DNA from: Paenibacillus sp. 19GGS1-52
GTDB lineage: Bacteria > Bacillota > Bacilli > Paenibacillales > Paenibacillaceae
Direction: 5' to 3'
DNA: 64,000 bases
Assembly (NCBI RefSeq): GCF_022369515.1
Contig: NZ_CP059724.1
Coordinates: 1,798,001-1,862,000 of the forward strand
Shown: in pieces, positions 1-64,000 of the stretch
Layout of the letters: every line of letters begins with the position of its first letter
Numbering within the stretch: position 1 is the first letter of the stretch
The notes under the pieces: model-generated
Told to the model about the DNA's origin: nothing
Seen by the model: the letters and a program-made list of their open reading frames with translations, nothing else
Databases searched by the model: none
Position numbers and translations under genes: made by a program

Positions 1-2
1 TG

Positions 3-287
3 GGGGCTGCACCTGCGATCGTAATGGCTTCAACCCTCTCCCTGCGGCTTGTGCTGCTGGTTGCGGTTGTAAACACGCTGTGCCAGATGCTGGAGAGTAA
101 TGTCATATCGCCACAGGTAGTTGGCCGGAAGCTGCACCTGCATCCGTTGCTGATCATTTTCGCATTGCTGGTTGGTGGTGAAGTGGCTGGCATTGTTGGA
201 CTGATACTGGCGGTACCGTTATTTGCAGCAGGAAAAGTGGTTATTCAGCACTTTGTGGCCTATTATATTAGGCGGAAGCCGGTGTAA
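3..287 (+). CDS. AI-2E family transporter, C-terminal fragment (cut by window start)
   Basis: The frame is open from the first bases of the window and ends at a stop at 287, so only about the last 94 residues are present. They contain the C-terminal signature of the AI-2E (PerM/YdbI) exporter family: a stretch reading LESNVISPQVVGRKLHLHP, then two hydrophobic segments (IIFALLVGGEVAG and VGLILAVPLFAAGKV) and a short basic tail. This family comprises multi-spanning membrane exporters of uncertain substrate. The gene is followed by the leuS promoter and T-box, so it is probably a separate transcription unit. The family call is secure; substrate and full length cannot be judged. Confidence 0.85.
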   Translation, partial: GAAPAIVMASTLSLRLVLLVAVVNTLCQMLESNVISPQVVGRKLHLHPLLIIFALLVGGEVAGIVGLILAVPLFAAGKVVIQHFVAYYIRRKPV

Positions 288-299
288 TTGGGTAAATCA

Positions 300-329
300 T
301 TGACTGGAGTAGCCTATGTTGTATATAAT
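300..329 (+). promoter_or_regulatory. Sigma-A promoter of the leuS T-box transcript
   Basis: TTGACT (300-305) and a perfect TATAAT (324-329) are separated by 18 bp. A second TATAAT lies at 347-352 without a good -35 partner. Transcription from about 336 would produce the T-box leader. Confidence 0.6.
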
Positions 330-335
330 GTTGTG

Positions 336-662
336 GAATATTACGATATAATCGTGATCATAGTTATTCGATGATGAGGAGTATTAATTCGTGAGACCGT
401 TATTGCAGAGAGCCGGCGCACAGGTGCGAGCCGGTAACGGACTGAGAATGAACTCACCTCGGAGTAATGGCGCTAGTCACAAGATCAACCGTAAGCTTGG
501 CTTACAGGGGTTTCCTGTGCTGAATCGTCGTCGCCTCACCCCCGCTAAAGGGTGCAAAGTGAGTGGCAGAATAAAGTATATTCAGCCGCTAACTAGGGTG
601 GTACCACGGGAATTTAAACCTCTCGTCCCTAGCGATAATACGCTAGGGATGGGAGGTTTTTT
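336..662 (+). promoter_or_regulatory. T-box leader (leucine) with terminator, upstream of leuS
   Basis: The conserved T-box sequence AGGGTGGTACCACGGG is at 595-610. It is followed by a strong intrinsic terminator: stem arms 619-634 and 641-656, then a T run at 657-662. In a T-box the antiterminator forms when uncharged tRNA binds. The probable specifier codon is CTC at 453-455, followed by A, in the context GAATGAACTCACC, which fits leucine and the downstream leuS. The open frame at 391-675 is a shadow of this RNA, not a protein gene. The specifier assignment is inference from position and the downstream gene. Confidence 0.92.
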
Positions 663-771
663 AGCGTATCGGTGAGTGATGAGATGAAACTCGACTTCAT
701 CTCACAATCAGCGCTCGCTTTTCAACCAAAAGTGATCAAAAATCTTCAAAAAGTGAAGTCTTACTTTTGAC

Positions 772-958
772 TTAAGGGGATTTTCTCCCTCTAATTTCAT
801 AGAAACCCTCACTTTTTGGCAAATAGAGGGAATTCTCCCCTCTATTTCTGTACAAATCACTAAATTAAGCCTAATGGCCAAATTTAGAAGGAACTTTTCC
901 CTCTAATCCCAGGTTTATCGTATTAGACGTACATTTAGAGGGAGAATTTCCTGCTATT
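772..958. repeat. Four-palindrome intergenic element, AGAGGG type (copy 1 of 3)
   Basis: The 366 bp between the T-box terminator and leuS contain no gene. They hold four imperfect palindromes built on TTAGAGGG/CCCTCTAA, centred near 783, 834, 895 and 945. The second is a perfect 10 bp inverted repeat (AAATAGAGGG 821-830, CCCTCTATTT 838-847). The spacing of about 51-61-50 bp matches the two elements at 22.9 and 62.2 kb, although the arms there are TTAACAGC-like. The element lies within the leuS 5' region, downstream of the terminator. Confidence 0.6.
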
Positions 959-1028
959 CTGATGTTTCGATCGTTGTTCCTGCATACTCGATCTAATTTA
1001 GCAGCAACACTCCAAGGAGGAGCACAAA

Positions 1029-3479
1029 ATGAGCGACAATAAGACAAACAGCGTACCCGCTTTAGGCTACCAGGCTCAGAGCATTGAGCCGAAATGGCAG
1101 AAGTTCTGGGACGATAACAAAGTGTTCAAGACTGTTGAAGATCCGGGCAAACCGAAATATTATGCATTGGATATGTTCCCGTATCCTTCAGGTGCAGGGC
1201 TGCACGTAGGCCATCCGGAAGGATATACAGCAACGGATATCGTTTCCCGCTACAAACGGATGCGTGGGTTCAATGTGCTGCATCCAATGGGCTGGGATGC
1301 TTTTGGGCTTCCTGCAGAGCAATATGCGATGGATACCGGACAGCATCCGCGTGAAATTACCATTAAGAATATCGATAATTTCCGTCGCCAGATCAAATCG
1401 TTGGGTTTCTCCTATGACTGGGATCGCGAGATCAGCACTACCGATCCAGGTTATTACAAATGGACGCAATGGATATTCATCCAGCTGTACAATCGTGGAC
1501 TGGCTTATGTAGCAGAAGTTTCGGTGAACTGGTGTGAAGCGCTGGGAACAGTACTCGCAAACGAAGAGGTCATAGACGGCAAAAGCGAGCGTGGCGGTCA
1601 TCCCGTCGTCCGCAGACCAATGCGCCAGTGGATCTTAAGAATTACTCAGTATGCGGAACGGTTGCTTGATGATCTGGAGGAACTGGACTGGGACGAGAGC
1701 ATCAAGGATATGCAGCGCAATTGGATTGGCAAATCTACCGGTGCAGAGGTAACCTTTGCTATTGAAGGCTATGATGAAACTCTGGAGGTATTCACCACTC
1801 GTCCGGATACTTTGTTCGGAGCCAGTTATTGTGTATTGGCACCGGAGCATAAGTTGGTAGACATTATTGCAACAGAGAGCCAACGTGCAGCAGTAGCAGA
1901 ATACCGCGATAAAGCTTCCCGCAAAAGTGATCTGGAGCGTACGGATCTGGCCAAGGATAAATCAGGCGTATTCACTGGTGCTTATGCGATCAATCCGGTA
2001 AATGGAGCACAGGTTCCGATCTGGATTGCGGACTATGTGCTCGCTGGTTATGGAACTGGAGCAATTATGGCAGTTCCAGGCCATGATACACGCGACTGGG
2101 AATTTGCGAAGCAGTTCGGCCTGGAAATTATCGAAGTGGTACAGGGCGGAAACATTGAAGAAGAGGCTTATGCTGGTGATGGTCCGCATGTGAATTCCGG
2201 GTTCCTGGATGGTCTAACCAATGATGAGGGTATCGCAAAAATGATTGCTTGGCTGGAAGAGCAAGGAAGCGGCAAAGGCAAGGTAACCTATCGCCTACGC
2301 GATTGGCTGTTCAGCCGTCAGCGTTACTGGGGAGAGCCAATTCCGATTCTGCATCTCGAAGACGGCACAATGAAGACAGTACCGATAGATCAATTGCCGC
2401 TATTGCTGCCTGATGTTGAAGCTATCAAACCTTCAGGTACCGGCGAATCGCCGCTTGCGAACGTAACGGACTGGGTCGAAACCATCGATCCGGAGACTGG
2501 AATGAAAGCGCGGCGTGAGACGAATACCATGCCACAATGGGCGGGCAGCTGCTGGTACTACTTACGGTACATTGATCCTGATAACGACCAAGAGCTGTGT
2601 TCTCCTGAGAAGCAAAAGGAATGGCTTCCGGTAGACCTGTATATTGGCGGAGCAGAACATGCTGTACTTCACCTGCTCTATGCCCGCTTCTGGCATAAGG
2701 TATTGTATGATATGGGCGTAGTAGCTACGAAGGAGCCTTTTCATAAGCTGGTGAACCAAGGTATGATTCTTGGGAATAACAACGAGAAAATGAGCAAATC
2801 ACGCGGGAATGTCATCAACCCTGATGAGATTGTTGGAGCGTTCGGTGCGGATACGCTTCGTCTCTATGAAATGTTTATGGGACCTCTGGAAGCTACCAAG
2901 CCTTGGAATGAAAAGGGTGTAGAAGGGATTCATCGCTTTCTGTCGCGCGTATGGCGTCTGTTCGTAAATGAGGATGGTAGCCTGAGCAGCAAAATTACTG
3001 CAGACGGCAGCAGCGAGGAGTTCAAGCGGACCTGGCACAAGACGCTTAAAAAGGTAACCGAGGACTTCGAACTTCTACGCTTCAATACAGCGATTAGCCA
3101 GTTGATGATCTTCATTAACGATGCTTATAAACAGGACACCTTGTCCCATGCAGCCGTAGAGAATTTCACACAGATGCTGTCGCCGCTGGCACCGCATATT
3201 GCTGAAGAACTGTGGCAACTGCTGGGTCATGAAGGAAGCATCAGTTATGTCGCTTGGCCAACCTATGATGAGGCGTATACGGTTGATGCTGAGGTTGAAA
3301 TCGTCGTGCAGGTTAATGGCAAAATCGTACAGCGCGTTATGATCCCGCAGGATATGGGTCAAGATGAAATGCAAGCCTTTGCTCTGGCACTGCCAAATGT
3401 AAATGCCGCAGTTGAAGGTAAAAGCGTACGCAAGATCATTGCTGTTCCTGCCAAGCTTGTTAATATAGTAGTGGGTTAA
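1029..3479 (+). CDS. leuS: Leucyl-tRNA synthetase
   Basis: Charges tRNA-Leu with leucine in the cytosol. At 816 residues this is the usual bacterial LeuRS size. The class I HIGH motif is HVGH (59-62), within [15 protein letters not shown]. The KMSKS motif is at 587-591. The editing (CP1) insertion lies between them, with [12 protein letters not shown] and the [10 protein letters not shown] segment, and the C-terminal tRNA-binding domain follows. The start is ATG with AAGGAGG about 9 nt upstream. Expression is expected to be controlled by the upstream leucine T-box. A terminator hairpin follows the stop. Confidence 0.98.
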
Positions 3480-3496
3480 GCGAAGAACGCAAGTCT

Positions 3497-3538
3497 ACCC
3501 GCAGCAACGGAGTAATCCGTGCTGCGGGTTTTATTTTT
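3497..3538 (+). terminator. Rho-independent terminator after leuS
   Basis: Stem ACCCGCAGCA with CGG (3497-3510) pairs with CCG and TGCTGCGGGT (3517-3529), followed by TTTTATTTTT. Confidence 0.85.
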
Positions 3539-3567
3539 AAATATAGCTAGGGCAGGCTAAGTTTCTT

Positions 3568-4422
3568 CTAGTGGTCCAGAGGGTTCTCGATGATTATGGC
3601 GCTATGCCCGAACTGCAGATCAAGCTTGGCGACATCTTCATCGTATTTGTCATGGGTAGTCGTAATCAGGCGTTCAAATACGCCTTCCAGACTGCGGCGC
3701 AAATGGTTCAGCGCTTCTGCAGTAATGCCTCCTGGAACAGCGACCCGTTCCTGCAGCTCCTGAGGGGTAAACTCACCTTCAGTCAGCAGTCTGCCTGTTC
3801 CAAGCAGCATTTCACCTGCCAGCTTGCTGATCAGCATTTCTTCAATTCCGGTGGCTTCCACAGCTGCTTCAATCCATCGCTCAACGAAATAGCTAAGAAA
3901 CGCAGGTCCGCAGCTGGAGAAATCAGAGGCAATTCGCGTATGTGTCTCGCTTATTTCCAAGGGGACACCTATGAAAGACAGGAGTTGCAACAGGACTAGC
4001 CTGTCTTCTTTATGAAGTCTGCTGCCGAATACGCAAAGTGAAGTCCCACTCTTGACGCAGTGTGTGATGCTGGGGATGACTTTGGCAATCTTGGACGGCA
4101 GAACGGATTCCAAATGATACAGCTGAACCGGACTGGTGATGGATACGACAATTTGCTCACTGCGGAGACAGGAGCTAATTTCATCCGTCAAAGCTTTAAA
4201 TTCCAAAGGCTTTACACATAAAAAGATGATATCACTTCCGGTCGCGGTGTCGCGGTTATTCCCGCATATTGAGAGGCCTGGATGGCGCTTTGCAAGCTGC
4301 AGCAACCGTTTTGGAGTGCGGTTGCTGGCAAGGACATCGCACGGCTTCAGTGCACCTGAAGAAAGAAAGGCGTCGATCAGCAGGCTGCCCATACTGCCTG
4401 TTCCGATAAATCCCACTTTCAT
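3568..4422 (-). CDS. comER: ComER, pyrroline-5-carboxylate reductase-like protein
   Basis: A 284-residue protein of the ProC/NADP oxidoreductase family. It has the N-terminal Rossmann glycine motif GFIGTGSMGS (residues 4-13) and the downstream PGG(I/L)T segment typical of P5C reductases. It is transcribed away from comEA, the same arrangement as comER in Bacillus subtilis, which supports the name. In Bacillus the protein is not needed for DNA uptake and has been linked to sporulation and biofilm control. Catalytic activity as a proline enzyme is not certain. The start ATG has a GGAGGAACC ribosome-binding site. Confidence 0.88.
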   Translation of the reverse strand: MKVGFIGTGSMGSLLIDAFLSSGALKPCDVLASNRTPKRLLQLAKRHPGLSICGNNRDTATGSDIIFLCVKPLEFKALTDEISSCLRSEQIVVSITSPVQLYHLESVLPSKIAKVIPSITHCVKSGTSLCVFGSRLHKEDRLVLLQLLSFIGVPLEISETHTRIASDFSSCGPAFLSYFVERWIEAAVEATGIEEMLISKLAGEMLLGTGRLLTEGEFTPQELQERVAVPGGITAEALNHLRRSLEGVFERLITTTHDKYDEDVAKLDLQFGHSAIIIENPLDH

Positions 4423-4578
4423 TCTGTGGTTCCTCCTTTCTCGTTTTGCATTTTACTTTTATTGACATGGATTCTCTTCGTTAAATGTATGCAGGATAGC
4501 CTTGGACCATGACAGGTTTTGCTTGAATAATTGAAGGAGAATATTTCTGATGCTTGATCTTATAAGGGGGAGCAAATT

Positions 4579-5136
4579 GTGAACAAAGGAACTATAGTAT
4601 GTGGAATTGCCGCAGCTCTGCTGGGGAGCGGTCTGTTATGGACTGCGGGCAGTAAGGAAGAAGTGGGGATTTCCGGATGGAAGACACTCAATCTTAGTAT
4701 GGAGCAGGCTATTGGTATTTCTGATTCGAAGACACCGACAGATAAAGTAGAACAGGAACCTGCGCCAGCGCTCAGCGGAGCGGAGGATGGGGATACTGCT
4801 GCAGCGGAAACGGTGGGAACAGCAGAATCAGTGACAAGTAGTGCGAAGCCCGTAGTTGCAGACGCAAGTCCTCCGCGTGCCACAGCGGAACCTGCAACCC
4901 CTGCATCTCCCACAACTTTGGCAACCCATGCAGCCACGCAGGATGGCATGGTTAATGTGAATACAGCGGCATCTGCCGAGCTGATGAATTTACCGGGCAT
5001 TGGTGAGAAGAAAGCTCAAGCCATTATCGATTACCGCAGTAGTAATGGGCCTTTTCATAGCTTGTCTGATTTGGGTAAGGTAAAGGGAATAGGGACTAAA
5101 ATGCTGGAAAAGCTAAAGGCACTTGTCTTATTTTGA
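4579..5136 (+). CDS. comEA: ComEA, DNA receptor for competence (no recognisable SLBB domain)
   Basis: Membrane-anchored double-stranded DNA receptor of the natural transformation machinery. Of 185 residues, 7-24 form a membrane anchor. Residues from about 123 carry the tandem helix-hairpin-helix DNA-binding module (VNVNTAASAELMNLPGIGEK, then LGKVKGIGTKMLEKL). The middle (about 35-120) is an Ala/Pro/Thr/Glu-rich linker, where Bacillus ComEA has an oligomerisation (SLBB) domain. GTG start with TAAGGGGG upstream. It heads the comEA-comEB-comEC cluster. Confidence 0.93.
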   Translation: MNKGTIVCGIAAALLGSGLLWTAGSKEEVGISGWKTLNLSMEQAIGISDSKTPTDKVEQEPAPALSGAEDGDTAAAETVGTAESVTSSAKPVVADASPPRATAEPATPASPTTLATHAATQDGMVNVNTAASAELMNLPGIGEKKAQAIIDYRSSNGPFHSLSDLGKVKGIGTKMLEKLKALVLF

Positions 5137-5242
5137 ACGGCAAATTTTGTGGTGAGAATTATGCAGATAGATGTCCTAGTGAAAGCGCGCGGTGTTATGC
5201 TACAATAGTTAACAACTATTTACAAGAAAATGGAGATTGATA

Positions 5243-5761
5243 ATGACAGTGGTCTATCGAAAGAACTGGGATACTTATTTCATGGATATTGCCTGTATGG
5301 TCTCTACCCGTTCGCGTTGTCCCCGCCGCCATGTGGGTGCTGTGCTGGTGCAGGGCAAGAAGCTGCTGGGCACAGCATATAATGGGGCACCAATGGGGGT
5401 TCCAGATTGTTCGGAAGCCGGATGTATGGTTTCGGAGCAATATGAACGGGAGGTTGTTGACGGTGTAGAGACGATGGTGATGAAGCAGCGCTGCATCCGT
5501 ACGATTCATGCCGAGCAGAATCTTCTGTTATTCACGGACCGCAGTGACCGGGAAGGCAGCACCGTCTACGTTACAGACGAGCCTTGCTGGACCTGTGCCA
5601 ATATGCTGGCGAACAGCGGGATTGTGGAGATTGTCTATTATCGTCCGTATCGTAAGGATATGGAGAAGGTTCGGGCAATGATGGCTTCCAAGGGCATTGT
5701 ATTCCGCCAGCTAGAAGGCTACGAGCCACCGCGTGAAACGATGGTTAGCGTAGCGGAGTAA
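5243..5761 (+). CDS. comEB: ComEB, dCMP deaminase family protein
   Basis: A zinc-dependent cytidine/deoxycytidylate deaminase fold of 172 residues. It shows the HAE zinc motif in RTIHAEQNLL and the PCWTC motif (PxxxC) about 30 residues later; the second and third zinc ligands are the two cysteines. Known ComEB/dCMP deaminases convert dCMP to dUMP. In Bacillus the gene sits between comEA and comEC, but its enzymatic role is not required for DNA uptake. ATG 5243 is preferred over an in-frame TTG at 5237 because GGAG lies 7 nt before the ATG and only 1 nt before the TTG. Confidence 0.93.
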   Translation: MTVVYRKNWDTYFMDIACMVSTRSRCPRRHVGAVLVQGKKLLGTAYNGAPMGVPDCSEAGCMVSEQYEREVVDGVETMVMKQRCIRTIHAEQNLLLFTDRSDREGSTVYVTDEPCWTCANMLANSGIVEIVYYRPYRKDMEKVRAMMASKGIVFRQLEGYEPPRETMVSVAE

Positions 5762-5808
5762 TCGAATATTAGAACTACTGACAATTTCAATCACAAATAA
5801 ACCGGGGA

Positions 5809-5857
5809 AGAACCTCTGTGCACGCGTAACAATAGCGTATGCAGAGGTTCTTTTTTT
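5809..5857 (+). terminator. Terminator between comEB and comEC
   Basis: AGAACCTCTG (5809-5818) pairs with CAGAGGTTCT (5842-5851), with T7 following. It separates comEC from comEA-comEB at least partly. Confidence 0.8.
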
Positions 5858-5891
5858 CGTGTCAGGAACGGAGTAAGGGAGGAAGGGAAAC

Positions 5892-8516
5892 TTGAAGGAG
5901 AGACTACTGTTAAGTTTTACAGTGTGCTGGGTTACCGGAAGTGCAGCCGCTTGTTTGTTCTCCGGCAGCCAGCTGATGTGGGTCTGGGCCGGATTGCTGC
6001 TGTTACTCACGATCTTTGCTATATGCGGAAAGCTAAGCTGGAAATACATGATGGTGTTAGGATTAGCCATCCTATTAGCGGGGTTCTATTGGGAGTGGAA
6101 TGAGGGGCGTAATCTTAGTTCACTTCCTGTAGCGCTGTCGCACACAACTGCTGAGCTGAATAAAGCCTCCATACAAGCCGTAGGAGTGATTATTTCCAGC
6201 GTCGAACGAGACGGGGACCGGGTTGATTTTACGGTGAAGCTGTCGCAGTTGGCTTTAGCTAGTGCAGATAAGCAACAATTAAAAGGACAGGGAGAGCTGA
6301 TCGCGGTTCAGGTCAAACTGCAGGTCGAAGAGGAGATTGCAGTAGCCGCCCAATGGCAGAGGGGAGATCAGGTGCTGCTATCAGGAGTATTGGAGCAGCC
6401 AGCCGTAGCGCGTAATTTCGGGGGCTTTGATTATCGCGAATACTTACATATGAAGAAAATCCATTGGCTGCTGAAGCTGGAGGGGACGGCTAGTGTGGAG
6501 GCTACACCTCCATCAATCTGGAGTCCACGAATGCTTCTACGTTGGAATGATCAGGCGCGCTTTGCTCTTGGAGCAGAGCTGGACCATTTATTTGAGAAGC
6601 GCCATTCTGGCTATATGAAGGGGCTGGTAATCGGCCTGCAGGATGACCTTGATCCTGAAACGTTTCAACAGTTCTCACAGCTTGGGCTCACGCATATTTT
6701 GGCGATTTCAGGCATGCATGTGGCAGTCTATGTCGGTGTGCTGCTGTTTATATGGAGGCGTTGCCGTCTGACCCGGGAAACCGCGCTGACGCTTACTTTA
6801 GTATTGGTTCCTCTATATGTGCTGCTCTCCGGCGCGGGTCCATCTGTGGTCCGAGCAGGGCTGATGAGTATGATTGCCTTATTGGCTGCACGGTTAGGTG
6901 TGCTGGGGGACGGTTTGAATATTCTAGGAGCGTCAGCACTGGTCATGCTGATTTGGAATCCCTATTTGCTGCTTAGCGTCAGCTTTCAGCTTTCTTTTCT
7001 GGTCACAGCAGGCTTGATGGTGTTTGTACCGTTGGCAGAGCCTTTGCTGAGAGGACTGCCCCGTGTGTTGAGGAGTGCCGTGTCGGTCACTTTGGTTGCG
7101 CAGTTTGTCTCGTTTCCACTGACTATTTATTACTTCAATCAATTCTCATTGCTGTCCTTTGCCGCCAACCTCGTGCTTGTTCCCTTTATCACCTTCATTG
7201 TCTTGCCACTTGGAACATTAGCCCTGTTATGTGGGAGAGTGTGGGACCCTGGCGCGCGCCTGCTTGCTCATGTGACGGAGTTACTGAATAATGCCACCTT
7301 CAGCGCCGTGGAGTGGATAAATAGCTTCTCCAGTGGCGTAATGATCTGGCGTTCGCCTTCGTTGCTGTGGATAGCTGCCTATTATGTCTTGTTCTATGGA
7401 TTGCTCTATGCTGCCAAGCTGCGGACGGAGGCCCGTTATGCCCCGCAATATATGGAGGATGAAACCAAACCGCTGGAGGGACTTTCCTTGCCCAATGGGC
7501 GCAATAGTGGGATTAGGGAAGTAAAGCATCGGTATTCTATTCAGGCTCGGACTACTGTGCGCTGGAGTGGGATGGTTGTGCTGATGTGTGCGCTATCTTT
7601 AGGAATATTACTGTACAGAGGATACCAGTCGGAGAATCTCTCGGGGGCAGGTTCGATAAGTTATCTTGATGTAGGACAAGGAGACAGTATGCTGATTACA
7701 ACCCCTGAAGGAGCCCATATTCTTGTCGATGGCGGAGGAACCGTGAGTTTTGGGGGAAAAGAAGCATGGCGTATCCGCCATAGCCCCTTCGAGGTGGGTG
7801 CTAAAGTGCTGGTGCCCTTGCTCAAGAAACGGGGCATCCACCGCTTAGATGCAATTATTTTGACTCATGGAGATCAGGATCACGCCGGAGGATTGCAAGC
7901 TGTATTGGAGGGGATTCCTGTCTCGGCGCTGCTGTTTAACGGAACCATTGCCGATCGGGAGCCTTACAAGTTGCTGATGAGCACAGCGCTTGCGGCTAAT
8001 GTTCGGTTATATGGCGTGTACCAAGGGATGTCTCTTGCTCCCGATGGTGCTACGGAACTGTCTTTTCTGTGGCCGGAGCCACCGGAGTTGCCAACCCCGG
8101 CCTCTGAAGAGTCTGAACTCCCAACCGTGGAGGATCAGAATCATGAATCTGTAGCCTTTCGGCTAGTGATGAACGGTCGGAGTTTTTTGTTCACTGGCGA
8201 TATGGATCAGGATGCGGAAGAGAGTATTATGCAAAATGCCAAGCTAAACGGAATCCATAGCGGTCCGCAGATTGATGTGCTAAAAGCTGCTCACCATGGA
8301 AGCAAAACCGCAACGGGCGAGGGATGGCTGAAATTCTGGATGCCCACTGCAGCCGTAATCTCGGCGGGAGTCAATAATTCTTATGGTCATCCAAATTCAG
8401 CAGTATTGGATCGTTTAGAAGCCAATAATACTGCAATATTCCGAACCGATTTGCAGGGTGAGATTCAGATGCGAGTGCGGGAACAGGCGATTACTGTGCG
8501 CTATAAGCTGAGGTAA
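5892..8516 (+). CDS. comEC: ComEC, competence DNA channel protein
   Basis: Inner-membrane channel that carries single-stranded DNA into the cytosol during transformation. It has 874 residues, slightly longer than B. subtilis ComEC. Order: N-terminal membrane helices and the DUF4131/OB-like soluble region (about 1-200), the Competence multi-helix domain (about 240-520, starting HILAISGMHVAVYVG), and a C-terminal metallo-beta-lactamase-like nuclease domain. The nuclease domain has LDVGQGDS (about 590), the metal motif LTHGDQDHAGG (about 656), FTGDMD and KAAHHGSK. Its last 141 bp are duplicated 808 bp downstream. TTG-type start context with GGAGG upstream (start at 5892). Confidence 0.96.
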   Translation: MKERLLLSFTVCWVTGSAAACLFSGSQLMWVWAGLLLLLTIFAICGKLSWKYMMVLGLAILLAGFYWEWNEGRNLSSLPVALSHTTAELNKASIQAVGVIISSVERDGDRVDFTVKLSQLALASADKQQLKGQGELIAVQVKLQVEEEIAVAAQWQRGDQVLLSGVLEQPAVARNFGGFDYREYLHMKKIHWLLKLEGTASVEATPPSIWSPRMLLRWNDQARFALGAELDHLFEKRHSGYMKGLVIGLQDDLDPETFQQFSQLGLTHILAISGMHVAVYVGVLLFIWRRCRLTRETALTLTLVLVPLYVLLSGAGPSVVRAGLMSMIALLAARLGVLGDGLNILGASALVMLIWNPYLLLSVSFQLSFLVTAGLMVFVPLAEPLLRGLPRVLRSAVSVTLVAQFVSFPLTIYYFNQFSLLSFAANLVLVPFITFIVLPLGTLALLCGRVWDPGARLLAHVTELLNNATFSAVEWINSFSSGVMIWRSPSLLWIAAYYVLFYGLLYAAKLRTEARYAPQYMEDETKPLEGLSLPNGRNSGIREVKHRYSIQARTTVRWSGMVVLMCALSLGILLYRGYQSENLSGAGSISYLDVGQGDSMLITTPEGAHILVDGGGTVSFGGKEAWRIRHSPFEVGAKVLVPLLKKRGIHRLDAIILTHGDQDHAGGLQAVLEGIPVSALLFNGTIADREPYKLLMSTALAANVRLYGVYQGMSLAPDGATELSFLWPEPPELPTPASEESELPTVEDQNHESVAFRLVMNGRSFLFTGDMDQDAEESIMQNAKLNGIHSGPQIDVLKAAHHGSKTATGEGWLKFWMPTAAVISAGVNNSYGHPNSAVLDRLEANNTAIFRTDLQGEIQMRVREQAITVRYKLR
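8371..8511 (+). repeat. Direct repeat, left copy (3' end of comEC)
   Basis: These 141 bp encode the last residues of ComEC. They reappear without gaps at 9179-9319 with 5 mismatches. Similarity stops sharply at both ends. Confidence 0.95.
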
Positions 8517-8657
8517 TTGGATGAGGAATCACAATTGGTCGAAACTGAAAGATCCTTCAGGAGAGTGGAGTTGAATCCGTTAGTACTGGTTGTATACTAG
8601 AGATATATCAGATCTTCTAACCGGATACTGTCCAAATATTTATGAAAGGAAAAGGCG

Positions 8658-9086
8658 ATGATAAAAAAAATATCTTACCCATTAATGGTATTCTCCATTC
8701 TTCTAACAGCATGTTCTTCCGAGGATTTTACTATACATCAGGGGAATATCTCTTCTCAGGTGAATGATACTACGCCTGTAATATCAAATGTTGAAACTAA
8801 CTTTCCCAAAAAAGATGGTTGGTACGTAGTCCCTAAGAATAGCGGCGAATTGGATGTTTCCGTAAATGCCACAAACGTTGAAACGATTCTTTTTTGGGCG
8901 GTCCCAACGGGTACAGAAGCTTGGGGAGAGAGAGAACTTATCGGTTACGATATAAATGGAGAAGATGGTTGGAGTCTAACCTGGAAGATATCTGAGATAT
9001 CATTGCATCATCGAATTGCTATCCAAGCATTAGGGAGTGATGGGAAAACAATCACCGATGAGACGATACAAATTACTAACGAATAG
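8658..9086 (+). CDS. Putative lipoprotein with Ig-like fold
   Basis: A 142-residue product with a lipoprotein signal peptide: MIKK, a hydrophobic stretch, and the lipobox LLTAC with the modified cysteine at residue 19. The mature part (FPKKDGWYVVPKNSGELDVS ... WSLTWKI ... IQITNE) looks like a small beta-sandwich, but I do not recognise a named family. AGGAAAAGG precedes the ATG. The gene is the only cargo between the two copies of the comEC 3' end, and its sequence is visibly more AT-rich than comEC. That suggests acquisition with the duplication. Function unknown. Confidence 0.75.
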   Translation: MIKKISYPLMVFSILLTACSSEDFTIHQGNISSQVNDTTPVISNVETNFPKKDGWYVVPKNSGELDVSVNATNVETILFWAVPTGTEAWGERELIGYDINGEDGWSLTWKISEISLHHRIAIQALGSDGKTITDETIQITNE

Positions 9087-9178
9087 ATCACGATTGAATA
9101 GCCTACTCATTTCCAAATTGGAAGTCAGTTGGGCTTTGGTCTCACAAAGAAATAATTGCAGTGAAATGATGAATTGCT

Positions 9179-9327
9179 TCAATAACTCTTATGGTCATCC
9201 AAATTCAGCAGTATTGGATCGTTTAGAAGCCAATAATACTGCAATATTCCGAACCGATTTGCAGGGTGAGATTCAGCTGAGAGTGCGGGAACAGGCGATA
9301 ACAGTGCGCTATAAGCTGATCCAGTGA
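9179..9327 (+). pseudogene. Orphan copy of the comEC 3' end
   Basis: 9179-9319 repeats 8371-8511 with 5 substitutions, and the comEC reading frame stays open to a stop at 9325-9327. Four substitutions are synonymous and one is Met to Leu, a pattern expected of two comEC alleles rather than neutral decay. There is no start or domain of its own, so it is probably not an expressed gene. It lies next to the convergent ABC operon. Confidence 0.9.
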
Positions 9328-9335
9328 TCCGAGAT

Positions 9336-11138
9336 TCAAGAAAAGAAAGCATGACTTCTACTTTCGTCCAGCAGCTTGGCATAATATCCACCTTGCTCAA
9401 ATAGTTCGCGTGGATGGCCTTTCTCTGCGATCCTACCCTCTTTCATGGCGATAATGAGATCGGCTCCGGCAATCGTGGATAGTCGGTGGGCGATGATCAG
9501 GGTAGTTCGCCCGTTCGCGATGTTGTCCACGGCTTGCTGGATCAGCTTTTCTGTATGGGTATCAATGTTGGCAGTCGCTTCGTCCAGGACGAATATAGCC
9601 GGATTATGGGCAATGGCTCTGGCGAAGGAAATTAGCTGCCGCTGGCCCGCGGATAGGGTGCTGCCCCGTTCGGTGACCGGTTCGGTAATCCCTGCCGGGA
9701 AATCCTTGACAAAAGAGTCGGCGCAGGAGGCTTGCAGCGCATATTGTACCGCTTCTTCGGCAATGTCATCGCCTAACGTGATGTTGTCGCGAATCGTGCC
9801 GGAGAACAGAAAGACCTCCTGGAGTACGACGGACACATTCCGCCGAAGATCGTCCAAACGGATATCGTTGATGTTTACTCCATCGATCAGAATTTCGCCT
9901 TTTTGCACCCGGTAGAAGCCATTGATCAGGCTGATAATGGTTGTTTTGCCTGCGCCGGTTTCACCGATGAATGCGGCGGTCTGCCCTTTTTTAATGACAA
10001 AGCTTACGTCCTTTAGCACCCAATCAGCATCGTTATAGGAGAACCATACATGTCGGAATTCAATGGTGCCGTTTAGGCGCTCCATGGGGAGTCCGCTATC
10101 CGTATCCTCCAAAGCATCTTCTTCATGGATTAACTCGAAAATACGTTCTGTAGAGACGAGTGCTGACTGTATGGAAGTATACTTGTCGGCAAGGTCGGCG
10201 ATAGGGGCGAAGAACTGCTTGATGTACGTTGTGAACGCATATAATACGCCGATCTGCAGCATGCCACCGGAGATTTTACCTACGCTGTACCAGACCAGAA
10301 TGGCAATCGCGAGACTCTGGAACATATCTGATGCGGGTTTGAGCACGCTGTTCAAGCGGACCTGGATCAGCGTTGTTGCGAAATATTGCCCGTTCAGCTT
10401 GAGGAATTGTTCTTCCTTCTCCTTTTCCGCACGGAAAATTTGAATTACTTTCATTCCGGAAATACTCTCGGCAATAAACCCGTTGATTCTACCAATGAAA
10501 TGTTTCATATAGAAAAAGTTCTTTTTGATTCTGTTCTTGATATAAAAGACGAGGAAGACGATCAATGGAATCACGGTGAAAGATACAAGCGTAAGTGATA
10601 GGCTCAGTGAAAGCATGATATAGACAATCCCGATCAGCAGCATAATATCTTTGACAAGGGTAATAAGAACATCCGTATAGAACTCGGTGATTTCGGATGT
10701 GTCATTGGTTGCCCGTGTGATGAGGCGGCCGGAGGAGGTGCGATCCAGGTACGGAAGCGGGAGTCGCTGGATGATCGAGAATACATTGACTCGCAGCTCG
10801 TGGACCAGACTTTGTCCCGCTTTGCCGACAATAAGTGCCTGGATATAAGAGGAAGCTCCGCCTGCCGCGGAAACTATTAGATACAAGAGCGCCAGACCGC
10901 CAATCGAATCGAGACCATGAGGAACAGAGCGGCCGATTAGAAAATGGTCGATCACCCGCTGCAGCAGCAGGGGCTGGATTAGGAAAGCCGCATTTACGAC
11001 AAAGACGCAGAGGCAAGCGAGCAACAGTTGAGGGGTGTAAGGCTTCGATAACCGCAGTAGCTCTTTCACCGCTCCTGCCGCGGCTTTTTTCTCAACTGGC
11101 TGGGAGCCCGTCTTCTTGCTGTGTAGTGTAAATATCAT
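9336..11138 (-). CDS. ABC exporter half, catalytic (BmrD/TM288-like)
   Basis: A fused membrane plus ATPase half-transporter of 600 residues. The six-helix exporter domain comes first, followed by the nucleotide-binding domain: Walker A GETGAGKTT, signature LSAGQRQ, Walker B FVLDEATANID with the catalytic Glu, and a switch His in IAHRLST. It overlaps the end of the upstream ABC gene by 47 bp, with its own GGGAGG site, so the two are co-translated and probably form a heterodimer. The partner has a degenerate Walker B. Likely role: export of a drug, lipid or peptide; substrate unknown. The operon is headed by a LacI-type regulator. Confidence 0.9.
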   Translation of the reverse strand: MIFTLHSKKTGSQPVEKKAAAGAVKELLRLSKPYTPQLLLACLCVFVVNAAFLIQPLLLQRVIDHFLIGRSVPHGLDSIGGLALLYLIVSAAGGASSYIQALIVGKAGQSLVHELRVNVFSIIQRLPLPYLDRTSSGRLITRATNDTSEITEFYTDVLITLVKDIMLLIGIVYIMLSLSLSLTLVSFTVIPLIVFLVFYIKNRIKKNFFYMKHFIGRINGFIAESISGMKVIQIFRAEKEKEEQFLKLNGQYFATTLIQVRLNSVLKPASDMFQSLAIAILVWYSVGKISGGMLQIGVLYAFTTYIKQFFAPIADLADKYTSIQSALVSTERIFELIHEEDALEDTDSGLPMERLNGTIEFRHVWFSYNDADWVLKDVSFVIKKGQTAAFIGETGAGKTTIISLINGFYRVQKGEILIDGVNINDIRLDDLRRNVSVVLQEVFLFSGTIRDNITLGDDIAEEAVQYALQASCADSFVKDFPAGITEPVTERGSTLSAGQRQLISFARAIAHNPAIFVLDEATANIDTHTEKLIQQAVDNIANGRTTLIIAHRLSTIAGADLIIAMKEGRIAEKGHPRELFEQGGYYAKLLDESRSHAFFS

Positions 11139-12831
11139 AATACATTCCTCCCTTCTTCAGCAGTTGTGCATGTGTTCCTCTTTCACGGATCAGACCTCTA
11201 TCGAGCACAATAATCTCATCGGCTTCCAGAATGGCCGAGATCCGGTGGGAGATGAGGATGTTGGTCTTGCCTTTCCGTGTTTGCCGCAAGCTGTTAAGGA
11301 TATGCCCTTCTGTGACGGCATCAACCGCGGACAGCGCATCGTCCAGAATTAGGACCGCAGGGTTCCTGATCAGTGCGCGAGCTATGGCCATCCGCTGTTT
11401 CTGGCCGCCGGAGAGGTTAACGCCACGTTCTCCCAGAATCGTGTCATATCCATCGGGGAACCCGTCGATACTGTCAGCGATAAGACTAAGCTGGGCCGCG
11501 TTCTCTACTTCGTCGTCGTTATAGTCGTCCTTGAAGAACACAATATTTTCTTTGACGGAGGCGGCAAATACAAAGGTCTCCTGTGGAACAAAGGCGAAGC
11601 TCTCCCGCAAAATATCCAGTGCATACTCGTTAATATCCTGGTTATCGAGTAGAATTTGTCCGGGTTCCACATTGTATAAACGGAACAATAAAGCGGCCAG
11701 CGTACTTTTGCCGGAGCCAGTTGGACCGATAATCCCTAAAGTATGGCCCTTTGGCAGCTGTAACGAAATATCCTGAAGAGCAGGGACCTCGGCTCCTTCA
11801 TATTGAAAGGTCAGATGGCGCAGCTCAATATTACCTGATGGTTGAATCCTCAGCGGATGCGGAATGTCGACAATATCCGGTTGGATGGATAGGATGTTTT
11901 GCAATCTTCCCAGAGAAGCCATGCCGCGCTGGAAGATCGTTACGACCCTTCCGATGGACACAATGGGACTGGCGATCAGACTTAAGTATCCATTGAAGGC
12001 GACAAAATCACCGATGCTAATACTTCCCCGCAGCACCATACGGCTTCCGAGGACCAGATTTAACACAAAACAGACTGCAAAGCCGAATTCAATTAAGGGT
12101 GGAAGCGCAGCGGAAACTTTGATGAGATCCATGTTCGATTGCAGCATACGGGAGCTTAGCCCGCTGAATTTCTCCATCTCCGAATGCTCCTGAACATACG
12201 CCTTGATTACCCGAATGCCAGATATGTTCTCCTGAACTCGGTCGGAGATTAACCCAAATTGCTCTTGAACGGTTCTGAACCGCATCTGGATCTTACGACC
12301 GGTGAACAGCATAAGTACGATAATAAGCGGCAGAGGGGATAACGTTATAAGTGTTAGGCGGACATCTACCGTGGCAAACATGAAGTAAATGGAGGAGAGG
12401 CAGAGGACGATTCCGTTAAAAGACATCGCGGTTGCTGGGCCAAAGGTCATGCGGACGGCGGAAATGTCGTTGATGGCGTAAGCGATCAGATCCCCGGTTT
12501 TGCGTGTGTTGTAGAAAGAGGGAGAGAGCTTTAACATATGCCGGAATAGTTCTTCCCGATAAAAGCATTCCAGATTACGCGCGTTCGCGATAATCATATT
12601 TCTCCAGAGGAAGGTGCAGACAAAGGCGCCAACGGCGATGAGCGCCATCCACGCCACCAGTATTAGCACTTGCCGGGTTTCAAAACGGCTTTCTTTCATC
12701 AGATCAACGGCACTGCCAAGCAATTTGGGGAACAGCGTCTGAACAAAAGAAGCAGCGAACATAAACATAAAACCGGCTGCGTAACTATATTTGTGATCTT
12801 TGAAGAAACGCAGCAAGACAGAAGATTTCAT
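11092..12831 (-). CDS. ABC exporter half with degenerate Walker B (BmrC/TM287-like)
   Basis: A 579-residue exporter half-transporter. The six-helix membrane domain is followed by an ATPase with Walker A GPTGSGKSTL and signature LSGGQKQR. Walker B reads LILDDALSAVD, so the catalytic Glu is replaced by Asp. That substitution marks the non-catalytic site of heterodimeric exporters such as TM287/288 and BmrCD. The start is set at 12831 (MKSSVLLRFFKDH) because AAAGGTGG lies just upstream; a longer frame reaching 12972 overlaps the regulator gene and is unlikely. The next gene encodes the catalytic partner. Confidence 0.9.
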   Translation of the reverse strand: MKSSVLLRFFKDHKYSYAAGFMFMFAASFVQTLFPKLLGSAVDLMKESRFETRQVLILVAWMALIAVGAFVCTFLWRNMIIANARNLECFYREELFRHMLKLSPSFYNTRKTGDLIAYAINDISAVRMTFGPATAMSFNGIVLCLSSIYFMFATVDVRLTLITLSPLPLIIVLMLFTGRKIQMRFRTVQEQFGLISDRVQENISGIRVIKAYVQEHSEMEKFSGLSSRMLQSNMDLIKVSAALPPLIEFGFAVCFVLNLVLGSRMVLRGSISIGDFVAFNGYLSLIASPIVSIGRVVTIFQRGMASLGRLQNILSIQPDIVDIPHPLRIQPSGNIELRHLTFQYEGAEVPALQDISLQLPKGHTLGIIGPTGSGKSTLAALLFRLYNVEPGQILLDNQDINEYALDILRESFAFVPQETFVFAASVKENIVFFKDDYNDDEVENAAQLSLIADSIDGFPDGYDTILGERGVNLSGGQKQRMAIARALIRNPAVLILDDALSAVDAVTEGHILNSLRQTRKGKTNILISHRISAILEADEIIVLDRGLIRERGTHAQLLKKGGMYYDIYTTQQEDGLPAS

Positions 12832-12857
12832 TACAATTCCACCTTTAAACCCGTATG

Positions 12858-13847
12858 TCATAACACGCGTACAGATTCTCTTTCCACAAGAGTGCTTAAT
12901 ACAGCAATATTCACTGATGGCTGTTCGGGAGCGGCAAGACGTTGCAGCAATGTTGAGACGACCGTATGGCAAGAATATTCAATATTTAAATCCATGGTGG
13001 TCAGCGGGGGCTGTGAGAAAGCCGAGACTTCCGTATTTCCACTGCTGAGAATCGAAACATCTTCTGGAACCTTAATGTTCTGCTCATTGAGCACCCGCAT
13101 CAGCTCGACGGCAGTGAAATCATGATCACATATAAAAGCGGTTGGCAACAGGCCGCCCGTAATCAGATCGGACAACCTCGAACGGAAATGTTCGTCCACC
13201 TCAAAAAACAACGATTCATTTACAGGCAGACCCTGCTCTTCCAGTGCGGAAGTAATACCGGTCAGCTTCTCCTTATTCCGATAAAAGCTGCGTTTGCCGA
13301 TAAAACCGATCCGGGTATGGCCTCTATCCATCAAATACTTGCATTGTTTGTAGCCGGTGTTGAGGAAACTGAACCATACGCTGTCGTAATCATAAGCTGG
13401 TGAATAGCCAGTAAAAAAAATAAGGCTACGTATATTTTCATTAATTAAAGCGACGTAATCCAGATTGAAACTGCCGATAAAAATAACTCCATCGAACTTG
13501 AAGCCTTTACTCAACCGGTAAGGAAGAATCAGCTTATTCTGGTTCTCCTTGTCGAGAAATTCTATGCTGTAATCGGTATCTGCTTTTTGCAACGCCTGCT
13601 CAATTCCCTGCACCATGTAGCTGAAATTACTGTTATCATGCTCATAAGGTTTCTGATGCAGCACCAGAATACGGGGCGAAGCCTTTTTCTTAAGCTTGAT
13701 GTAGCCCATTTCTGCCGCTTTCTCCACAATCTTCAGCTTTAGATCGTCGCTGATTCCAGGTTGCCCGGTTAAAGCTCTGCTAATGGATACTGGCGATAGG
13801 CCCATTGCTTTGGCAATATGTGTGATCGTTACTTTTTTAGTTTTCAG
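12858..13847 (-). CDS. LacI-family regulator with a probable CTG start
   Basis: A LacI/GalR regulator: an N-terminal helix-turn-helix and a periplasmic-binding-like effector domain ending near VERESVRVL. The first ATG (13805) starts at MGLSPVSISRAL and would cut off the first recognition helix. The frame stays open upstream and encodes KTKKVTITHIAKA, the missing half of the HTH. The best start is CTG at 13847, 6 nt after GGGGGG, giving 329 residues. It sits 26 bp before the ABC exporter pair on the same strand, so it probably controls that operon. The start codon is inference. Confidence 0.85.
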   Translation of the reverse strand: MKTKKVTITHIAKAMGLSPVSISRALTGQPGISDDLKLKIVEKAAEMGYIKLKKKASPRILVLHQKPYEHDNSNFSYMVQGIEQALQKADTDYSIEFLDKENQNKLILPYRLSKGFKFDGVIFIGSFNLDYVALINENIRSLIFFTGYSPAYDYDSVWFSFLNTGYKQCKYLMDRGHTRIGFIGKRSFYRNKEKLTGITSALEEQGLPVNESLFFEVDEHFRSRLSDLITGGLLPTAFICDHDFTAVELMRVLNEQNIKVPEDVSILSSGNTEVSAFSQPPLTTMDLNIEYSCHTVVSTLLQRLAAPEQPSVNIAVLSTLVERESVRVL

Positions 13848-13878
13848 AATAATCCCCCCGATTCACTTTGTTCCTGTT

Positions 13879-13907
13879 ATTATAATCATCTATTAAGCGA
13901 TGATCAA
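13879..13907 (-). promoter_or_regulatory. Sigma-A promoter of the LacI-ABC operon
   Basis: On the minus strand, TTGATC (13907-13902) and a perfect TATAAT (13884-13879) are 17 bp apart. Transcription would start near 13872, about 25 nt before the proposed CTG start codon. Confidence 0.65.
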
Positions 13908-13914
13908 CGAAAAT

Positions 13915-13985
13915 AATTACGTAAATTAACTTAATTATTAACGTAAAAAATATAAATGAAATTTTTTTAGTTCCAAAACGTAAAT
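13915..13985. promoter_or_regulatory. Cluster of three ACGTAA motifs (candidate LacI operators)
   Basis: ATTACGTAAAT, TTAACGTAAAA and AAAACGTAAAT have their central CG at 13920, 13942 and 13979. A central CG is typical of LacI-family operators. They lie just upstream of the -35 of the LacI gene and also upstream of the divergent sigma gene. Part of the third runs into an AAATAGAGGGAA stretch like the repeat near leuS. Confidence 0.4.
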
Positions 13986-14040
13986 AGAGGGAACTTTTTA
14001 CAACTTCGGAAGTCTTATTGGGCAAGAGGTGAGGAGACAT

Positions 14041-14580
14041 ATGCCAAGCGATGAGTTGCAGTATGCAGCAGCATACGCGCCCGTGATCACACTGCGGGAA
14101 ATGATGGATACATACGGATCGGATGTGTGGAATTATGCTTACTTCCTAACCCGCAGCCGAGAGCAAGCGAATGATATCAGCCAAGATGTGTTCCTGAAGG
14201 CCTATCGGAATATTGGAAAATACCGTGGTCAGTCTTCCGTGAAGACTTGGCTGCTGACGATTACCAGAAATACGGCCTTCAGCTGGAGCAAAAACAGCTT
14301 TTGGCGCAGATTCATAACGCTTGGTAATCAGCCCCTAGCAGTCAATGCACCTTCTGCAGAACAAGAGGCGCTCGGCAACCAATATGCCAATCGGATCTGG
14401 GAGATCATTATGGAGCTTCCGGACAAAAACAGAGAGGTGCTGGTGCTAGATCTCCAGCACGGTCTGTCCATCGCTGAAATGTCCGGACTGCTGGGTATCG
14501 CCCAAGGGACGGTGAAATCACGTTTGGCCCGGGCCAGAGACAAGGTTAGAAAGATCATCGAGGAGGAGGAGAGGGAATGA
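14041..14580 (+). CDS. ECF RNA polymerase sigma factor
   Basis: An extracytoplasmic-function sigma factor of 179 residues. Region 2 is visible as YAYFLTRSREQANDISQDVF plus KAYRNIGKYRG, then VKTWLLTITRN. Region 4 is a C-terminal HTH (LPDKNREVLVLDLQHGLSIA followed by GIAQGTVKSRLARARDKVR). ATG 14041 follows GAGGTGAGGAGA. An in-frame GTG 12 nt upstream overlaps that site and is less likely. The stop overlaps the start of the next gene by 4 nt (ATGA), a sign of translational coupling to a membrane partner that is probably its regulator. Confidence 0.9.
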   Translation: MPSDELQYAAAYAPVITLREMMDTYGSDVWNYAYFLTRSREQANDISQDVFLKAYRNIGKYRGQSSVKTWLLTITRNTAFSWSKNSFWRRFITLGNQPLAVNAPSAEQEALGNQYANRIWEIIMELPDKNREVLVLDLQHGLSIAEMSGLLGIAQGTVKSRLARARDKVRKIIEEEERE

Positions 14581-15644
14581 AGCGCAGAACAGATGAAGAG
14601 AACCGCGTAATGATTGGGCAGACGGATTGGTATGCGCGGGCAGGCAAGCGGCCGTTCCGTGAAGATGGCTTCACCTTCGAGCTAATGACGCAGATTGAAC
14701 AAGCAGCAACAGCAGGCTCAATGAAGACACATAAGCGATTCCGTGTACGCAAAAGTTTTGTTTTTACTGGGCTGGCAACGCTCTTTCTATTAGGTACTCT
14801 GATTTGGCCGTTCCGTGAATGGCGTAATGGACATCTCGCCTCATCACCGTTAACCCCATTTCAGGCCGCCGCTCCAATGCCTACTGTTACGCCAACCGCA
14901 ACAGGTAAGGAATACGTACCACCCATTGGTTCAGCGGAGTTTGAGTTTAGCGGTATGAAGTATTATATGCCTCTGCCACTGGATAGAGATAAAGGGAGAT
15001 CTTATGCCGCTGAAACCTCGGCGGGTATTATCTGGTCACCGGCTCCGCCAATGGTCAATTACTTGAAGCCCAAATATACACATCCAACTGAACCATATTC
15101 TCTGTATTTGAGTCCTAAGGATCAGCCAGAGCTTTCGGCAACAACAGCACTCAGGGTGTATACTTATCCGCTTTATGCGGGTGGAGCCCAGTCTTATTAT
15201 AATTTAGGGTCAATTTATGGTGCTGGAAATTATGCGTTGATAATAACAAACACTTTCACTATAGGCACTGATAAAAGTACGGATACGGAACTATCTGTGG
15301 TTGATACCAAAAAGGTAACAGCGAGTAAGGTTGTAGTGCCTAAAAAATTGCTTACTTTGGATTACTCACTCAGTCTGTACAGGTCTTATATCGCTATTGA
15401 TAAGCGGAATGAAGAGCTCTTGCTTGTCTATTACACCGATGACAAGAAAGGTGGCTTTGATCAGCATGCCAAGCTGTATGATCTGGAATCGGGGCATATA
15501 CAGCTGCTTCAATCTGTAATTAGAATTGATATTAATGGAACTGCAGAAACTGTTATTTACAGAGTGAAAGGTGAGAAGCGTACAGCGGAGATGGCTCTGA
15601 AAATAGGCCGGCAATGGTACCTTGATTATTTTGAACAGCAATGA
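14577..15644 (+). CDS. Membrane protein coupled to ECF sigma, probable anti-sigma factor
   Basis: A 355-residue protein with a cytosolic N-terminus of about 57 residues, one membrane segment (about 59-78, VFTGLATLFLLGTLIWP) and a large outside domain of about 270 residues. No zinc-binding HxxxCxxC anti-sigma motif is visible, and I do not recognise the outer domain. The ATGA overlap with the sigma gene and the topology fit an anti-sigma or signal-sensing partner. The anti-sigma role is inference from context only. Confidence 0.7.
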   Translation: MKRRTDEENRVMIGQTDWYARAGKRPFREDGFTFELMTQIEQAATAGSMKTHKRFRVRKSFVFTGLATLFLLGTLIWPFREWRNGHLASSPLTPFQAAAPMPTVTPTATGKEYVPPIGSAEFEFSGMKYYMPLPLDRDKGRSYAAETSAGIIWSPAPPMVNYLKPKYTHPTEPYSLYLSPKDQPELSATTALRVYTYPLYAGGAQSYYNLGSIYGAGNYALIITNTFTIGTDKSTDTELSVVDTKKVTASKVVVPKKLLTLDYSLSLYRSYIAIDKRNEELLLVYYTDDKKGGFDQHAKLYDLESGHIQLLQSVIRIDINGTAETVIYRVKGEKRTAEMALKIGRQWYLDYFEQQ

Positions 15645-15741
15645 GGCGGTTTATCTTTACTTTTTCGGTAGATAATTTACTAAAAAAAAGCTATACTTTT
15701 TGATAAAGTGTTTTTCTTTAGAGAAGAGTGGAGCGGAAGAG

Positions 15742-16758
15742 ATGAAAAAGCTGACAATTGAAGATGTTGCCCAAAAGGCGGGAGTGTCGAAGAGTACAGT
15801 CTCGCAATTTTTGAATAAACGGTATAAATATATGAGCGAAGCGACGAGGAATCGGATTGCTGCGGTGATTGAGGAACTGAATTATAAGCCTAACGGTCTG
15901 GCGCGCAGTCTGAAGCAGAATCGTACGCATATGGTGGGCATCATTGTCGCTAATATCGACTATTCGCTGTCGATCCAATGTATCCGGGCGATTGAGAATG
16001 AGCTGCAGCGCCACGGAATACAGGTGATTATTTGCAATGCGGACGAGAATGCGGAAAAAGAGGAAACTTACGTGGAAACGTTGGTAGCTCGTCAGGTGGA
16101 CGGTTTGATCATTTTCCCGACAGGTAATAATCCGTCTGCCTACAGCCGACTAATCGAAGCCCAATATCCGCTTGTGTTTATGGACCGGCTTGTTGAAGGT
16201 GTAACTACGCAGAGTCTGCTGCTGGATAATGAAATGGCGGTTAAGATTGGGATTGGAGAGCTGGTGCGGTATGGTCATGAACGAATTGCGCTGGTTACCC
16301 TTCCGCTGGGAGAGCATGGAATAACGCCTCGCAAAGAGCGAATAAGCGGATACAAGAAGGCGATGGAGGAGGCGGGCCTTACTCTGCACGACGGATATGT
16401 ATGCAGTGTGCCAAAAGAAGAATTGGCGGCCGAATTGGAACGTCTCTTGGGACTGCCACAGCCACCAACCGCACTGCTGGCTGCGAATGATATCGCCCTG
16501 GCAGAAATATTGAAATATGCGAACCGCAGATCAATCGCCATTCCAAATCAGCTGTCGGTCATTGGAATTGATGATGCGGAGTTCGCCCATATTTATAATC
16601 CGGTGATTACGACGATCCGCCAGCCGGCGTATGAGATGGGAATGCAGGCTGCCAAGATTATGCTTTCCTGCATTGAGGATAATGGCTCCTATGTACCTAT
16701 TACCTACCGCTTCCCTCCGTCATTACAGCAAGGACAATCCGTGAAATCGCCTCAATAG
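15742..16758 (+). CDS. kdgR: LacI-family regulator, probable KdgR
   Basis: A LacI/GalR repressor of 338 residues. The N-terminal HTH reads LTIEDVAQKAGVSKSTVSQF with the LNYKPNGLARSLK hinge region, followed by a sugar-binding-like effector domain. It starts at ATG 15742 after GGAGCGGAAGAG; an upstream in-frame start at 15700 lacks a site. It is adjacent to kdgK (convergent) and close to kdgA, matching the kdgR-kdgK-kdgA grouping of Bacillus. That is the main reason for the KdgR name. It probably senses 2-keto-3-deoxygluconate and represses the kdg genes; candidate operators are listed separately. Confidence 0.8.
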   Translation: MKKLTIEDVAQKAGVSKSTVSQFLNKRYKYMSEATRNRIAAVIEELNYKPNGLARSLKQNRTHMVGIIVANIDYSLSIQCIRAIENELQRHGIQVIICNADENAEKEETYVETLVARQVDGLIIFPTGNNPSAYSRLIEAQYPLVFMDRLVEGVTTQSLLLDNEMAVKIGIGELVRYGHERIALVTLPLGEHGITPRKERISGYKKAMEEAGLTLHDGYVCSVPKEELAAELERLLGLPQPPTALLAANDIALAEILKYANRRSIAIPNQLSVIGIDDAEFAHIYNPVITTIRQPAYEMGMQAAKIMLSCIEDNGSYVPITYRFPPSLQQGQSVKSPQ

Positions 16759-16763
16759 AGGTG

Positions 16764-16777
16764 ATAAAACGTTTTAT
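16764..16777. promoter_or_regulatory. Palindrome ATAAAACGTTTTAT, candidate KdgR operator
   Basis: A perfect 14 bp palindrome with central CG, 6 bp after the kdgR stop. It fits the pattern ATAAA-N4-TTTAT seen at the kdgK and kdgA promoters. Its position between two convergent genes is odd for an operator; an auxiliary looping site is possible. Confidence 0.45.
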
Positions 16778-16818
16778 TAGTTTACAAAGAACGAGAAATA
16801 TTTGATTGCAGAATAAAC

Positions 16819-16862
16819 AAAAAACCAGTCGAACACTTATGTGTCCTTGGCTGGTTTTTTAG
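16819..16862. terminator. Bidirectional terminator between kdgR and kdgK
   Basis: AAAAAACCAG (16819-16828) pairs with CTGGTTTTTT (16851-16860), with an inner ACAC/GTGT pairing. It has T runs on both strands and serves the two convergent genes. Confidence 0.85.
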
Positions 16863-16904
16863 TCTGTATCTACACTCTTTTAGGAATAGCTTTGTTGCTA
16901 ACTT

Positions 16905-17855
16905 CTATACTTCCTGGTTCATAAATTTCGCTAGACCTTCGCGGGTTGGCAGGCCATCCATGTCGCCAGGGGACATAACCGCTAAAGCGCCGATGGCATT
17001 ACCGCGTTTCACGGCTTCAGCTACCGGAAGCTTCTCAAGCATGGCGCTGATAACTCCGACAGCAAACCCATCGCCAGCACCCACAGTATCAATAACCTCT
17101 TCAACTTTGAAGCCCTGTACATATCCTTCTTGTTCGGAGGTTTTGTAATAAGCACCTTCAGGACCGAGCTTGATTACAACGAGGGAAGCACCACGCGCCA
17201 GATAATAGGCGGCGATTTCTTCTGGCGTGTCCAGTCCGGTGAGAATTCTACCTTCGCTAAGTCCAGGCAAGAACCAGTCACAGCGAGTAGCCAGATCATT
17301 AATGGTATTCACCATCGTTTCAGTATCAGGCCACAAGGTTGGACGCAGGTTAGGGTCGAGGGAGACCGTTTTCCCGTTGCTTTTCATAAAGTCCATTGCG
17401 TGAATGGAGAACTCATGACAGTTCTTCGAGAGTGCGGACGAGATGCTTGTTACGTGCAGGTGTCCAGCGGAAGCGAAATAGGATTCATCAAAATCAGTCA
17501 AGCTGAGCTTGGAGGCAGCGGAATTTTTGCGGAAATACTCCACCTTGGGATCGCCGCTTAGTACCTTCGATTTGATCAACATGCCTGTAGAATACTCATT
17601 TGTATAAGTAATACTCTCTGTATTTATATTCTCTTTGTTCATAGCTTGAGCAATAAATTCCCCGAAATTGTCTTTACCAAGCTTGGTAACATATCCAGTT
17701 GGGTGTTCCAGACGGGACAAGCCTGTAGCTACGTTACTCTCAGCACCTGCAAGCGCCTTGGAGAATGAAAATACCTCAGACAAGGGTCCAGGCTCATTCG
17801 CATAAAACATGGCCATTGCCTCTCCAAAAGTAACAGCATCTAAATGTTTACTCAT
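16905..17855 (-). CDS. kdgK: 2-keto-3-deoxygluconate kinase
   Basis: A PfkB-family sugar kinase of 316 residues that phosphorylates 2-keto-3-deoxygluconate to KDPG with ATP. Visible family features: an N-terminal substrate region (TFGEAMAMF ... AGAESNVATGLSRL), and near the C-terminus the anion-hole motif DTVGAGDGFAVG, which contains the catalytic Asp. The ATG start is preceded by TAGGAGGAAATT. It lies divergent from kdgA with a 384 bp regulatory region between them. The product feeds KdgA. Assignment to KDG rather than another keto-sugar rests on this pairing. Confidence 0.9.
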   Translation of the reverse strand: MSKHLDAVTFGEAMAMFYANEPGPLSEVFSFSKALAGAESNVATGLSRLEHPTGYVTKLGKDNFGEFIAQAMNKENINTESITYTNEYSTGMLIKSKVLSGDPKVEYFRKNSAASKLSLTDFDESYFASAGHLHVTSISSALSKNCHEFSIHAMDFMKSNGKTVSLDPNLRPTLWPDTETMVNTINDLATRCDWFLPGLSEGRILTGLDTPEEIAAYYLARGASLVVIKLGPEGAYYKTSEQEGYVQGFKVEEVIDTVGAGDGFAVGVISAMLEKLPVAEAVKRGNAIGALAVMSPGDMDGLPTREGLAKFMNQEV

Positions 17856-17922
17856 ATTAATTTCCTCCTAAATTTTACTCTGCTTAAGTTTTGTGGCCTA
17901 CGCTTTAGTTTTAGAACATACT

Positions 17923-17942
17923 AGTATAAAATAGTTTATACT
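17923..17942. promoter_or_regulatory. Inverted repeat AGTATAAA-N4-TTTATACT at the kdgK promoter
   Basis: Perfect 8 bp arms (17923-17930 and 17935-17942) with a 4 nt spacer. On the minus strand it lies downstream of a plausible kdgK promoter (TTGTAC, 17 bp, TAATTT), in the early transcribed region. The core ATAAA-N4-TTTAT is shared with the sites at 18164-18187 and 16764-16777. Confidence 0.6.
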
Positions 17943-18103
17943 TTGAAATTATCATATAAATCGGTTTTGTACAATAAGACATTGCTTATTACACAAAATT
18001 AACTTGTGTTCTGAATATTGATTTAATTTATATAATTCCTTTATATATAAGGGGTTATAAGGATTTTTCTATAAATAAATCAACATGTTCACATAAAAAT
18101 ATA

Positions 18104-18132
18104 TTGACTGTTGACGACATTATTATTACTAT
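18104..18132 (+). promoter_or_regulatory. Candidate kdgA promoter
   Basis: TTGACT (18104-18109) and TACTAT (18127-18132) are 17 bp apart. A second TTGACG lies at 18111. The rest of the 384 bp divergent region is AT-rich and has no ORF. Confidence 0.5.
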
Positions 18133-18163
18133 TTCAGTAGTGGTATTAACTTGTTGTTAGTAA

Positions 18164-18187
18164 ATTAGATAAATAAGTTTATCTAAT
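18164..18187. promoter_or_regulatory. Inverted repeat ATTAGATAAA-N4-TTTATCTAAT, candidate kdgA operator
   Basis: Perfect 10 bp arms (18164-18173 and 18178-18187) with a 4 nt spacer, about 25 bp downstream of the probable transcription start and 52 bp before the kdgA ATG. Repressor binding here could block elongation. Same core as the kdgK and kdgR-end sites. Confidence 0.65.
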
Positions 18188-18239
18188 TTTAGATTGTTTA
18201 CTTACTAAATAGATATAACTAAGAAGGAGAGTTCAATCC

Positions 18240-18881
18240 ATGAAGAAGATAAAAGTTTTGCAAAATGTAATGTCGGTTGGTGTAGTGGCTGTTATTCGTG
18301 CTGATAGTGCTGATGAGGCTTTCAAGATGTCCGTAGCCTGTATTGAGGGCGGCTTGAACAATATTGAAGTAACTTTTACTACGCCGGATGCGGATGTAGC
18401 CATTAAGAGACTGGTGGCAGAATACGGAGATCGGGCAGTGATTGGTGCGGGTACTGTGTTGGACCCGTTGACAGCAAGAATTGCTATTTTGGCAGGCTCT
18501 GAATTTGTAGTGAGTCCTTCCTTTGAAGAAGATACGGCCAAGATGTGTAACCTGTACGGTATTCCATACATGCCTGGTTGTCTGACACTTGGCGAAATGA
18601 AAGAAGCCCTGAAGCTCGGCGTAGATGTGCTTAAGCTGTTCCCAGGTAGCGCTTTTGGACCTGATTATATCAAAGCAGTTAAAGGACCTATGCCACATGT
18701 GAACATTATGCCTACAGGCGGCGTGGATCTGAACAACATGGGACAATGGATTGCCAACGGTTGTATCGCTGTAGGTATTGGTGGCAATCTTACGGCTCCG
18801 GCCAAGGATGGTCGTTATGATCTTGTAACTGAGCTGGCTGCGAAGTATGTAGCGAAGTTTAAAGAGATTAAGGGTGCTTAA
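18240..18881 (+). CDS. kdgA: 2-keto-3-deoxy-6-phosphogluconate aldolase
   Basis: A class I KDPG/KHG aldolase of 213 residues that splits KDPG into pyruvate and glyceraldehyde-3-phosphate. The catalytic Glu is in NIEVTFTTP (Glu43) and the Schiff-base Lys is in VLKLFPGSAFG (Lys132). The phosphate-binding loop MPTGGVD is present. ATG start after AAGGAGAG. It is divergent from kdgK with inverted repeats in its leader; a terminator follows. It receives KDG from UxuA (34 kb) through KdgK. Confidence 0.96.
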   Translation: MKKIKVLQNVMSVGVVAVIRADSADEAFKMSVACIEGGLNNIEVTFTTPDADVAIKRLVAEYGDRAVIGAGTVLDPLTARIAILAGSEFVVSPSFEEDTAKMCNLYGIPYMPGCLTLGEMKEALKLGVDVLKLFPGSAFGPDYIKAVKGPMPHVNIMPTGGVDLNNMGQWIANGCIAVGIGGNLTAPAKDGRYDLVTELAAKYVAKFKEIKGA

Positions 18882-18933
18882 GCACTTCTTCATCTAATGT
18901 AAGCGAAGCCCGATTTGGGCGGCACAATTATAA

Positions 18934-18975
18934 AAAAGGCTGTGAGACTGATTGTTGTCAGTTTGCAGCCTTTTT
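18934..18975 (+). terminator. Terminator after kdgA
   Basis: AAAAAGGCTG pairs with CAGCCTTTTT around a 20 nt loop, ending in T5. Confidence 0.8.
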
Positions 18976-19103
18976 GATTTTCAGATAATAAACTATATAA
19001 TAGAAGACGGCTGTTCCATAGACTAATCCCTATGAACAGCCATTTGGTGTATGAAGAATCCGAAAGCGATTTATCGCCTATTATCCTGCCGGGAGTGAGA
19101 AGA

Positions 19104-19340
19104 ATGCCTGATTACAATGACGAGGCACTGTATCATGCTGACAATCAAGAAGATGCCCGATATGTAGAGATTAGTTGTGCCGCATTTGGCTGCAAGGTGA
19201 CTGAAGGCCATATCTATAAATTGGAGCGAAACTTTAATAATCCGTATATCTTTGAGTACGGAGAGGCCTATATTGTTGATGATGAAACTAAGGACAATTA
19301 TTCTGTGTTTCTACTCTGCAAGACAGTTTTATATAAATGA
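19104..19340 (+). CDS. Small hypothetical protein
   Basis: A short acidic protein of 78 residues (MPDYNDEALYHADNQEDARY ...) with two cysteines near EISCAAFGCKV. I do not recognise a family and see no signal peptide or membrane segment. GGGAGTGAG lies before ATG 19104. A longer in-frame start at 19032 would give 102 residues, but that ATG falls inside the 3' arm of a hairpin (GGCTGTTCCATAG 19009-19021 with CTATGAACAGCC 19030-19041) and has no ribosome-binding site. It stands alone between kdgA and the sigma gene. Confidence 0.5.
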   Translation: MPDYNDEALYHADNQEDARYVEISCAAFGCKVTEGHIYKLERNFNNPYIFEYGEAYIVDDETKDNYSVFLLCKTVLYK

Positions 19341-19478
19341 ACGGATTTTATGTCTATTTTTAGATATCTAATGTCATTTATGTAATAAAGTTACCTATAA
19401 AGAGTATTTGAATGATGAAGGCATCCCCTGTATGATAAGTAAGGATTATGGAACGATCCCAAAGAGCCTGAACGGCTT

Positions 19479-19501
19479 AACCTTGGGTATAGCATGACGT
19501 A
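19479..19501 (+). promoter_or_regulatory. Candidate ECF-type promoter of the sigma/anti-sigma operon
   Basis: AAC at 19479-19481 and CGTA at 19498-19501 are separated by exactly 16 nt, the ECF sigma-W-like arrangement, about 98 nt before the sigma gene. This fits autoregulation. The rest of 19341-19598 shows nothing I can assign. Confidence 0.4.
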
Positions 19502-19598
19502 ACTTGTAAAGTTTGGAATTCTAAAAATATTGATATAGAGTTGCAACAAATTCGCAGTCTTGCGCGTCAGTAAGATTGCATAGAGAGGGGGAACCTTC

Positions 19599-20147
19599 GT
19601 GGTGGAGCAGGGACTCATCAGAGCCGCTCAAGCGGGCGATCGCGACGCTCTAATCACCCTATTGCGGGAAATTGAAGGGCAGGTATATAAGACGGCCTTT
19701 TACATTTTGCATAATGAACAGGATGCACTTGATGCATCTCAGGAAGCCTTGATCCGGGTATATACCAAAATTGGTTCCTACGAGGAAAAGGCCCAGTTCA
19801 AAACGTGGGTTCAGCGTATCGTTACGAATATTTGCATTGATAAATTCAGAAGAACCAAACCTACAGTTTCTATCGATGAGCACGAAATGGTGTTCAAGGA
19901 TAAACATAATGTGGAGCGGGAAGTGTTATCTGCTTATTTGGCGCAGGATATACAAGAGGCAATCGATGAATTGCCGGAGCATCACCGCACGGTGATCGTA
20001 TTGCGTTATTTGCAGGATTTTTCTTACAACGAGATTGCAGACTGTCTGGACTTGCCTCTGAACACCGTGAAATCCTACCTGTTCCGGGCTAGACAACAGC
20101 TGCAGAATAAACTTCAGGAGTACCAGAAAGGTGGTGTATCGGGATGA
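19599..20147 (+). CDS. ECF RNA polymerase sigma factor (SigW-like)
   Basis: An ECF sigma factor of 182 residues. Region 2: YKTAFYILHNEQDALDASQE, ALIRVYTKIGSYE, FKTWVQRIVTNICIDKFRR. Region 4: LPEHHRTVIVLRYLQDFSYN and IADCLDLPLNTVKSYLFRAR. GTG start after GAGAGGGGG. It overlaps the following anti-sigma gene by 4 nt. The closest well-known relatives by pattern are SigW/SigX-type envelope-stress sigma factors. Target genes cannot be told from this window. Confidence 0.92.
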   Translation: MVEQGLIRAAQAGDRDALITLLREIEGQVYKTAFYILHNEQDALDASQEALIRVYTKIGSYEEKAQFKTWVQRIVTNICIDKFRRTKPTVSIDEHEMVFKDKHNVEREVLSAYLAQDIQEAIDELPEHHRTVIVLRYLQDFSYNEIADCLDLPLNTVKSYLFRARQQLQNKLQEYQKGGVSG

Positions 20148-21361
20148 ATTGCGCGGAGGTGATGGAATGGATGCACCGCTATTTGGATCATGACTTAAGT
20201 CAAGATGAGATGATTGAGATGTTCCGTCATATCGACGATTGTCCTTCCTGCGCGGATGTCTTTGATCGTCTGACCATGCTCTCGCAGCAACTGGAGCACT
20301 TGCCGGACGTGAAAGCCCCTTTCAGTCTGGTGGACTCCATTATGCCTCAGCTTGATGAATTGGATCGCGGTAGCCGCGAACAAAGTGGTACTAGTTCTGC
20401 AGAGCAGGGCATGATTCCTTTTTCACGTAAAAGCGCTCGTGGCAAGATGACGAAGGGAAACTCAATGGCATCACGGACAGGCATTGGCGCTGTTGCAGCT
20501 GCCGTTATACTAATAATAGCTTTGTTCAATATGCCCGATAAAATGCCTGGTGCAGAGGTAGAACAACTAACCAAAAGTGCAGCGAGTTCAGCTGACAGCG
20601 GCGAAGCCACACGTAAGATGGATACTGGATCTGCCAACACAGCAGATGGAACTAATATGGATAGCACAACAGATAGCACTAAGGGAATGTTTAGTACCGA
20701 ACAGAGCTCGGTACCCGCGAATGAAGATGGTATTTCCGCATCTGCCGCAGCCGGGTCGGATGCGCCAGTCGCTACACCGGAAGCAAGACTGGGAACACAA
20801 CCGGCTAAGAGCGAGAAGCCTGTGTCAGAGAAGATAGTTTCCCCGACTAAGCAGACTCCAAAGAGTACCAATGCAACTCCGCAGGCCAATGATGCGACTG
20901 CTCTCAACAGCACAGAGGTTAATCCGAACAAAAGCGAGCCGAGCGCAGAAAATAAGGCTGCAGCCGATGCAGCAGCTCCGCTTCAGGAGACTATGAAGGT
21001 TCCTGCAGATCCTCAAGGAATAATGGGCATGCTGCCAAACCTAGTTTCATCTCAGCTGTCCTGGAACTCTCCAGATGGGCGATACGCAGCAGAACTCGCT
21101 GGGCAGCAGCTTGTTATTTATAGTCTTCCGCCCAACGGATCAGAAGAAGGGAAGCTGGCAGTGACTTCTTATCCACTCTCAGGGACATGGGTTTCTGGCG
21201 AATGGTCGCCGGATAGCTTGCAATTTACGTATGTAACTGAGCAAGCTGGTGCTGAGGTTACGAAAGTATATACTGTACAAGCAGAGGCGGCAACTACTTC
21301 TTCACCCGCGCCGACGGTAACACCTGACAGTACTTCGTCTCCTACATCGTCCACAAAATAA
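20144..21361 (+). CDS. Zinc-finger anti-sigma factor with extracellular domain
   Basis: A 405-residue partner of the preceding sigma factor. The N-terminus is a zf-HC2/ZAS anti-sigma domain with the zinc motif H-x3-C-x2-C (HIDDCPSC, about residues 29-36) and Cys3. One membrane segment lies at about 111-129 (AVAAAVILIIALFN). The outside part is a long Ser/Thr/Ala/Asn-rich linker (about 140-290), then a short domain with WNSPDGRYAAELAG and GEWSPDSLQFTYV, resembling one or two beta-propeller (TolB/WD-like) blades. It should hold the sigma factor at the membrane until envelope stress releases it. Confidence 0.88.
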   Translation: MNCAEVMEWMHRYLDHDLSQDEMIEMFRHIDDCPSCADVFDRLTMLSQQLEHLPDVKAPFSLVDSIMPQLDELDRGSREQSGTSSAEQGMIPFSRKSARGKMTKGNSMASRTGIGAVAAAVILIIALFNMPDKMPGAEVEQLTKSAASSADSGEATRKMDTGSANTADGTNMDSTTDSTKGMFSTEQSSVPANEDGISASAAAGSDAPVATPEARLGTQPAKSEKPVSEKIVSPTKQTPKSTNATPQANDATALNSTEVNPNKSEPSAENKAAADAAAPLQETMKVPADPQGIMGMLPNLVSSQLSWNSPDGRYAAELAGQQLVIYSLPPNGSEEGKLAVTSYPLSGTWVSGEWSPDSLQFTYVTEQAGAEVTKVYTVQAEAATTSSPAPTVTPDSTSSPTSSTK

Positions 21362-21654
21362 TCTTGTTGGTGGAACTTTTTGCTTAGTATCGGAATATGC
21401 TGTAGTAAGAGGACAGGAATTTTCAATTACAGGATGTGCAGATCATCGGTATGACCGTCGGATGGGGAGTTTCTAGAGCTTCTCACTTCGTCGTTTATAT
21501 AGATGCGCCGCTGAAACGGGGAAACTTTGGCCATGGCTGCCGGAGTTTCTCCGTTTTTGCATTTGTTTACACCGACTTTTTTGTTACAATGAGGCTCTGG
21601 ATAAATGTGATAGGGATCAGAATGGATGAAATGAATGGAAAAGGAAGTGGCGTG

Positions 21655-22674
21655 ATGGATGCCAAAACGGCGATCAAAGACATCAAGCAAGGTAAAATTT
21701 CGCCGATCTATGTTCTATATGGCAGTGAAAAATTTCGGATGAATGAATTTGCGGCATTGCTGGAGGGACAGTTAATCGCGAAAGAGGATCGTGATTTTGC
21801 GGTGATCCCTTTCGATCTTTCGGAAACACCGGTTCAATCTATAGTGGAGGAAGCGGAGACTGTTCCCTTCATGGTGGAGCGTAAGCTGCTGCTGGTGCGG
21901 GATGCCTCGCTGTTCACGGCGGGTAAAGAAAATGCTAAACTTGAGCATCGTATTGATATATTAAGTGAATATTTGCAGCACCCTACCGATTTCAGTGTGA
22001 TCGTGTTTATGGTGAATAATGACAAGCTGGATGAGCGCAAAAAGATTGTCAAAGCTGTCAAAGCCACCGGAACGGTGCTGGCCTTTAACCCTTTAGGTGC
22101 TGAGGAGCTGCTGCGCTGGGTAGAGAAGGGAATTCGTGATCGCGGCTGCACAACGGCACCTGGTACAGCTGAAGCCCTGATAGCAAGTGCAGGGACGGGC
22201 CTGCAAGGCTTATCTGCTGAGATGGACAAGCTGTGTCTGTTCGCTGGAACAGGGGGGACAGTCAATACAGCAGCCGTAGAAAGTCTTGTGCACCGTGGGA
22301 CAGAAGAGAATATCTTCACACTGGTGGAAGATATCGCTAATCTGCGCCTCGACAAGGCGCTCAATACATTGAATGAGCTGCTTAAGCAACGCGAGGAGCC
22401 GATTAAGATTGCAGCGTTGGTTGCTCGGCAATTCCGGATTATTTTGCAGGTCAAGGATTTATCCGGACACAGTTATTCGCAGGGGCAGATTGCCTCACAG
22501 CTGGGACTGCATCCTTATGCTGTCAAGCTGGCTGGTGAACAGGCCCATAAGTTTACGAGTGAGCGGCTGCGGCAAATATTGAATGCCCTGGCCGATCTTG
22601 ATTATCAGATGAAGACTGGGGCGATAGATAAGGTTCTGGGGCTGGAGCTTTTTATGCTGCGCTTGGGTGCCTAA
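21655..22674 (+). CDS. holA: DNA polymerase III subunit delta
   Basis: Clamp-loader delta subunit (YqeN family), 339 residues. The N-terminus has the diagnostic KISPIYVLYGSEKFRMNEF. The middle has VFMVNNDKLDERKK, and the C-terminal collar domain ends with MKTGAIDKVLGLELFMLRL. ATG 21655 is chosen because AAGGAAGTGG precedes it; the frame runs open to 21436 but without family similarity. In Bacillus the gene likewise lies between comEC and rpsT. The 293 bp upstream hold no other gene; a weak promoter (TTTGTT, 17 bp, TACAAT) ends about 60 bp before the start. Confidence 0.95.
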   Translation: MDAKTAIKDIKQGKISPIYVLYGSEKFRMNEFAALLEGQLIAKEDRDFAVIPFDLSETPVQSIVEEAETVPFMVERKLLLVRDASLFTAGKENAKLEHRIDILSEYLQHPTDFSVIVFMVNNDKLDERKKIVKAVKATGTVLAFNPLGAEELLRWVEKGIRDRGCTTAPGTAEALIASAGTGLQGLSAEMDKLCLFAGTGGTVNTAAVESLVHRGTEENIFTLVEDIANLRLDKALNTLNELLKQREEPIKIAALVARQFRIILQVKDLSGHSYSQGQIASQLGLHPYAVKLAGEQAHKFTSERLRQILNALADLDYQMKTGAIDKVLGLELFMLRLGA

Positions 22675-22713
22675 CTTATTAATTTATGAAGTTTTATTTC
22701 AATAGACCCTAAT

Positions 22714-22761
22714 CGACAAGCCTGCTCGGCGCTGTTTAAGCAACGCCGAGCAGGCTTGTCG
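22714..22761. terminator. Long perfect hairpin between holA and rpsT
   Basis: An 18 bp perfect inverted repeat (22714-22731 and 22744-22761) with a 12 nt loop; the T-rich run comes only about 13 nt later. Probably the holA terminator. 22762-22920 shows nothing else I can assign. Confidence 0.7.
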
Positions 22762-22921
22762 TGCAATAATAGTTCTTTTTTTGTATGGCTAATACGGATT
22801 AACTCACATTCGTAGGTTTCCTAGGTTAAGTAGGTCCTCCCGCCCTTGATTGATAGTCTTACACCGTAATGGTTTGCTGGAGCACCTTAAAAATTTCTAT
22901 GACTTGGGAGAGTGGTTTATG

Positions 22922-23110
22922 TTAACAGCAAAATATGCCGTTATATCGTTTGATTTATGTACTATTCGGAAAATAGCAGCATATAATGCCGTTATTTTCT
23001 TCTGAATTCAGGAAATTAGCTTCTGAGAGTCGAATTAGAGGCAGTAATTCATGTTAATTGGTCTCCAAGAGATATGTGGCTTCAATTAACAGCAGTAATT
23101 CATGTTAAAT
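22922..23110. repeat. Four-palindrome intergenic element, ACAGC type (copy 2 of 3)
   Basis: Four imperfect palindromes of the form TTAACAGC ... GC(C/T)GTTAA are centred near 22933, 22984, 23046 and 23097 (spacing 51-62-51). The second half (GAATTAGAGGCAG, TAATTCATGTTAA, TCTCCAAGAG) is clearly homologous to 62318-62395. It lies between holA and rpsT, which converge. Confidence 0.8.
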
Positions 23111-23145
23111 GATCTGTCGCATGGTTATGAGCTCAGGAAAATAAA

Positions 23146-23186
23146 CACAAAAAAACCTAACCGTATGAAGCATAGCGGTCAGGTTC
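23146..23186 (-). terminator. Terminator of rpsT
   Basis: On the minus strand AACCTGACCGCTATG pairs with CATACGGTTAGGTT, followed by a T7 run (plus-strand A run around 23147-23155). Confidence 0.85.
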
Positions 23187-23211
23187 TTCAATGCTCATTA
23201 TGAAAGTCGTC

Positions 23212-23484
23212 TTACGCTTGAGCCGTAAGAGCGTTCAATTTCTTCGCCAAGCGGGATTTCTTGCGGGCAGCCGCATTTTTATGAACTAGACCTTTAGAAG
23301 CAGCCTTGTCCAGCTTTTTGGAAGCAGCTTGGAAAGCAGTTTGAGCTGTTACAACTTCCGTACCTGCTAGTGCGATATCAGCAGTTTTCACAACTGTACG
23401 AAGCGCAGATTTCTGAGAAACGTTCAGTGCACGGCGTTTTTCGTTCGTTTTGACGCGTTTAACCGCGGATTTAATATTTGGCAT
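23212..23484 (-). CDS. rpsT: 30S ribosomal protein S20
   Basis: Small basic ribosomal protein of 90 residues that binds 16S rRNA. The N-terminus [18 protein letters not shown] and the C-terminal Lys/Ala-rich helix with [17 protein letters not shown] are typical of S20. The ATG is preceded by a CAGGAGGTGAA ribosome-binding site. Same position and orientation relative to holA and gpr as in Bacillus. A terminator follows. Confidence 0.98.
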
Positions 23485-23603
23485 TGAATTTCACCTCCTG
23501 TAAGACATTCGGAATCATCGAAATGATTCACAACTTAAAATAGTTTAGCATGATCACTAGTAAAAAGCAATACTAAATGCTTTCAAATTAAACCTCCAGC
23601 CTC

Positions 23604-23634
23604 TGTATAAACAGTGGCTTTCTCTCGCACACTA
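23604..23634 (+). promoter_or_regulatory. Candidate sigma-G promoter of gpr
   Basis: TGTATA (23604-23609) and CACACTA (23628-23634) are 18 bp apart, close to the forespore sigma-G consensus TGMATA and CATACTA. gpr is known to be forespore-expressed in Bacillus. A start near 23641 would put all three hairpin units in the mRNA leader. Confidence 0.6.
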
Positions 23635-23653
23635 TCGACAGAAGTAAAAGCAA

Positions 23654-23854
23654 ATGCTTACGAAGCAATTTTATTGCGAAGTAACTCAAGAGAAGTATAA
23701 GCTCCATAAAACTAGGTGGATGCTTACGAAGTGAGTTTTGTACGAAGCTATTCAATGGAGATTAGGCTAACAAAACTTAGGGCTTATGCTTACGAAGCAG
23801 TTTTATTGCGAAGTAACTCAAGAGAAGTATAAGCTCCATAAAACTTTTAGGAGG
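23654..23854 (+). repeat. Three tandem hairpin leader units before gpr
   Basis: Units at 23654-23713, 23720-23777 and 23786-23845 each begin ATGCTTACGAAG. In each, AGTTTTRT or a near match pairs with a downstream AYAAAACT: 23667-23674 with 23706-23713 (one mismatch), 23734-23741 with 23770-23777, and 23799-23806 with 23838-23845. Units 1 and 3 are nearly identical. The last stem ends 3 nt before AGGAGG (23849-23854), the gpr ribosome-binding site. The same unit precedes prmA. Confidence 0.85.
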
Positions 23855-23863
23855 CTGGAAACA

Positions 23864-24868
23864 ATGGATCTGGACCTGCAGCTGTATTCGGTACGCACGG
23901 ATTTGGCGGTTGAGGCTAAGGAAATGGCCCAAGGACCGCAGAAGATGCCGATACCCGGTGTGAACGAAGAGGTGGAAGAGTCGGACGGTATTAAGGTTAC
24001 CCGGCTTGGAGTAGCCAATGCAGCCGGTTCACAGGCCATTGGGCGTGCCATAGGGAATTATGTGACATTGGAAGTTCCTGGCCTGCGTAACGGAGACACG
24101 GGGCTTCAGCAAAGAGTATCTGATGTCTTTGCTCGTGAATTCGAGCAGTTCATGACAAAGATTGGTATTGGAAAGGATTCCTCCATACTTATTGTGGGTC
24201 TCGGTAATTGGAATGTTACTCCCGACTCACTCGGTCCCTTAGTTGTAGAGAACTCGCTCATTACGCGGCAGTTCTATGAGCTGGTTCCAGATCAGGTCTC
24301 TCCCGGGTACCGTAATGTGAGCGCGATTGCCCCCGGTGTGCTGGGATTGACGGGAATTGAGTCCAGTGAGGTTGTGCAAGGGATCGTGGACCGCACCAAG
24401 CCAGACGTTATCATTGCCATTGATGCACTGGCCTCTCGTTCCTTGGAACGCATCAATACTACGATTCAGATCGCTGATATTGGGATTCATCCGGGCTCGG
24501 GCATTGGCAACAAGCGGCGTGGACTGACTCAGGAGATTCTTGGTGTCCCCTGTATTGCTATTGGTGTCCCGACTGTATGTTATGCCTCAACGATCGTCAA
24601 CAATGTGCTGGAAATGATGAAGAAACATTTTGGAGGTGAAGGAGCCGCACATACTAAAGAAATTATGGGCTTGCTAGATGATATCTCTGAACAGGAGAGG
24701 CTGGAGCTAGTAAAGGAAGTATTGGAGCCACTCGGGCATGATCTGATTGTTACGCCCAAGGAAATCGATGAATTCATTGAAGGGATTGCTAATATCGTAG
24801 CTAGCGGACTGAATGCAGCGCTGCATGATGCCGTTGATCCCGGAAATGTTGGTGCTTATACCCACTGA
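23864..24868 (+). CDS. gpr: Germination protease Gpr
   Basis: Spore-specific endoprotease (peptidase A25) that degrades small acid-soluble proteins during germination; 334 residues. The N-terminus DLQLYSVRTDLAVEAKEMA and the motif VTRLGVANAAGSQAIGRAIG are diagnostic, as are VGLGNWNVTPDSLGPLVVEN and the DAL(A/C)SR segment. ATG 23864 follows AGGAGG by 9 nt. An in-frame upstream start at 23786 lies inside the repeat unit and is rejected. A sigma-G-like promoter and three hairpin units lie upstream; spoIIP follows as in Bacillus. Confidence 0.97.
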   Translation: MDLDLQLYSVRTDLAVEAKEMAQGPQKMPIPGVNEEVEESDGIKVTRLGVANAAGSQAIGRAIGNYVTLEVPGLRNGDTGLQQRVSDVFAREFEQFMTKIGIGKDSSILIVGLGNWNVTPDSLGPLVVENSLITRQFYELVPDQVSPGYRNVSAIAPGVLGLTGIESSEVVQGIVDRTKPDVIIAIDALASRSLERINTTIQIADIGIHPGSGIGNKRRGLTQEILGVPCIAIGVPTVCYASTIVNNVLEMMKKHFGGEGAAHTKEIMGLLDDISEQERLELVKEVLEPLGHDLIVTPKEIDEFIEGIANIVASGLNAALHDAVDPGNVGAYTH

Positions 24869-24882
24869 TTGCTGTATACAAC

Positions 24883-24930
24883 GGAGCCCATACTAGCCTG
24901 CTGAAGGAGGGCACGCTGGTACGGGCTTTT
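24883..24930 (+). terminator. Terminator after gpr
   Basis: AGCCCATACTAGC pairs with GCTGGTACGGGCT (two non-Watson-Crick positions), followed by TTTTGC. Confidence 0.65.
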
Positions 24931-24938
24931 GCTTGTTA

Positions 24939-25025
24939 AAATATAAGAAGTTATAACCCGATAACTTATCCTTGTATTTCTCGAAGAAACGGGTACCGTC
25001 CATAACAGGACGGTACCCGTTTCTT
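24939..25025. repeat. Dispersed hairpin repeat R (copy 1), gpr-spoIIP gap
   Basis: Contains AAATATAAG ... CTTGTATTTCTCG, then a perfect 18 bp inverted repeat (24984-25001 with 25008-25025, arms AAGAAACGGGTACCGTCC). Related copies lie at 52974, 62101 and, in part, 42141. The rest of the 291 bp gap shows nothing else. Confidence 0.8.
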
Positions 25026-25159
25026 CTTGAGGATTTGTCAGACTATTAACTAGAGATAAGTGCAAGTCTATCCTCTTATTTACGGTTCTAGTATTACTCT
25101 TGTGCTCATAGATTTGGAGTATAAGAGATTACAGAGGGCTGGAGGAGGACATCACAAAC

Positions 25160-26488
25160 ATGAACAAAAAATGGTTTCAGCTATGGAACATCGGCCGTTT
25201 ACGGGGGAGATTGCTGGATGTTTTATCGCTGGGGAGAACGATGCTGCTGCTGGCTGGGGGGTCACTTGTGTTCTTCATGTTGCTTGGAGCCGGAGGATTG
25301 GCCGGGCAGCAACTCAACTCTTCACCCATTCCTTCAATGAAAGGACTTGCTGCCTCATTATCAAGCGGGTTTTTCATGGAATTGCTGGGGATGGAGGTTC
25401 CGCATTTGCCATCAGGCAAGGAGCCAACGACTTTTTCGAGTGAAAAGGTAACCTCCTTTGTGTTCCAATTGCTGACTAGCGTGAATCTGCATGATCCCAA
25501 AAGTCTGCTCTCCCGAGAAGTGCCGGGATTGGCGGGGGATGATCCATTTTTGCTGCGGAGTGGTTCGGGTGGCACAACAGGTGCACCTGCTGATTATCAT
25601 CCGGAAACAGATGACCTGGCAGCGGGAGAGGGGGGGGCAGATGTGAATGACCCTACATCTATTGCGGATAATTCGGACAAGCCAGAGGATGCCACTCCGC
25701 AGCCGCAAAAGACTGCAACACCAGAGGCAACGGGCGGTACTGCCGGAACTGGTAAAGGTGACTCTAGTAACAATGAGCAAGCTGCGCAGGATACTTCACT
25801 AAAACGCATCCTTATCTATCATTCTCATCCTCGGGAGGCTTACAATCCTTTGCTAGGGGTAGCAAGCAACAATCCGAACTCGGCGGCACCTTCTAAAAAT
25901 GTCATGCTGGTAGGAACCTATATCACCAACAGATTGGAACAACGGGGGATTGGAACTATCCACTCACAGGAGGATTATGCGACTAAAGTATCCGATTATA
26001 GCTGGAATTTCTCCTATAAATATTCCCGGATTACCATCAAATCTGTTCTGGCAGCGAATCAGAAAATGAACGAGATGATTGATATTCACCGCGATTCACA
26101 GCGGCATGATAAAACAACGGCTATGGTTAACGGAAAAAGCTATGCACAGGTGTATTTTATCCTTGGTCATGCGAATAAAGATTGGAAGAAGAATGAAGAG
26201 TTTGCGAATAAGATTCATCAACTGCTGGAGAAAAGGTATCCTGGCGTGTCACGTGGCATTTGGGGCAAAGCGGCGGGCAAAGGTAATAACGGGGAGTACA
26301 ATCAGACCTTATCTCCGAATAGCGTGTTAATTGAAGTGGGTGGAATCGACAATACAGCAGAGGAACTGAAGCGCACCGCAGATATATTGGCAGATGCCAT
26401 AGCTGATGTGTACTGGAGCAGCCATGATGCGGAGAAAGCTAATGCAGCTGGCACAACAGGTTCCACGAAGCCAGTAGACAGTAAATAG
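25160..26488 (+). CDS. spoIIP: Stage II sporulation protein P
   Basis: Peptidoglycan amidase/endopeptidase of the SpoIIDMP engulfment machine, 442 residues. One membrane anchor lies at about 25-50, then an Asp/Pro/Ala/Thr-rich linker (about 135-210). The catalytic domain starts at KRILIYHSHPREAYNPL, whose His is a zinc ligand, with the conserved C-terminal part SVLIEVGGIDNTAEELKRTA (Glu of the active site). ATG after GGAGGAGGACATC. It lies between gpr and a yqxA-position gene, as in B. subtilis. Expected to be mother-cell (sigma-E) expressed, but I could not find a convincing sigma-E promoter. Confidence 0.96.
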   Translation: MNKKWFQLWNIGRLRGRLLDVLSLGRTMLLLAGGSLVFFMLLGAGGLAGQQLNSSPIPSMKGLAASLSSGFFMELLGMEVPHLPSGKEPTTFSSEKVTSFVFQLLTSVNLHDPKSLLSREVPGLAGDDPFLLRSGSGGTTGAPADYHPETDDLAAGEGGADVNDPTSIADNSDKPEDATPQPQKTATPEATGGTAGTGKGDSSNNEQAAQDTSLKRILIYHSHPREAYNPLLGVASNNPNSAAPSKNVMLVGTYITNRLEQRGIGTIHSQEDYATKVSDYSWNFSYKYSRITIKSVLAANQKMNEMIDIHRDSQRHDKTTAMVNGKSYAQVYFILGHANKDWKKNEEFANKIHQLLEKRYPGVSRGIWGKAAGKGNNGEYNQTLSPNSVLIEVGGIDNTAEELKRTADILADAIADVYWSSHDAEKANAAGTTGSTKPVDSK

Positions 26489-26561
26489 GTCGGCAAAGCC
26501 GCAAAGGCTTCACAAACAACGCACCACATATAACGTATAACGTCTGAAAAGGGGTGGAGAA

Positions 26562-27050
26562 ATGACGCGTTTTGGGAAAAAACTGACGATGGTCGGGATA
26601 TGGGCTGGAATTGGTCTGCTGATTGGCATGCAGTTTGGCGGCAGCAGCGGGATGAAGATGTCTCAGGTATTGCCGGGGTGGAACACCCTCCCAGACACGG
26701 CGGCACAGTCCAGCCAAGTGACAGGAATCAAGTCTCAGCCGGTAGCGAGCACTGTGACTCAGGGTGGGAAGACTTATGTATACGTACCCGTAACCATTGA
26801 TCCAGCTACAGGCGCCTATACCGCCCTCCCTGTGCAGACACAGAACGACGGTACTACGCCAGCATCTAGTGAATTGCCTCAACAGGAAACGAATGATTAC
26901 AGCACACAGTCTCCGGAGCAAATTCTTATTCCAGTGGAACAAAAGCCCGCGGTGGATGTTCTGGCAGATAAGACCGCAGGACTGCTGCAACGGGCTTCCC
27001 AGAAAAGTATCCGCTGGATAGTTTCCCTGTTCGCCTCCACTGATGAATGA
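26562..27050 (+). CDS. Membrane-anchored protein at the yqxA position
   Basis: A 162-residue protein with an N-terminal membrane segment (about 9-27, MVGIWAGIGLLIGMQFGG) and a Ser/Thr/Gln-rich outer part. A C-terminal amphipathic segment (ADKTAGLLQRASQKSIRWIV) follows. It occupies the spoIIP-lepA position of YqxA (DUF3679) in Bacillus. The length is greater than YqxA and sequence resemblance is limited to the N-terminal anchor, so the homology is probable rather than proven. Function unknown; perhaps a sporulation membrane protein. Confidence 0.7.
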   Translation: MTRFGKKLTMVGIWAGIGLLIGMQFGGSSGMKMSQVLPGWNTLPDTAAQSSQVTGIKSQPVASTVTQGGKTYVYVPVTIDPATGAYTALPVQTQNDGTTPASSELPQQETNDYSTQSPEQILIPVEQKPAVDVLADKTAGLLQRASQKSIRWIVSLFASTDE

Positions 27051-27197
27051 TTCGGCAGAAGAATTTAGAAGAAACGGTTATTACACGTTATCGTGTTATA
27101 GCTGTTTCTTTTTTTTGAAGCCAGTGCGGGATTGATGGGGGAAGCTTGTACTGTTATAATAAGTGGATTAACATCAGGCTGTCTGTGGGGGTAAGGA

Positions 27198-29009
27198 ATG
27201 ACTGACGTACAGAAAAGACAACAACAAATCCGCAATTTCTCGATTATTGCACATATAGACCATGGTAAATCGACACTGGCTGACCGCATTTTGGAATACA
27301 CGGGTGCACTCAGCTCGCGTGAGATGCAGGAACAGGTACTCGACCAGATGGATCTGGAGCGCGAACGCGGTATAACGATAAAACTGCAGGCCGTACGCCT
27401 CACCTATCGCGCTGACGATGGTGTGGATTATTTTCTCAATCTGATTGATACACCAGGGCATGTCGATTTCACTTATGAAGTCTCCCGCTCGCTAGCCGCT
27501 TGCGAAGGTGCTCTGCTGGTCGTAGATGCGGCGCAAGGTATCGAAGCACAGACGCTCGCTAACGTGTATCTTGCGCTGGATAACAACCTGGAGATTCTCC
27601 CGGTTATCAACAAGATCGATTTGCCCAACGCTGACCCAGAACGGGTTAAGCAGGAAATCGAAGACGTTATTGGACTGGATACCAGTGAAGCAGTTATGGC
27701 CTCAGGTAAATCAGGTATTGGAATAAAAGAAATACTGGAACAGGTAGTAAAGCAGGTGCCTGCTCCAACGGGTGATTCCACACAACCGCTGAAGGCGCTG
27801 ATCTTTGACTCCCATTATGATCCTTATAAAGGTGTTATCGTCTATGTCCGCGTTGTAGACGGCAGTATCCGGGCCGGCTCCAAGATTAAGATGATGGCTA
27901 CCGAAAAGACCTTTGAAGTCATCGAGGTTGGTGCATTTATGCCACGTATGACCATCGTGGATGAGCTGAATATCGGCGATGTTGGTTTCATCGTAGCCGG
28001 TATCAAGCATGTCGGTGATACCCGTGTCGGTGATACGGTAACGGATGCCAAGAATCCGACACCTGAACCGCTCCCAGGTTACCGCAAAATCAACCCAATG
28101 GTATACTGCGGTCTGTATCCAATTGAAACGTCTGATTATAACGATCTGCGCGAAGCTCTGGAGAAGCTGCAACTGAACGATGCTTCGCTCAGCTTTGAGC
28201 CAGAAAGCTCAAGTGCACTCGGCTTTGGCTTCCGCTGTGGATTCCTTGGTTTGCTGCATATGGAGATTATTCAGGAACGGATTGAGCGTGAATTTAATCT
28301 GCCGCTGATCACAACCGCACCGAGTGTTATTTACCGTATTATGCTGACAAGTGGTGAAACGTTAACCATTGACAACCCGTCACATTATCCGGAAGTCGGC
28401 ACCATTGATTATATTGAAGAACCTTACGTCAAGGCTGGAATCATCGTGCCGAATGACTACGTGGGCACCGTTATGGAACTGTGCCAGAATAAACGTGGCG
28501 AGTTCGTTAACATGGAGTATCTGGATACCACCCGAGTTACGATTACCTATGAGATTCCACTGTCGGAAATCGTCTACGATTTCTTCGATCAGCTGAAGTC
28601 CGGTACAAAGGGTTATGCTTCCTATGATTATGAAGTATCCGGCTACCGCCGCTCGAACCTGGTCAAAATGGACATTTTGCTGAACAACGAGCAGGTTGAT
28701 GCCTTGTCCTTCATCGTTCACCGTGACCGTGCGTATAACCGCGGACGCGTCATTTGCGAGAAGCTGCGCGGCATCATCCCGCGCCAAATGTTCGAGGTGC
28801 CGATTCAGGCTTCTGTCGGAACAAAGGTTGTTGCGCGAGAAACCGTTAAGGCTATGCGCAAAAACGTCCTGGCTAAATGCTATGGCGGTGACATTTCACG
28901 TAAGCGTAAGCTGCTTGAGAAGCAGAAGGAAGGCAAGAAGCGCATGAAGCAGGTCGGCAGTGTTGAAGTGCCGCAGGAAGCGTTCATGGCTGTGCTGGAA
29001 ATCGATTAA
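27198..29009 (+). CDS. lepA: Elongation factor 4 (LepA)
   Basis: Ribosome-associated translational GTPase of 603 residues. G1 motif is [12 protein letters not shown] (17-28), with switch [10 protein letters not shown]3 DTPGHVDF and G4 NKIDLPNA. Domains II, III and V follow, and the LepA-specific C-terminal domain ends [24 protein letters not shown] start preceded by GGGGTAAGG. In Bacillus lepA precedes hemW, as here. A terminator follows. Confidence 0.98.
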
Positions 29010-29035
29010 GTTAAACGCGTAAGCGATGAAACTGC

Positions 29036-29062
29036 AAGGGAAGCCTGACGGCTTCCCTTTTC
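29036..29062 (+). terminator. Terminator after lepA
   Basis: GGGAAGCC (29038-29045) pairs with GGCTTCCC (29050-29057), followed by a T-rich stretch. Confidence 0.75.
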
Positions 29063-29117
29063 TGGCTTTTTAGCTAGGTAAGTTAATCTCAAATTTTAAA
29101 CAGTAAAGGAGACAGCT

Positions 29118-30290
29118 ATGACAACCCAACCTACCAGCCGTCCCCCTGAGGCCGTATATATTCATATCCCTTTTTGCACGAATAAGTGCTTTTATTGTGA
29201 TTTTAATTCCTATGTCCTGAAGGATCAGCCTGTTATGGATTACCTGCGCGCCTTGGACCGGGAGATGGAGTTGACGGTTCAGAACACTCCACCTGGCGTG
29301 ATCAAGACAATTTTTGTAGGTGGAGGAACACCAACGGTGCTGAAGCCCGATGAAATGGCCTACTTCCTTAAATCCATACGCACTCACTTTCCGGACTGGG
29401 ATGATAATATAGAGTTCTCGATGGAAGCCAATCCCGGGACAACCGATCCCGATAAGCTGGCTGTGATGAAAGACGGCGGCGTAAATCGGGTGAGCTTCGG
29501 TGTTCAAGCCTTTCAGAATGAGCTGTTGACCGGCATTGGGCGAATACATGATGTAGATGATGTATATCGCAGCCTGGAGAATGCACGTGCGGCCGGACTC
29601 CATAACCTCTCGATTGATCTCATGTTCGGATTGCCGAACCAGACCGTGGCCATGCTGGGCGAGAGTATCCGCAAAGCGCTGGAGCTTGATCTGCCCCACT
29701 ATTCGATATACAGCCTCAAGGTAGAAGAAAACACGCTTTTTCATACAATGTTTAATAAGAATAAGCTCCCCCTTCCTAATGAAGAGGATGAGTTGGAAAT
29801 GTATCTGCTGCTTATGTCTTCGATGAAGGCAGCGGGCTACGATCAATACGAGATCAGTAATTTCGCTAAGCCTGGGATGGAAAGCCGTCATAATATTACG
29901 TACTGGCACAATGAGGACTATTACGGTCTGGGTGCAGGGGCGCATGGTTATGTTAAGCGTCAGCGTCATGTAAACATTAAGGGAGTCAATCCTTATATAG
30001 AAGCCACAAGTAAGGGTCTGCCACAGCTTGATTCCTATCCCATTTCGCAGCTAGAGGCGATGGAGGATTTCATGATGGTAGGTTTGCGTCTGCGGGAAGG
30101 GGTGTCCAATACGGCATTCCAAGCGCAATTCGGACAGACGCTTGAGGATGTATTCGCCAAATCATTGGATAAAATGGTGCATGCGGGCTTGCTGGAGCAC
30201 ATCGGGGGCATCTATCGACTGAGCAACCAAGGTGTCCTTTTTGGAAATGATGTATTTGGGGAATTTGTCGGGGCGCTGACAGAGGTTTAA
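29118..30290 (+). CDS. hemW: HemW, radical SAM heme chaperone
   Basis: A radical SAM protein of 390 residues, formerly annotated as oxygen-independent coproporphyrinogen III oxidase. The cluster motif is CTNKCFYC (Cys20, 24, 27) followed by DF. It lacks the fourth Cys found in true HemN, which supports HemW, a heme-binding insertase. The SAM-binding GGGTPT motif follows. The C-terminal HemW region is present (GLGAGAHGYV, then MMVGLRLREGV). ATG start after AAAGGAGACAG. Gene order lepA-hemW is conserved in Bacillales. Confidence 0.95.
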   Translation: MTTQPTSRPPEAVYIHIPFCTNKCFYCDFNSYVLKDQPVMDYLRALDREMELTVQNTPPGVIKTIFVGGGTPTVLKPDEMAYFLKSIRTHFPDWDDNIEFSMEANPGTTDPDKLAVMKDGGVNRVSFGVQAFQNELLTGIGRIHDVDDVYRSLENARAAGLHNLSIDLMFGLPNQTVAMLGESIRKALELDLPHYSIYSLKVEENTLFHTMFNKNKLPLPNEEDELEMYLLLMSSMKAAGYDQYEISNFAKPGMESRHNITYWHNEDYYGLGAGAHGYVKRQRHVNIKGVNPYIEATSKGLPQLDSYPISQLEAMEDFMMVGLRLREGVSNTAFQAQFGQTLEDVFAKSLDKMVHAGLLEHIGGIYRLSNQGVLFGNDVFGEFVGALTEV

Positions 30291-30366
30291 TTTTAAAATA
30301 ACTCTTGAATTGTAATTCACTCTGTTGTATATTTATTCATATTATTAAACAGAGGGGTGATTCAGA

Positions 30367-30876
30367 GTGCTTGCCAAAACGGAAATGATCCGCCATTCTT
30401 CTTCTAATGGAGATGCAAAGGTGATATGTAGAAATGCCAAGGTGGAAGATGTAGAACCACTGTATCTGATGATAGAAGAATATGCTCAACGCGGTATCAT
30501 GCTGCCCCGTTCTCGCAAGGCTCTGGAGCGCCAGATCGATCAGTTCGTTGTTGCTGAGATTAATGGTAAGTTTGTGGGCTGTGGTTCGCTCTTCAGACTG
30601 GGGAATGATCTCGTAGAAGTTCGTTCGATTGGCCTGAGTGACGAGGGTAGAGGCAAAGGAATAGGCACTTTGATTTTGGAGAAGCTGGTTGAAGAAGCCA
30701 GACGCCAGAAAATCCCGAAGATCATGGCCCTCACCTATGCTGTCGATTTTTTCCTGAGAAATGGATTCGCAGTGGTCGAGAAAGAGATTTTCCCCGAAAA
30801 AGTCTGGACCGACTGCATAAACTGTAAGAAGCAGAATGCCTGCGATGAAATAGCTGTACTCAAGATGCTGAACTAA
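30367..30876 (+). CDS. ArgA-like N-acetyltransferase (GNAT)
   Basis: A 169-residue GNAT-fold acetyltransferase. The acetyl-CoA loop is SDEGRGKGIGTLIL (motif A, about 97-110). The C-terminus has WTDCINCKKQNACDEIAV, the cysteine-containing tail found in short ArgA-type N-acetylglutamate synthases. It may therefore catalyse the first step of arginine synthesis, glutamate to N-acetylglutamate; an alternative is another small-molecule acetyltransferase. GTG start after AGAGGGGTG. It lies between hemW and the glucuronate operon, outside any arginine cluster. Confidence 0.8.
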   Translation: MLAKTEMIRHSSSNGDAKVICRNAKVEDVEPLYLMIEEYAQRGIMLPRSRKALERQIDQFVVAEINGKFVGCGSLFRLGNDLVEVRSIGLSDEGRGKGIGTLILEKLVEEARRQKIPKIMALTYAVDFFLRNGFAVVEKEIFPEKVWTDCINCKKQNACDEIAVLKMLN

Positions 30877-30909
30877 TTGTGGCCTACTCAAAGTCGCTTT
30901 GTATAAATA

Positions 30910-30960
30910 AACCACTATCTACTTAGACATTTAATTGTCTAGGAGGATCGTGGTTTTTTT
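30910..30960 (+). terminator. Terminator after the acetyltransferase gene
   Basis: AACCAC (30910-30915) pairs with GTGGTT (30950-30955), with an inner TAGACA/TGTCTA pairing, then T7. Confidence 0.75.
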
Positions 30961-31023
30961 GTTGTCGTTATTTATTTTTGTAATTAGTGTCGAAAAATCT
31001 TCATAAGTTTCGAAATTTATAGG

Positions 31024-31039
31024 TTGTAAACGCTAACCA
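31024..31039 (+). promoter_or_regulatory. cre-like site 1 upstream of uxaC
   Basis: TTGTAAACGCTAACCA matches the CcpA consensus WTGNAARCGNWWWCAW at all but one defined position. TATAAT at 31042-31047 may be the promoter -10 element, so CcpA here would block transcription. Confidence 0.6.
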
Positions 31040-31067
31040 TATATAATAATATACTAATATACCACTT

Positions 31068-31083
31068 TTGAAAACGCTATCTA
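31068..31083 (+). promoter_or_regulatory. cre-like site 2 upstream of uxaC
   Basis: TTGAAAACGCTATCTA again has one mismatch to the cre consensus. It lies 44 bp from site 1 centre to centre, about four helical turns, and 49 bp before the uxaC start. Confidence 0.6.
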
Positions 31084-31131
31084 AACTTTTCATCCATCAC
31101 TCTTATAAATTTGTAAAGGAGATATAAACAC

Positions 31132-32535
31132 ATGGAATTTATCGGAACTGACTTTATCTTAAACAATAAGACCGCAAAAAGACTCTATCATGAGTTTGCA
31201 GAGCCACAGCCTATTATCGACTATCATTGCCACCTGGACCCGAAAGAAATTGCTGAGAATAAACCTTTTGCGACAATTACCGATCTTTGGCTGGCGGGAG
31301 ACCATTATAAATGGAGAGCAATGCGCGCCAATGGCGTTCCTGAAGAGAAGATAACAGGTAATGCAAGCCCTGATGAGAAATTTAAAGCTTGGGCCGAAAC
31401 CGTTGAATCCTGCGTGGGCAACCCGTTGTATCATTGGACTCATCTAGAATTGAAGAAGTACTTCGGAATCAATGAAGTGTTGAATGGCGCTAATTGGGAG
31501 AAGGTGTGGAATCAATGCAATGAAATGCTTAAACAGCCACAATTTACACCCAGAGGATTGATTGAACAATCAAACGTAGAAGTAATCTGCACGACGGATG
31601 CTCCCTGTGATACGTTGGAATATCATGAAACTATTTCAAAAGTTGCGGATTTCTCGACCAAGGTACTGCCGACATTCCGTCCGGACGAAGCTTTGGACCC
31701 TTCAACAGAGATACTAGTGAATTTTGTCACAAAATTACGAGCATGCACTTCCCAAAAAATAGAGGATTTCAAAAGCTTCCTGCGTGCGCTTGATGAACGA
31801 GTGGACTACTTCCATCAGAGAGGCGGCCGGTTGTCAGATCATGGCTTAATGAAGATTGAGTATTCGGCATCAACTGAAGTGGAGCAAGAAGCGTTGTTCC
31901 AGAAGAAAATGAGCGGAATCGCTTTAACGTCAGAAGAAGAAGTGAAATTTACAACTGCTGTGATCTTGTCTCTTGCCAGTTCTTACAAAAAACGAGATTG
32001 GACAATGCAAGTTCATTTTGGAGCTATCCGCAGCAATAATACCGCTATGTATCGTAAGATTGGAGCCAACACAGGATATGATTCCATTTATGACCAACCT
32101 AATATCGCCGAGAACTTGAATCCGTTGTTGAACGCGATGGAGGAGAATGACGCTCTTCCCAAAATGATCCTGTACAACCTAAACCCAGGGGTAAACGATA
32201 TTGTTGCCTCGGCTATCGGGAATTTCCAGAAATCCGGTTCGGTCAAATCCAGCATTCAGTTTGGCTCAGGCTGGTGGTTCAGTGATACCAAGCGGGGCAT
32301 GATCCGGCAATTGACTACTTTGGCTGACCAAGGACTGTTAATGAATTTTGTGGGAATGCTGACCGACTCACGCAGTTTCATCTCCTATACAAGACATGAG
32401 TATTTCCGCCGTATTCTCTGCAATTTGGTTGGCCAATGGGTGGCAGACGGAGAAATACCGGATGATCAGGAGCTACTAAAGAAGCTGATTGAGAACATTA
32501 GTTATAACAACGCCAAATTCTTTTTCAAATTTTAA
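31132..32535 (+). CDS. uxaC: Glucuronate (uronate) isomerase
   Basis: Isomerises D-glucuronate to D-fructuronate (or galacturonate to tagaturonate) in the cytosol. It has 467 residues, typical for UxaC (amidohydrolase superfamily). The metal-binding HxH is in IIDYHCHLDP (His32 and His34). Downstream signatures include DWTMQVHFGAIRSNN and GSGWWFSDTKRGM, and LTDSRSF. ATG after AAAGGAGAT. First gene of a three-gene operon with the GPH transporter and uxuA; two cre-like sites lie upstream. Confidence 0.96.
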   Translation: MEFIGTDFILNNKTAKRLYHEFAEPQPIIDYHCHLDPKEIAENKPFATITDLWLAGDHYKWRAMRANGVPEEKITGNASPDEKFKAWAETVESCVGNPLYHWTHLELKKYFGINEVLNGANWEKVWNQCNEMLKQPQFTPRGLIEQSNVEVICTTDAPCDTLEYHETISKVADFSTKVLPTFRPDEALDPSTEILVNFVTKLRACTSQKIEDFKSFLRALDERVDYFHQRGGRLSDHGLMKIEYSASTEVEQEALFQKKMSGIALTSEEEVKFTTAVILSLASSYKKRDWTMQVHFGAIRSNNTAMYRKIGANTGYDSIYDQPNIAENLNPLLNAMEENDALPKMILYNLNPGVNDIVASAIGNFQKSGSVKSSIQFGSGWWFSDTKRGMIRQLTTLADQGLLMNFVGMLTDSRSFISYTRHEYFRRILCNLVGQWVADGEIPDDQELLKKLIENISYNNAKFFFKF

Positions 32536-32583
32536 AAAATATAGCACATTACCTTGCAATCATTCATTAGGAGGAAGTTCACC

Positions 32584-34080
32584 ATGTCGAAGAAGAACAA
32601 AATAGTAACCATCCCGGTCAGTATCGGTTACGGATTAACGGATTTGATGGGCGGGGGTGCTTTCACCATTATCGGAGCATGGCTGCTATTCTACTATACA
32701 ACTTTTGTCGGAATGTCTCCGGTTAAGGCTGCATCGATAGTGGCAATCGCGCGAATCGTTGATGCCATCGTAAGTTTATTTATGGGCACCATCACCGATC
32801 ATTTCTACAAAACGAAGTTAGGCAAAAAATTCGGCAGAAGAAAATTCTTTCTGCTGATCGGCTCACCCTTAATGCTGATGTACTCCTTGCTATGGGTAAC
32901 GGGTATGAGTTATTGGTTCTACCTGATCTGTTACCTCTTGTTTGAAATCATTGCGGCTATGGTATTGATTCCGTGGGAAACGCTTCCTTCAGAAATGACC
33001 AAAAAATTCAATGAACGAACTAAGCTATCTACCGCCCGTATGTTCATCTCTGCGTTAGGTACGTTCCTAGCCACGTTTATCCCAGGACGATTGATCGCTT
33101 ATTTCGGGGATGACAACGCTTATGCCTATTTTCTTAATGGCTTGATCTTCGCTATTCTGTTCGCTATCTGCGTATTTATTTCCTACAAAGTAACTTGGGA
33201 AAGAGACCTGACGCCAGCCATGATAGAAGAGATGGAGCAGAAGGCAGTAAAGAAAACGTTTGGCGAGCAAGTATCCGCACTGGGAAACTTATTCAAAGAT
33301 TATGGCTCCACTTTCAAGATCAAGGCTTTCCGCAAGCACTTAGTTATTTATTTACTGTCTTTTACGGCAAAGGATATATTCAACACGGTATTTGTATTCT
33401 TCTGCGTGTTCGCGTTGAACATCTCATCGTCACGGGCGGCCGACTTGCTCTCTTTAAGCATCATCGGGTTGCCAGTTACCCTGCTCGCCGGGTTGGCCAT
33501 TATTAAATTTGGTCCGTCGAGATTGTATGCCATCTCCTATACAACGATGTTTATCTGTATTCTAGGTTTCTATGGTGTCTATCTGTTTGATCCAGCATCC
33601 AAGATCGCCATTCTGTTTGTGCTTGCTGCAGTTTACCAAATCGGTAGATGTATTCTGGAATTCACACCTTGGAACGTATTTCCGTTCATTCCCGATGTTG
33701 ATGAAATGGTCACCAAAAAAAGACGCGAAGGTTTGTTTGCAGCCGTTATGACTTTTGGTAGAAAAACGACAGTTGCCATTGCAACCTTCTGTGTAGGTCT
33801 TGTCTTGCAAGAGAGCGGCTTTGTTAAAGGAGAAACACATCAAACCGCGCTGGCTATATCAACTATTTCTAATACCTTGTTAATTGGATCAGGTACCTTG
33901 CTGCTATTGGCTCTGCTGTTCGCTTTGACCTTCAAACTGAACAAAAGAACGCATGGTATCCTGGTGACGGAAGTCGAACGTTTGAAAAACAATGGCTCCA
34001 AACAGGATGTTACTCCGGAAACTAAGGCTGTAGTCGAAAACTTGACAGGCTACCGCTATGAGGATGTCTGGCCAAGCTGA
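32584..34080 (+). CDS. GPH-family (MFS) sugar/hexuronide transporter
   Basis: A glycoside-pentoside-hexuronide cation symporter of 498 residues with about 12 membrane helices. The family features are the N-terminal GYGLTDLMGGGAFTIIGAWL (in place of the common GYGxGDxG), DAIVSLFMGTITDHF, and the KKFGRRKFFLLIGSP loop. ATG 32584 is chosen because AGGAGGAAG precedes it; an upstream in-frame start at 32554 has no such site. Its place between uxaC and uxuA points to glucuronate or a glucuronide as substrate (inference). Confidence 0.9.
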   Translation: MSKKNKIVTIPVSIGYGLTDLMGGGAFTIIGAWLLFYYTTFVGMSPVKAASIVAIARIVDAIVSLFMGTITDHFYKTKLGKKFGRRKFFLLIGSPLMLMYSLLWVTGMSYWFYLICYLLFEIIAAMVLIPWETLPSEMTKKFNERTKLSTARMFISALGTFLATFIPGRLIAYFGDDNAYAYFLNGLIFAILFAICVFISYKVTWERDLTPAMIEEMEQKAVKKTFGEQVSALGNLFKDYGSTFKIKAFRKHLVIYLLSFTAKDIFNTVFVFFCVFALNISSSRAADLLSLSIIGLPVTLLAGLAIIKFGPSRLYAISYTTMFICILGFYGVYLFDPASKIAILFVLAAVYQIGRCILEFTPWNVFPFIPDVDEMVTKKRREGLFAAVMTFGRKTTVAIATFCVGLVLQESGFVKGETHQTALAISTISNTLLIGSGTLLLLALLFALTFKLNKRTHGILVTEVERLKNNGSKQDVTPETKAVVENLTGYRYEDVWPS

Positions 34081-34129
34081 TCACACATTCATAAGTTCTT
34101 ATCATCTACTAAATAAGGAGTGATCTTGT

Positions 34130-35209
34130 ATGAAAATGACGTTCCGCTGGTTCGGCAGTACTGATGATAGCGTTACGCTAGAACAAATCCGCCAGATTCC
34201 CGGAATGACGGGGATTGTCGGGGCTTTGTTTGATATACCTGTCGGAGAAGTATGGCCCATAGAGAAAATTGCCAAGTTGAAAAAAGAAGTCGAGGATGCT
34301 GGTCTGGAGCTTGCGATCATTGAAAGTGTCAACATTCATGATGACATCAAAATTGGTCTGCCGACTCGGGATAAATACATCGAGAATTACAATCAGACCA
34401 TCCGAAATCTGGCTCAGTATGGGATCAAGGTCATCTGTTACAACTTCATGCCCGTGTTTGACTGGACCCGCACGAACTTGGCGAAAGAGCTGGCTGACAA
34501 ATCCACCGTCCTGTCCTACGAACAGGGAATTGTCGACAAAATCGATCCTACAGCTATGTTAGAAACCTTCAAGAGTTCAGCAAATGGCTTCTCCTTGCCA
34601 GGCTGGGAGCCGGAACGGATGGCAACTCTGAAGGATCTGTTTAGCAAATATGAGGGACTCACTGAAGATACGTTATTTGATAATCTGCAGTATTTTCTGG
34701 AAGGTGTTATTCCGACTTGCATTGAGTGTGATGTGAAACTGGCCATTCATCCGGATGATCCGCCATGGCCTATCTTTGGCCTGCCGCGTATCGTTAAGAA
34801 CGAAGCGGATCTGGAAAGAATTGTTGGACTGGTGGACAGCCCTTATAACGGATTGACTTTATGCTCAGGCTGTCTGGGAGCGAACCCATCCAATGATATT
34901 CCGAAGCTGATTCGACGGTTTGGAGCGATGGGCAGAATTCACTTTGCGCATGTCCGCAATATTTACATTCACGAGAATGGTGACTTTGACGAATCCTCAC
35001 ATCTCTCCTGTGACGGCTCACTGGATTTGTTTGAGATTATGAAGGCTTATCATGATATTGGTTTTACCGGTTATATCCGGCCCGATCACGGAAGAATGAT
35101 CTGGGGAGAGAAGGCCAGACCTGGATACGGATTGTACGACCGAGCGTTAGGGGTAACCTATTTGAACGGCCTTTGGGAAGCAATCGGTAAAATGGCACAA
35201 GTTGAATAG
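34130..35209 (+). CDS. uxuA: Mannonate dehydratase
   Basis: Dehydrates D-mannonate to 2-keto-3-deoxygluconate; 359 residues, TIM-barrel family of UxuA. Signatures are [54 protein letters not shown], and the C-terminal [11 protein letters not shown], including the conserved His and Asp residues of the metal site. ATG after AAGGAGTGATC. Third gene of the glucuronate operon. The product KDG needs KdgK and KdgA, which lie 16-19 kb upstream. The intermediate step from fructuronate (UxuB) is not encoded here. Confidence 0.96.
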
Positions 35210-35219
35210 ATAGCACAAC

Positions 35220-35285
35220 AAAACACCCCTTAGATTACATGGGATAACCCTGAAGGTTGTCCGATGTTTTTCTAAGGGGTGTTTT
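35220..35285. terminator. Bidirectional terminator between uxuA and the GntR gene
   Basis: AAAACACCCCTTAGA (35220-35234) and TCTAAGGGGTGTTTT (35271-35285) form a perfect 15 bp stem with A and T runs on either side, serving both convergent genes. Confidence 0.9.
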
Positions 35286-35948
35286 TTAAAAATAGTCCGG
35301 ATATTTTTTTAATACTATATCTTTTTCGTCTACCATAAGATGCAAATGCTCGGATACTAAATCTTCGGCTCTTTGGGCATCCCCAAGCTTAACCACATTG
35401 AGAATTTCCTTGTGGTGCTCAATCAGCAGGTTTAAATCCAGTTCGACAAGTGAGCTTCGGATCCACCGGAATCGATTGAGGTGAGCGTTAAAGGATTGCA
35501 GCCAATTCCAGGTATTTTCTTTGCTTTCAATCTTATAGAAGGCGTAATGGAATTTCTCATCCAAGTCGAAGAATTTCTCGGGTTGATTTTTCTTGGAGTA
35601 AAATTCCTGCAGATCGATGATATCTTGAATATTGGCAATTTGCTCAGGAGTGATATGTGTGCAGCTGTTAGCAACAATGACTTTTTCAATATTTTGTCTG
35701 ACAAAACGGGCTTCTTCAGCCATTTTCAAATCAATTTTGGAAACGTAGGTTCCACTTTGGGGAACAATCTGCAGCAATCCTTCTTCACTCAACCTCAGAA
35801 AGGCTTCGCGGACAGGGGTTCTGCTAATGTTGGTTTGTTGGGCGATCTCCAATTCGGAAATCTTTTGTCCAGGTATGTACTCCATGGTCAGGATTCTGTT
35901 CTTGATCACACTGTATAAAATATCGCGATTATTTGTATAGGAAGGCAT
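35286..35948 (-). CDS. GntR-family (FadR type) regulator
   Basis: A 220-residue transcription factor. The winged helix N-terminus is ILTMEYIPGQKISELEIAQQ followed by TNISRTPVREAFLRLSEEGLL, and an all-helical FCD effector domain with metal-ligand histidines (DLDEKFHYAFYKIE, IEHHKEI, VSEHLHLM) follows. This type commonly senses hexuronates or their breakdown products (UxuR, ExuR). The gene faces the glucuronate operon, so control of uxaC is likely (inference). ATG after AAGGAGAG. No clear operator was recognised. Confidence 0.88.
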   Translation of the reverse strand: MPSYTNNRDILYSVIKNRILTMEYIPGQKISELEIAQQTNISRTPVREAFLRLSEEGLLQIVPQSGTYVSKIDLKMAEEARFVRQNIEKVIVANSCTHITPEQIANIQDIIDLQEFYSKKNQPEKFFDLDEKFHYAFYKIESKENTWNWLQSFNAHLNRFRWIRSSLVELDLNLLIEHHKEILNVVKLGDAQRAEDLVSEHLHLMVDEKDIVLKKYPDYF

Positions 35949-36245
35949 ATGTACTCTCCTTATATATTAATAAACAAGTTTGAGAGGGACAAAATCAGGC
36001 TAACACACATATTATTTTTAGTCAATTATGAGCCTGTAAAGTCTTATCAGATACTTAATAATAACAGGAATAGTATTGATTGTGCTGTGAAGAAGCTGAC
36101 ACTTAATGTCCCCGAAAAAAACTCTTCATTATAGAGACAAATCACCAAACCTGGATAAATCTCTTGAAAAACACCTAAAAAGTAACGTTAATGCCGTAAT
36201 TTAAGGTCTGCGATGAAATAGCAGTTCGCAAAATGATGATCTGAC
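35949..36245. other. Non-coding stretch between GntR gene and hrcA promoter
   Basis: About 300 bp without a credible gene or repeat. A possible minus-strand promoter for the GntR gene (TTGTCC, 17 bp, TAATAT) lies so close to the start codon that I do not call it. Confidence 0.5.
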
Positions 36246-36275
36246 TTGACAATGCCAAGGTCAGTTTGGTATTTT
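36246..36275 (+). promoter_or_regulatory. Sigma-A promoter of the hrcA operon
   Basis: TTGACA (36246-36251) and TATTTT (36270-36275) with an 18 bp spacer, immediately before the CIRCE operator. Confidence 0.65.
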
Positions 36276-36286
36276 TGTATTAGTGG

Positions 36287-36313
36287 TTAGCACTCATCTG
36301 CTTCGAGTGCTAA
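36287..36313. promoter_or_regulatory. CIRCE operator (HrcA binding site)
   Basis: TTAGCACTC-N9-GAGTGCTAA, a perfect match to the CIRCE consensus, between the promoter and the hrcA ribosome-binding site. HrcA should repress the whole hrcA-grpE-dnaK-dnaJ operon here. Confidence 0.98.
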
Positions 36314-36347
36314 CGAATCGGAGCCACAGCCGATAGGAGGGAATAAC

Positions 36348-37379
36348 ATGTTAACAGACCGACAGAGAATGATACTGAATGCTATCGTAGATGATTATAT
36401 CTCCTCGGCTGAGCCAGTAGGCTCACGCAGCATTTCTAAACGCGGGGATGTAGGCTACAGTCCTGCTACAATTCGTAACGAAATGGCTGATCTCGAGGAT
36501 CTGGGATATCTCGAACAGCCGCATACCTCGGCAGGAAGAATTCCATCTCATAAAGGGTACCGTTATTATGTGGATCATCTGGTACCGTGGAATTCCGCCG
36601 AATCGGCAGAGATGGGCACGATCCGCGCTTTTTTCGCCGAGAAGCTAAACGCGATGGAGCAAGTCATCCAGCATGCGGCACTGGTGCTTTCCAATATGAC
36701 GAATTATACTTCCATCCTGCTGGGACCGGAGGTTTTTCATACTTCATTGCGCCATTTTCAGCTGCTTCCACTGGATGATAGAACCGCTGTCGCAATCATC
36801 GTTACCAGCACGGGTCAAGTAGAGAACCGGACCGTAAATATTCCGCCAGAGGTTTCTGTTTCCGAGATGGAGAAAGTGGTTAACCTGCTAAATAGCAAGC
36901 TGGTGAATGTACCGCTCTATAAGCTGAAGACCCGGCTCTATTCGGAGATTGGCGAGGAGATGCAGCGTCACATTTCTCATTATGAAGAATTAATGCAAGT
37001 GCTGGACACTGCGCTGGAAAGCGATCAGGAGCAGCGTATCTACCTCAGCGGAGCAACGAATATGCTGAATCAGCCGGAATTCAAGGATGTCGACAAGGTG
37101 AAGACTATTCTTGATCTGCTGGAAGAGACACCTACACTGCTTAAGATGATGGCTCCAGAATCAGGCGGAACCGGTATTCAGGTCCGCATCGGAACAGAGA
37201 ATAATCACGTGGCGTTCGCCAATTGCAGTCTTATTACTGCCACTTATTCACTGGACGGACAGGCGCTTGGAAGTATCGGCATCCTGGGCCCGACCCGGAT
37301 GGAATATGCGCGGGTAATGGGTATCCTGGGCATTTTGTCCCGAGATTTGACAGCGATGCTGGCACACTGGTATAAGTGA
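36348..37379 (+). CDS. hrcA: Heat-inducible transcription repressor HrcA
   Basis: Repressor of class I heat-shock genes, 343 residues. The N-terminal winged helix is LTDRQRMILNAIVDDYISSA followed by EPVGSRSISKRGDVGYSPAT and IRNEMADLEDLGYLEQPHTS, all highly conserved. The C-terminal GAF-like domain has LSGATNMLNQPEF and LGSIGILGPTRMEYARVM. ATG after ATAGGAGGG. First gene of the heat-shock operon; autoregulated through the CIRCE site 35 bp upstream. Confidence 0.98.
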   Translation: MLTDRQRMILNAIVDDYISSAEPVGSRSISKRGDVGYSPATIRNEMADLEDLGYLEQPHTSAGRIPSHKGYRYYVDHLVPWNSAESAEMGTIRAFFAEKLNAMEQVIQHAALVLSNMTNYTSILLGPEVFHTSLRHFQLLPLDDRTAVAIIVTSTGQVENRTVNIPPEVSVSEMEKVVNLLNSKLVNVPLYKLKTRLYSEIGEEMQRHISHYEELMQVLDTALESDQEQRIYLSGATNMLNQPEFKDVDKVKTILDLLEETPTLLKMMAPESGGTGIQVRIGTENNHVAFANCSLITATYSLDGQALGSIGILGPTRMEYARVMGILGILSRDLTAMLAHWYK

Positions 37380-37416
37380 ACAGAGTCGTGATTGATTATA
37401 AGGAGGTGAAGACAAC

Positions 37417-38007
37417 TTGAAAGAGGAACAAGTTCAAGATTCCAATGAAATTAAAGATCAGGTTATTAATGAGGAGCTCACAGCTGATGCTGCTGAAGCA
37501 GTCTTGGAGGCCGACTCATTTACCGCAGACGAAGCAAATGAAGAGGCTTCCGGCAACGGTGGAGAGACCCAGCGTCTACAGGAGCTGGCTGATGAATATC
37601 AGGGGCGCGCGCTGCGTGTGCAGGCTGATTTTGACAACTTCCGCCGTCGTACCTTGAAGGAGAAGGAAGAGTTCTCCAAGTATGCTACCTCGAAGCTGGT
37701 AACAGAATTACTTACGGTTCTGGACAACTTCGAACGTGCACTGGTCACGGCTCCGGCTAACCCTGAATTTGAGGCTTTTACAAAAGGTGTGAATATGATA
37801 TTCCGTCAGTTGGATGGGGTATTGAAAGCTGAAGGGCTTACGGCTATGGAAACGGTAGGACAGCCTTTTAATCCTGAATATCATCAGGCCATCATGCAGG
37901 TCGAGAGCGAGGAACACGAGGAAGGTATCGTGACGGAAGAGGTCCAGAAGGGCTATCTCCTGAAAGATAAGATCCTTCGTCCCGCCATGGTCAAAGTCAG
38001 CATGTAG
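37417..38007 (+). CDS. grpE: Nucleotide exchange factor GrpE
   Basis: Cofactor that releases ADP from DnaK, 196 residues. An acidic N-terminus (about 1-55) is followed by the long dimerising helix (LQELADEYQGRALRVQADFD, then NFRRRT). The beta-wing domain ends with VQKGYLLKDKILRPAMVKVS, the family signature. TTG start at 37417, with a strong AAGGAGGTGA site 7 nt upstream. Second gene of the hrcA operon. Confidence 0.97.
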   Translation: MKEEQVQDSNEIKDQVINEELTADAAEAVLEADSFTADEANEEASGNGGETQRLQELADEYQGRALRVQADFDNFRRRTLKEKEEFSKYATSKLVTELLTVLDNFERALVTAPANPEFEAFTKGVNMIFRQLDGVLKAEGLTAMETVGQPFNPEYHQAIMQVESEEHEEGIVTEEVQKGYLLKDKILRPAMVKVSM

Positions 38008-38137
38008 TCTGTCTATATAGGACGGGCAGTCACTGCCCGCCATGAAGCGGCAGGACCTTCGCCGGAAACATTATCCGGTCGTATAGTTGTGCGCAGGCGC
38101 TTAGACAATTAATCGTATGACAATAGATACTATTTAG

Positions 38138-40015
<1,878 letters not shown>

Positions 40016-40104
40016 CCTTAAACGAATAGTATAAGCACAAACGGTTCGTCGTCCTGTTCGAGGGAAGGCGCCCGAACTAATAAGTTCTTATATTTTGCAA
40101 GAAG

Positions 40105-40148
40105 GGAAGGTCAAGACCGGGGCATCCCGTGTTTTGACTTTCCTTTTA
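40105..40148 (+). terminator. Hairpin between dnaK and dnaJ
   Basis: GGAAGGTCAA pairs with TTGACTTTCC around a loop, followed by TTTT. Probably a partial terminator lowering dnaJ relative to dnaK. Confidence 0.65.
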
Positions 40149-40196
40149 TAATGTTAAGAAGCATCAACTGAGTATTGATGTACGGAGGTGAAAGCA

Positions 40197-41321
40197 GTGG
40201 CAGATAAACGCGATTATTATGAAGTACTGGGCCTTGCAAGAGATGCTTCAGACGATGAGGTGAAGAAGGCGTACCGCAAGCTGGCGCGTCAATATCATCC
40301 GGACGTGAACAAAGCAAGCGACTCCGAAGCCAAGTTTAAAGAAGTAAAAGAAGCCTACGATATTCTGAGTGACGGTCAGCAGCGCGCCCGATATGACCAA
40401 TATGGTCATACTGATCCTAACCAAGGTGGCTTTGGCGGCGGTGGTGGTGGTGGTGATTTCGGTGGCGGCTTGGGCGACATCTTCGACATGTTCTTCGGTG
40501 GCGGCGGACGTCGTGACCCGAATGCACCGCAACGCGGTGGCGATTTGCAGTATACGATGACCATTGAATTCAAGGAAGCGGTATTCGGTAAAGAAAACGA
40601 CATTACGATTCCGCGCACTGAGAACTGTGACACCTGCTTCGGTTCCGGGGCTAAGCCGGGTACTAAACCGGAAACCTGTTCCGTATGTCGGGGGAGCGGT
40701 CAACAAGAATTTGTGCAGAATACACCGCTTGGGCAGATGCGCAACCGTCGTCCCTGCTCGCATTGTTCGGGAACGGGTCAGATCATCAAGGAAAAATGTA
40801 CGACTTGTAACGGCAATGGTAAGGTCAAGAAGCAACGCAAGATTCATGTGCGTATTCCTGCCGGAGTTGATGATGGCGCGCAGCTGCGCATGACTGGCGA
40901 AGGGGAAGGCGGCGTGCGTGGCGGCCCTTCCGGTGACTTATATATTGTGATCCGCGTCAAACCACATGATTTCTTTGTTCGTGAGAATGATGATATCCTG
41001 TGCGAGGTACCCCTGACGTTTGCACAAGCTGCGCTTGGCGACGAGATTGAGATTCCAACCCTTACAGAAAAGGTTAAGCTGAAGATCCCTGCGGGTACGC
41101 AGACAGGCACCTTCTTCCGCCTCAAGGGCAAAGGCGTTCCGCGTTTACGCGGCACAGGCCAAGGCGATCAGCATGTTCGAGTGATTGTTGTAACTCCAAG
41201 CAAGCTTAGTGATGAGCAGAAAGAATTGCTCAGTCAGTTCGCATCTTACAATGGTGAGAGCACACATGGTAAGGAGCAATCCTTCTTTGATCGTGTGAAA
41301 CGTGCGTTTCGCGGGGATTGA
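40197..41321 (+). CDS. dnaJ: Chaperone DnaJ (Hsp40)
   Basis: DnaK co-chaperone, 374 residues. J domain with HPD at 34-36, a Gly/Phe-rich linker ([15 protein letters not shown]), and a zinc domain with four CxxCxGxG-type repeats ([32 protein letters not shown]). Two C-terminal client-binding domains follow. GTG 40197 is the best start: GGAGGTG lies 6 nt upstream and itself contains the in-frame GTG at 40188. Last gene of the heat-shock operon. Confidence 0.98.
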
Positions 41322-41360
41322 TCTATTTTCCATTTCCCGACCATTCCATAAAATAAATTA

Positions 41361-41409
41361 GAAGCTGTCCCTAGCCATTAATAATGGCTAGGGACAGCTT
41401 CTTTTTTTA
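41361..41409 (+). terminator. Strong terminator after dnaJ
   Basis: A perfect 20 bp stem (41361-41380 with 41384-41403) and 3 nt loop, followed by T7. Confidence 0.95.
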
Positions 41410-41506
41410 TATTGGCCAAGCATAAAACATCTTTAATTATGACAATATAATCAGGTAACTATATAAGCTGAGCTGGAGAAGTCTGAATTTAAGCGAGAGC
41501 AGGGAT

Positions 41507-41869
41507 ATGATGTCAGAGAGATATATACTGGCCTATTTCAAGAGCCCGGAGGAAGCGGAAGGCGTCTCACGAAAGCTACAGGCATTGCGGGTAATTGAAC
41601 ATTCTATTGACCGCTTCAGCAGATATGGAGAGACCGGCTTGAGATCAGGAGTAAACCCGGTGACTGGCAATATAGCCAGTATGGCTTCCATGACTGCTGA
41701 GAGAGCACACACAGGCATCCTTGCTGCTGCAGATACAAGTGCTAGTGGAATGAGCCATGGAGGCGATGGAGGGCCAACTGGGAGGAATATTTTGCTTACC
41801 GTTGTATTGAACTCGGAATCCTATGATCAGGTGTTAGGTTTAATTGAAGAGGCTGGTGGATTGATCTGA
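41507..41869 (+). CDS. Small hypothetical protein
   Basis: A 120-residue soluble protein: MSERYILAYFKSPEEAEGVS at the N-terminus, a Gly/Ser/Ala-rich low-complexity middle (TGILAAADTSASGMSHGG), and a C-terminal beta-alpha segment (LLTVVLNSESYDQVLGLIEE). The ends look like a ferredoxin-like fold interrupted by a linker, a guess from the pattern alone. Two tandem ATGs (41507 and 41510) follow GCAGGGAT. No family recognised. It begins a run of four small unknown genes between dnaJ and araM. Confidence 0.7.
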   Translation: MMSERYILAYFKSPEEAEGVSRKLQALRVIEHSIDRFSRYGETGLRSGVNPVTGNIASMASMTAERAHTGILAAADTSASGMSHGGDGGPTGRNILLTVVLNSESYDQVLGLIEEAGGLI

Positions 41870-41915
41870 AGGACTGCCTTTATAAATTGGATGAAAAGGA
41901 GCTTGAGATTACACG

Positions 41916-42095
41916 ATGGACAGAGAGAATTCTAAAATTTACTCCAAAACTGATAAGCTGAAAATGCTCTACGAGGCTAAGAATGAAGATGTGGAATTCT
42001 CGGCAGCAGAAGCCGATCAAGAGGATGTTGAAGCACAGGCACGGTCAGTAGAGGCGGACAAACGGCAACTGCACGAGATACTGAAGAAAGAATAA
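41916..42095 (+). CDS. Small charged hypothetical protein (59 aa)
   Basis: A 59-residue, strongly charged and probably helical protein: it starts MDRENSKIYSKTDKLK and ends KRQLHEILKKE, with no signal peptide. AAAAGGAG lies about 14 nt upstream of the ATG, rather far. It follows the 120-residue gene by 46 bp on the same strand and is followed by a terminator, so the pair is probably an operon. Function unknown. Confidence 0.6.
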   Translation: MDRENSKIYSKTDKLKMLYEAKNEDVEFSAAEADQEDVEAQARSVEADKRQLHEILKKE

Positions 42096-42114
42096 TAGGA
42101 ATTGTTCCAAGGAT

Positions 42115-42138
42115 GCCCCACTGATGTGGGGTGTTTTT
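42115..42138 (+). terminator. Terminator after the two small genes
   Basis: CCCCAC (42116-42121) pairs with GTGGGG (42126-42131), followed by T5. Confidence 0.7.
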
Positions 42139-42140
42139 GC

Positions 42141-42186
42141 GCAAATATAAGAATTTATAGGTTTCACACTATAACTTATCGTTTCT
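42141..42186. repeat. Dispersed repeat R, partial copy without hairpin
   Basis: GCAAATATAAGAATTTATAG, GTTTCACAC and ATAACTTATC match the left half of the R repeats at 52974 and 62101. The GAAACGG hairpin half is missing. Confidence 0.65.
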
Positions 42187-42244
42187 ACTTGTACAGCATG
42201 TATAATTAGCATATACATACGAGGATCTATGCAAGGGGGACAAT

Positions 42245-42619
42245 ATGGACACAATTATATTATGGGGTGGATTTGCACTAGTGATTGCATTGCTAACCTT
42301 CCTGAATCAAAAGCAAATGTATTCTTCCAGAGTTAAGCGGGCCTACCGAGAGCTGCGGGAGCTATCGGAACAAGTCAGTAATGAGCAATCATCATCAGCT
42401 GATTTAAACCGCTGGGAGTCGGGTCTGGCAGAAATGGAGAAGCATCCGAACGAATATAACAAACTGGATTTTGAAATCGGGCTGCGACGTGCCTTTGTTC
42501 TATATCTGGAACGGCATTATCCGCAGGATGCCAGATTACCTCAGTTGCAGGAAGCTGCATCACATCGGAAGGATTCGGTCTGGGGAATTAAAATGGGTGA
42601 CTACGGATCAAAAAAATAA
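42245..42619 (+). CDS. Membrane-anchored hypothetical protein
   Basis: A 124-residue protein with an N-terminal membrane helix (about 4-20, IILWGGFALVIALLTFL) and a cytosolic helical domain (RAYRELRELSEQVSNEQ ... LRRAFVLYLERHYPQDARLP). ATG follows AAGGGGG. It overlaps the next short frame by 23 nt. No family recognised. Confidence 0.7.
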   Translation: MDTIILWGGFALVIALLTFLNQKQMYSSRVKRAYRELRELSEQVSNEQSSSADLNRWESGLAEMEKHPNEYNKLDFEIGLRRAFVLYLERHYPQDARLPQLQEAASHRKDSVWGIKMGDYGSKK

Positions 42620-42785
42620 AGGTGGCGCGCATCATACCGGATTCTCTAACATGGTTACTACGGAGCAACTGTTCGATTTTGCTGAAAGGGTAGGCATGGA
42701 GTGTGTGGTTATCGATAAAGATACGAATACATGGGCCATCCGCAGTGTGCGGCGCCTGAATGATATCGCTTGGAAGCTTCTATAA
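42597..42785 (+). CDS. Small hypothetical protein (62 aa)
   Basis: A 62-residue frame ending QLFDFAERVGMECVVIDKDT and NTWAIRSVRRLNDIAWKLL. The C-terminal part has the even hydrophobic pattern of a real folded protein. Start choice is weak: GTG 42597 lies inside the end of the previous gene (translational coupling), while ATG 42651 would give 44 residues. A hairpin terminator follows. Function unknown. Confidence 0.5.
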   Translation: MTTDQKNKGGAHHTGFSNMVTTEQLFDFAERVGMECVVIDKDTNTWAIRSVRRLNDIAWKLL

Positions 42786-42806
42786 TTTCATGAATAAATA
42801 ACACTC

Positions 42807-42856
42807 AGAAACGGGTGCCATGCTCTTCACAGAGTAGGGCATACCCGTTTCTTGCT
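42807..42856 (+). terminator. Terminator before araM
   Basis: AGAAACGGGT (from 42807) pairs with ACCCGTTTCT (to 42852), with inner GCC/GGC pairing. Its arm resembles the hairpin arm of the R repeats. Confidence 0.65.
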
Positions 42857-42928
42857 TTATAATGGAGTAAATAAGGTTTCCAAGAATAATAAAGTAGAGA
42901 TTTTGCAAAAGAAAGGAAGAATTTTTTT

Positions 42929-44107
42929 ATGAGCAACATACTGGAACATATGAGAGTAGCGGCGGCAGAAATGGAAGGTGGTGCTGCTTTCACCCTGCCT
43001 CGAGTCGTTGTTGTAGAGCCTAGAGCACTTAATAAGGTAGTTCCGTTCATGGAGGAACAGGGCTGGAAGACTCCGCTGCTGGTTGCCGATATACATACGC
43101 TTAAAGCCGCAGGAGGGAGTGTGGAGAAAGGGTGCAAGGAAGCTGGAATTCCGATTCATATTACGCTGGTGCTGCCTAATGCAATAGGGGATGTTATCGC
43201 TGATGAAGCTTCGGTGGTGCAGGTTCTTTTGGCAGTTCAGCACAATAAAGCGGATGCGATCATCGTCTTAGGTTCAGGTACACTGCATGATGTAGCCCGA
43301 TATGCCGCGTATACCGCGGGGATTCCCTTTCTGTCCATACCCACCGCTCCTTCGGTGGACGGCTTTACTTCCAATGGTTCGCCGCTGATTATCCGTGGTA
43401 ACAAGCTAACGATACTGGCTGCGGGTCCAGTTGCTATTTTTGCGGATACGGATATATTGCGGAAAGCACCAGCGGCAATGATCGCTGCCGGCTTTGGAGA
43501 TATGCTGGGTAAGTATACGTCTTTATTTGACTGGAAATTTGGACGTTTGACGGCAGACGAACCCTACTCTACAGTTGTAGCAGCTATTACTGAAAAGGCA
43601 CTTTCAGCTTGTGTGACTCATGCGGAAGATATAGGCAGTCATAGCGAGTTGGGTATCCGTGTACTGACAGAGGCTCTTATTGAATCCGGTTTGGCTATAT
43701 TGCTGTTTGGTCAATCCCATTCCGCTTCGGGGGCAGAGCATCACCTGTCTCATTATTGGGAGATGGAGTATATTCGTACGGGAAGACGACAGTTGCTGCA
43801 CGGGGCCAAGGTAGGGGTAGCCTGCGCGGAAATTTCCTCGCTGTACTATGAATTGGCAGATTTACCGGGATTGGATAATAATAGCCAATGGGAGCGGGTA
43901 CGCAACGAAGTGAACCGGCTGCCAACATCTGATCGGATACGCGAGTTGCTACGTACCGTACACGGACCTTCAACGCTGGAAGAACTGGGTGTGAGTAATG
44001 ATCTGTTGCGTAGAAGCCTTGAGGAGGCGCATTTGATCCGGATGAACCGCCATACATTGCTGCGGGCGTTTAACGAGGGTACGATAGCGACTGTATTGGC
44101 GGAATAA
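42929..44107 (+). CDS. sn-glycerol-1-phosphate dehydrogenase (AraM/EgsA type)
   Basis: A 392-residue iron-alcohol-dehydrogenase-fold enzyme. The NAD-binding region is IIVLGSGTLHDVARYAAYTA, followed by PTAPSVDGFTSNGSPLI and GFGDMLGKYTSLFDWKFG. The conserved metal ligands include Asp of the GFGD motif and His in SGAEHHLSHYWEM. Family members reduce dihydroxyacetone phosphate to glycerol-1-phosphate; in Bacillus AraM (EgsA) makes heptaprenylglyceryl lipids with PcrB. ATG after AAAGGAAG. Here it is not in an ara operon; it converges on an AraC regulator. Exact substrate is inferred. Confidence 0.9.
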   Translation: MSNILEHMRVAAAEMEGGAAFTLPRVVVVEPRALNKVVPFMEEQGWKTPLLVADIHTLKAAGGSVEKGCKEAGIPIHITLVLPNAIGDVIADEASVVQVLLAVQHNKADAIIVLGSGTLHDVARYAAYTAGIPFLSIPTAPSVDGFTSNGSPLIIRGNKLTILAAGPVAIFADTDILRKAPAAMIAAGFGDMLGKYTSLFDWKFGRLTADEPYSTVVAAITEKALSACVTHAEDIGSHSELGIRVLTEALIESGLAILLFGQSHSASGAEHHLSHYWEMEYIRTGRRQLLHGAKVGVACAEISSLYYELADLPGLDNNSQWERVRNEVNRLPTSDRIRELLRTVHGPSTLEELGVSNDLLRRSLEEAHLIRMNRHTLLRAFNEGTIATVLAE

Positions 44108-44114
44108 AGAACTT

Positions 44115-45071
44115 TTAGGGTTCTGCTCTAATTCCACTATCTTGCCGCAGCGTCGGAGTAAGGAAGTTAACCACGGATTCCGGATTGCTTTTGCGGAAGC
44201 CTCCGGGCGTACAACCCACCCAAGCTGCGAATTGGCGACTGAAGCTCTGTACGTTCACATAACCGAGCCGGTAGGCAATTTGCTCGATCGTATCATTGCT
44301 GCTGTTTAGCATCTGCATCGCTTCCTGCTGTTTCAGGATCATCAGATACTGGCGCGGGGACATGCCATAGGCTTGCCGGAACAGGCGGTGGCAGTGCCGG
44401 CGGCTGATGTTCAGGTGCCGGGATATTTCCTCCAGCCAGTCACTGCCCAAGGATTCTCCATCTTCTCCAGTAGCGAGGCTGCTGGATTCCTCAGAGATCG
44501 TTGGCTTACGCAGCAGGTTCTCTATTTCTTTGGCAATCAGGTAGGCAGGCTCACGCTGCGCAGCAGGCAGTCTGCGGGCAGTGTTCTCGTTAAAATACGT
44601 TTGAATGGCTTCCATCAGGTTCAGCACCTTTAGCATGACCTTTGCGGTCCGAAGCGGTACCTCCTGCAGAGCGACCATAAGCTCGTTAATCCAGGGCAAT
44701 AGTACTTCAGTCAGCGGATGCCCCTGCCGATAGAAAGCTTTGTTCTCCGTTTCGAATAAATGCAGCAGCGCAGCTTCCTCAATCTGTACGTGTGCAGCAA
44801 AGAAGGAGGCTCCTTCACTGTGCTGAGCTCCATACCCGTGAATCTGCATTGGTGAGATGAGTACAAGGTCACCGGGGGCAAGCTCTTGCTCTGCATTTCC
44901 ATGAATAGCAGTAAGCCTGCCCTCCAGCACCAGCAGGAATTCGAACATCATATGATGCACGTGCCGGCCACATACCCATCCCGGAGTAACAGCGCGGAAG
45001 TGGGGGGCATAAAGGCAAATCTCCGGGCGGATATGCGGGAAATAAACCTCAGCAGCCTTAGTGTGAATCAC
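44115..45071 (-). CDS. AraC-family regulator with cupin sensor
   Basis: A 318-residue activator. The N-terminal cupin has RHVHHMMFEFLLVLEGRL and ELAPGDLVLISPMQIHGYG. A helical linker leads to a C-terminal double HTH (HLNISRRHCHRLFRQAYGMS, then IEQIAYRLGYVNVQSFSRQF). ATG with GAAGGAGATG upstream. It is divergent from the ABC exporter at 45208, about 140 bp apart, and probably controls it. It also converges end to end with araM. Effector unknown. Confidence 0.9.
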   Translation of the reverse strand: MIHTKAAEVYFPHIRPEICLYAPHFRAVTPGWVCGRHVHHMMFEFLLVLEGRLTAIHGNAEQELAPGDLVLISPMQIHGYGAQHSEGASFFAAHVQIEEAALLHLFETENKAFYRQGHPLTEVLLPWINELMVALQEVPLRTAKVMLKVLNLMEAIQTYFNENTARRLPAAQREPAYLIAKEIENLLRKPTISEESSSLATGEDGESLGSDWLEEISRHLNISRRHCHRLFRQAYGMSPRQYLMILKQQEAMQMLNSSNDTIEQIAYRLGYVNVQSFSRQFAAWVGCTPGGFRKSNPESVVNFLTPTLRQDSGIRAEP

Positions 45072-45207
45072 AATCTGTCATCTCCTTCCAGTCCGATTAT
45101 GTTAAACCTTAAGCCCAAATAAGACCGATCATGTTATAGAAGATTATTGCTTACCGTTCTATACTGACTAGTGATTTGAATTATAGTCTAAAAAGCGGGT
45201 GGATAAC

Positions 45208-46992
45208 ATGGCAAAACCGGAAATGACGCTTGATTACATGAAATGGTTTCAGGAGGAGAACAACAAGAGTGCCAAAATGAATCCGTTCGCGCTGCTGAGC
45301 CGGCTGTTTCGTGAGCATGGCCGTGAGGTAGGGCTTTCAGCTTTCTATTACATGCTCAAGGCATCGCCAGTATGGTTGCTGCCTTTGATTACGGCCAATA
45401 TTATTAACATCGTGAGCTATCCTGAGCGGCATACGATGGGTGAATTCTGGATCAATCTGGCTGTTATCATTATTTTTATTCTGCAAAATATTCCGACACA
45501 TACGCTGCATATCAGCTATATCAGCAAAGCTGTGCGGCATGTAGAGGCTGGACTGCGCAGCACACTGGTGCGTAAGCTCCAGCAGCTGTCACTTAGTTAC
45601 CATGGGGACATGAATGCCGGAAGGCTGCAGTCCAAGGTGCTGCGCGATGTAGAGGCGATTGATTTCCTCTCCAGACAGATGTTGATGACGATTATCCCAG
45701 CAGGGATTAACCTGATAGTCATAATCGGGCTTACGTTGTACCATAGCTGGCTGGTCGCTCTCTTTTTCGTGCTAATGGCACCTGCCTCTATCTATCTCGT
45801 GCGGGTGTTCAAGAATAAGATGTCCAGCCGTAACCGTGAGGTGCGGAGGAATATTGAGACGATGTCCGGCAAGGTATCGGAGACGGTTGAGATGATTCCG
45901 GTTACCCGTGCGCACGGTCTGGAGGATGTGGAAATCCGCAAAGTGGATGCTGCATTGCAGGATATCCGGGAGCGGGGGCATCGGCTGGATGTACTGGAGG
46001 CTTATTTTGGCTCCTCAAGCTGGGTTGTATTTCAACTGTTCCAGGTCGGCTGTTTGTTCTTTACAGCTTATCTTGCACATAAGGGCTACATGGAAATCGG
46101 TGATATCGTGATGTATCAGGGCTTTTTCAATATGATTATCGGCTCGGTCAGCTCCATTCTTAATGTGTACCCGAACCTGGTCAAAGGGACAGAATCACTG
46201 CATTCCGTCACGGAAGTACTACTGTCCTCGGATACGGAAGAATACAAAGGTCGGACTAAGCTTGAGGATATCCGCGGTACATACAGCTTCGAGAATGTTG
46301 CCTTCAACTATAAGGAATCGGATCGACATGTGCTCGACCAGTTCTCATTGGAGGTTAAGGCGGGAGAACGAATTGCTTTTGTGGGGGAATCGGGTTCTGG
46401 TAAATCAACGATACTTAGCCTGATTATTGGCTTCTATAAACCTCAGAGCGGTGTAATCAAGGTGGATGGAGTTCCCATGGCTGAGCTCAGCATGAAAAAA
46501 TACCGTCAATCGTTAGCCATTGTGCTGCAGAATAACATTTTGTTCTCCGGTACCATTCGTGAGAATATTTCCTATGGTCTGCCCGACATCTCTGATGAAA
46601 AGGTACAGCAGGCTGTCTATATGGCCAATCTGCAGGATGTGATCGATGGTTTGCCGCAGGGGATTGAGACCTCTGTTGGAGAGCATGGCGGTCGGCTGTC
46701 CGGTGGCCAACGCCAACGGATCGCGATTGCACGAGCCCTGGTCAGAGATCCACGGATTATTATTCTCGATGAAGCAACCTCGGCGCTCGACAATGTGTCG
46801 GAGCGTCATGTACAGAGCGCGATAGAGACGCTGATGACAGGACGCACCACCTTTATCGTCGCCCACCGTTTGTCCACCGTCCGCAATGCTGATCGCATTG
46901 TTGTGATGAAGAAAGGGCGGATTGTCGAGATAGGTACCTACGATGAACTGCTGGCGATGAATGGCGAGTTCTACAAGCTGAAGAATTTGTAG
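45208..46992 (+). CDS. ABC exporter (membrane plus ATPase)
   Basis: A 594-residue half-transporter that likely works as a homodimer. Six membrane helices (about 50-330) are followed by an ATPase with Walker A GESGSGKSTI, signature LSGGQRQR, and intact Walker B IIILDEATSALD plus VAHRLST. ATG 45208 follows GCGGGTGG by 6 nt; an in-frame GTG at 45199 overlaps that site. The divergent AraC regulator suggests induction by an external compound. Substrate unknown. Confidence 0.9.
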   Translation: MAKPEMTLDYMKWFQEENNKSAKMNPFALLSRLFREHGREVGLSAFYYMLKASPVWLLPLITANIINIVSYPERHTMGEFWINLAVIIIFILQNIPTHTLHISYISKAVRHVEAGLRSTLVRKLQQLSLSYHGDMNAGRLQSKVLRDVEAIDFLSRQMLMTIIPAGINLIVIIGLTLYHSWLVALFFVLMAPASIYLVRVFKNKMSSRNREVRRNIETMSGKVSETVEMIPVTRAHGLEDVEIRKVDAALQDIRERGHRLDVLEAYFGSSSWVVFQLFQVGCLFFTAYLAHKGYMEIGDIVMYQGFFNMIIGSVSSILNVYPNLVKGTESLHSVTEVLLSSDTEEYKGRTKLEDIRGTYSFENVAFNYKESDRHVLDQFSLEVKAGERIAFVGESGSGKSTILSLIIGFYKPQSGVIKVDGVPMAELSMKKYRQSLAIVLQNNILFSGTIRENISYGLPDISDEKVQQAVYMANLQDVIDGLPQGIETSVGEHGGRLSGGQRQRIAIARALVRDPRIIILDEATSALDNVSERHVQSAIETLMTGRTTFIVAHRLSTVRNADRIVVMKKGRIVEIGTYDELLAMNGEFYKLKNL

Positions 46993-47094
46993 ATGTAGTA
47001 GATCGCTTTAAATTAAGCAAATTTTTATGAGGGCTTCATGTGGCTTTAAGCTAAGGGCTTTATAGTAATCACATGACCCCCTTATAATATACTT

Positions 47095-47131
47095 TGACCC
47101 CGCCAAACGTTGGTGGGGTCACTTTTTTTTG
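47095..47131 (+). terminator. Terminator after the ABC exporter
   Basis: TGACCCCGCCA (47095-47105) pairs with TGGTGGGGTCA (47111-47121), followed by T8. Confidence 0.9.
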
Positions 47132-47211
47132 TGTTTGCGAACATTAACAGAACATCTGCTTATTTCCGATAAATAACAGATATATGAATTCATCATCATG
47201 GGGGAATTATT

Positions 47212-48123
47212 ATGGATATCTCAGATTATCAAGAGGTTACCGATCAGCTTATTGTCAAATCTATGGAACAAAACCTGGCGATTATACGTTTTGGCCTGGA
47301 TCGTCGTGTGACCTACGTTAATGATATTTTTGCCCGCTCCATGGGTTATATAAAAGAGAATATGTATGGAATGCACCATAAAGATCTTTGTTTCCCCCAA
47401 TTTGTGAACAGTCCGGATTATGAAAAGTTCTGGCAGGACCTACTGTCAGGAAAAAGCTATCAAGATAAAATTGAACGGATGGATTCGCAAGGCAATACCA
47501 TTTGGCTCGAAGCTACTTATATGCCTGTGTTCGACGAGCAGAATGAAAAAGTGCTCAGTATATCCAAGGTAGCAACGGATATTACTGAAAGACAAAATAA
47601 CATTAGCATTGTTGTCGCCCGTATGCAGGAAATGGCAGACAGTCTGAATCAACGCGCCGAGACAGGAATTGCACGAAGTCAGGAATTATTGGTGAGCATC
47701 AACAAGATTGCGGAAGTATCTCTGGACAATACCATGATCCTGACCGAACTGCAGAAGGAAGCGGTAACGATCCATGGAATGGTGCAAACTATTCGTAATA
47801 TCGCTTCACAGACCCACCTATTAGCCCTTAATGCGGCGATTGAGGCCGCTCATGCTGGAGAGTTTGGTCGAGGGTTTGATGTAGTAGCCAAAGAAGTAAG
47901 GAAATTGTCGTCAATGGTCGAGAATACGATCATTGAGGTCCGGGATAGTGTGGAAGCCATAACCATAGAAGTTGCAAAAATCTCCAGTGGCACCAACCGT
48001 GTACAAGAAAATGTAGAGAATAGTCAGCAGCAAATTGAAGTGGCGTTGAATGATTTCACAACAATTGCTACTTCTGCTCAGGATCTCGATAATCAAGCAC
48101 GCGAAGTGTTAAATTCTATCTAG
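47212..48123 (+). CDS. Soluble PAS-domain chemotaxis receptor
   Basis: A 303-residue methyl-accepting-type protein with no membrane segment or HAMP domain. An N-terminal PAS domain (about 18-130, FGLDRRVTYVNDIFARSMGY ... SISKVATDITERQ) precedes the coiled-coil signalling part with the conserved tip IRNIASQTHLLALNAAIEAA (about 199-218) and GRGFDVVAKEVRKLS. PAS domains of this kind often bind heme, flavin or a small ligand, so it may sense oxygen or redox state. The cytoplasmic coiled coil is short. ATG after GGGGGAATT. Alone between two terminators. Confidence 0.9.
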   Translation: MDISDYQEVTDQLIVKSMEQNLAIIRFGLDRRVTYVNDIFARSMGYIKENMYGMHHKDLCFPQFVNSPDYEKFWQDLLSGKSYQDKIERMDSQGNTIWLEATYMPVFDEQNEKVLSISKVATDITERQNNISIVVARMQEMADSLNQRAETGIARSQELLVSINKIAEVSLDNTMILTELQKEAVTIHGMVQTIRNIASQTHLLALNAAIEAAHAGEFGRGFDVVAKEVRKLSSMVENTIIEVRDSVEAITIEVAKISSGTNRVQENVENSQQQIEVALNDFTTIATSAQDLDNQAREVLNSI

Positions 48124-48139
48124 ATCATGGCGAGAGTGC

Positions 48140-48180
48140 AAAAGAAGCGCGTACCTTTCGGGGGATGTGCTTCTTTTTTG
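48140..48180 (+). terminator. Terminator after the PAS receptor
   Basis: AAAAGAAGC pairs with GCTTCTTTT, with a T run. Confidence 0.8.
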
Positions 48181-48273
48181 GTCTTGTGTTCCCCCCTTTT
48201 GTTGATATACAGTTAGTAGATGCACCCTGCGGGGTTCCAGAAATCATGTGTACTGTTAAAGGAGAGAAGAGCC

Positions 48274-48852
48274 TTGGAAGTAACTCGTTGTGGCTGGGTC
48301 AATGAAGATCCTCTATATATAGCATATCATGATGAGGAGTGGGGCAAGCCTCTTTATGAGGACAGAAAGCTGTTTGAATTGCTGATGCTGGAGGGCATGC
48401 AGGCCGGACTGAGCTGGTATACCATACTGAAGAAACGAGATCGCTTTAGAATAGCATTCGACGGGTTTGATCCGGAAATTATTGTGCATTATGATGATGA
48501 GAAAATGGAAGAGCTCATGAATGACAGCGGCATCATCAGAAACCGCTTAAAGATAGACTCTATTGTCCGGAATGCAGGTGTGTATTTGCAGATTTGCCGC
48601 GAAGAGAGCAGTTTTGCAGATTATCTCTGGAGTTTTGCAGGTGGAGCACCGCTAATTAACCATTGGGAGCACAGAGCTGAAGTACCAGCTACAACTCCAC
48701 AGTCCGATGCGATGAGCAAGGCCTTGAAGAAGAAAGGCATGAAATTTGTGGGCTCGACCATCTGTTATGCCTTCATGCAATCATCCGGCATGGTGAATGA
48801 CCATACCTTGAACTGTTTTTGCCGCAATAGCGATCTCGACCTGCTGCGCTGA
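48274..48852 (+). CDS. tag: DNA-3-methyladenine glycosylase I
   Basis: Base-excision repair enzyme removing 3-methyladenine, 192 residues. The N-terminus TRCGWVNEDPLYIAYHDEEW carries the zinc-ligand Cys and the substrate pocket. FELLMLEGMQAGLSWYTIL follows, and the C-terminal zinc site is FVGSTICYAFMQSSGMVNDH. TTG 48274 is preferred: AAGGAGAG lies 7 nt upstream and the resulting length matches the family. A longer in-frame start (48220) has no site. Confidence 0.95.
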   Translation: MEVTRCGWVNEDPLYIAYHDEEWGKPLYEDRKLFELLMLEGMQAGLSWYTILKKRDRFRIAFDGFDPEIIVHYDDEKMEELMNDSGIIRNRLKIDSIVRNAGVYLQICREESSFADYLWSFAGGAPLINHWEHRAEVPATTPQSDAMSKALKKKGMKFVGSTICYAFMQSSGMVNDHTLNCFCRNSDLDLLR

Positions 48853-48900
48853 TCCACAGTTTGGCGCTAGACCAGCAAGAAATGTTATACTGTCCAGAGC

Positions 48901-48994
48901 AGCAGATGCTCCACAAAACTAAGCGAATGCTTACGAAGCCAGTTTTGAACGAAGCTGATCCAAGAAGCAGATGCTCCACAAAACTTTCAGGAGG
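48901..48994 (+). repeat. Hairpin leader unit before prmA
   Basis: An exact 20 nt direct repeat ending CTCCACAAAACT lies at 48901-48920 and 48966-48985. Between them are ATGCTTACGAAG (48927-48938) and AGTTTTG (48941-48947). AGTTTTG is complementary to both CAAAACT copies (48914-48920 and 48979-48985), so two exclusive hairpins are possible. The second copy ends 3 nt before AGGAGG (48989-48994). Same unit as before gpr. Confidence 0.85.
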
Positions 48995-49004
48995 ATTCAA
49001 AACA

Positions 49005-50069
49005 ATGTTATGGCATGAACTGACGATACATACAACAGAAGAAGCACAGGAAATGATCTCCAATCTGCTGTACGAAGCAGGCGCGGGCGGTGTTTCTATT
49101 GAGGAATCCGGTACGCTGAATAAAGTACGTGATACACGTTACGGTGAATTATACGATCAGCCGCTGAATGACATTCCCGAAGGGGAAGCGGTCATTAAAG
49201 GCTATTATTCCGATACCGTCTCCATGGAAGCCATTATAGAAGAGCTGACCCCAAGAGTGGAGGAACTGCGCGAATTCGGTATAGATCCTGGCAAAGCGCT
49301 GATCTCCTGGACAACCGTCGACGAAGATGAATGGGCCCATGCCTGGAAGCAATATTTTAAGCCACTACGTGTTTCCGAGCGCCTTACGATCAAACCGACT
49401 TGGGAGGAATATACGCCTGAAAGTCCGGAGGAGAAGATTATAGAGCTGGACCCAGGTATGGCATTCGGCACCGGTACCCATCCTACTACGGCGCTGTGCT
49501 TGCGTGCCCTGGAGAAGAATATTAGCGGCGGTGAGGAAGTGATCGACGTGGGTACAGGTTCAGGTATTCTGGCGGTAGGCGCAATGCTGCTGGGTGCGAA
49601 GTCCGTGCTGGCACTCGATCTGGACCCGGTGGCAGTAGCTAGTGCTCAGGAGAATGTAGCGTTGAATAAACTCCAGCAGGCCATTACGGTAAAAGAAAGC
49701 GACCTTCTGACGCTGCTCGGCGGCGCTGGTGTAGCAGATACGGTGGCAGGGGATATGTGGCCATCTGCCAGACCTGGCCATACCTTGGGTGAGAATGTCT
49801 TGCCTGCTGATGCTGAACAAGAAGCTGAAGGCAGCCTCGGAGTTACGCTCCCAGTACAAATAGTAGTGGCGAATATTTTGGCGGAAATCATTGTGCTGTT
49901 TACAGAGGATGTCTACCGTGCGCTTAAACCGGGTGGCATTTATATTACTTCCGGTATTTATAAGGATAAAGAAGGGCTTGTGGCACAGGCGCTGACAGCC
50001 TCCGGTTTTGACATTATTGAAGTATCCCATGAAGAAGATTGGGTGGCATTTACAGCCGGAAAGAGGTAA
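49005..50069 (+). CDS. prmA: Ribosomal protein L11 methyltransferase
   Basis: SAM-dependent methyltransferase of ribosomal protein L11, 354 residues, longer than the usual 310-320. The N-terminal substrate-recognition domain begins MLWHELTIHTTEEAQEMISN. The SAM motif is VIDVGTGSGILAVGAMLLGA, and VVANILAEIIVLF is the family signature. About 40 extra residues (AGDMWPSARPGHTLGENVL and following) sit just before that signature. ATG 49005 has AGGAGG upstream; the frame extends back to 48861 through the repeat but without similarity. Confidence 0.95.
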   Translation: MLWHELTIHTTEEAQEMISNLLYEAGAGGVSIEESGTLNKVRDTRYGELYDQPLNDIPEGEAVIKGYYSDTVSMEAIIEELTPRVEELREFGIDPGKALISWTTVDEDEWAHAWKQYFKPLRVSERLTIKPTWEEYTPESPEEKIIELDPGMAFGTGTHPTTALCLRALEKNISGGEEVIDVGTGSGILAVGAMLLGAKSVLALDLDPVAVASAQENVALNKLQQAITVKESDLLTLLGGAGVADTVAGDMWPSARPGHTLGENVLPADAEQEAEGSLGVTLPVQIVVANILAEIIVLFTEDVYRALKPGGIYITSGIYKDKEGLVAQALTASGFDIIEVSHEEDWVAFTAGKR

Positions 50070-50071
50070 AA

Positions 50072-50767
50072 ATGGATTTATTACAGAGCTTTATACGTAT
50101 ACCGCTGGAACAGCTTCCATTCTTTCTGATTACTCTGCTTATCGCCTTTACGGTGCATGAGTTCAGCCATGCTTATTTTGCAAATAAGTTTGGTGATCCG
50201 ACAGCCCGGTTGCTGGGACGCATGACACTTAATCCAGCCGTTCATTTTGATTTCTTTGGGATCATCCTAATGCTCATCGCGGGCTTCGGCTGGGCGCGTC
50301 CGGTTCCGGTAAACCGCGAGAACTTTAGTCGTCCCCGTCTTATGGGCGTCGTTGTATCCATTGTTGGACCCATAAGCAATTTACTACTTGGGATTCTGGG
50401 TGCGTTAATTTATGCAGCACTTGAGGCAAGTGGAGCTTTAAATGCGATCTCCAATGACCGTTTACTTCAGGCTATTTACATGTTTTTTGGTATTTTCATT
50501 CAACTCAATTTCTTTCTGTTCCTGTTCAATCTCATTCCGCTGCCGCCGCTGGATGGTTACCGGATTGTAGAAGATATCGCTCCACGCCCCATTCGCGGGA
50601 AATTACAGCAATACGAGCAGTGGGCTTCGTTTCTTTTTCTGCTGATCGTCTTTCTCCCTGGTTTGCGGGCTTACACCATTACACCCCTTAATAATTGGTC
50701 CACTCAACTGGCAGGAGAATTTGTGAACCTTTTCTATAAGTTATCCCTTAAGATATTTGGCAGCTAA
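50072..50767 (+). CDS. Site-2-protease-like membrane metalloprotease (M50)
   Basis: A 231-residue integral membrane zinc protease. The catalytic HExxH is in FTVHEFSHAYFANKFGDPTA (about 28-35), and the third ligand motif is NLIPLPPLDGYRI, with about five hydrophobic segments. No PDZ domain, so it belongs to the short FtsH-independent M50 group (YwhC-like). ATG 50072 after AAAGAGG; its start is 2 bp after the prmA stop, so the two are probably co-transcribed. Substrate unknown. Confidence 0.92.
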   Translation: MDLLQSFIRIPLEQLPFFLITLLIAFTVHEFSHAYFANKFGDPTARLLGRMTLNPAVHFDFFGIILMLIAGFGWARPVPVNRENFSRPRLMGVVVSIVGPISNLLLGILGALIYAALEASGALNAISNDRLLQAIYMFFGIFIQLNFFLFLFNLIPLPPLDGYRIVEDIAPRPIRGKLQQYEQWASFLFLLIVFLPGLRAYTITPLNNWSTQLAGEFVNLFYKLSLKIFGS

Positions 50768-50799
50768 AGAAGTAAATCAAGGAACAGGATGATGATGAC

Positions 50800-51564
50800 A
50801 TGCAACGATATTTCGTTACACCAGAGCAGTTCAACGATAGCACAGTGAGAATCGACGGTGAGGATGCCCGTCATATCGCCAAGGTAATGCGCGGCAAAGC
50901 AGGGGACAAGCTGATCGTCAGCGATGGTATTTCTCGCGAAGCATTAGTGGAAATTGCTATTATCGAAATTGGTGAAGTAACAGTGAATATTTTGGAAGCA
51001 CTGGAGATGACCCATGAGCCACGGGTCAAGATTACGGTAGCCCAAAGCTTGCCCAAGGCGGACAAGATGGAGACGGTTATTCAGAAATGCACGGAGATTG
51101 GCGCCGTGTCCTTTATTCCATTTCTGTCAGAGCGCACAATCGTGCAATACGACGAGCGCAAGGAGAGCAAACGGCTGGAACGCTGGCGCAAAATTTGCAA
51201 GGAAGCAGCGGAGCAAGCTCACCGGAACATCGTGCCAGAGGTAAGCGCACCCTTGACATGGAAGAAACTATTACAGTCCTTCGGGGAATTTGACGCTGTT
51301 TATTTTTGCTATGAGAAGGAAGAGGGCATGCAACTGCGCAGTGCAGCAGCACCATGGGTATCTGCACTATCTCCAAAGTCCTCAGGCAAGGTGATGATTG
51401 TAGTGGGTCCTGAAGGTGGCTTCAGCCCAGAGGAATGTCTCGGAGCCGAGGAGGCAGGGGCGCTTTCCGTAGGTCTGGGACGGCGTATTCTGCGCTGCGA
51501 GACGGCGGGAATGGTTGCTGCTGCCTGCATTCTGTATGAATCGGGAGAAATGGGGGGAGCTTGA
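50800..51564 (+). CDS. rsmE: 16S rRNA m3U1498 methyltransferase
   Basis: SPOUT-class methyltransferase, 254 residues. The N-terminal PUA-like domain begins MQRYFVTPEQFNDSTVRIDG. The C-terminal knot has the SAM site VMIVVGPEGGFSPEE and LGRRILRCETAGMVAA. It is placed prmA-M50-rsmE-mtaB, close to the Bacillus order. ATG with GGAACAGGATG upstream. Confidence 0.96.
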   Translation: MQRYFVTPEQFNDSTVRIDGEDARHIAKVMRGKAGDKLIVSDGISREALVEIAIIEIGEVTVNILEALEMTHEPRVKITVAQSLPKADKMETVIQKCTEIGAVSFIPFLSERTIVQYDERKESKRLERWRKICKEAAEQAHRNIVPEVSAPLTWKKLLQSFGEFDAVYFCYEKEEGMQLRSAAAPWVSALSPKSSGKVMIVVGPEGGFSPEECLGAEEAGALSVGLGRRILRCETAGMVAAACILYESGEMGGA

Positions 51565-51567
51565 GTT

Positions 51568-52911
51568 ATGTCATCCGTAGCATTTTATACATTAGGTTGT
51601 AAAGTTAATTTCTATGATACTGAAGCCATTTGGCAGCTGTTCAAAAATGAAGGCTACGAACAGGTCGATTTTGAAGGGCCAGCCGATGTCTATCTGATTA
51701 ATACTTGTACCGTAACCAATACCGGAGATAAGAAAAGTCGCCAAATGATTCGGCGGGCCGTTCGCCGTAATCCAGAAGCCATCGTGGCTGTTACGGGCTG
51801 CTATGCGCAGACCTCTCCCGGCGAGATTCTGGACATTCCCGGTGTTGATCTCGTCATTGGCAACCAGGACCGCGACCAGATTATGACCCATGTGAAGAAT
51901 ATTCAGGCCACACGCCAGCCGGTCAACGCTGTCCGCAACATTATGAAGACGCGTGAATTTGAGGAAATGGATGTACCTGGCTTTGCTGACCGGACACGGG
52001 CTTTCATGAAGATCCAGGATGGCTGCAACAACTTCTGTACGTTCTGCATCATTCCGTGGTCGCGTGGTCTGTCCCGCAGCCGTGATCCCAAGAGCATTAT
52101 CACTCAGGCTAAGCAGTTGGTGGCAGCTGGTTATAAAGAATTCGTCCTGACAGGTATTCACACCGGAGGTTACGGTGATGATCTTGAGAATTACCGGCTG
52201 TCCGATCTGCTGTGGGAGCTGGATCAAGTGGAGGGGCTGGAACGGGTGCGTATCAGCTCGATTGAGGCCAGTCAGATTGATGAGAAGCTGCTTGAGGTGC
52301 TGAATCGTTCCACCAAAATGTGCCGCCATCTACACATACCACTACAGGCTGGACATAACGAGGTGCTGAAAGCGATGCACCGTAAATATACGACCGAAGA
52401 GTATTATGCCAAAATCGGGCTGATCCGTCAGGCCATGCCGGATGTCGGCATTACAACAGACGTGATTGTTGGTTTTCCGGGTGAAACCGATGAGATGTTC
52501 CGTGCCGGATATGATTTCATGAAGGCGGTGGGCTTCTCGGAAATGCATGTATTCCCGTATTCCAAGCGGACGGGTACACCAGCGGCACGAATGGATCACC
52601 AAATTGATGAGGAGATCAAGAATGACCGCGTCCAGCAGCTGATTGATCTCTCTGAGGAAATGCAGCTGACCTATGCACGTACATTTGTCGGTCAGACAGT
52701 GAGCGTCATTGCGGAAAGATCGGCGAAAGGCGCACCTGGCCGGGCTGTACAGCATGGCTTTAGTGACAATTACCTGCAGATTCTTTTTAACGGTGATGAT
52801 TCACTGCAGGGAGAGCTTTGCCAGATTAAAATAACTGAAGCCGGTGTTAACGAATGCCGGGGCGAGCTGGTTGGCATAAGTCATGACAGTCTGCAGACAT
52901 CTGCTGGTTAA
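51568..52911 (+). CDS. mtaB: tRNA t6A37 methylthiotransferase MtaB
   Basis: Radical SAM methylthiotransferase converting t6A to ms2t6A at tRNA position 37; 447 residues. The N-terminal UPF0004 domain has three cluster cysteines (TLGCKVNFYDTEAIW, LINTCTVTN, VTGCYAQ). The radical SAM motif is QDGCNNFCTFCIIPWSRG (Cys x3 Cys x2 Cys). The C-terminal TRAM domain follows. Starts 3 bp after rsmE, so co-translated. Same order as yqeU-yqeV in B. subtilis. Confidence 0.96.
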   Translation: MSSVAFYTLGCKVNFYDTEAIWQLFKNEGYEQVDFEGPADVYLINTCTVTNTGDKKSRQMIRRAVRRNPEAIVAVTGCYAQTSPGEILDIPGVDLVIGNQDRDQIMTHVKNIQATRQPVNAVRNIMKTREFEEMDVPGFADRTRAFMKIQDGCNNFCTFCIIPWSRGLSRSRDPKSIITQAKQLVAAGYKEFVLTGIHTGGYGDDLENYRLSDLLWELDQVEGLERVRISSIEASQIDEKLLEVLNRSTKMCRHLHIPLQAGHNEVLKAMHRKYTTEEYYAKIGLIRQAMPDVGITTDVIVGFPGETDEMFRAGYDFMKAVGFSEMHVFPYSKRTGTPAARMDHQIDEEIKNDRVQQLIDLSEEMQLTYARTFVGQTVSVIAERSAKGAPGRAVQHGFSDNYLQILFNGDDSLQGELCQIKITEAGVNECRGELVGISHDSLQTSAG

Positions 52912-52973
52912 GGGATGTAGCTTAAACATTGCACCAAGGATTTCATTTCATTTTTGGAGATGGAATCCTTATT

Positions 52974-53070
52974 GAAAGATAAGAATTTATATGTCTTACA
53001 CGATAACTTATGCTTATATTTCTCGAAGAAACGGATACCGTCCACAAAAGGATGGCAAAGCCGTTTCTTC
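52974..53070. repeat. Dispersed hairpin repeat R (copy 2)
   Basis: Left half AGATAAGAATTTATATG, ACACGATAACTTATGC and TTATATTTCTCG; right half AAGAAACGG (53026 on) pairing with CCGTTTCTT (to 53069). A separate hairpin AAGGATTTCAT/ATGGAATCCTT (52936-52970) just after mtaB may be its terminator, though without a T run. Confidence 0.75.
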
Positions 53071-53113
53071 TTGTTATCTATGAAGTTTAATTTTAAGAAA
53101 AGGAGGAACTTGT

Positions 53114-53548
53114 ATGGTGTACAAGGAAATTTCGGCTGGTGGTGTTGTATATCGCAAGGGTAACTCAGGCTTGGAAATCCAGCTGATTGTGGACCGTTAC
53201 GGCAAAGTAGCACTTCCTAAAGGGAAGATGGAAGTCGGAGAAACGGTTGAGGAGACGGCCCTGCGTGAGATTCTCGAAGAGACAGGTACCATTGGGGTAG
53301 TTATAGCACCCGTGGATATCATTAAATATACGTACCATCATCCGGTGCACGGTAAGGTGGATAAAGAGGTTCATTATTTTTTGGTGGAAGCTACGGGCGG
53401 CGTAACTGAGGCGCAACTTGCGGAGATCAGCGCTGTGGAATGGCATGAGCCGCTTAACGCCTGGGCGAGAGGAACTAGTAATTCTTACTCCAATAATATC
53501 CATATTTTGCGCAAGGCACTCACTCTACTGGGTATTAAGGTGCTCTAG
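53114..53548 (+). CDS. Nudix hydrolase
   Basis: A 144-residue nucleoside-diphosphate-X hydrolase. The Nudix box GKMEVGETVEETALREILEE followed by TG is complete (G-x5-E-x7-RE-x2-EE-x-G). The N-terminus VYKEISAGGVVYRKG and the position of GKVALPKGKME resemble the Ap4A/diadenosine or dGTP-cleaning subgroup, but the substrate cannot be fixed. ATG after AGGAGG. Alone between repeat R2 and the Big2 gene. Confidence 0.92.
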   Translation: MVYKEISAGGVVYRKGNSGLEIQLIVDRYGKVALPKGKMEVGETVEETALREILEETGTIGVVIAPVDIIKYTYHHPVHGKVDKEVHYFLVEATGGVTEAQLAEISAVEWHEPLNAWARGTSNSYSNNIHILRKALTLLGIKVL

Positions 53549-53672
53549 TTACAAAGTCCTGAATTCAGTCTAAACCTGAAGGAATATGAGAATAAGGTAA
53601 ACACTTGAGGGCTAGATGTCGATATAAGTGGAAGAGTGTGGAAAATAACATTATAGCCTAAGGAGAGAACTG

Positions 53673-55931
53673 ATGACTGTGTACAGGAAAATGACGAAAT
53701 TGCTCCTCATTATGATACTACTTGCTACTGCTGTTTTTCCGGTAAGCGTCTTGGCAGCTACGGGCGACGTCAACTCGATTGAATTTGATAGTTCGGCGAA
53801 AGTGGAGCTTATTGTGGGCCAAACGCCGAAGCAACTGAAGGTATATGCCAGTGTCGAAGGGTCTTCCTCCAAAAAGGATGTGACTGCCTCGACAGTATGG
53901 AGTTCCTCAAAAAGCAACGTTGTGCAGGTGGTCAATGGTCAGCTAACTCCACTGGTTAGTGGTACTGCTATCATTACAGCTACGTATAAAGATGCCCTCA
54001 CCTCTGTTGAGGTATCTGTTACCTATCCCTATAAGGAATTGAAACTGGTGCCTAGCTCCACCGGCAACTATAAATTGGGTGACGATGAAGATCAATTGCT
54101 CGTTAAAGCCAGTGCTCTTGGTGGTAAGTCGGAGACTACCGACAATGATGTAACCGCTGATGCTGACTGGAGCAGTTCAAATACCAACGTATTGAGCATA
54201 ACAGCAGGCAAGATTACGCTTGCGGGCGAAGGTACGGCAACGATCACTGCCAAATACAGGGGCTTGACAGCTACCTACAAAGCTACGGTGCAATTGCCTT
54301 ACTCTGCGATTGAGCTTAAGGAGATAGTGAAAGGTACAATTGTTAAAGAGCTCGAAATGCTGAATGGAGACAACCCGTTGCAGCTGAGTGCTGTAACCCA
54401 AATCTCAGCAGTAAACGCAGTAAGCGAGGATATTACAAAGAAGGCTGAATGGAACTCCTCTAACGTGGCTGTGGCTACTGTAAAAGAAGGGTTAATTAAA
54501 GTGCTGTCCTCTGGTAAGACTGTCATCTCAGTTAATTACCTAGGCATTTCAGCTTCGGTTGATGTATATGTTCGTGCGCCTTTCGAAGCAATGCTGTTAA
54601 CTCCCTCTGGAGATCATTCCTTGTTCATGGGTGAGAGCTTAGAGGTTGAGGCAGATGTGAGAGATGCAGCGAATTCAACAAAGCCTGTATCCAAAGAAGC
54701 GGTGTGGAGTTCTGATAATCAACTGGCGGCAACTGCAACAGTGGCGGCTGACGGGTTGTCTGCCGTCATTGCAGCTAAGGCAGTCGGAACCACGACGATT
54801 AAAGCGGAATACAAAGGAGTTAACAAAACCTTCAAGCTGACTGTATATCCAACGATTACAGCTCTGGAAGCGGAGAAGAATGAGAAGACGGATAAAACCG
54901 ATCAGGAATTATATAAGGCAGACTCCGTAAGCTTGCCGAAGGTTAACGGAACGAAGCTGGATGAAACGAAGCTGGATCTCAGTCAGGAGATTACGTGGAC
55001 ATCTAGCAATGTAGACGTTGCTTTGGTTAAGGACGGCAAATTGGTCGCAGTATCAGCAGGAACGGCTAGCATTACTGGCAGGCTGAAGGGCGGGGATGTC
55101 TCTGCACCCTTAGCGGCTATCCGTTCTCAAAGCGTTGAAATAAAAGTAACGGTAAAGGATAAGGTGCTTATCCTGATTGGGCCTGAGGATAACTTGGGTC
55201 TTGTCACTGGTGAAGAAGAGGCGCTTCCCACGATTCAGGCGATTATGGAAAATGGTGAGGAACGAGATGTAACAGGAACGATCGAATGGACACTTACCGG
55301 TACAACTGCCGTTATCAAACAGACTACTACTGGTAAAGTCATTAAAGGTCTAGTGAAAGGTTCAGCGAGTTTAAAAGGTACCTATGCGAATATGACCATC
55401 AGCATTCCGGTTACGATTGAGCAAAAGGTCGTCAAGCTTGTAGTTGAACCAGCGACCTTGGAAATGAATATCAAAGGCTCCAAGTCGATCAAGGTGACTG
55501 GAACTTATTCCACAGGCAAAACGGCGAATTTCTCAGGCGGAATGAACTGGAACTCTTCAAATCCTGAGGTGGCTACCGTGACAGGTACCTCCGTTAAGGC
55601 TGTAGCCGAAGGAACGACTACATTAACAGGATCGTATCAAGGCATAGCTGCAACGGTCAAAATCACAGTTGTTCCCAAGCTGACTAAGGTGACAGTCAGT
55701 GAAACCAGACTGAAGCTGGCTTCAGGTTATACCAAAACCGTAGTTGTGACAGCACTTTACGACACCGGCAAAGAGGTAATTGTTACAGATAACGTTATCT
55801 GGACAAGCTCTAAGCCTTCTGTAGCGAAAGTGAACGCCTCTGGCAGTATTACAGCTGTGAGCAAAGGTACGGCATCAATTAAAGGTAAATTCGATAGCAA
55901 AACTGTGACTGTTTCGGTAACTGTGAATTAA
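53673..55931 (+). CDS. Secreted protein with eight Big2 (Ig-like) repeats
   Basis: A 752-residue exported protein. Signal peptide about 1-29 (KLLLIMILLATAVFPVSVLA). The rest is a chain of bacterial Ig-like group 2 domains; I count eight cores of the pattern W-(S/T)SS-N-x-VA ... G-TA-x-ITA-x-Y-x-G, spaced about 85-100 residues. No enzymatic domain, S-layer motif, LPXTG or membrane anchor is visible. Likely an extracellular or cell-surface structural or adhesive protein. ATG after AAGGAGAG. A strong terminator follows. Confidence 0.9.
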   Translation: MTVYRKMTKLLLIMILLATAVFPVSVLAATGDVNSIEFDSSAKVELIVGQTPKQLKVYASVEGSSSKKDVTASTVWSSSKSNVVQVVNGQLTPLVSGTAIITATYKDALTSVEVSVTYPYKELKLVPSSTGNYKLGDDEDQLLVKASALGGKSETTDNDVTADADWSSSNTNVLSITAGKITLAGEGTATITAKYRGLTATYKATVQLPYSAIELKEIVKGTIVKELEMLNGDNPLQLSAVTQISAVNAVSEDITKKAEWNSSNVAVATVKEGLIKVLSSGKTVISVNYLGISASVDVYVRAPFEAMLLTPSGDHSLFMGESLEVEADVRDAANSTKPVSKEAVWSSDNQLAATATVAADGLSAVIAAKAVGTTTIKAEYKGVNKTFKLTVYPTITALEAEKNEKTDKTDQELYKADSVSLPKVNGTKLDETKLDLSQEITWTSSNVDVALVKDGKLVAVSAGTASITGRLKGGDVSAPLAAIRSQSVEIKVTVKDKVLILIGPEDNLGLVTGEEEALPTIQAIMENGEERDVTGTIEWTLTGTTAVIKQTTTGKVIKGLVKGSASLKGTYANMTISIPVTIEQKVVKLVVEPATLEMNIKGSKSIKVTGTYSTGKTANFSGGMNWNSSNPEVATVTGTSVKAVAEGTTTLTGSYQGIAATVKITVVPKLTKVTVSETRLKLASGYTKTVVVTALYDTGKEVIVTDNVIWTSSKPSVAKVNASGSITAVSKGTASIKGKFDSKTVTVSVTVN

Positions 55932-55942
55932 ATTATTGTATG

Positions 55943-55979
55943 GAGGTGCCGTCCATAAAGGGCGGCACCTCTTTTTTTT
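55943..55979 (+). terminator. Terminator after the Big2 gene
   Basis: GAGGTGCCGTCC (55943-55954) pairs with GGGCGGCACCTC (55960-55971), followed by T8. Confidence 0.9.
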
Positions 55980-56125
55980 CTGGGAAAATCTCTATTTTAA
56001 TAAATATATTTGTTGCCCTCTAGTAATTCCAACTAATCCGATGTATAATTCCAAAAACTACATGCACAGTAGCATGTGAATACGGTAGGAAGCTATACAT
56101 TCATGGATCAAGGGAGATGGGATCG

Positions 56126-56686
56126 TTGGGGAAACATAAAGCGTTATCAATCAAGACGATTGTAGCTATTGGTATCGGTTCTGCGTTATTCGTTATTCTG
56201 GGAAGATTTGGCTCCATTCCGTCCGGTGTTCCCAATACTAACATTGAGACGACATACGCTTTGCTTGCATTGTTTGCGTTATTATATGGTCCGGTTGCGG
56301 GGGTGCTGATTGGTCTGATCGGTCACACACTAAAGGATGCTATTTTTTACGGTTCGCCTTGGTTCAGTTGGGTTATTGCTTCAGGGTTGGTCGGGTTGAT
56401 TATTGGCCTGCTAACCTCCAGAATAGCCATCCATGATGGAGAATTTGGCAAGAGGGAACTCATCCGCTTTAACCTAGCTCAAATTGCGGCGAATGCAGTG
56501 GCCTGGTTCATCGTAGCGCCGGTACTGGATATTCTCATTTATGCGGAACCTGCTAATAAAGTGTTTACGCAAGGGTTAATTGCTGGAGCAGCGAATATAG
56601 TGACGGTAGCGATAATTGGCTCCTTGCTGGCGGTCGCTTATGCCAAAACAAGAACGAAACAAGGAAGCTTGAGTAAGGAAGCTTGA
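56126..56686 (+). CDS. ECF transporter S component, UPF0397 family
   Basis: A 186-residue membrane protein with about five helices, the substrate-binding subunit of an energy-coupling-factor transporter. The N-terminus [20 protein letters not shown] and [20 protein letters not shown] are typical of UPF0397. TTG 56126 is proposed because AAGGGAG lies 9 nt upstream; ATG 56117 lies directly against that site. The 3' end carries a 14 nt tandem repeat (GGAAGCTTGAGTAA, 56663-56698) across the stop. The substrate is unknown; no riboswitch was recognised in the 190 bp upstream. Confidence 0.9.
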
Positions 56687-56738
56687 GTAAGGAAGCTTAA
56701 TTTAGTCCACTCTAGATCCTCTACAAATCAAATCACTA

Positions 56739-56771
56739 GAAAAGTCGGTAGATACTACCGGCTTTTCTCTT
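56739..56771 (+). terminator. Hairpin between S component and ATPase genes
   Basis: GAAAAGTCGGTA (56739-56750) pairs with TACCGGCTTTTC (56756-56767), followed by TCTTTT. Could attenuate the downstream ATPase. Confidence 0.7.
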
Positions 56772-56812
56772 TTGCACATATGGCATAGATCATCAGGGGA
56801 GGAAGGTTAAAT

Positions 56813-58519
56813 ATGAAAAAAGCGGTCATTGAATTCGTGGATTTCAGTTTTCAATACCGGGCTCAGAAGGAGCCTACTCTCCACGGTATTACTCTAACGA
56901 TAACAGAAGGAGAGAAAGTGCTTATTGTCGGGCCGTCCGGTTCAGGCAAAAGTACGCTGGCCCACTGCATCAACGGCTTAATTCCCTTTGCCTATGCAGG
57001 AGAAATGACGGGCTTGCTGCGGATTATGGGGCAGGAGCAGAAGGAGATGAGCATCGCCGAGCTGTCTGACCGGGTTGGAACTGTACTGCAAGACCCGGAT
57101 GGGCAGTTTGTCGGCTTAACCGTCGGCGAGGATATTGCATTCAGGCTGGAGAATGATGCAATCCCACAGGCAGAGATGCTGGAGAAGGTATCTGCTGCGG
57201 CAATAGCTGTCGATATTTCTGAATTTCTGTCATCTTCCCCGCAGGAATTGTCAGGCGGACAAAAGCAAAAAACGACATTAGGCGGAGTGCTTGTGGGGGA
57301 GGTTGATATCCTGCTGTTCGATGAGCCGCTAGCAAGTCTAGATCCGTATACTGGGAAAAAGGCGATTGAACTCATTGACCGAGTGCACAGGGAAAGCGGT
57401 ACAACAGTCATTATTATCGAGCACCGGCTTGAAGAGGTTCTCCATCGGTCGGTCGACCGCATTATTGTAATAGATGAAGGACGTATTGTCGCCGATCTGC
57501 CGGCTGCCGAGCTGTTGAGCGCCGATCTGCTTAGTACAGCAGGTATCCGGGAGCCACTGTATCTAACGGCGCTGAAATATGCGGGCTGCATCATTACTCC
57601 GGACATAAATCCGCAGCATATCGATGATATCCGGCTCGATGACTATACTGGCAAGCTCAAGCAATGGTATGAGGACAACAATGTCCAGCCGAAAATCACT
57701 GAATACCCAGCTCTGCTTGAATTGCGGAACGTCTCGTTCGGTTATGAGAAGAATCGGCCAGTGCTTCAGGAGCTCTCGCTGCGCATCGGCAAAGGAGAGA
57801 TGCTGAGCATCGCTGGGCGGAATGGAGCTGGGAAATCTACCTTATCCAAGCTCATTTGTGGATTCTATCGGCCTACATCGGGAACGATCTGGATGAACGG
57901 ACGGGATATTGGCCCGGATTCGATTAAGGAGCGCGCGGATCGGATTGGTTTTGTGATGCAGAATCCGAACCATATGATCTCTAAGACGCTCCTGTATGAT
58001 GAGGTTGCGCTAGGGCTTGTACTGCGGGGGGCTTCGGCGGAACATATCCGTGACAGGGTGCATGCTATTCTGAAGGTGTGCGGGCTATATGCTTTTCGCA
58101 GCTGGCCGATTTCGGCGCTAAGTTATGGTCAGAAGAAACGTGTCACGATTGCCTCAATTTTGGTGCTGGAGCCGGAAATAATTATTTTGGACGAACCAAC
58201 TGCTGCTCAGGATTATCGGCATTATAATGAAATGATGGAGTTCCTGCTCACACTGGTCAGCCAAGGCATGACGGTGATGATGATCACCCATGATATGCAC
58301 CTAATGCTGGAATATGCTGAACGGACCATTGTACTCGCAGACGGTGTGAAGCTTGCGGATGATAGTCCGGAGCGGGTGCTTGGCGACACGGAAGTCGTGC
58401 GAAGTGCCCATTTGAAAGAAACCTCGCTATTTACATTAGCTTTGAGAGCCGGAGTGGAACAGCCAAGCGAGTTCGTTAGGCGCTTTATTGCGTATGACAG
58501 GAGGGTCCGGGGCAGATGA
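56813..58519 (+). CDS. ECF transporter ATPase, two fused ABC domains
   Basis: A 568-residue protein with two tandem nucleotide-binding domains, equivalent to EcfA1 plus EcfA2. Domain 1: Walker A GPSGSGKSTL, signature LSGGQKQK, Walker B LLFDEPLASLD. Domain 2: Walker A GRNGAGKSTL, signature LSYGQKKR, Walker B IIILDEPTAAQD. Both have the Glu. Fused ATPases of this type occur with thiamine/HMP (YkoD) and UPF0397 cassettes. Overlaps the EcfT gene by 4 bp. ATG after GGGGAGGAAGG. Confidence 0.95.
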   Translation: MKKAVIEFVDFSFQYRAQKEPTLHGITLTITEGEKVLIVGPSGSGKSTLAHCINGLIPFAYAGEMTGLLRIMGQEQKEMSIAELSDRVGTVLQDPDGQFVGLTVGEDIAFRLENDAIPQAEMLEKVSAAAIAVDISEFLSSSPQELSGGQKQKTTLGGVLVGEVDILLFDEPLASLDPYTGKKAIELIDRVHRESGTTVIIIEHRLEEVLHRSVDRIIVIDEGRIVADLPAAELLSADLLSTAGIREPLYLTALKYAGCIITPDINPQHIDDIRLDDYTGKLKQWYEDNNVQPKITEYPALLELRNVSFGYEKNRPVLQELSLRIGKGEMLSIAGRNGAGKSTLSKLICGFYRPTSGTIWMNGRDIGPDSIKERADRIGFVMQNPNHMISKTLLYDEVALGLVLRGASAEHIRDRVHAILKVCGLYAFRSWPISALSYGQKKRVTIASILVLEPEIIILDEPTAAQDYRHYNEMMEFLLTLVSQGMTVMMITHDMHLMLEYAERTIVLADGVKLADDSPERVLGDTEVVRSAHLKETSLFTLALRAGVEQPSEFVRRFIAYDRRVRGR

Positions 58520-59352
58520 AAGCCAATATGCTAACATTCACGAAGCAGGATTCACCGATTCATCGCCTCACAGGTGCTACCAAGCTGATTATTTTTGTAG
58601 TCTGGTCTGTGGCCGCGATGATTACATACGATACCAGGTGTTTGGCAGTGATGCTGGTATTTAGTCTATTTCCATTTATACTCTCCAAGGTTAAATTTCG
58701 GGACTATGCGTTTGTATTATCTTTGATTTTGCTCTTTTTTCTGTTAAATCAACTGGCCATCTTTATCTTTTCACCTTTGGAGGGAGTGCGTATTTATGGT
58801 TCGCGCCATGATATCGTTCATCTTGCAGGCAGGTACACCTTGACGTGGGAGCAACTGTTCTATCAATTCAATATTGCGCTAAAATATGCTGTAGTCCTTC
58901 CAATGGCGCTGCTTTTTCTGCTGACCACGGACCCCAGTGAATTTGCCGCCTCGTTAAACCGGCTGGGAGTAAACTATAAGATTGCTTATTCTGTGTCGCT
59001 TGCCCTGCGATATATTCCAGATGTTCAACGCGATTATGAGAACATATCGTTCTCTGCCCAGGCGCGCGGGATTGATATTTCCCGTAAAGAAAAGCTGTCC
59101 AGACGGGTGAAGAACATCATCTCGATTCTTATGCCCTTAATTCTAACCAGTATCGAGCGGATAGATAAGATTAGCACGGCCATGGAGCTGCGCGGCTTCG
59201 GACGCAAAACAAAACGAACCTGGTATAAGACCCGTCCATTCTCAAGTCAGGATTATATCGCTTTGGGACTAATCGCCTTGATTGCTATCGCCTCGACTGT
59301 GATTACATTTCACGATGGATCGCGGTTTTATAACATCTTTGAACCCAATTGA
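58516..59352 (+). CDS. ECF transporter transmembrane subunit EcfT
   Basis: A 278-residue membrane coupling subunit with about five helices. The coupling motifs that contact the ATPases are visible as SAQARGID and MELRGFGR (Ala-Arg-Gly and Leu-Arg-Gly signatures). It begins within the ATPase stop region (ATGA overlap). Together with the upstream S component and ATPase it forms a complete dedicated ECF transporter. Confidence 0.95.
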   Translation: MKANMLTFTKQDSPIHRLTGATKLIIFVVWSVAAMITYDTRCLAVMLVFSLFPFILSKVKFRDYAFVLSLILLFFLLNQLAIFIFSPLEGVRIYGSRHDIVHLAGRYTLTWEQLFYQFNIALKYAVVLPMALLFLLTTDPSEFAASLNRLGVNYKIAYSVSLALRYIPDVQRDYENISFSAQARGIDISRKEKLSRRVKNIISILMPLILTSIERIDKISTAMELRGFGRKTKRTWYKTRPFSSQDYIALGLIALIAIASTVITFHDGSRFYNIFEPN

Positions 59353-59387
59353 AGTATAATAGTACAGCGATAGCGTGAACATAAGGG

Positions 59388-60374
59388 TTAAGTCTGAAGA
59401 CGTTTTTCCAGCCTAGACCATATAGGCAGATAGCATAAAGGCAGTGCTATAACTGAGCAGGCTACATTAAAAATAGTCTGGGAGTGGGCAATCTGCGAGG
59501 CTGGGCCGCCGCCGAGCCATGATGATATGTTGTGCAGCTGCGCGGTAAAGGGCAAGAAGAGCAGCGCGCCGCCAACGTTCAGCGCTACATGCGACCAGGC
59601 GACGAAGACGCCGGAAGGTGAGCCGCCGATCGAGGCGAGGACAGCTGTGACGCAGGTGCCAATATTGGCACCAAGTACGATGGCGATGCCGAGCTCTGGC
59701 GGCATCGCCCCGGAAGCGGCTACGCCCATGGCCATGGCGATGACCGCAGCGCTGCTATGCAGCAGGGCGGTTAGGCAGGCACCGGCGGCGAGTCCCCACA
59801 GCACGCTGGTAGCGGCGTGGTTCAAGAACCATTCGAATAGGCCGCTGCTCTGCAAGGCGGGGCCGATCGATTGCATTACAGCGATGCCCCATAGGACAAG
59901 CGCGAACCCGGCAACAGCCAGGCAGATGAACTGGAGGGGTTCGGCGATTCGCCGGCAGGCGGTTGACCGTGAGGCATTCAGCGGCAGCTCGCCAGCGATG
60001 ACCGCCGCCGCCCACAGACTGAGTGAGGCGGCCAGCAGTGGAGAAGCTGCGGAGCTGATCTGCAGGCCGATTAGCTCCGTGGTCAGGCAGGTCCCGATAT
60101 TGCTGCCCAGAATGATGCCAAGCGTACGGGCATAGGTAAGCAGCCCGGCATTAACCATGCCGATCGTCAACACGGTTACGGCTGTACTGCTCTGCAGCAG
60201 GGCTGACATCAGGCTGCTGGCGATCAAACCTTTTAACGGCGTGGCGGTTGCCAGGTTAAGACTTTTTCTCAGCAGCGGACCTGCCACTCTGGCCATTGCG
60301 GCTTCCAGCAGCTTCATACCAGCCAGAAAAATGATAAGACCATATAAGACAGGGAACAGCAGATCACGGATCAT
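59388..60374 (-). CDS. Na/Pi cotransporter family protein
   Basis: A 328-residue membrane protein of the PNaS (NptA/YjbB) family. The two inverted halves carry LLQSSTAVTVLTIGMVNAG and LLHSSAAVIAMAMGVAASG, plus GSNIGTCLTT and GANIGTCVTA. The QSS motif of the second repeat is HSS. No C-terminal PhoU domain is present, unlike longer relatives. ATG 60374 (MIRDLLFPVLYG) has AAAGGAG 9 nt upstream; the frame runs open to 60482. Probably takes up phosphate with sodium, though some relatives export it. Confidence 0.9.
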   Translation of the reverse strand: MIRDLLFPVLYGLIIFLAGMKLLEAAMARVAGPLLRKSLNLATATPLKGLIASSLMSALLQSSTAVTVLTIGMVNAGLLTYARTLGIILGSNIGTCLTTELIGLQISSAASPLLAASLSLWAAAVIAGELPLNASRSTACRRIAEPLQFICLAVAGFALVLWGIAVMQSIGPALQSSGLFEWFLNHAATSVLWGLAAGACLTALLHSSAAVIAMAMGVAASGAMPPELGIAIVLGANIGTCVTAVLASIGGSPSGVFVAWSHVALNVGGALLFLPFTAQLHNISSWLGGGPASQIAHSQTIFNVACSVIALPLCYLPIWSRLEKRLQT

Positions 60375-60475
60375 AGGGACAGACTCCTTTATGAACGAGG
60401 GTTGTACACCAATATATGATTGTAGTACAAGGGACATGTATAAACCATTTTTATAAGAATAGGGAGTTGAAGTTA

Positions 60476-61915
60476 TTGGCATCAGTTACTTTAGAACGCA
60501 ATCGCAAGAAGAGACTGGAGCAGGCCCATCCTTGGGTCTTTGCAGGTGAAATAGCATCGGTAGATGGAAGTCCGGAGGATGGCGGACTGGTGGATGTGCT
60601 TAATCATCAGGGGCGTTTTCTCGCTGTGGGATATTACAATACTTCTTCGCAGATCCGGGTGAGAATTGTCTCCCAAGCGCCGCTGGCGGCAATGGATACA
60701 GCCTTTTTCGCGGAACGGTTTACAAATTGTCACCAGCACCGAAATCGTTTTTTGCCAGGTGCAGATGCGTACCGTTTGGTCTATGGGGAAGCGGATTTTC
60801 TGCCGGGACTGATAGTTGATCGTTTTGGCGACATTCTTGTTGTGCAGCTGCTGACGCTCGGGATGGACAAGCACCGCGCCGAGATTGTGGAGGCGTTGGT
60901 TCAAGTCATGGCTCCACGCGGCATTTATGAGCGCAGTGATGTGAGCGTGCGTGAGCTGGAGGGTCTGGAGCAGACGACCGGCGTGCTGTACGGGGAGTGT
61001 CCCCGCCACGTTACGATAAGCGAAAATGGCTTGAAGCTGATCGTTGATATCGAAGAGGGACAAAAGACGGGTTACTTTTTTGACCAGCGCGAGAATAGAG
61101 CCTCTATCGCTCCACTTATGCAAGGCTGGGGTGGGCGCAGCGGGATTACCCTGCAGAAAATTGCTACAGAGGACGGCTCGTTGCAGATTCTGCCGGTTAA
61201 CAAGAGTGGCAAACATGTCACTTTCCCTTATTGGGATGGGGCGACGGTGCTGGAATGCTTCTCGCACACCGGCAGCTTCACGCTGCACGCCTGCAAGTAT
61301 GGTGCCAAGAAGGTAACCTGCCTAGATGTTTCGGCGCATGCCATCGAGAGCGCCAAGGTCAATGTGGAGTTGAATGGATACAGCGATCGTGTGGAGTTTG
61401 TGGTAGATGATGCTTTTGCTTACCTGCGCAACCACGTGAAGGGGATTGAGGAGCGTTCGGAGCGGGCAACGGCCACCACAGTTGCGAATGAATCTGACTC
61501 TGCAACAGGAGCAGTGAACACTCCTTCCAAATTCAAAGGGCCAGCAAAAGCGGATACCTCCAAGCCGATGACGGCTGGCGGCGGACGGACCTGGGATGTA
61601 GTTATCTTGGACCCTCCTGCTTTTGCCAAGGCCAAAGGTGCGGTGGCAGGGGCTGTGCGCGGCTACAAGGACATTAATCTGCATGGCATGAAGCTGGTGA
61701 ATGAGGGTGGTTATCTTGTCACTGCAAGCTGCTCGTACCATATGCAGCCAGAGCTGTTTCTGGAGACCATCGCGGACGCAGCGAAGGATGCTGGCAAGAT
61801 ATTGCGATTGATCGAATGGCGGGCCGCTGGCAAGGACCATCCGCAGATTCTCGGCGTCGAAGAGGGGCATTATTTGAAGTTTGCTATATTTGAAGTGCGG
61901 AGTAAAAATAAATAA
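60476..61915 (+). CDS. RlmI-like 23S rRNA (cytosine-C5) methyltransferase
   Basis: A 479-residue SAM-dependent methyltransferase, about 80 residues longer than RlmI (396). PUA domain at the N-terminus (LERNRKKRLEQAHPWVFAGE), an EEHEE-type middle, then the Rossmann domain: KTGYFFDQRENR, ECFSHTGSFTLHA, DVVILDPPAFAK and TASCSYHM with the catalytic Cys. Two extra segments are present: about 40 residues after NRASIAPLMQ and about 40 Ala/Thr/Ser-rich residues before RTWDVVILD. TTG 60476 is chosen because AGGGAG lies 9 nt upstream. Confidence 0.9.
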   Translation: MASVTLERNRKKRLEQAHPWVFAGEIASVDGSPEDGGLVDVLNHQGRFLAVGYYNTSSQIRVRIVSQAPLAAMDTAFFAERFTNCHQHRNRFLPGADAYRLVYGEADFLPGLIVDRFGDILVVQLLTLGMDKHRAEIVEALVQVMAPRGIYERSDVSVRELEGLEQTTGVLYGECPRHVTISENGLKLIVDIEEGQKTGYFFDQRENRASIAPLMQGWGGRSGITLQKIATEDGSLQILPVNKSGKHVTFPYWDGATVLECFSHTGSFTLHACKYGAKKVTCLDVSAHAIESAKVNVELNGYSDRVEFVVDDAFAYLRNHVKGIEERSERATATTVANESDSATGAVNTPSKFKGPAKADTSKPMTAGGGRTWDVVILDPPAFAKAKGAVAGAVRGYKDINLHGMKLVNEGGYLVTASCSYHMQPELFLETIADAAKDAGKILRLIEWRAAGKDHPQILGVEEGHYLKFAIFEVRSKNK

Positions 61916-61930
61916 AGCTGAAACACGATT

Positions 61931-61964
61931 GAAGAGTCTCTGTGTTGAGACTCTTCTTTTTTTT
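61931..61964 (+). terminator. Terminator after the rlmI-like gene
   Basis: GAAGAGTCTC (61931-61940) pairs with GAGACTCTTC (61947-61956), with T8. From here to about 62100 nothing else is recognised. Confidence 0.9.
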
Positions 61965-62100
61965 GGGGATATTAGCAGGCGTAGTAAGCTTCTTGTCGTA
62001 CATAATATGACTCCCATGCTACTTTATCAGCGGTCAGAAGAACCCTCTGAACCTTAGCGTCATGATTCGCGATGGATCAAGTGCTGATTTTGGTTTTGAA

Positions 62101-62202
62101 GCAAATATAGGTCAGGATTATATGTTTCACACAATAACTTATCCTTCTATTTCTCTGAGATAGACGGGTAGCGTTCATAAAGGGTGGCAAAGCTGTTTCT
62201 TT
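62101..62202. repeat. Dispersed hairpin repeat R (copy 3)
   Basis: GCAAATATAG, ATTATATGTTTCACACAATA, ACTTATCC and TATTTCTC match the left half of R2. The right half (GACGGGTAGCGTTCATAAAG, GGTGGCAAAGCTGTTTCTTT) is a degenerate hairpin. It abuts the four-palindrome element directly. Confidence 0.75.
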
Positions 62203-62204
62203 AT

Positions 62205-62395
62205 ATTTAACGACAATTCATGCCGTTAAATCGTCCGATTCATGCTTAATTCGATAATTAACTGCCATTTATGCTGTTAATTTCCTCTAACAAGAAAATT
62301 TTAGTAACGAATTGCTGAATTAGAGGCAGAAATTGCTGTTAATGAGTCTCCAAGAGCTGGATGACATCAATTAGCAGCAGAAAATGATGTTAATT
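62205..62395. repeat. Four-palindrome intergenic element, ACAGC type (copy 3 of 3)
   Basis: Four imperfect palindromes of about 27 bp (for example ATTTAACGACAA ... GCCGTTAAAT and AATTAACTGCC ... GCTGTTAATT), centred near 62218, 62269, 62331 and 62382. The spacing of 51-62-51 is identical to copy 2. Confidence 0.8.
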
Positions 62396-62496
62396 TATTC
62401 CTCACAGACTATAGTCTATCTAACAGTGATCTAACTTTTACCTCCTTCCATTCATTTGAAAATAATCCCAAACGTATGTTCTCTCAAATGAGGTTA

Positions 62497-62505
62497 TGGT
62501 ATAAT
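62497..62505 (+). promoter_or_regulatory. Extended -10 promoter of addB
   Basis: TGGTATAAT, an extended -10 with a perfect TATAAT at 62500-62505; the -35 region is weak. Confidence 0.55.
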
Positions 62506-62540
62506 TATAGGATGAGCAAGGTGCAGGAATTATTATAATT

Positions 62541-62563
62541 CTACAGGTGGATTCCACCTGTAG
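62541..62563 (+). promoter_or_regulatory. Hairpin in the addB leader
   Basis: CTACAGGTGG and CCACCTGTAG form a perfect 10 bp stem with a 3 nt loop, followed by TCTCTTT, 39 nt before the start codon. It may be an attenuator, or stabilise the mRNA. Confidence 0.55.
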
Positions 62564-62602
62564 TCTCTTTAAATCTCTTCGCCACGGAAGGAGTCTTGCG
62601 TT

Positions 62603-64000
62603 ATGCCGGTAAACTTTTTAATAGGCCGCTCGGGCAGCGGTAAGACAACAAAGATATGGGAGTCGGTATCGGCCTCTTTAGAGGAGGAGCCGCTAGGGAT
62701 GCCGATTATTGTGCTCGTTCCGGAGCAGGGCTCTTTTGGTGCGGAGCGGGGACTCTTGAGCGCTGGGAATGCCAAGGGAAGCATCCGAGCCCAGACGCTT
62801 AGCTTTTCGCGTCTCGCTTATCGGGTGAAGCAGGAAACTGGCGGCAGCGCAAGCCTGCCTATCAGTGAAGAAGGCAAGAAGATGCTGATCTATAGAATCA
62901 TCAACCGCCGCAAAGAGGAGCTGAAGTTATTTGGAGCCTCTGCGGACAGACCAGGTTTTGTAGAGCGGCTTAGCCAATTGCATACGGAAATGAAACGCTG
63001 CTGTCTGGGTGCAGCCGACTTGGACGAGCAATTGTCCAGAATGCGCAACTCGATTGGAAGCAGTCCTATTCTCACAGGCAAGCTAGATGATTTACAACTT
63101 GTATTTAGCGACTTGGAGCAGGAAATGTCACGGCTGTATATTGACGAAGAAGACCGTTTGGCTGAACTGGCAGAGCATATCCCGGAGTCCGCCTATATTC
63201 GTGGAGCCGAGATTTGGGTAGATGGCTTTCATGGTTTTACTCCACAGGAATTTGTTGTGCTGCGCGAATTAATGCTGTGTGCGGCCAAACTGACTGTGTC
63301 GCTTACGCTTGACCGGACTTACCCTCCGGGAGAACAGCCGCATGAGCTGGAGCTCTTTCATCCTGCGGCGGTCACTTATATCAAGCTGCGTGGAATAGCG
63401 GAGGAACTGGGTGTGGAAATATGGGACGAGTTACTAAGCCCGCCTGTTCTTCCACGATTTGCAGCGTCTCCCGTGCTTGCACATTTGGAGCAGGGTTATG
63501 ACCGCCGGACCCGCTGGCACGGAGATGATGCACAAATAACTGAAGCCATCTCCATCGGTGCTGCTGCCTCCCGTAGAGCGGAGGTTGAAGGAGCGTTGCG
63601 TGAAATGATCAGATTGGCGCGGGACGAAGGGGCAAAATACAGTGAAATGGCTGTGTTCATGCGTAATATTGGCGATTATGAGCAGCTGGTGACACCACTT
63701 TTTCAGGATTATGGAATCCCGTTTTTTCTGGATCAAAAAGTAAATGAGCTGCATCATCCGCTCATCGAATTTATTCGCTCTGCGCTGGATGTGGTGCGTC
63801 GCCGCTGGCGTTATGAGGATGTGTTTCGCTGCGTAAAGACCGATCTGCTGCTTCCGCTGGACCATAGTTTGACGCGCGAGGATATGGATGTTCTGGAGAA
63901 CTATGTGCTGGCCTGTGGGATACAGGGATACCGCTGGACCGATGAACGGTCCTGGAGAGGTATACCGAGCCTATCGATGGAGGGTGGCCGAGGGGTGGAT
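62603..64000 (+). CDS. addB: ATP-dependent helicase/nuclease subunit AddB (cut by window end)
   Basis: Subunit of the AddAB recombination nuclease-helicase that processes double-strand breaks and recognises Chi. About 466 residues are visible and the frame continues past the window. The N-terminus MPVNFLIGRSGSGKTTKI has the AddB P-loop; the next conserved parts are IIVLVPEQGSFGAERGLL, RAQTLSFSRLAYRV and IWVDGFHGFTPQEF. The C-terminal nuclease and Fe-S region is outside. ATG 62603 follows GGAAGGAG by 9 nt. addA would be expected downstream. Confidence 0.95.
   Translation, partial: MPVNFLIGRSGSGKTTKIWESVSASLEEEPLGMPIIVLVPEQGSFGAERGLLSAGNAKGSIRAQTLSFSRLAYRVKQETGGSASLPISEEGKKMLIYRIINRRKEELKLFGASADRPGFVERLSQLHTEMKRCCLGAADLDEQLSRMRNSIGSSPILTGKLDDLQLVFSDLEQEMSRLYIDEEDRLAELAEHIPESAYIRGAEIWVDGFHGFTPQEFVVLRELMLCAAKLTVSLTLDRTYPPGEQPHELELFHPAAVTYIKLRGIAEELGVEIWDELLSPPVLPRFAASPVLAHLEQGYDRRTRWHGDDAQITEAISIGAAASRRAEVEGALREMIRLARDEGAKYSEMAVFMRNIGDYEQLVTPLFQDYGIPFFLDQKVNELHHPLIEFIRSALDVVRRRWRYEDVFRCVKTDLLLPLDHSLTREDMDVLENYVLACGIQGYRWTDERSWRGIPSLSMEGGRGVD

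Follow-up and report, generated by a model that had tools for sequence, protein, structure and literature searches.

Tandem hairpin repeats adjoining the Shine-Dalgarno sequences of gpr, prmA and other Paenibacillus genes

Hairpin units in the gpr and prmA leaders

The window, the whole stretch of 64,000 nucleotides of Paenibacillus sp. 19GGS1-52 that was analyzed, contains the genes for a germination protease (gpr) and for the ribosomal protein L11 methyltransferase (prmA), each preceded by a leader with hairpin units (Table 1); NCBIfam models bear out both gene names. A unit comprises a conserved box, ATGCTTACGAAG, and a hairpin in which the sequence of the stem changes freely. For gpr, the arm pairs that an earlier, sequence-only reading had given for units 2 and 3 are those that we find; the one-sided A.C mismatch of unit 1 (AATTTTAT/ATAAAACT) was not mentioned there. 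At prmA, direct reading of the sequence agrees with the proposed single unit, its arms and the partial copy upstream. In both leaders the last arm ends exactly 3 nt before AGGAGG, as had been claimed, with TTT as the linker at gpr and TTC at prmA. A small ORF (ATG-CTT-ACG-AAG-stop) was considered and rejected, since the codon after AAG is a stop in some units only and the repeat period is mostly not a multiple of three.

Table 1. Features of the gpr and prmA leaders, with positions in the window.
Feature	Position	Strand	Description
gpr leader unit 1	23654..23713	+	box, then arms AATTTTAT/ATAAAACT, one A.C mismatch
gpr leader unit 2	23720..23777	+	box, then arms AGTTTTGT/ACAAAACT; 70.6 bits
gpr leader unit 3, adjoins ribosome-binding site	23786..23845	+	box, then arms AGTTTTAT/ATAAAACT
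gpr linker TTT (3 nt) and Shine-Dalgarno AGGAGG	23846..23854	+	AGGAGG itself at 23849-23854
gpr, germination protease, 334 aa	23864..24868	+	ATG at 23864; TIGR01441, 3e-117
Partial unit before prmA	48901..48920	+	ends in arm CAAAACT (48914-48920)
prmA leader unit	48927..48985	+	box, then arms AGTTTTG/CAAAACT; 68 bits
prmA linker TTC (3 nt) and Shine-Dalgarno AGGAGG	48986..48994	+	AGGAGG itself at 48989-48994
prmA, ribosomal protein L11 methyltransferase, 354 aa	49005..50069	+	ATG at 49005; TIGR00406, 7e-74

Among 80 named gpr orthologues, scanned for the box over 260 nt of upstream sequence and read over 210 nt, a unit is seen in P. ihuae and Paenibacillus sp. DMB5 only, besides the present genome. 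In the next-nearest relatives a corresponding site, judged by eye, is empty (GACAAAAGGAAAAGGAGG in L155, for example), and the flanks of close relatives agree, again by eye, up to the junction of AAAA and GGAGG. Since the nearest empty sites already carry AGGAGG or AAGGAGG, the gpr unit adjoins an existing ribosome-binding site. The sequence-only reading had offered a mobile repeat that supplies a ribosome-binding site as an alternative; mobility is in line with the empty sites, at gpr and elsewhere, whereas the supply of a ribosome-binding site is at odds with gpr. No clear target-site duplication, of the kind that marks a MITE, was seen by eye between filled and empty gpr sites, and the left ends of units elsewhere vary.

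Copy number, placement and spread of the family

The gpr and prmA repeats are members of a family of tandem hairpins, 40-70 bases in length, that occupies about 70 places in this Paenibacillus genome. In the genome of 6.83 Mb, the 12-mer ATGCTTACGAAG is present in 50 copies, a few of which are chance matches later rejected by the covariance model (L009, L019, L031); its reversed control is absent. This model, R1, was built from 40 units with the linker and the ribosome-binding site left out; 4 of 44 units had been dropped from its alignment (a 42-nt unit, a truncated one and two near-duplicates), and short forms and chance 12-mers lay outside the 44. A search of the genome with R1, in which 150 of 3601 candidates were scored, yielded at least 139 units at E<=1, and in the excised places 141 matches at E<=0.1 group into 70 clusters, of which 24 hold one unit, 28 two, 15 three, two five and one six. 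The family is thus short, dispersed and present in many copies, as small interspersed repeats are.

In 65 of the 70 clusters, 1-5 nt separate the end of the last unit from a same-strand Shine-Dalgarno match (from AGGAGG to as little as GGAG or GAGG), the distance being exactly 3 nt in 51 of them; the linker reads TTT 38 times. The five exceptions are two AGGGGG variants (L099, L127), a short unit missed by the model (L027), the second cluster of an interrupted array (L014) and a doubtful hit (L017). In 63 of 70, an ORF of 40 aa or longer starts right after the cluster on the same strand; at the other seven (L014 second cluster, L017, L030, L099, L120, L122, L127) the automatic scan found none of this length. 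The bias in strand and start-codon position expected by the sequence-only reading is therefore present, and it emerged from a model that did not contain the ribosome-binding site. At two places (L030:2501-2580 and L120:1175-1260) a good unit and AGGAGG are present and the automatic scan finds no ATG, GTG or TTG at the expected distance, which suggests an unusual start codon or a broken gene.

According to a crude ORF scan, a same-strand ORF ends no more than 60 nt from the start of 25 of the 70 arrays, which makes a role as promoter less likely for these, and many arrays occupy gaps between same-strand ORFs. Among 30 downstream proteins searched, two of which gave no match, no common theme was found; the genes include glpK, fabF, trpD, homoserine dehydrogenase, cdd, mdh, apt, ftsY and recN, as well as nifB, ribE, purS, sdhA and citramalate synthase. 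Within arrays, last units have a mean of 0.17 box mismatches vs. 1.22 for first units (46 arrays, the edges of which may be truncated).

At the very start of the assembled chromosome, five equally scoring units repeat with a period of exactly 61 nt before a short ORF of 89 aa (L114:50-348). Elsewhere, a second dispersed repeat (ATTTATAGGTTTCAC... and CTTATCCTTATATTTC...GAAACG...) splits one array (L014:6677-6830), and similar stretches were seen by eye upstream of arrays in L010, L011 and L012.

Matches to R1 were found in all 24 other genomes of the genus that were searched (1 to 103 at E<=0.01) and in 2 of 15 genomes of other families. When 296 genomes of the order were scanned with a looser box, ATGCTTHCGAAG, many members of the present genome's own family (f1) and of family f6 lay far above the reversed control, for instance with 187 vs. 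6, 137 vs. 4 and 121 vs. 5 occurrences (G124, G246 and G275). In others the box remains at control level, as in the eight genomes of family f7 (44 vs. 52) and in the seven of genus g18 of f1 (21 vs. 24). Among 139 genomes of the same class that lie outside the order, none exceeds 3 exact 12-mers. The box also occurs in f6 and in genus g19 of f1, where it precedes hairpins of very different sequence (GGCTATCC/GGATAGCC, AGCAATGC/GCATTGCT, AGCGTTCC/GGAACGCT), typically with YTTAGGAGG after them. In G124, a member of another family, the unit lies by eye directly before a Shine-Dalgarno-like run in 19 of 20 regions, 16 of these with AGGAGG (C11 to C44, following the order of the contigs and passing over one region at a contig end); the remaining one is a chance 12-mer. 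Among 30 cross-family loci, which were picked by search from four genomes and several of which come from the same arrays, a good Shine-Dalgarno sequence is absent at six (L357, L359, L361, L363, L371, L378) and displaced in L382. Two copies in G061 (L359 and L363) share the same context, before a small ORF that we take to resemble a holin-like type I toxin. Carriage by phages was considered and rejected: two patterns run over viral contigs gave 1 and 0 matches, and the single match lacks a hairpin.

Copies are also found in rRNA operons, in one genome only: 6 of the 9 places listed for G025 at E<=1 fall there, all on the transcribed strand. With rRNA ends taken from Rfam, the short form lies 5 nt before the start of 5S (L139) or 31-32 nt after 23S (L143, L144), and L140, L145 and L146 resemble these three by sequence.

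Paired arm changes and turnover at orthologous sites

That the hairpin unit is real, as the sequence-only reading had it, follows from direct reading and the 12-mer counts given above, and from the arms: among distinct box matches at loci of the genus, 143 of 218 have 8/8 Watson-Crick arm pairs, vs. 29 of 3000 random positions under the same scoring. The short forms are self-contained hairpins. Two alignments of these (16 and 17 rows, together 33 of 56 short-unit rows, with one stem offset and loops of 3 and 4) have 99.2 and 98.5% of cells paired, percentages that lean upward as rows were pre-chosen for at least 6/8 pairs; the second includes the worst-paired row, L090:1541-1577, and L385, a chance box match, was excluded from the first. 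Changes on both sides occur in 5/8 and 6/8 pairs, no cell in either alignment has a one-sided change, and the covariation score was reached by 0 of 500 shuffles, which ignore relatedness. Compensatory change beyond that of shuffles, as expected for a cis-acting RNA with a conserved stem, is thus present.

Stems that are selected as RNA usually tolerate G-U pairs and evolve via them. The excess of G-U over A.C in the arms expected for such stems was not found: the counts are 13 vs. 15 (209 distinct units, 12 dropped for too few pairs), 15 vs. 12, 8 vs. 14 and 1 vs. 0 in three further sets (the genus set without 6 of 218, for too few pairs), and 3 vs. 3 in another. As the paired changes arise almost without G-U steps, the two arms may be rewritten jointly at the level of DNA, through palindrome correction or the arrival of whole new units, or may matter as single-stranded DNA. 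The compensatory changes on which the earlier reading had based a selected stem are therefore upheld as an observation; the covariation is real, yet it is no proof of RNA function. We also considered pairing with rRNA: the longest complement of the box in 16S rRNA is 7 nt, a length that 56 of 200 shuffles reach or exceed, and in half of a G025 23S it is likewise 7 nt.

Orthologous sites gain, lose and swap units between relatives. For 32 genes, chosen for carrying a unit in the present genome (G000), G017 (91-99% identity) retains the unit at 28 of 32 orthologues, G009 at 13 of 27 and G011 at 14 of 27, and some orthologues without a unit keep a stump, such as ACAAAACTTTCAGGAGG in G017 (locus L014). 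The recN site of G000 holds two units of a single type; in G017, two similar units flank one of a different type. Across 30 pairs of orthologous last units, with one further pair left out for its 39 gaps and with a box match on both sides required, 15 of 359 box sites, 31 of 474 arm sites and 108 of 718 loop sites differ, the box rate being biased low because units were found by their box. The arms thus differ at 6.5% of sites, and the far upstream flanks on average at 6.5% (31 G000-G017 loci) and 4.3% (26 G009-G011 loci). Box and arms change more slowly than the loop, and the arms do not change more slowly than the flanks; the loop rate may be inflated by the swapping of units.

Possible roles and comparison with known repeats

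We tentatively favor, at somewhat less than an even chance, that the gpr and prmA leaders belong to an order-wide family of tandem hairpin repeats, on the sense strand and about 3 nt before the Shine-Dalgarno sequence, that would affect, in cis, the initiation of translation or the stability of the mRNA. The hairpin would probably keep the Shine-Dalgarno sequence single-stranded and protect the cistron on its 5' side against nucleases or structure further upstream; the box might be bound by a putative factor, copy number might tune the effect on the gene, and spread would occur by copying of whole units between loci, with the arms rewritten together at the DNA level. Several features favor an effect on the gene: units lie at one exact spot and in sense orientation, their box changes more slowly than their loop, and roughly half of the sites persist when more distant relatives are compared. 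Counting against it are the roughly half of G009 and G011 orthologues without a unit, the copies in the rRNA operons of G025, where no translation occurs, and the lack of a convincing 16S rRNA complement of the box.

A close rival, which we regard as a distinct possibility, is a selfish DNA repeat that is aimed at the Shine-Dalgarno sequence, or at the DNA of transcribed leaders, whose hairpin helps it to be copied and whose effects on the host gene are small or incidental. A self-serving repeat is favored by genes without a common theme, by the empty sites, by the lack of a G-U bias and by arms that evolve no more slowly than their far flanks. Further points for it are the fast gain and loss at orthologous sites, the whole unit of another type between the two units at recN in G017, the copies inside rRNA operons, and paired changes without G-U steps, which would be expected for single-stranded DNA hairpins or palindrome correction. 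Against this reading, box and arms differ less than the loop, and a Y1 transposase (PF01797), the sole mover searched, is absent from the present high-copy genome and from the copy-rich G011 and G017, only 11 of 22 genomes of the genus having any; this candidate was accordingly rejected as the mover here. Also, at least 63 of the 70 clusters lie right before a same-strand ORF, unlike BOX, RUP and SPRITE repeats, which gather between convergent genes (PMC3049150). Plain parasitism is not our first choice, because the Paenibacillus family does the opposite of BOX, a comparable family, in this respect. A bolder version is doubtful: a mobile nucleic-acid hairpin for which Shine-Dalgarno sequences are the landing sites and whose orientation is always that of the sense strand. 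It might integrate by way of RNA (mRNA leaders and rRNA precursors) and would thereby provide dozens of unrelated genes throughout the order with expression modules that can be tuned by copy number.

The G025 short forms near 5S and 23S, on the transcribed strand, and the many arrays between same-strand ORFs would also fit a signal for RNA processing or nuclease protection, covering the copies before Shine-Dalgarno sequences and those near rRNA. Judged from sequence, this is unlikely; rRNA copies were seen in one genome only, and rRNA matures in relatives that lack the unit. The sequence-only reading had proposed a translational switch with hairpins alternating between neighboring arms, and each AGTTTT arm at gpr and prmA can indeed pair with the AAAACT before or after it. 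As an account of the family we consider such a switch very improbable, as two alternative structures are not available to every member: 24 of the 70 clusters have a single unit at the model threshold (one of them, L027, with a second short unit that the model missed), at least L012, L013 and L030 lack an upstream partner arm by eye, the short forms are self-contained, and the 30 downstream genes have no theme.

If the preferred reading, an effect in cis on the adjoining gene, is true, much of a soil-bacterial order carries an element at one exact spot beside dozens of housekeeping ribosome-binding sites. This element would be undescribed in the literature searched: at the level of listings, the 12-mer ATGCTTACGAAG appeared in two unrelated papers only and the element itself nowhere. 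Changes in copy number between sister species would then form a natural series for asking how translation responds to a hairpin placed at a fixed distance from the Shine-Dalgarno sequence, and the family would be a case for how a repeat finds ribosome-binding sites. Annotators would be warned that a leader of this kind is not necessarily a riboswitch specific to its gene.

Translational riboswitches and RNA thermometers are structured leaders that adjoin the Shine-Dalgarno sequence. The Paenibacillus units differ from these in that they have no theme among the 30 genes, a free stem sequence and no Rfam match: Rfam 15 gave 0 matches in the window at the curated score (best sub-threshold E=0.07, in 23500-23900), and at seven related loci only rRNA, tRNA and one group II intron hit outside the units. 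The MIRU of Mycobacterium tuberculosis lie in intergenic gaps, oriented with the genes and often at start/stop junctions; we know of no box with a free-sequence hairpin, or fixed 3-nt distance to the Shine-Dalgarno sequence, among them. To our knowledge, REP/BIME, ERIC and Correia elements are not tied to Shine-Dalgarno sequences. The partner of REP is a Y1 transposase, which the present genome lacks. The BOX elements differ from the Paenibacillus unit in sequence and layout.

There are likenesses with all of these repeats. MIRU are minisatellites with copy-number variation, as is the case in the Paenibacillus family. REP/BIME, ERIC and Correia are likewise dispersed folded repeats, some of which alter attenuation or RNase cleavage of transcripts (PMC3049150). 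The BOX elements of Streptococcus pneumoniae (boxA-boxB(n)-boxC) are small repeats with variable tandem modules, predicted secondary structure and a reported effect on the expression of neighboring genes (PMC3049150), and the Paenibacillus family is similarly interspersed, variable in tandem number and folded. In the same paper, BOX is over-represented between convergent genes, whereas the Paenibacillus family lies on the sense strand, before the Shine-Dalgarno sequence.
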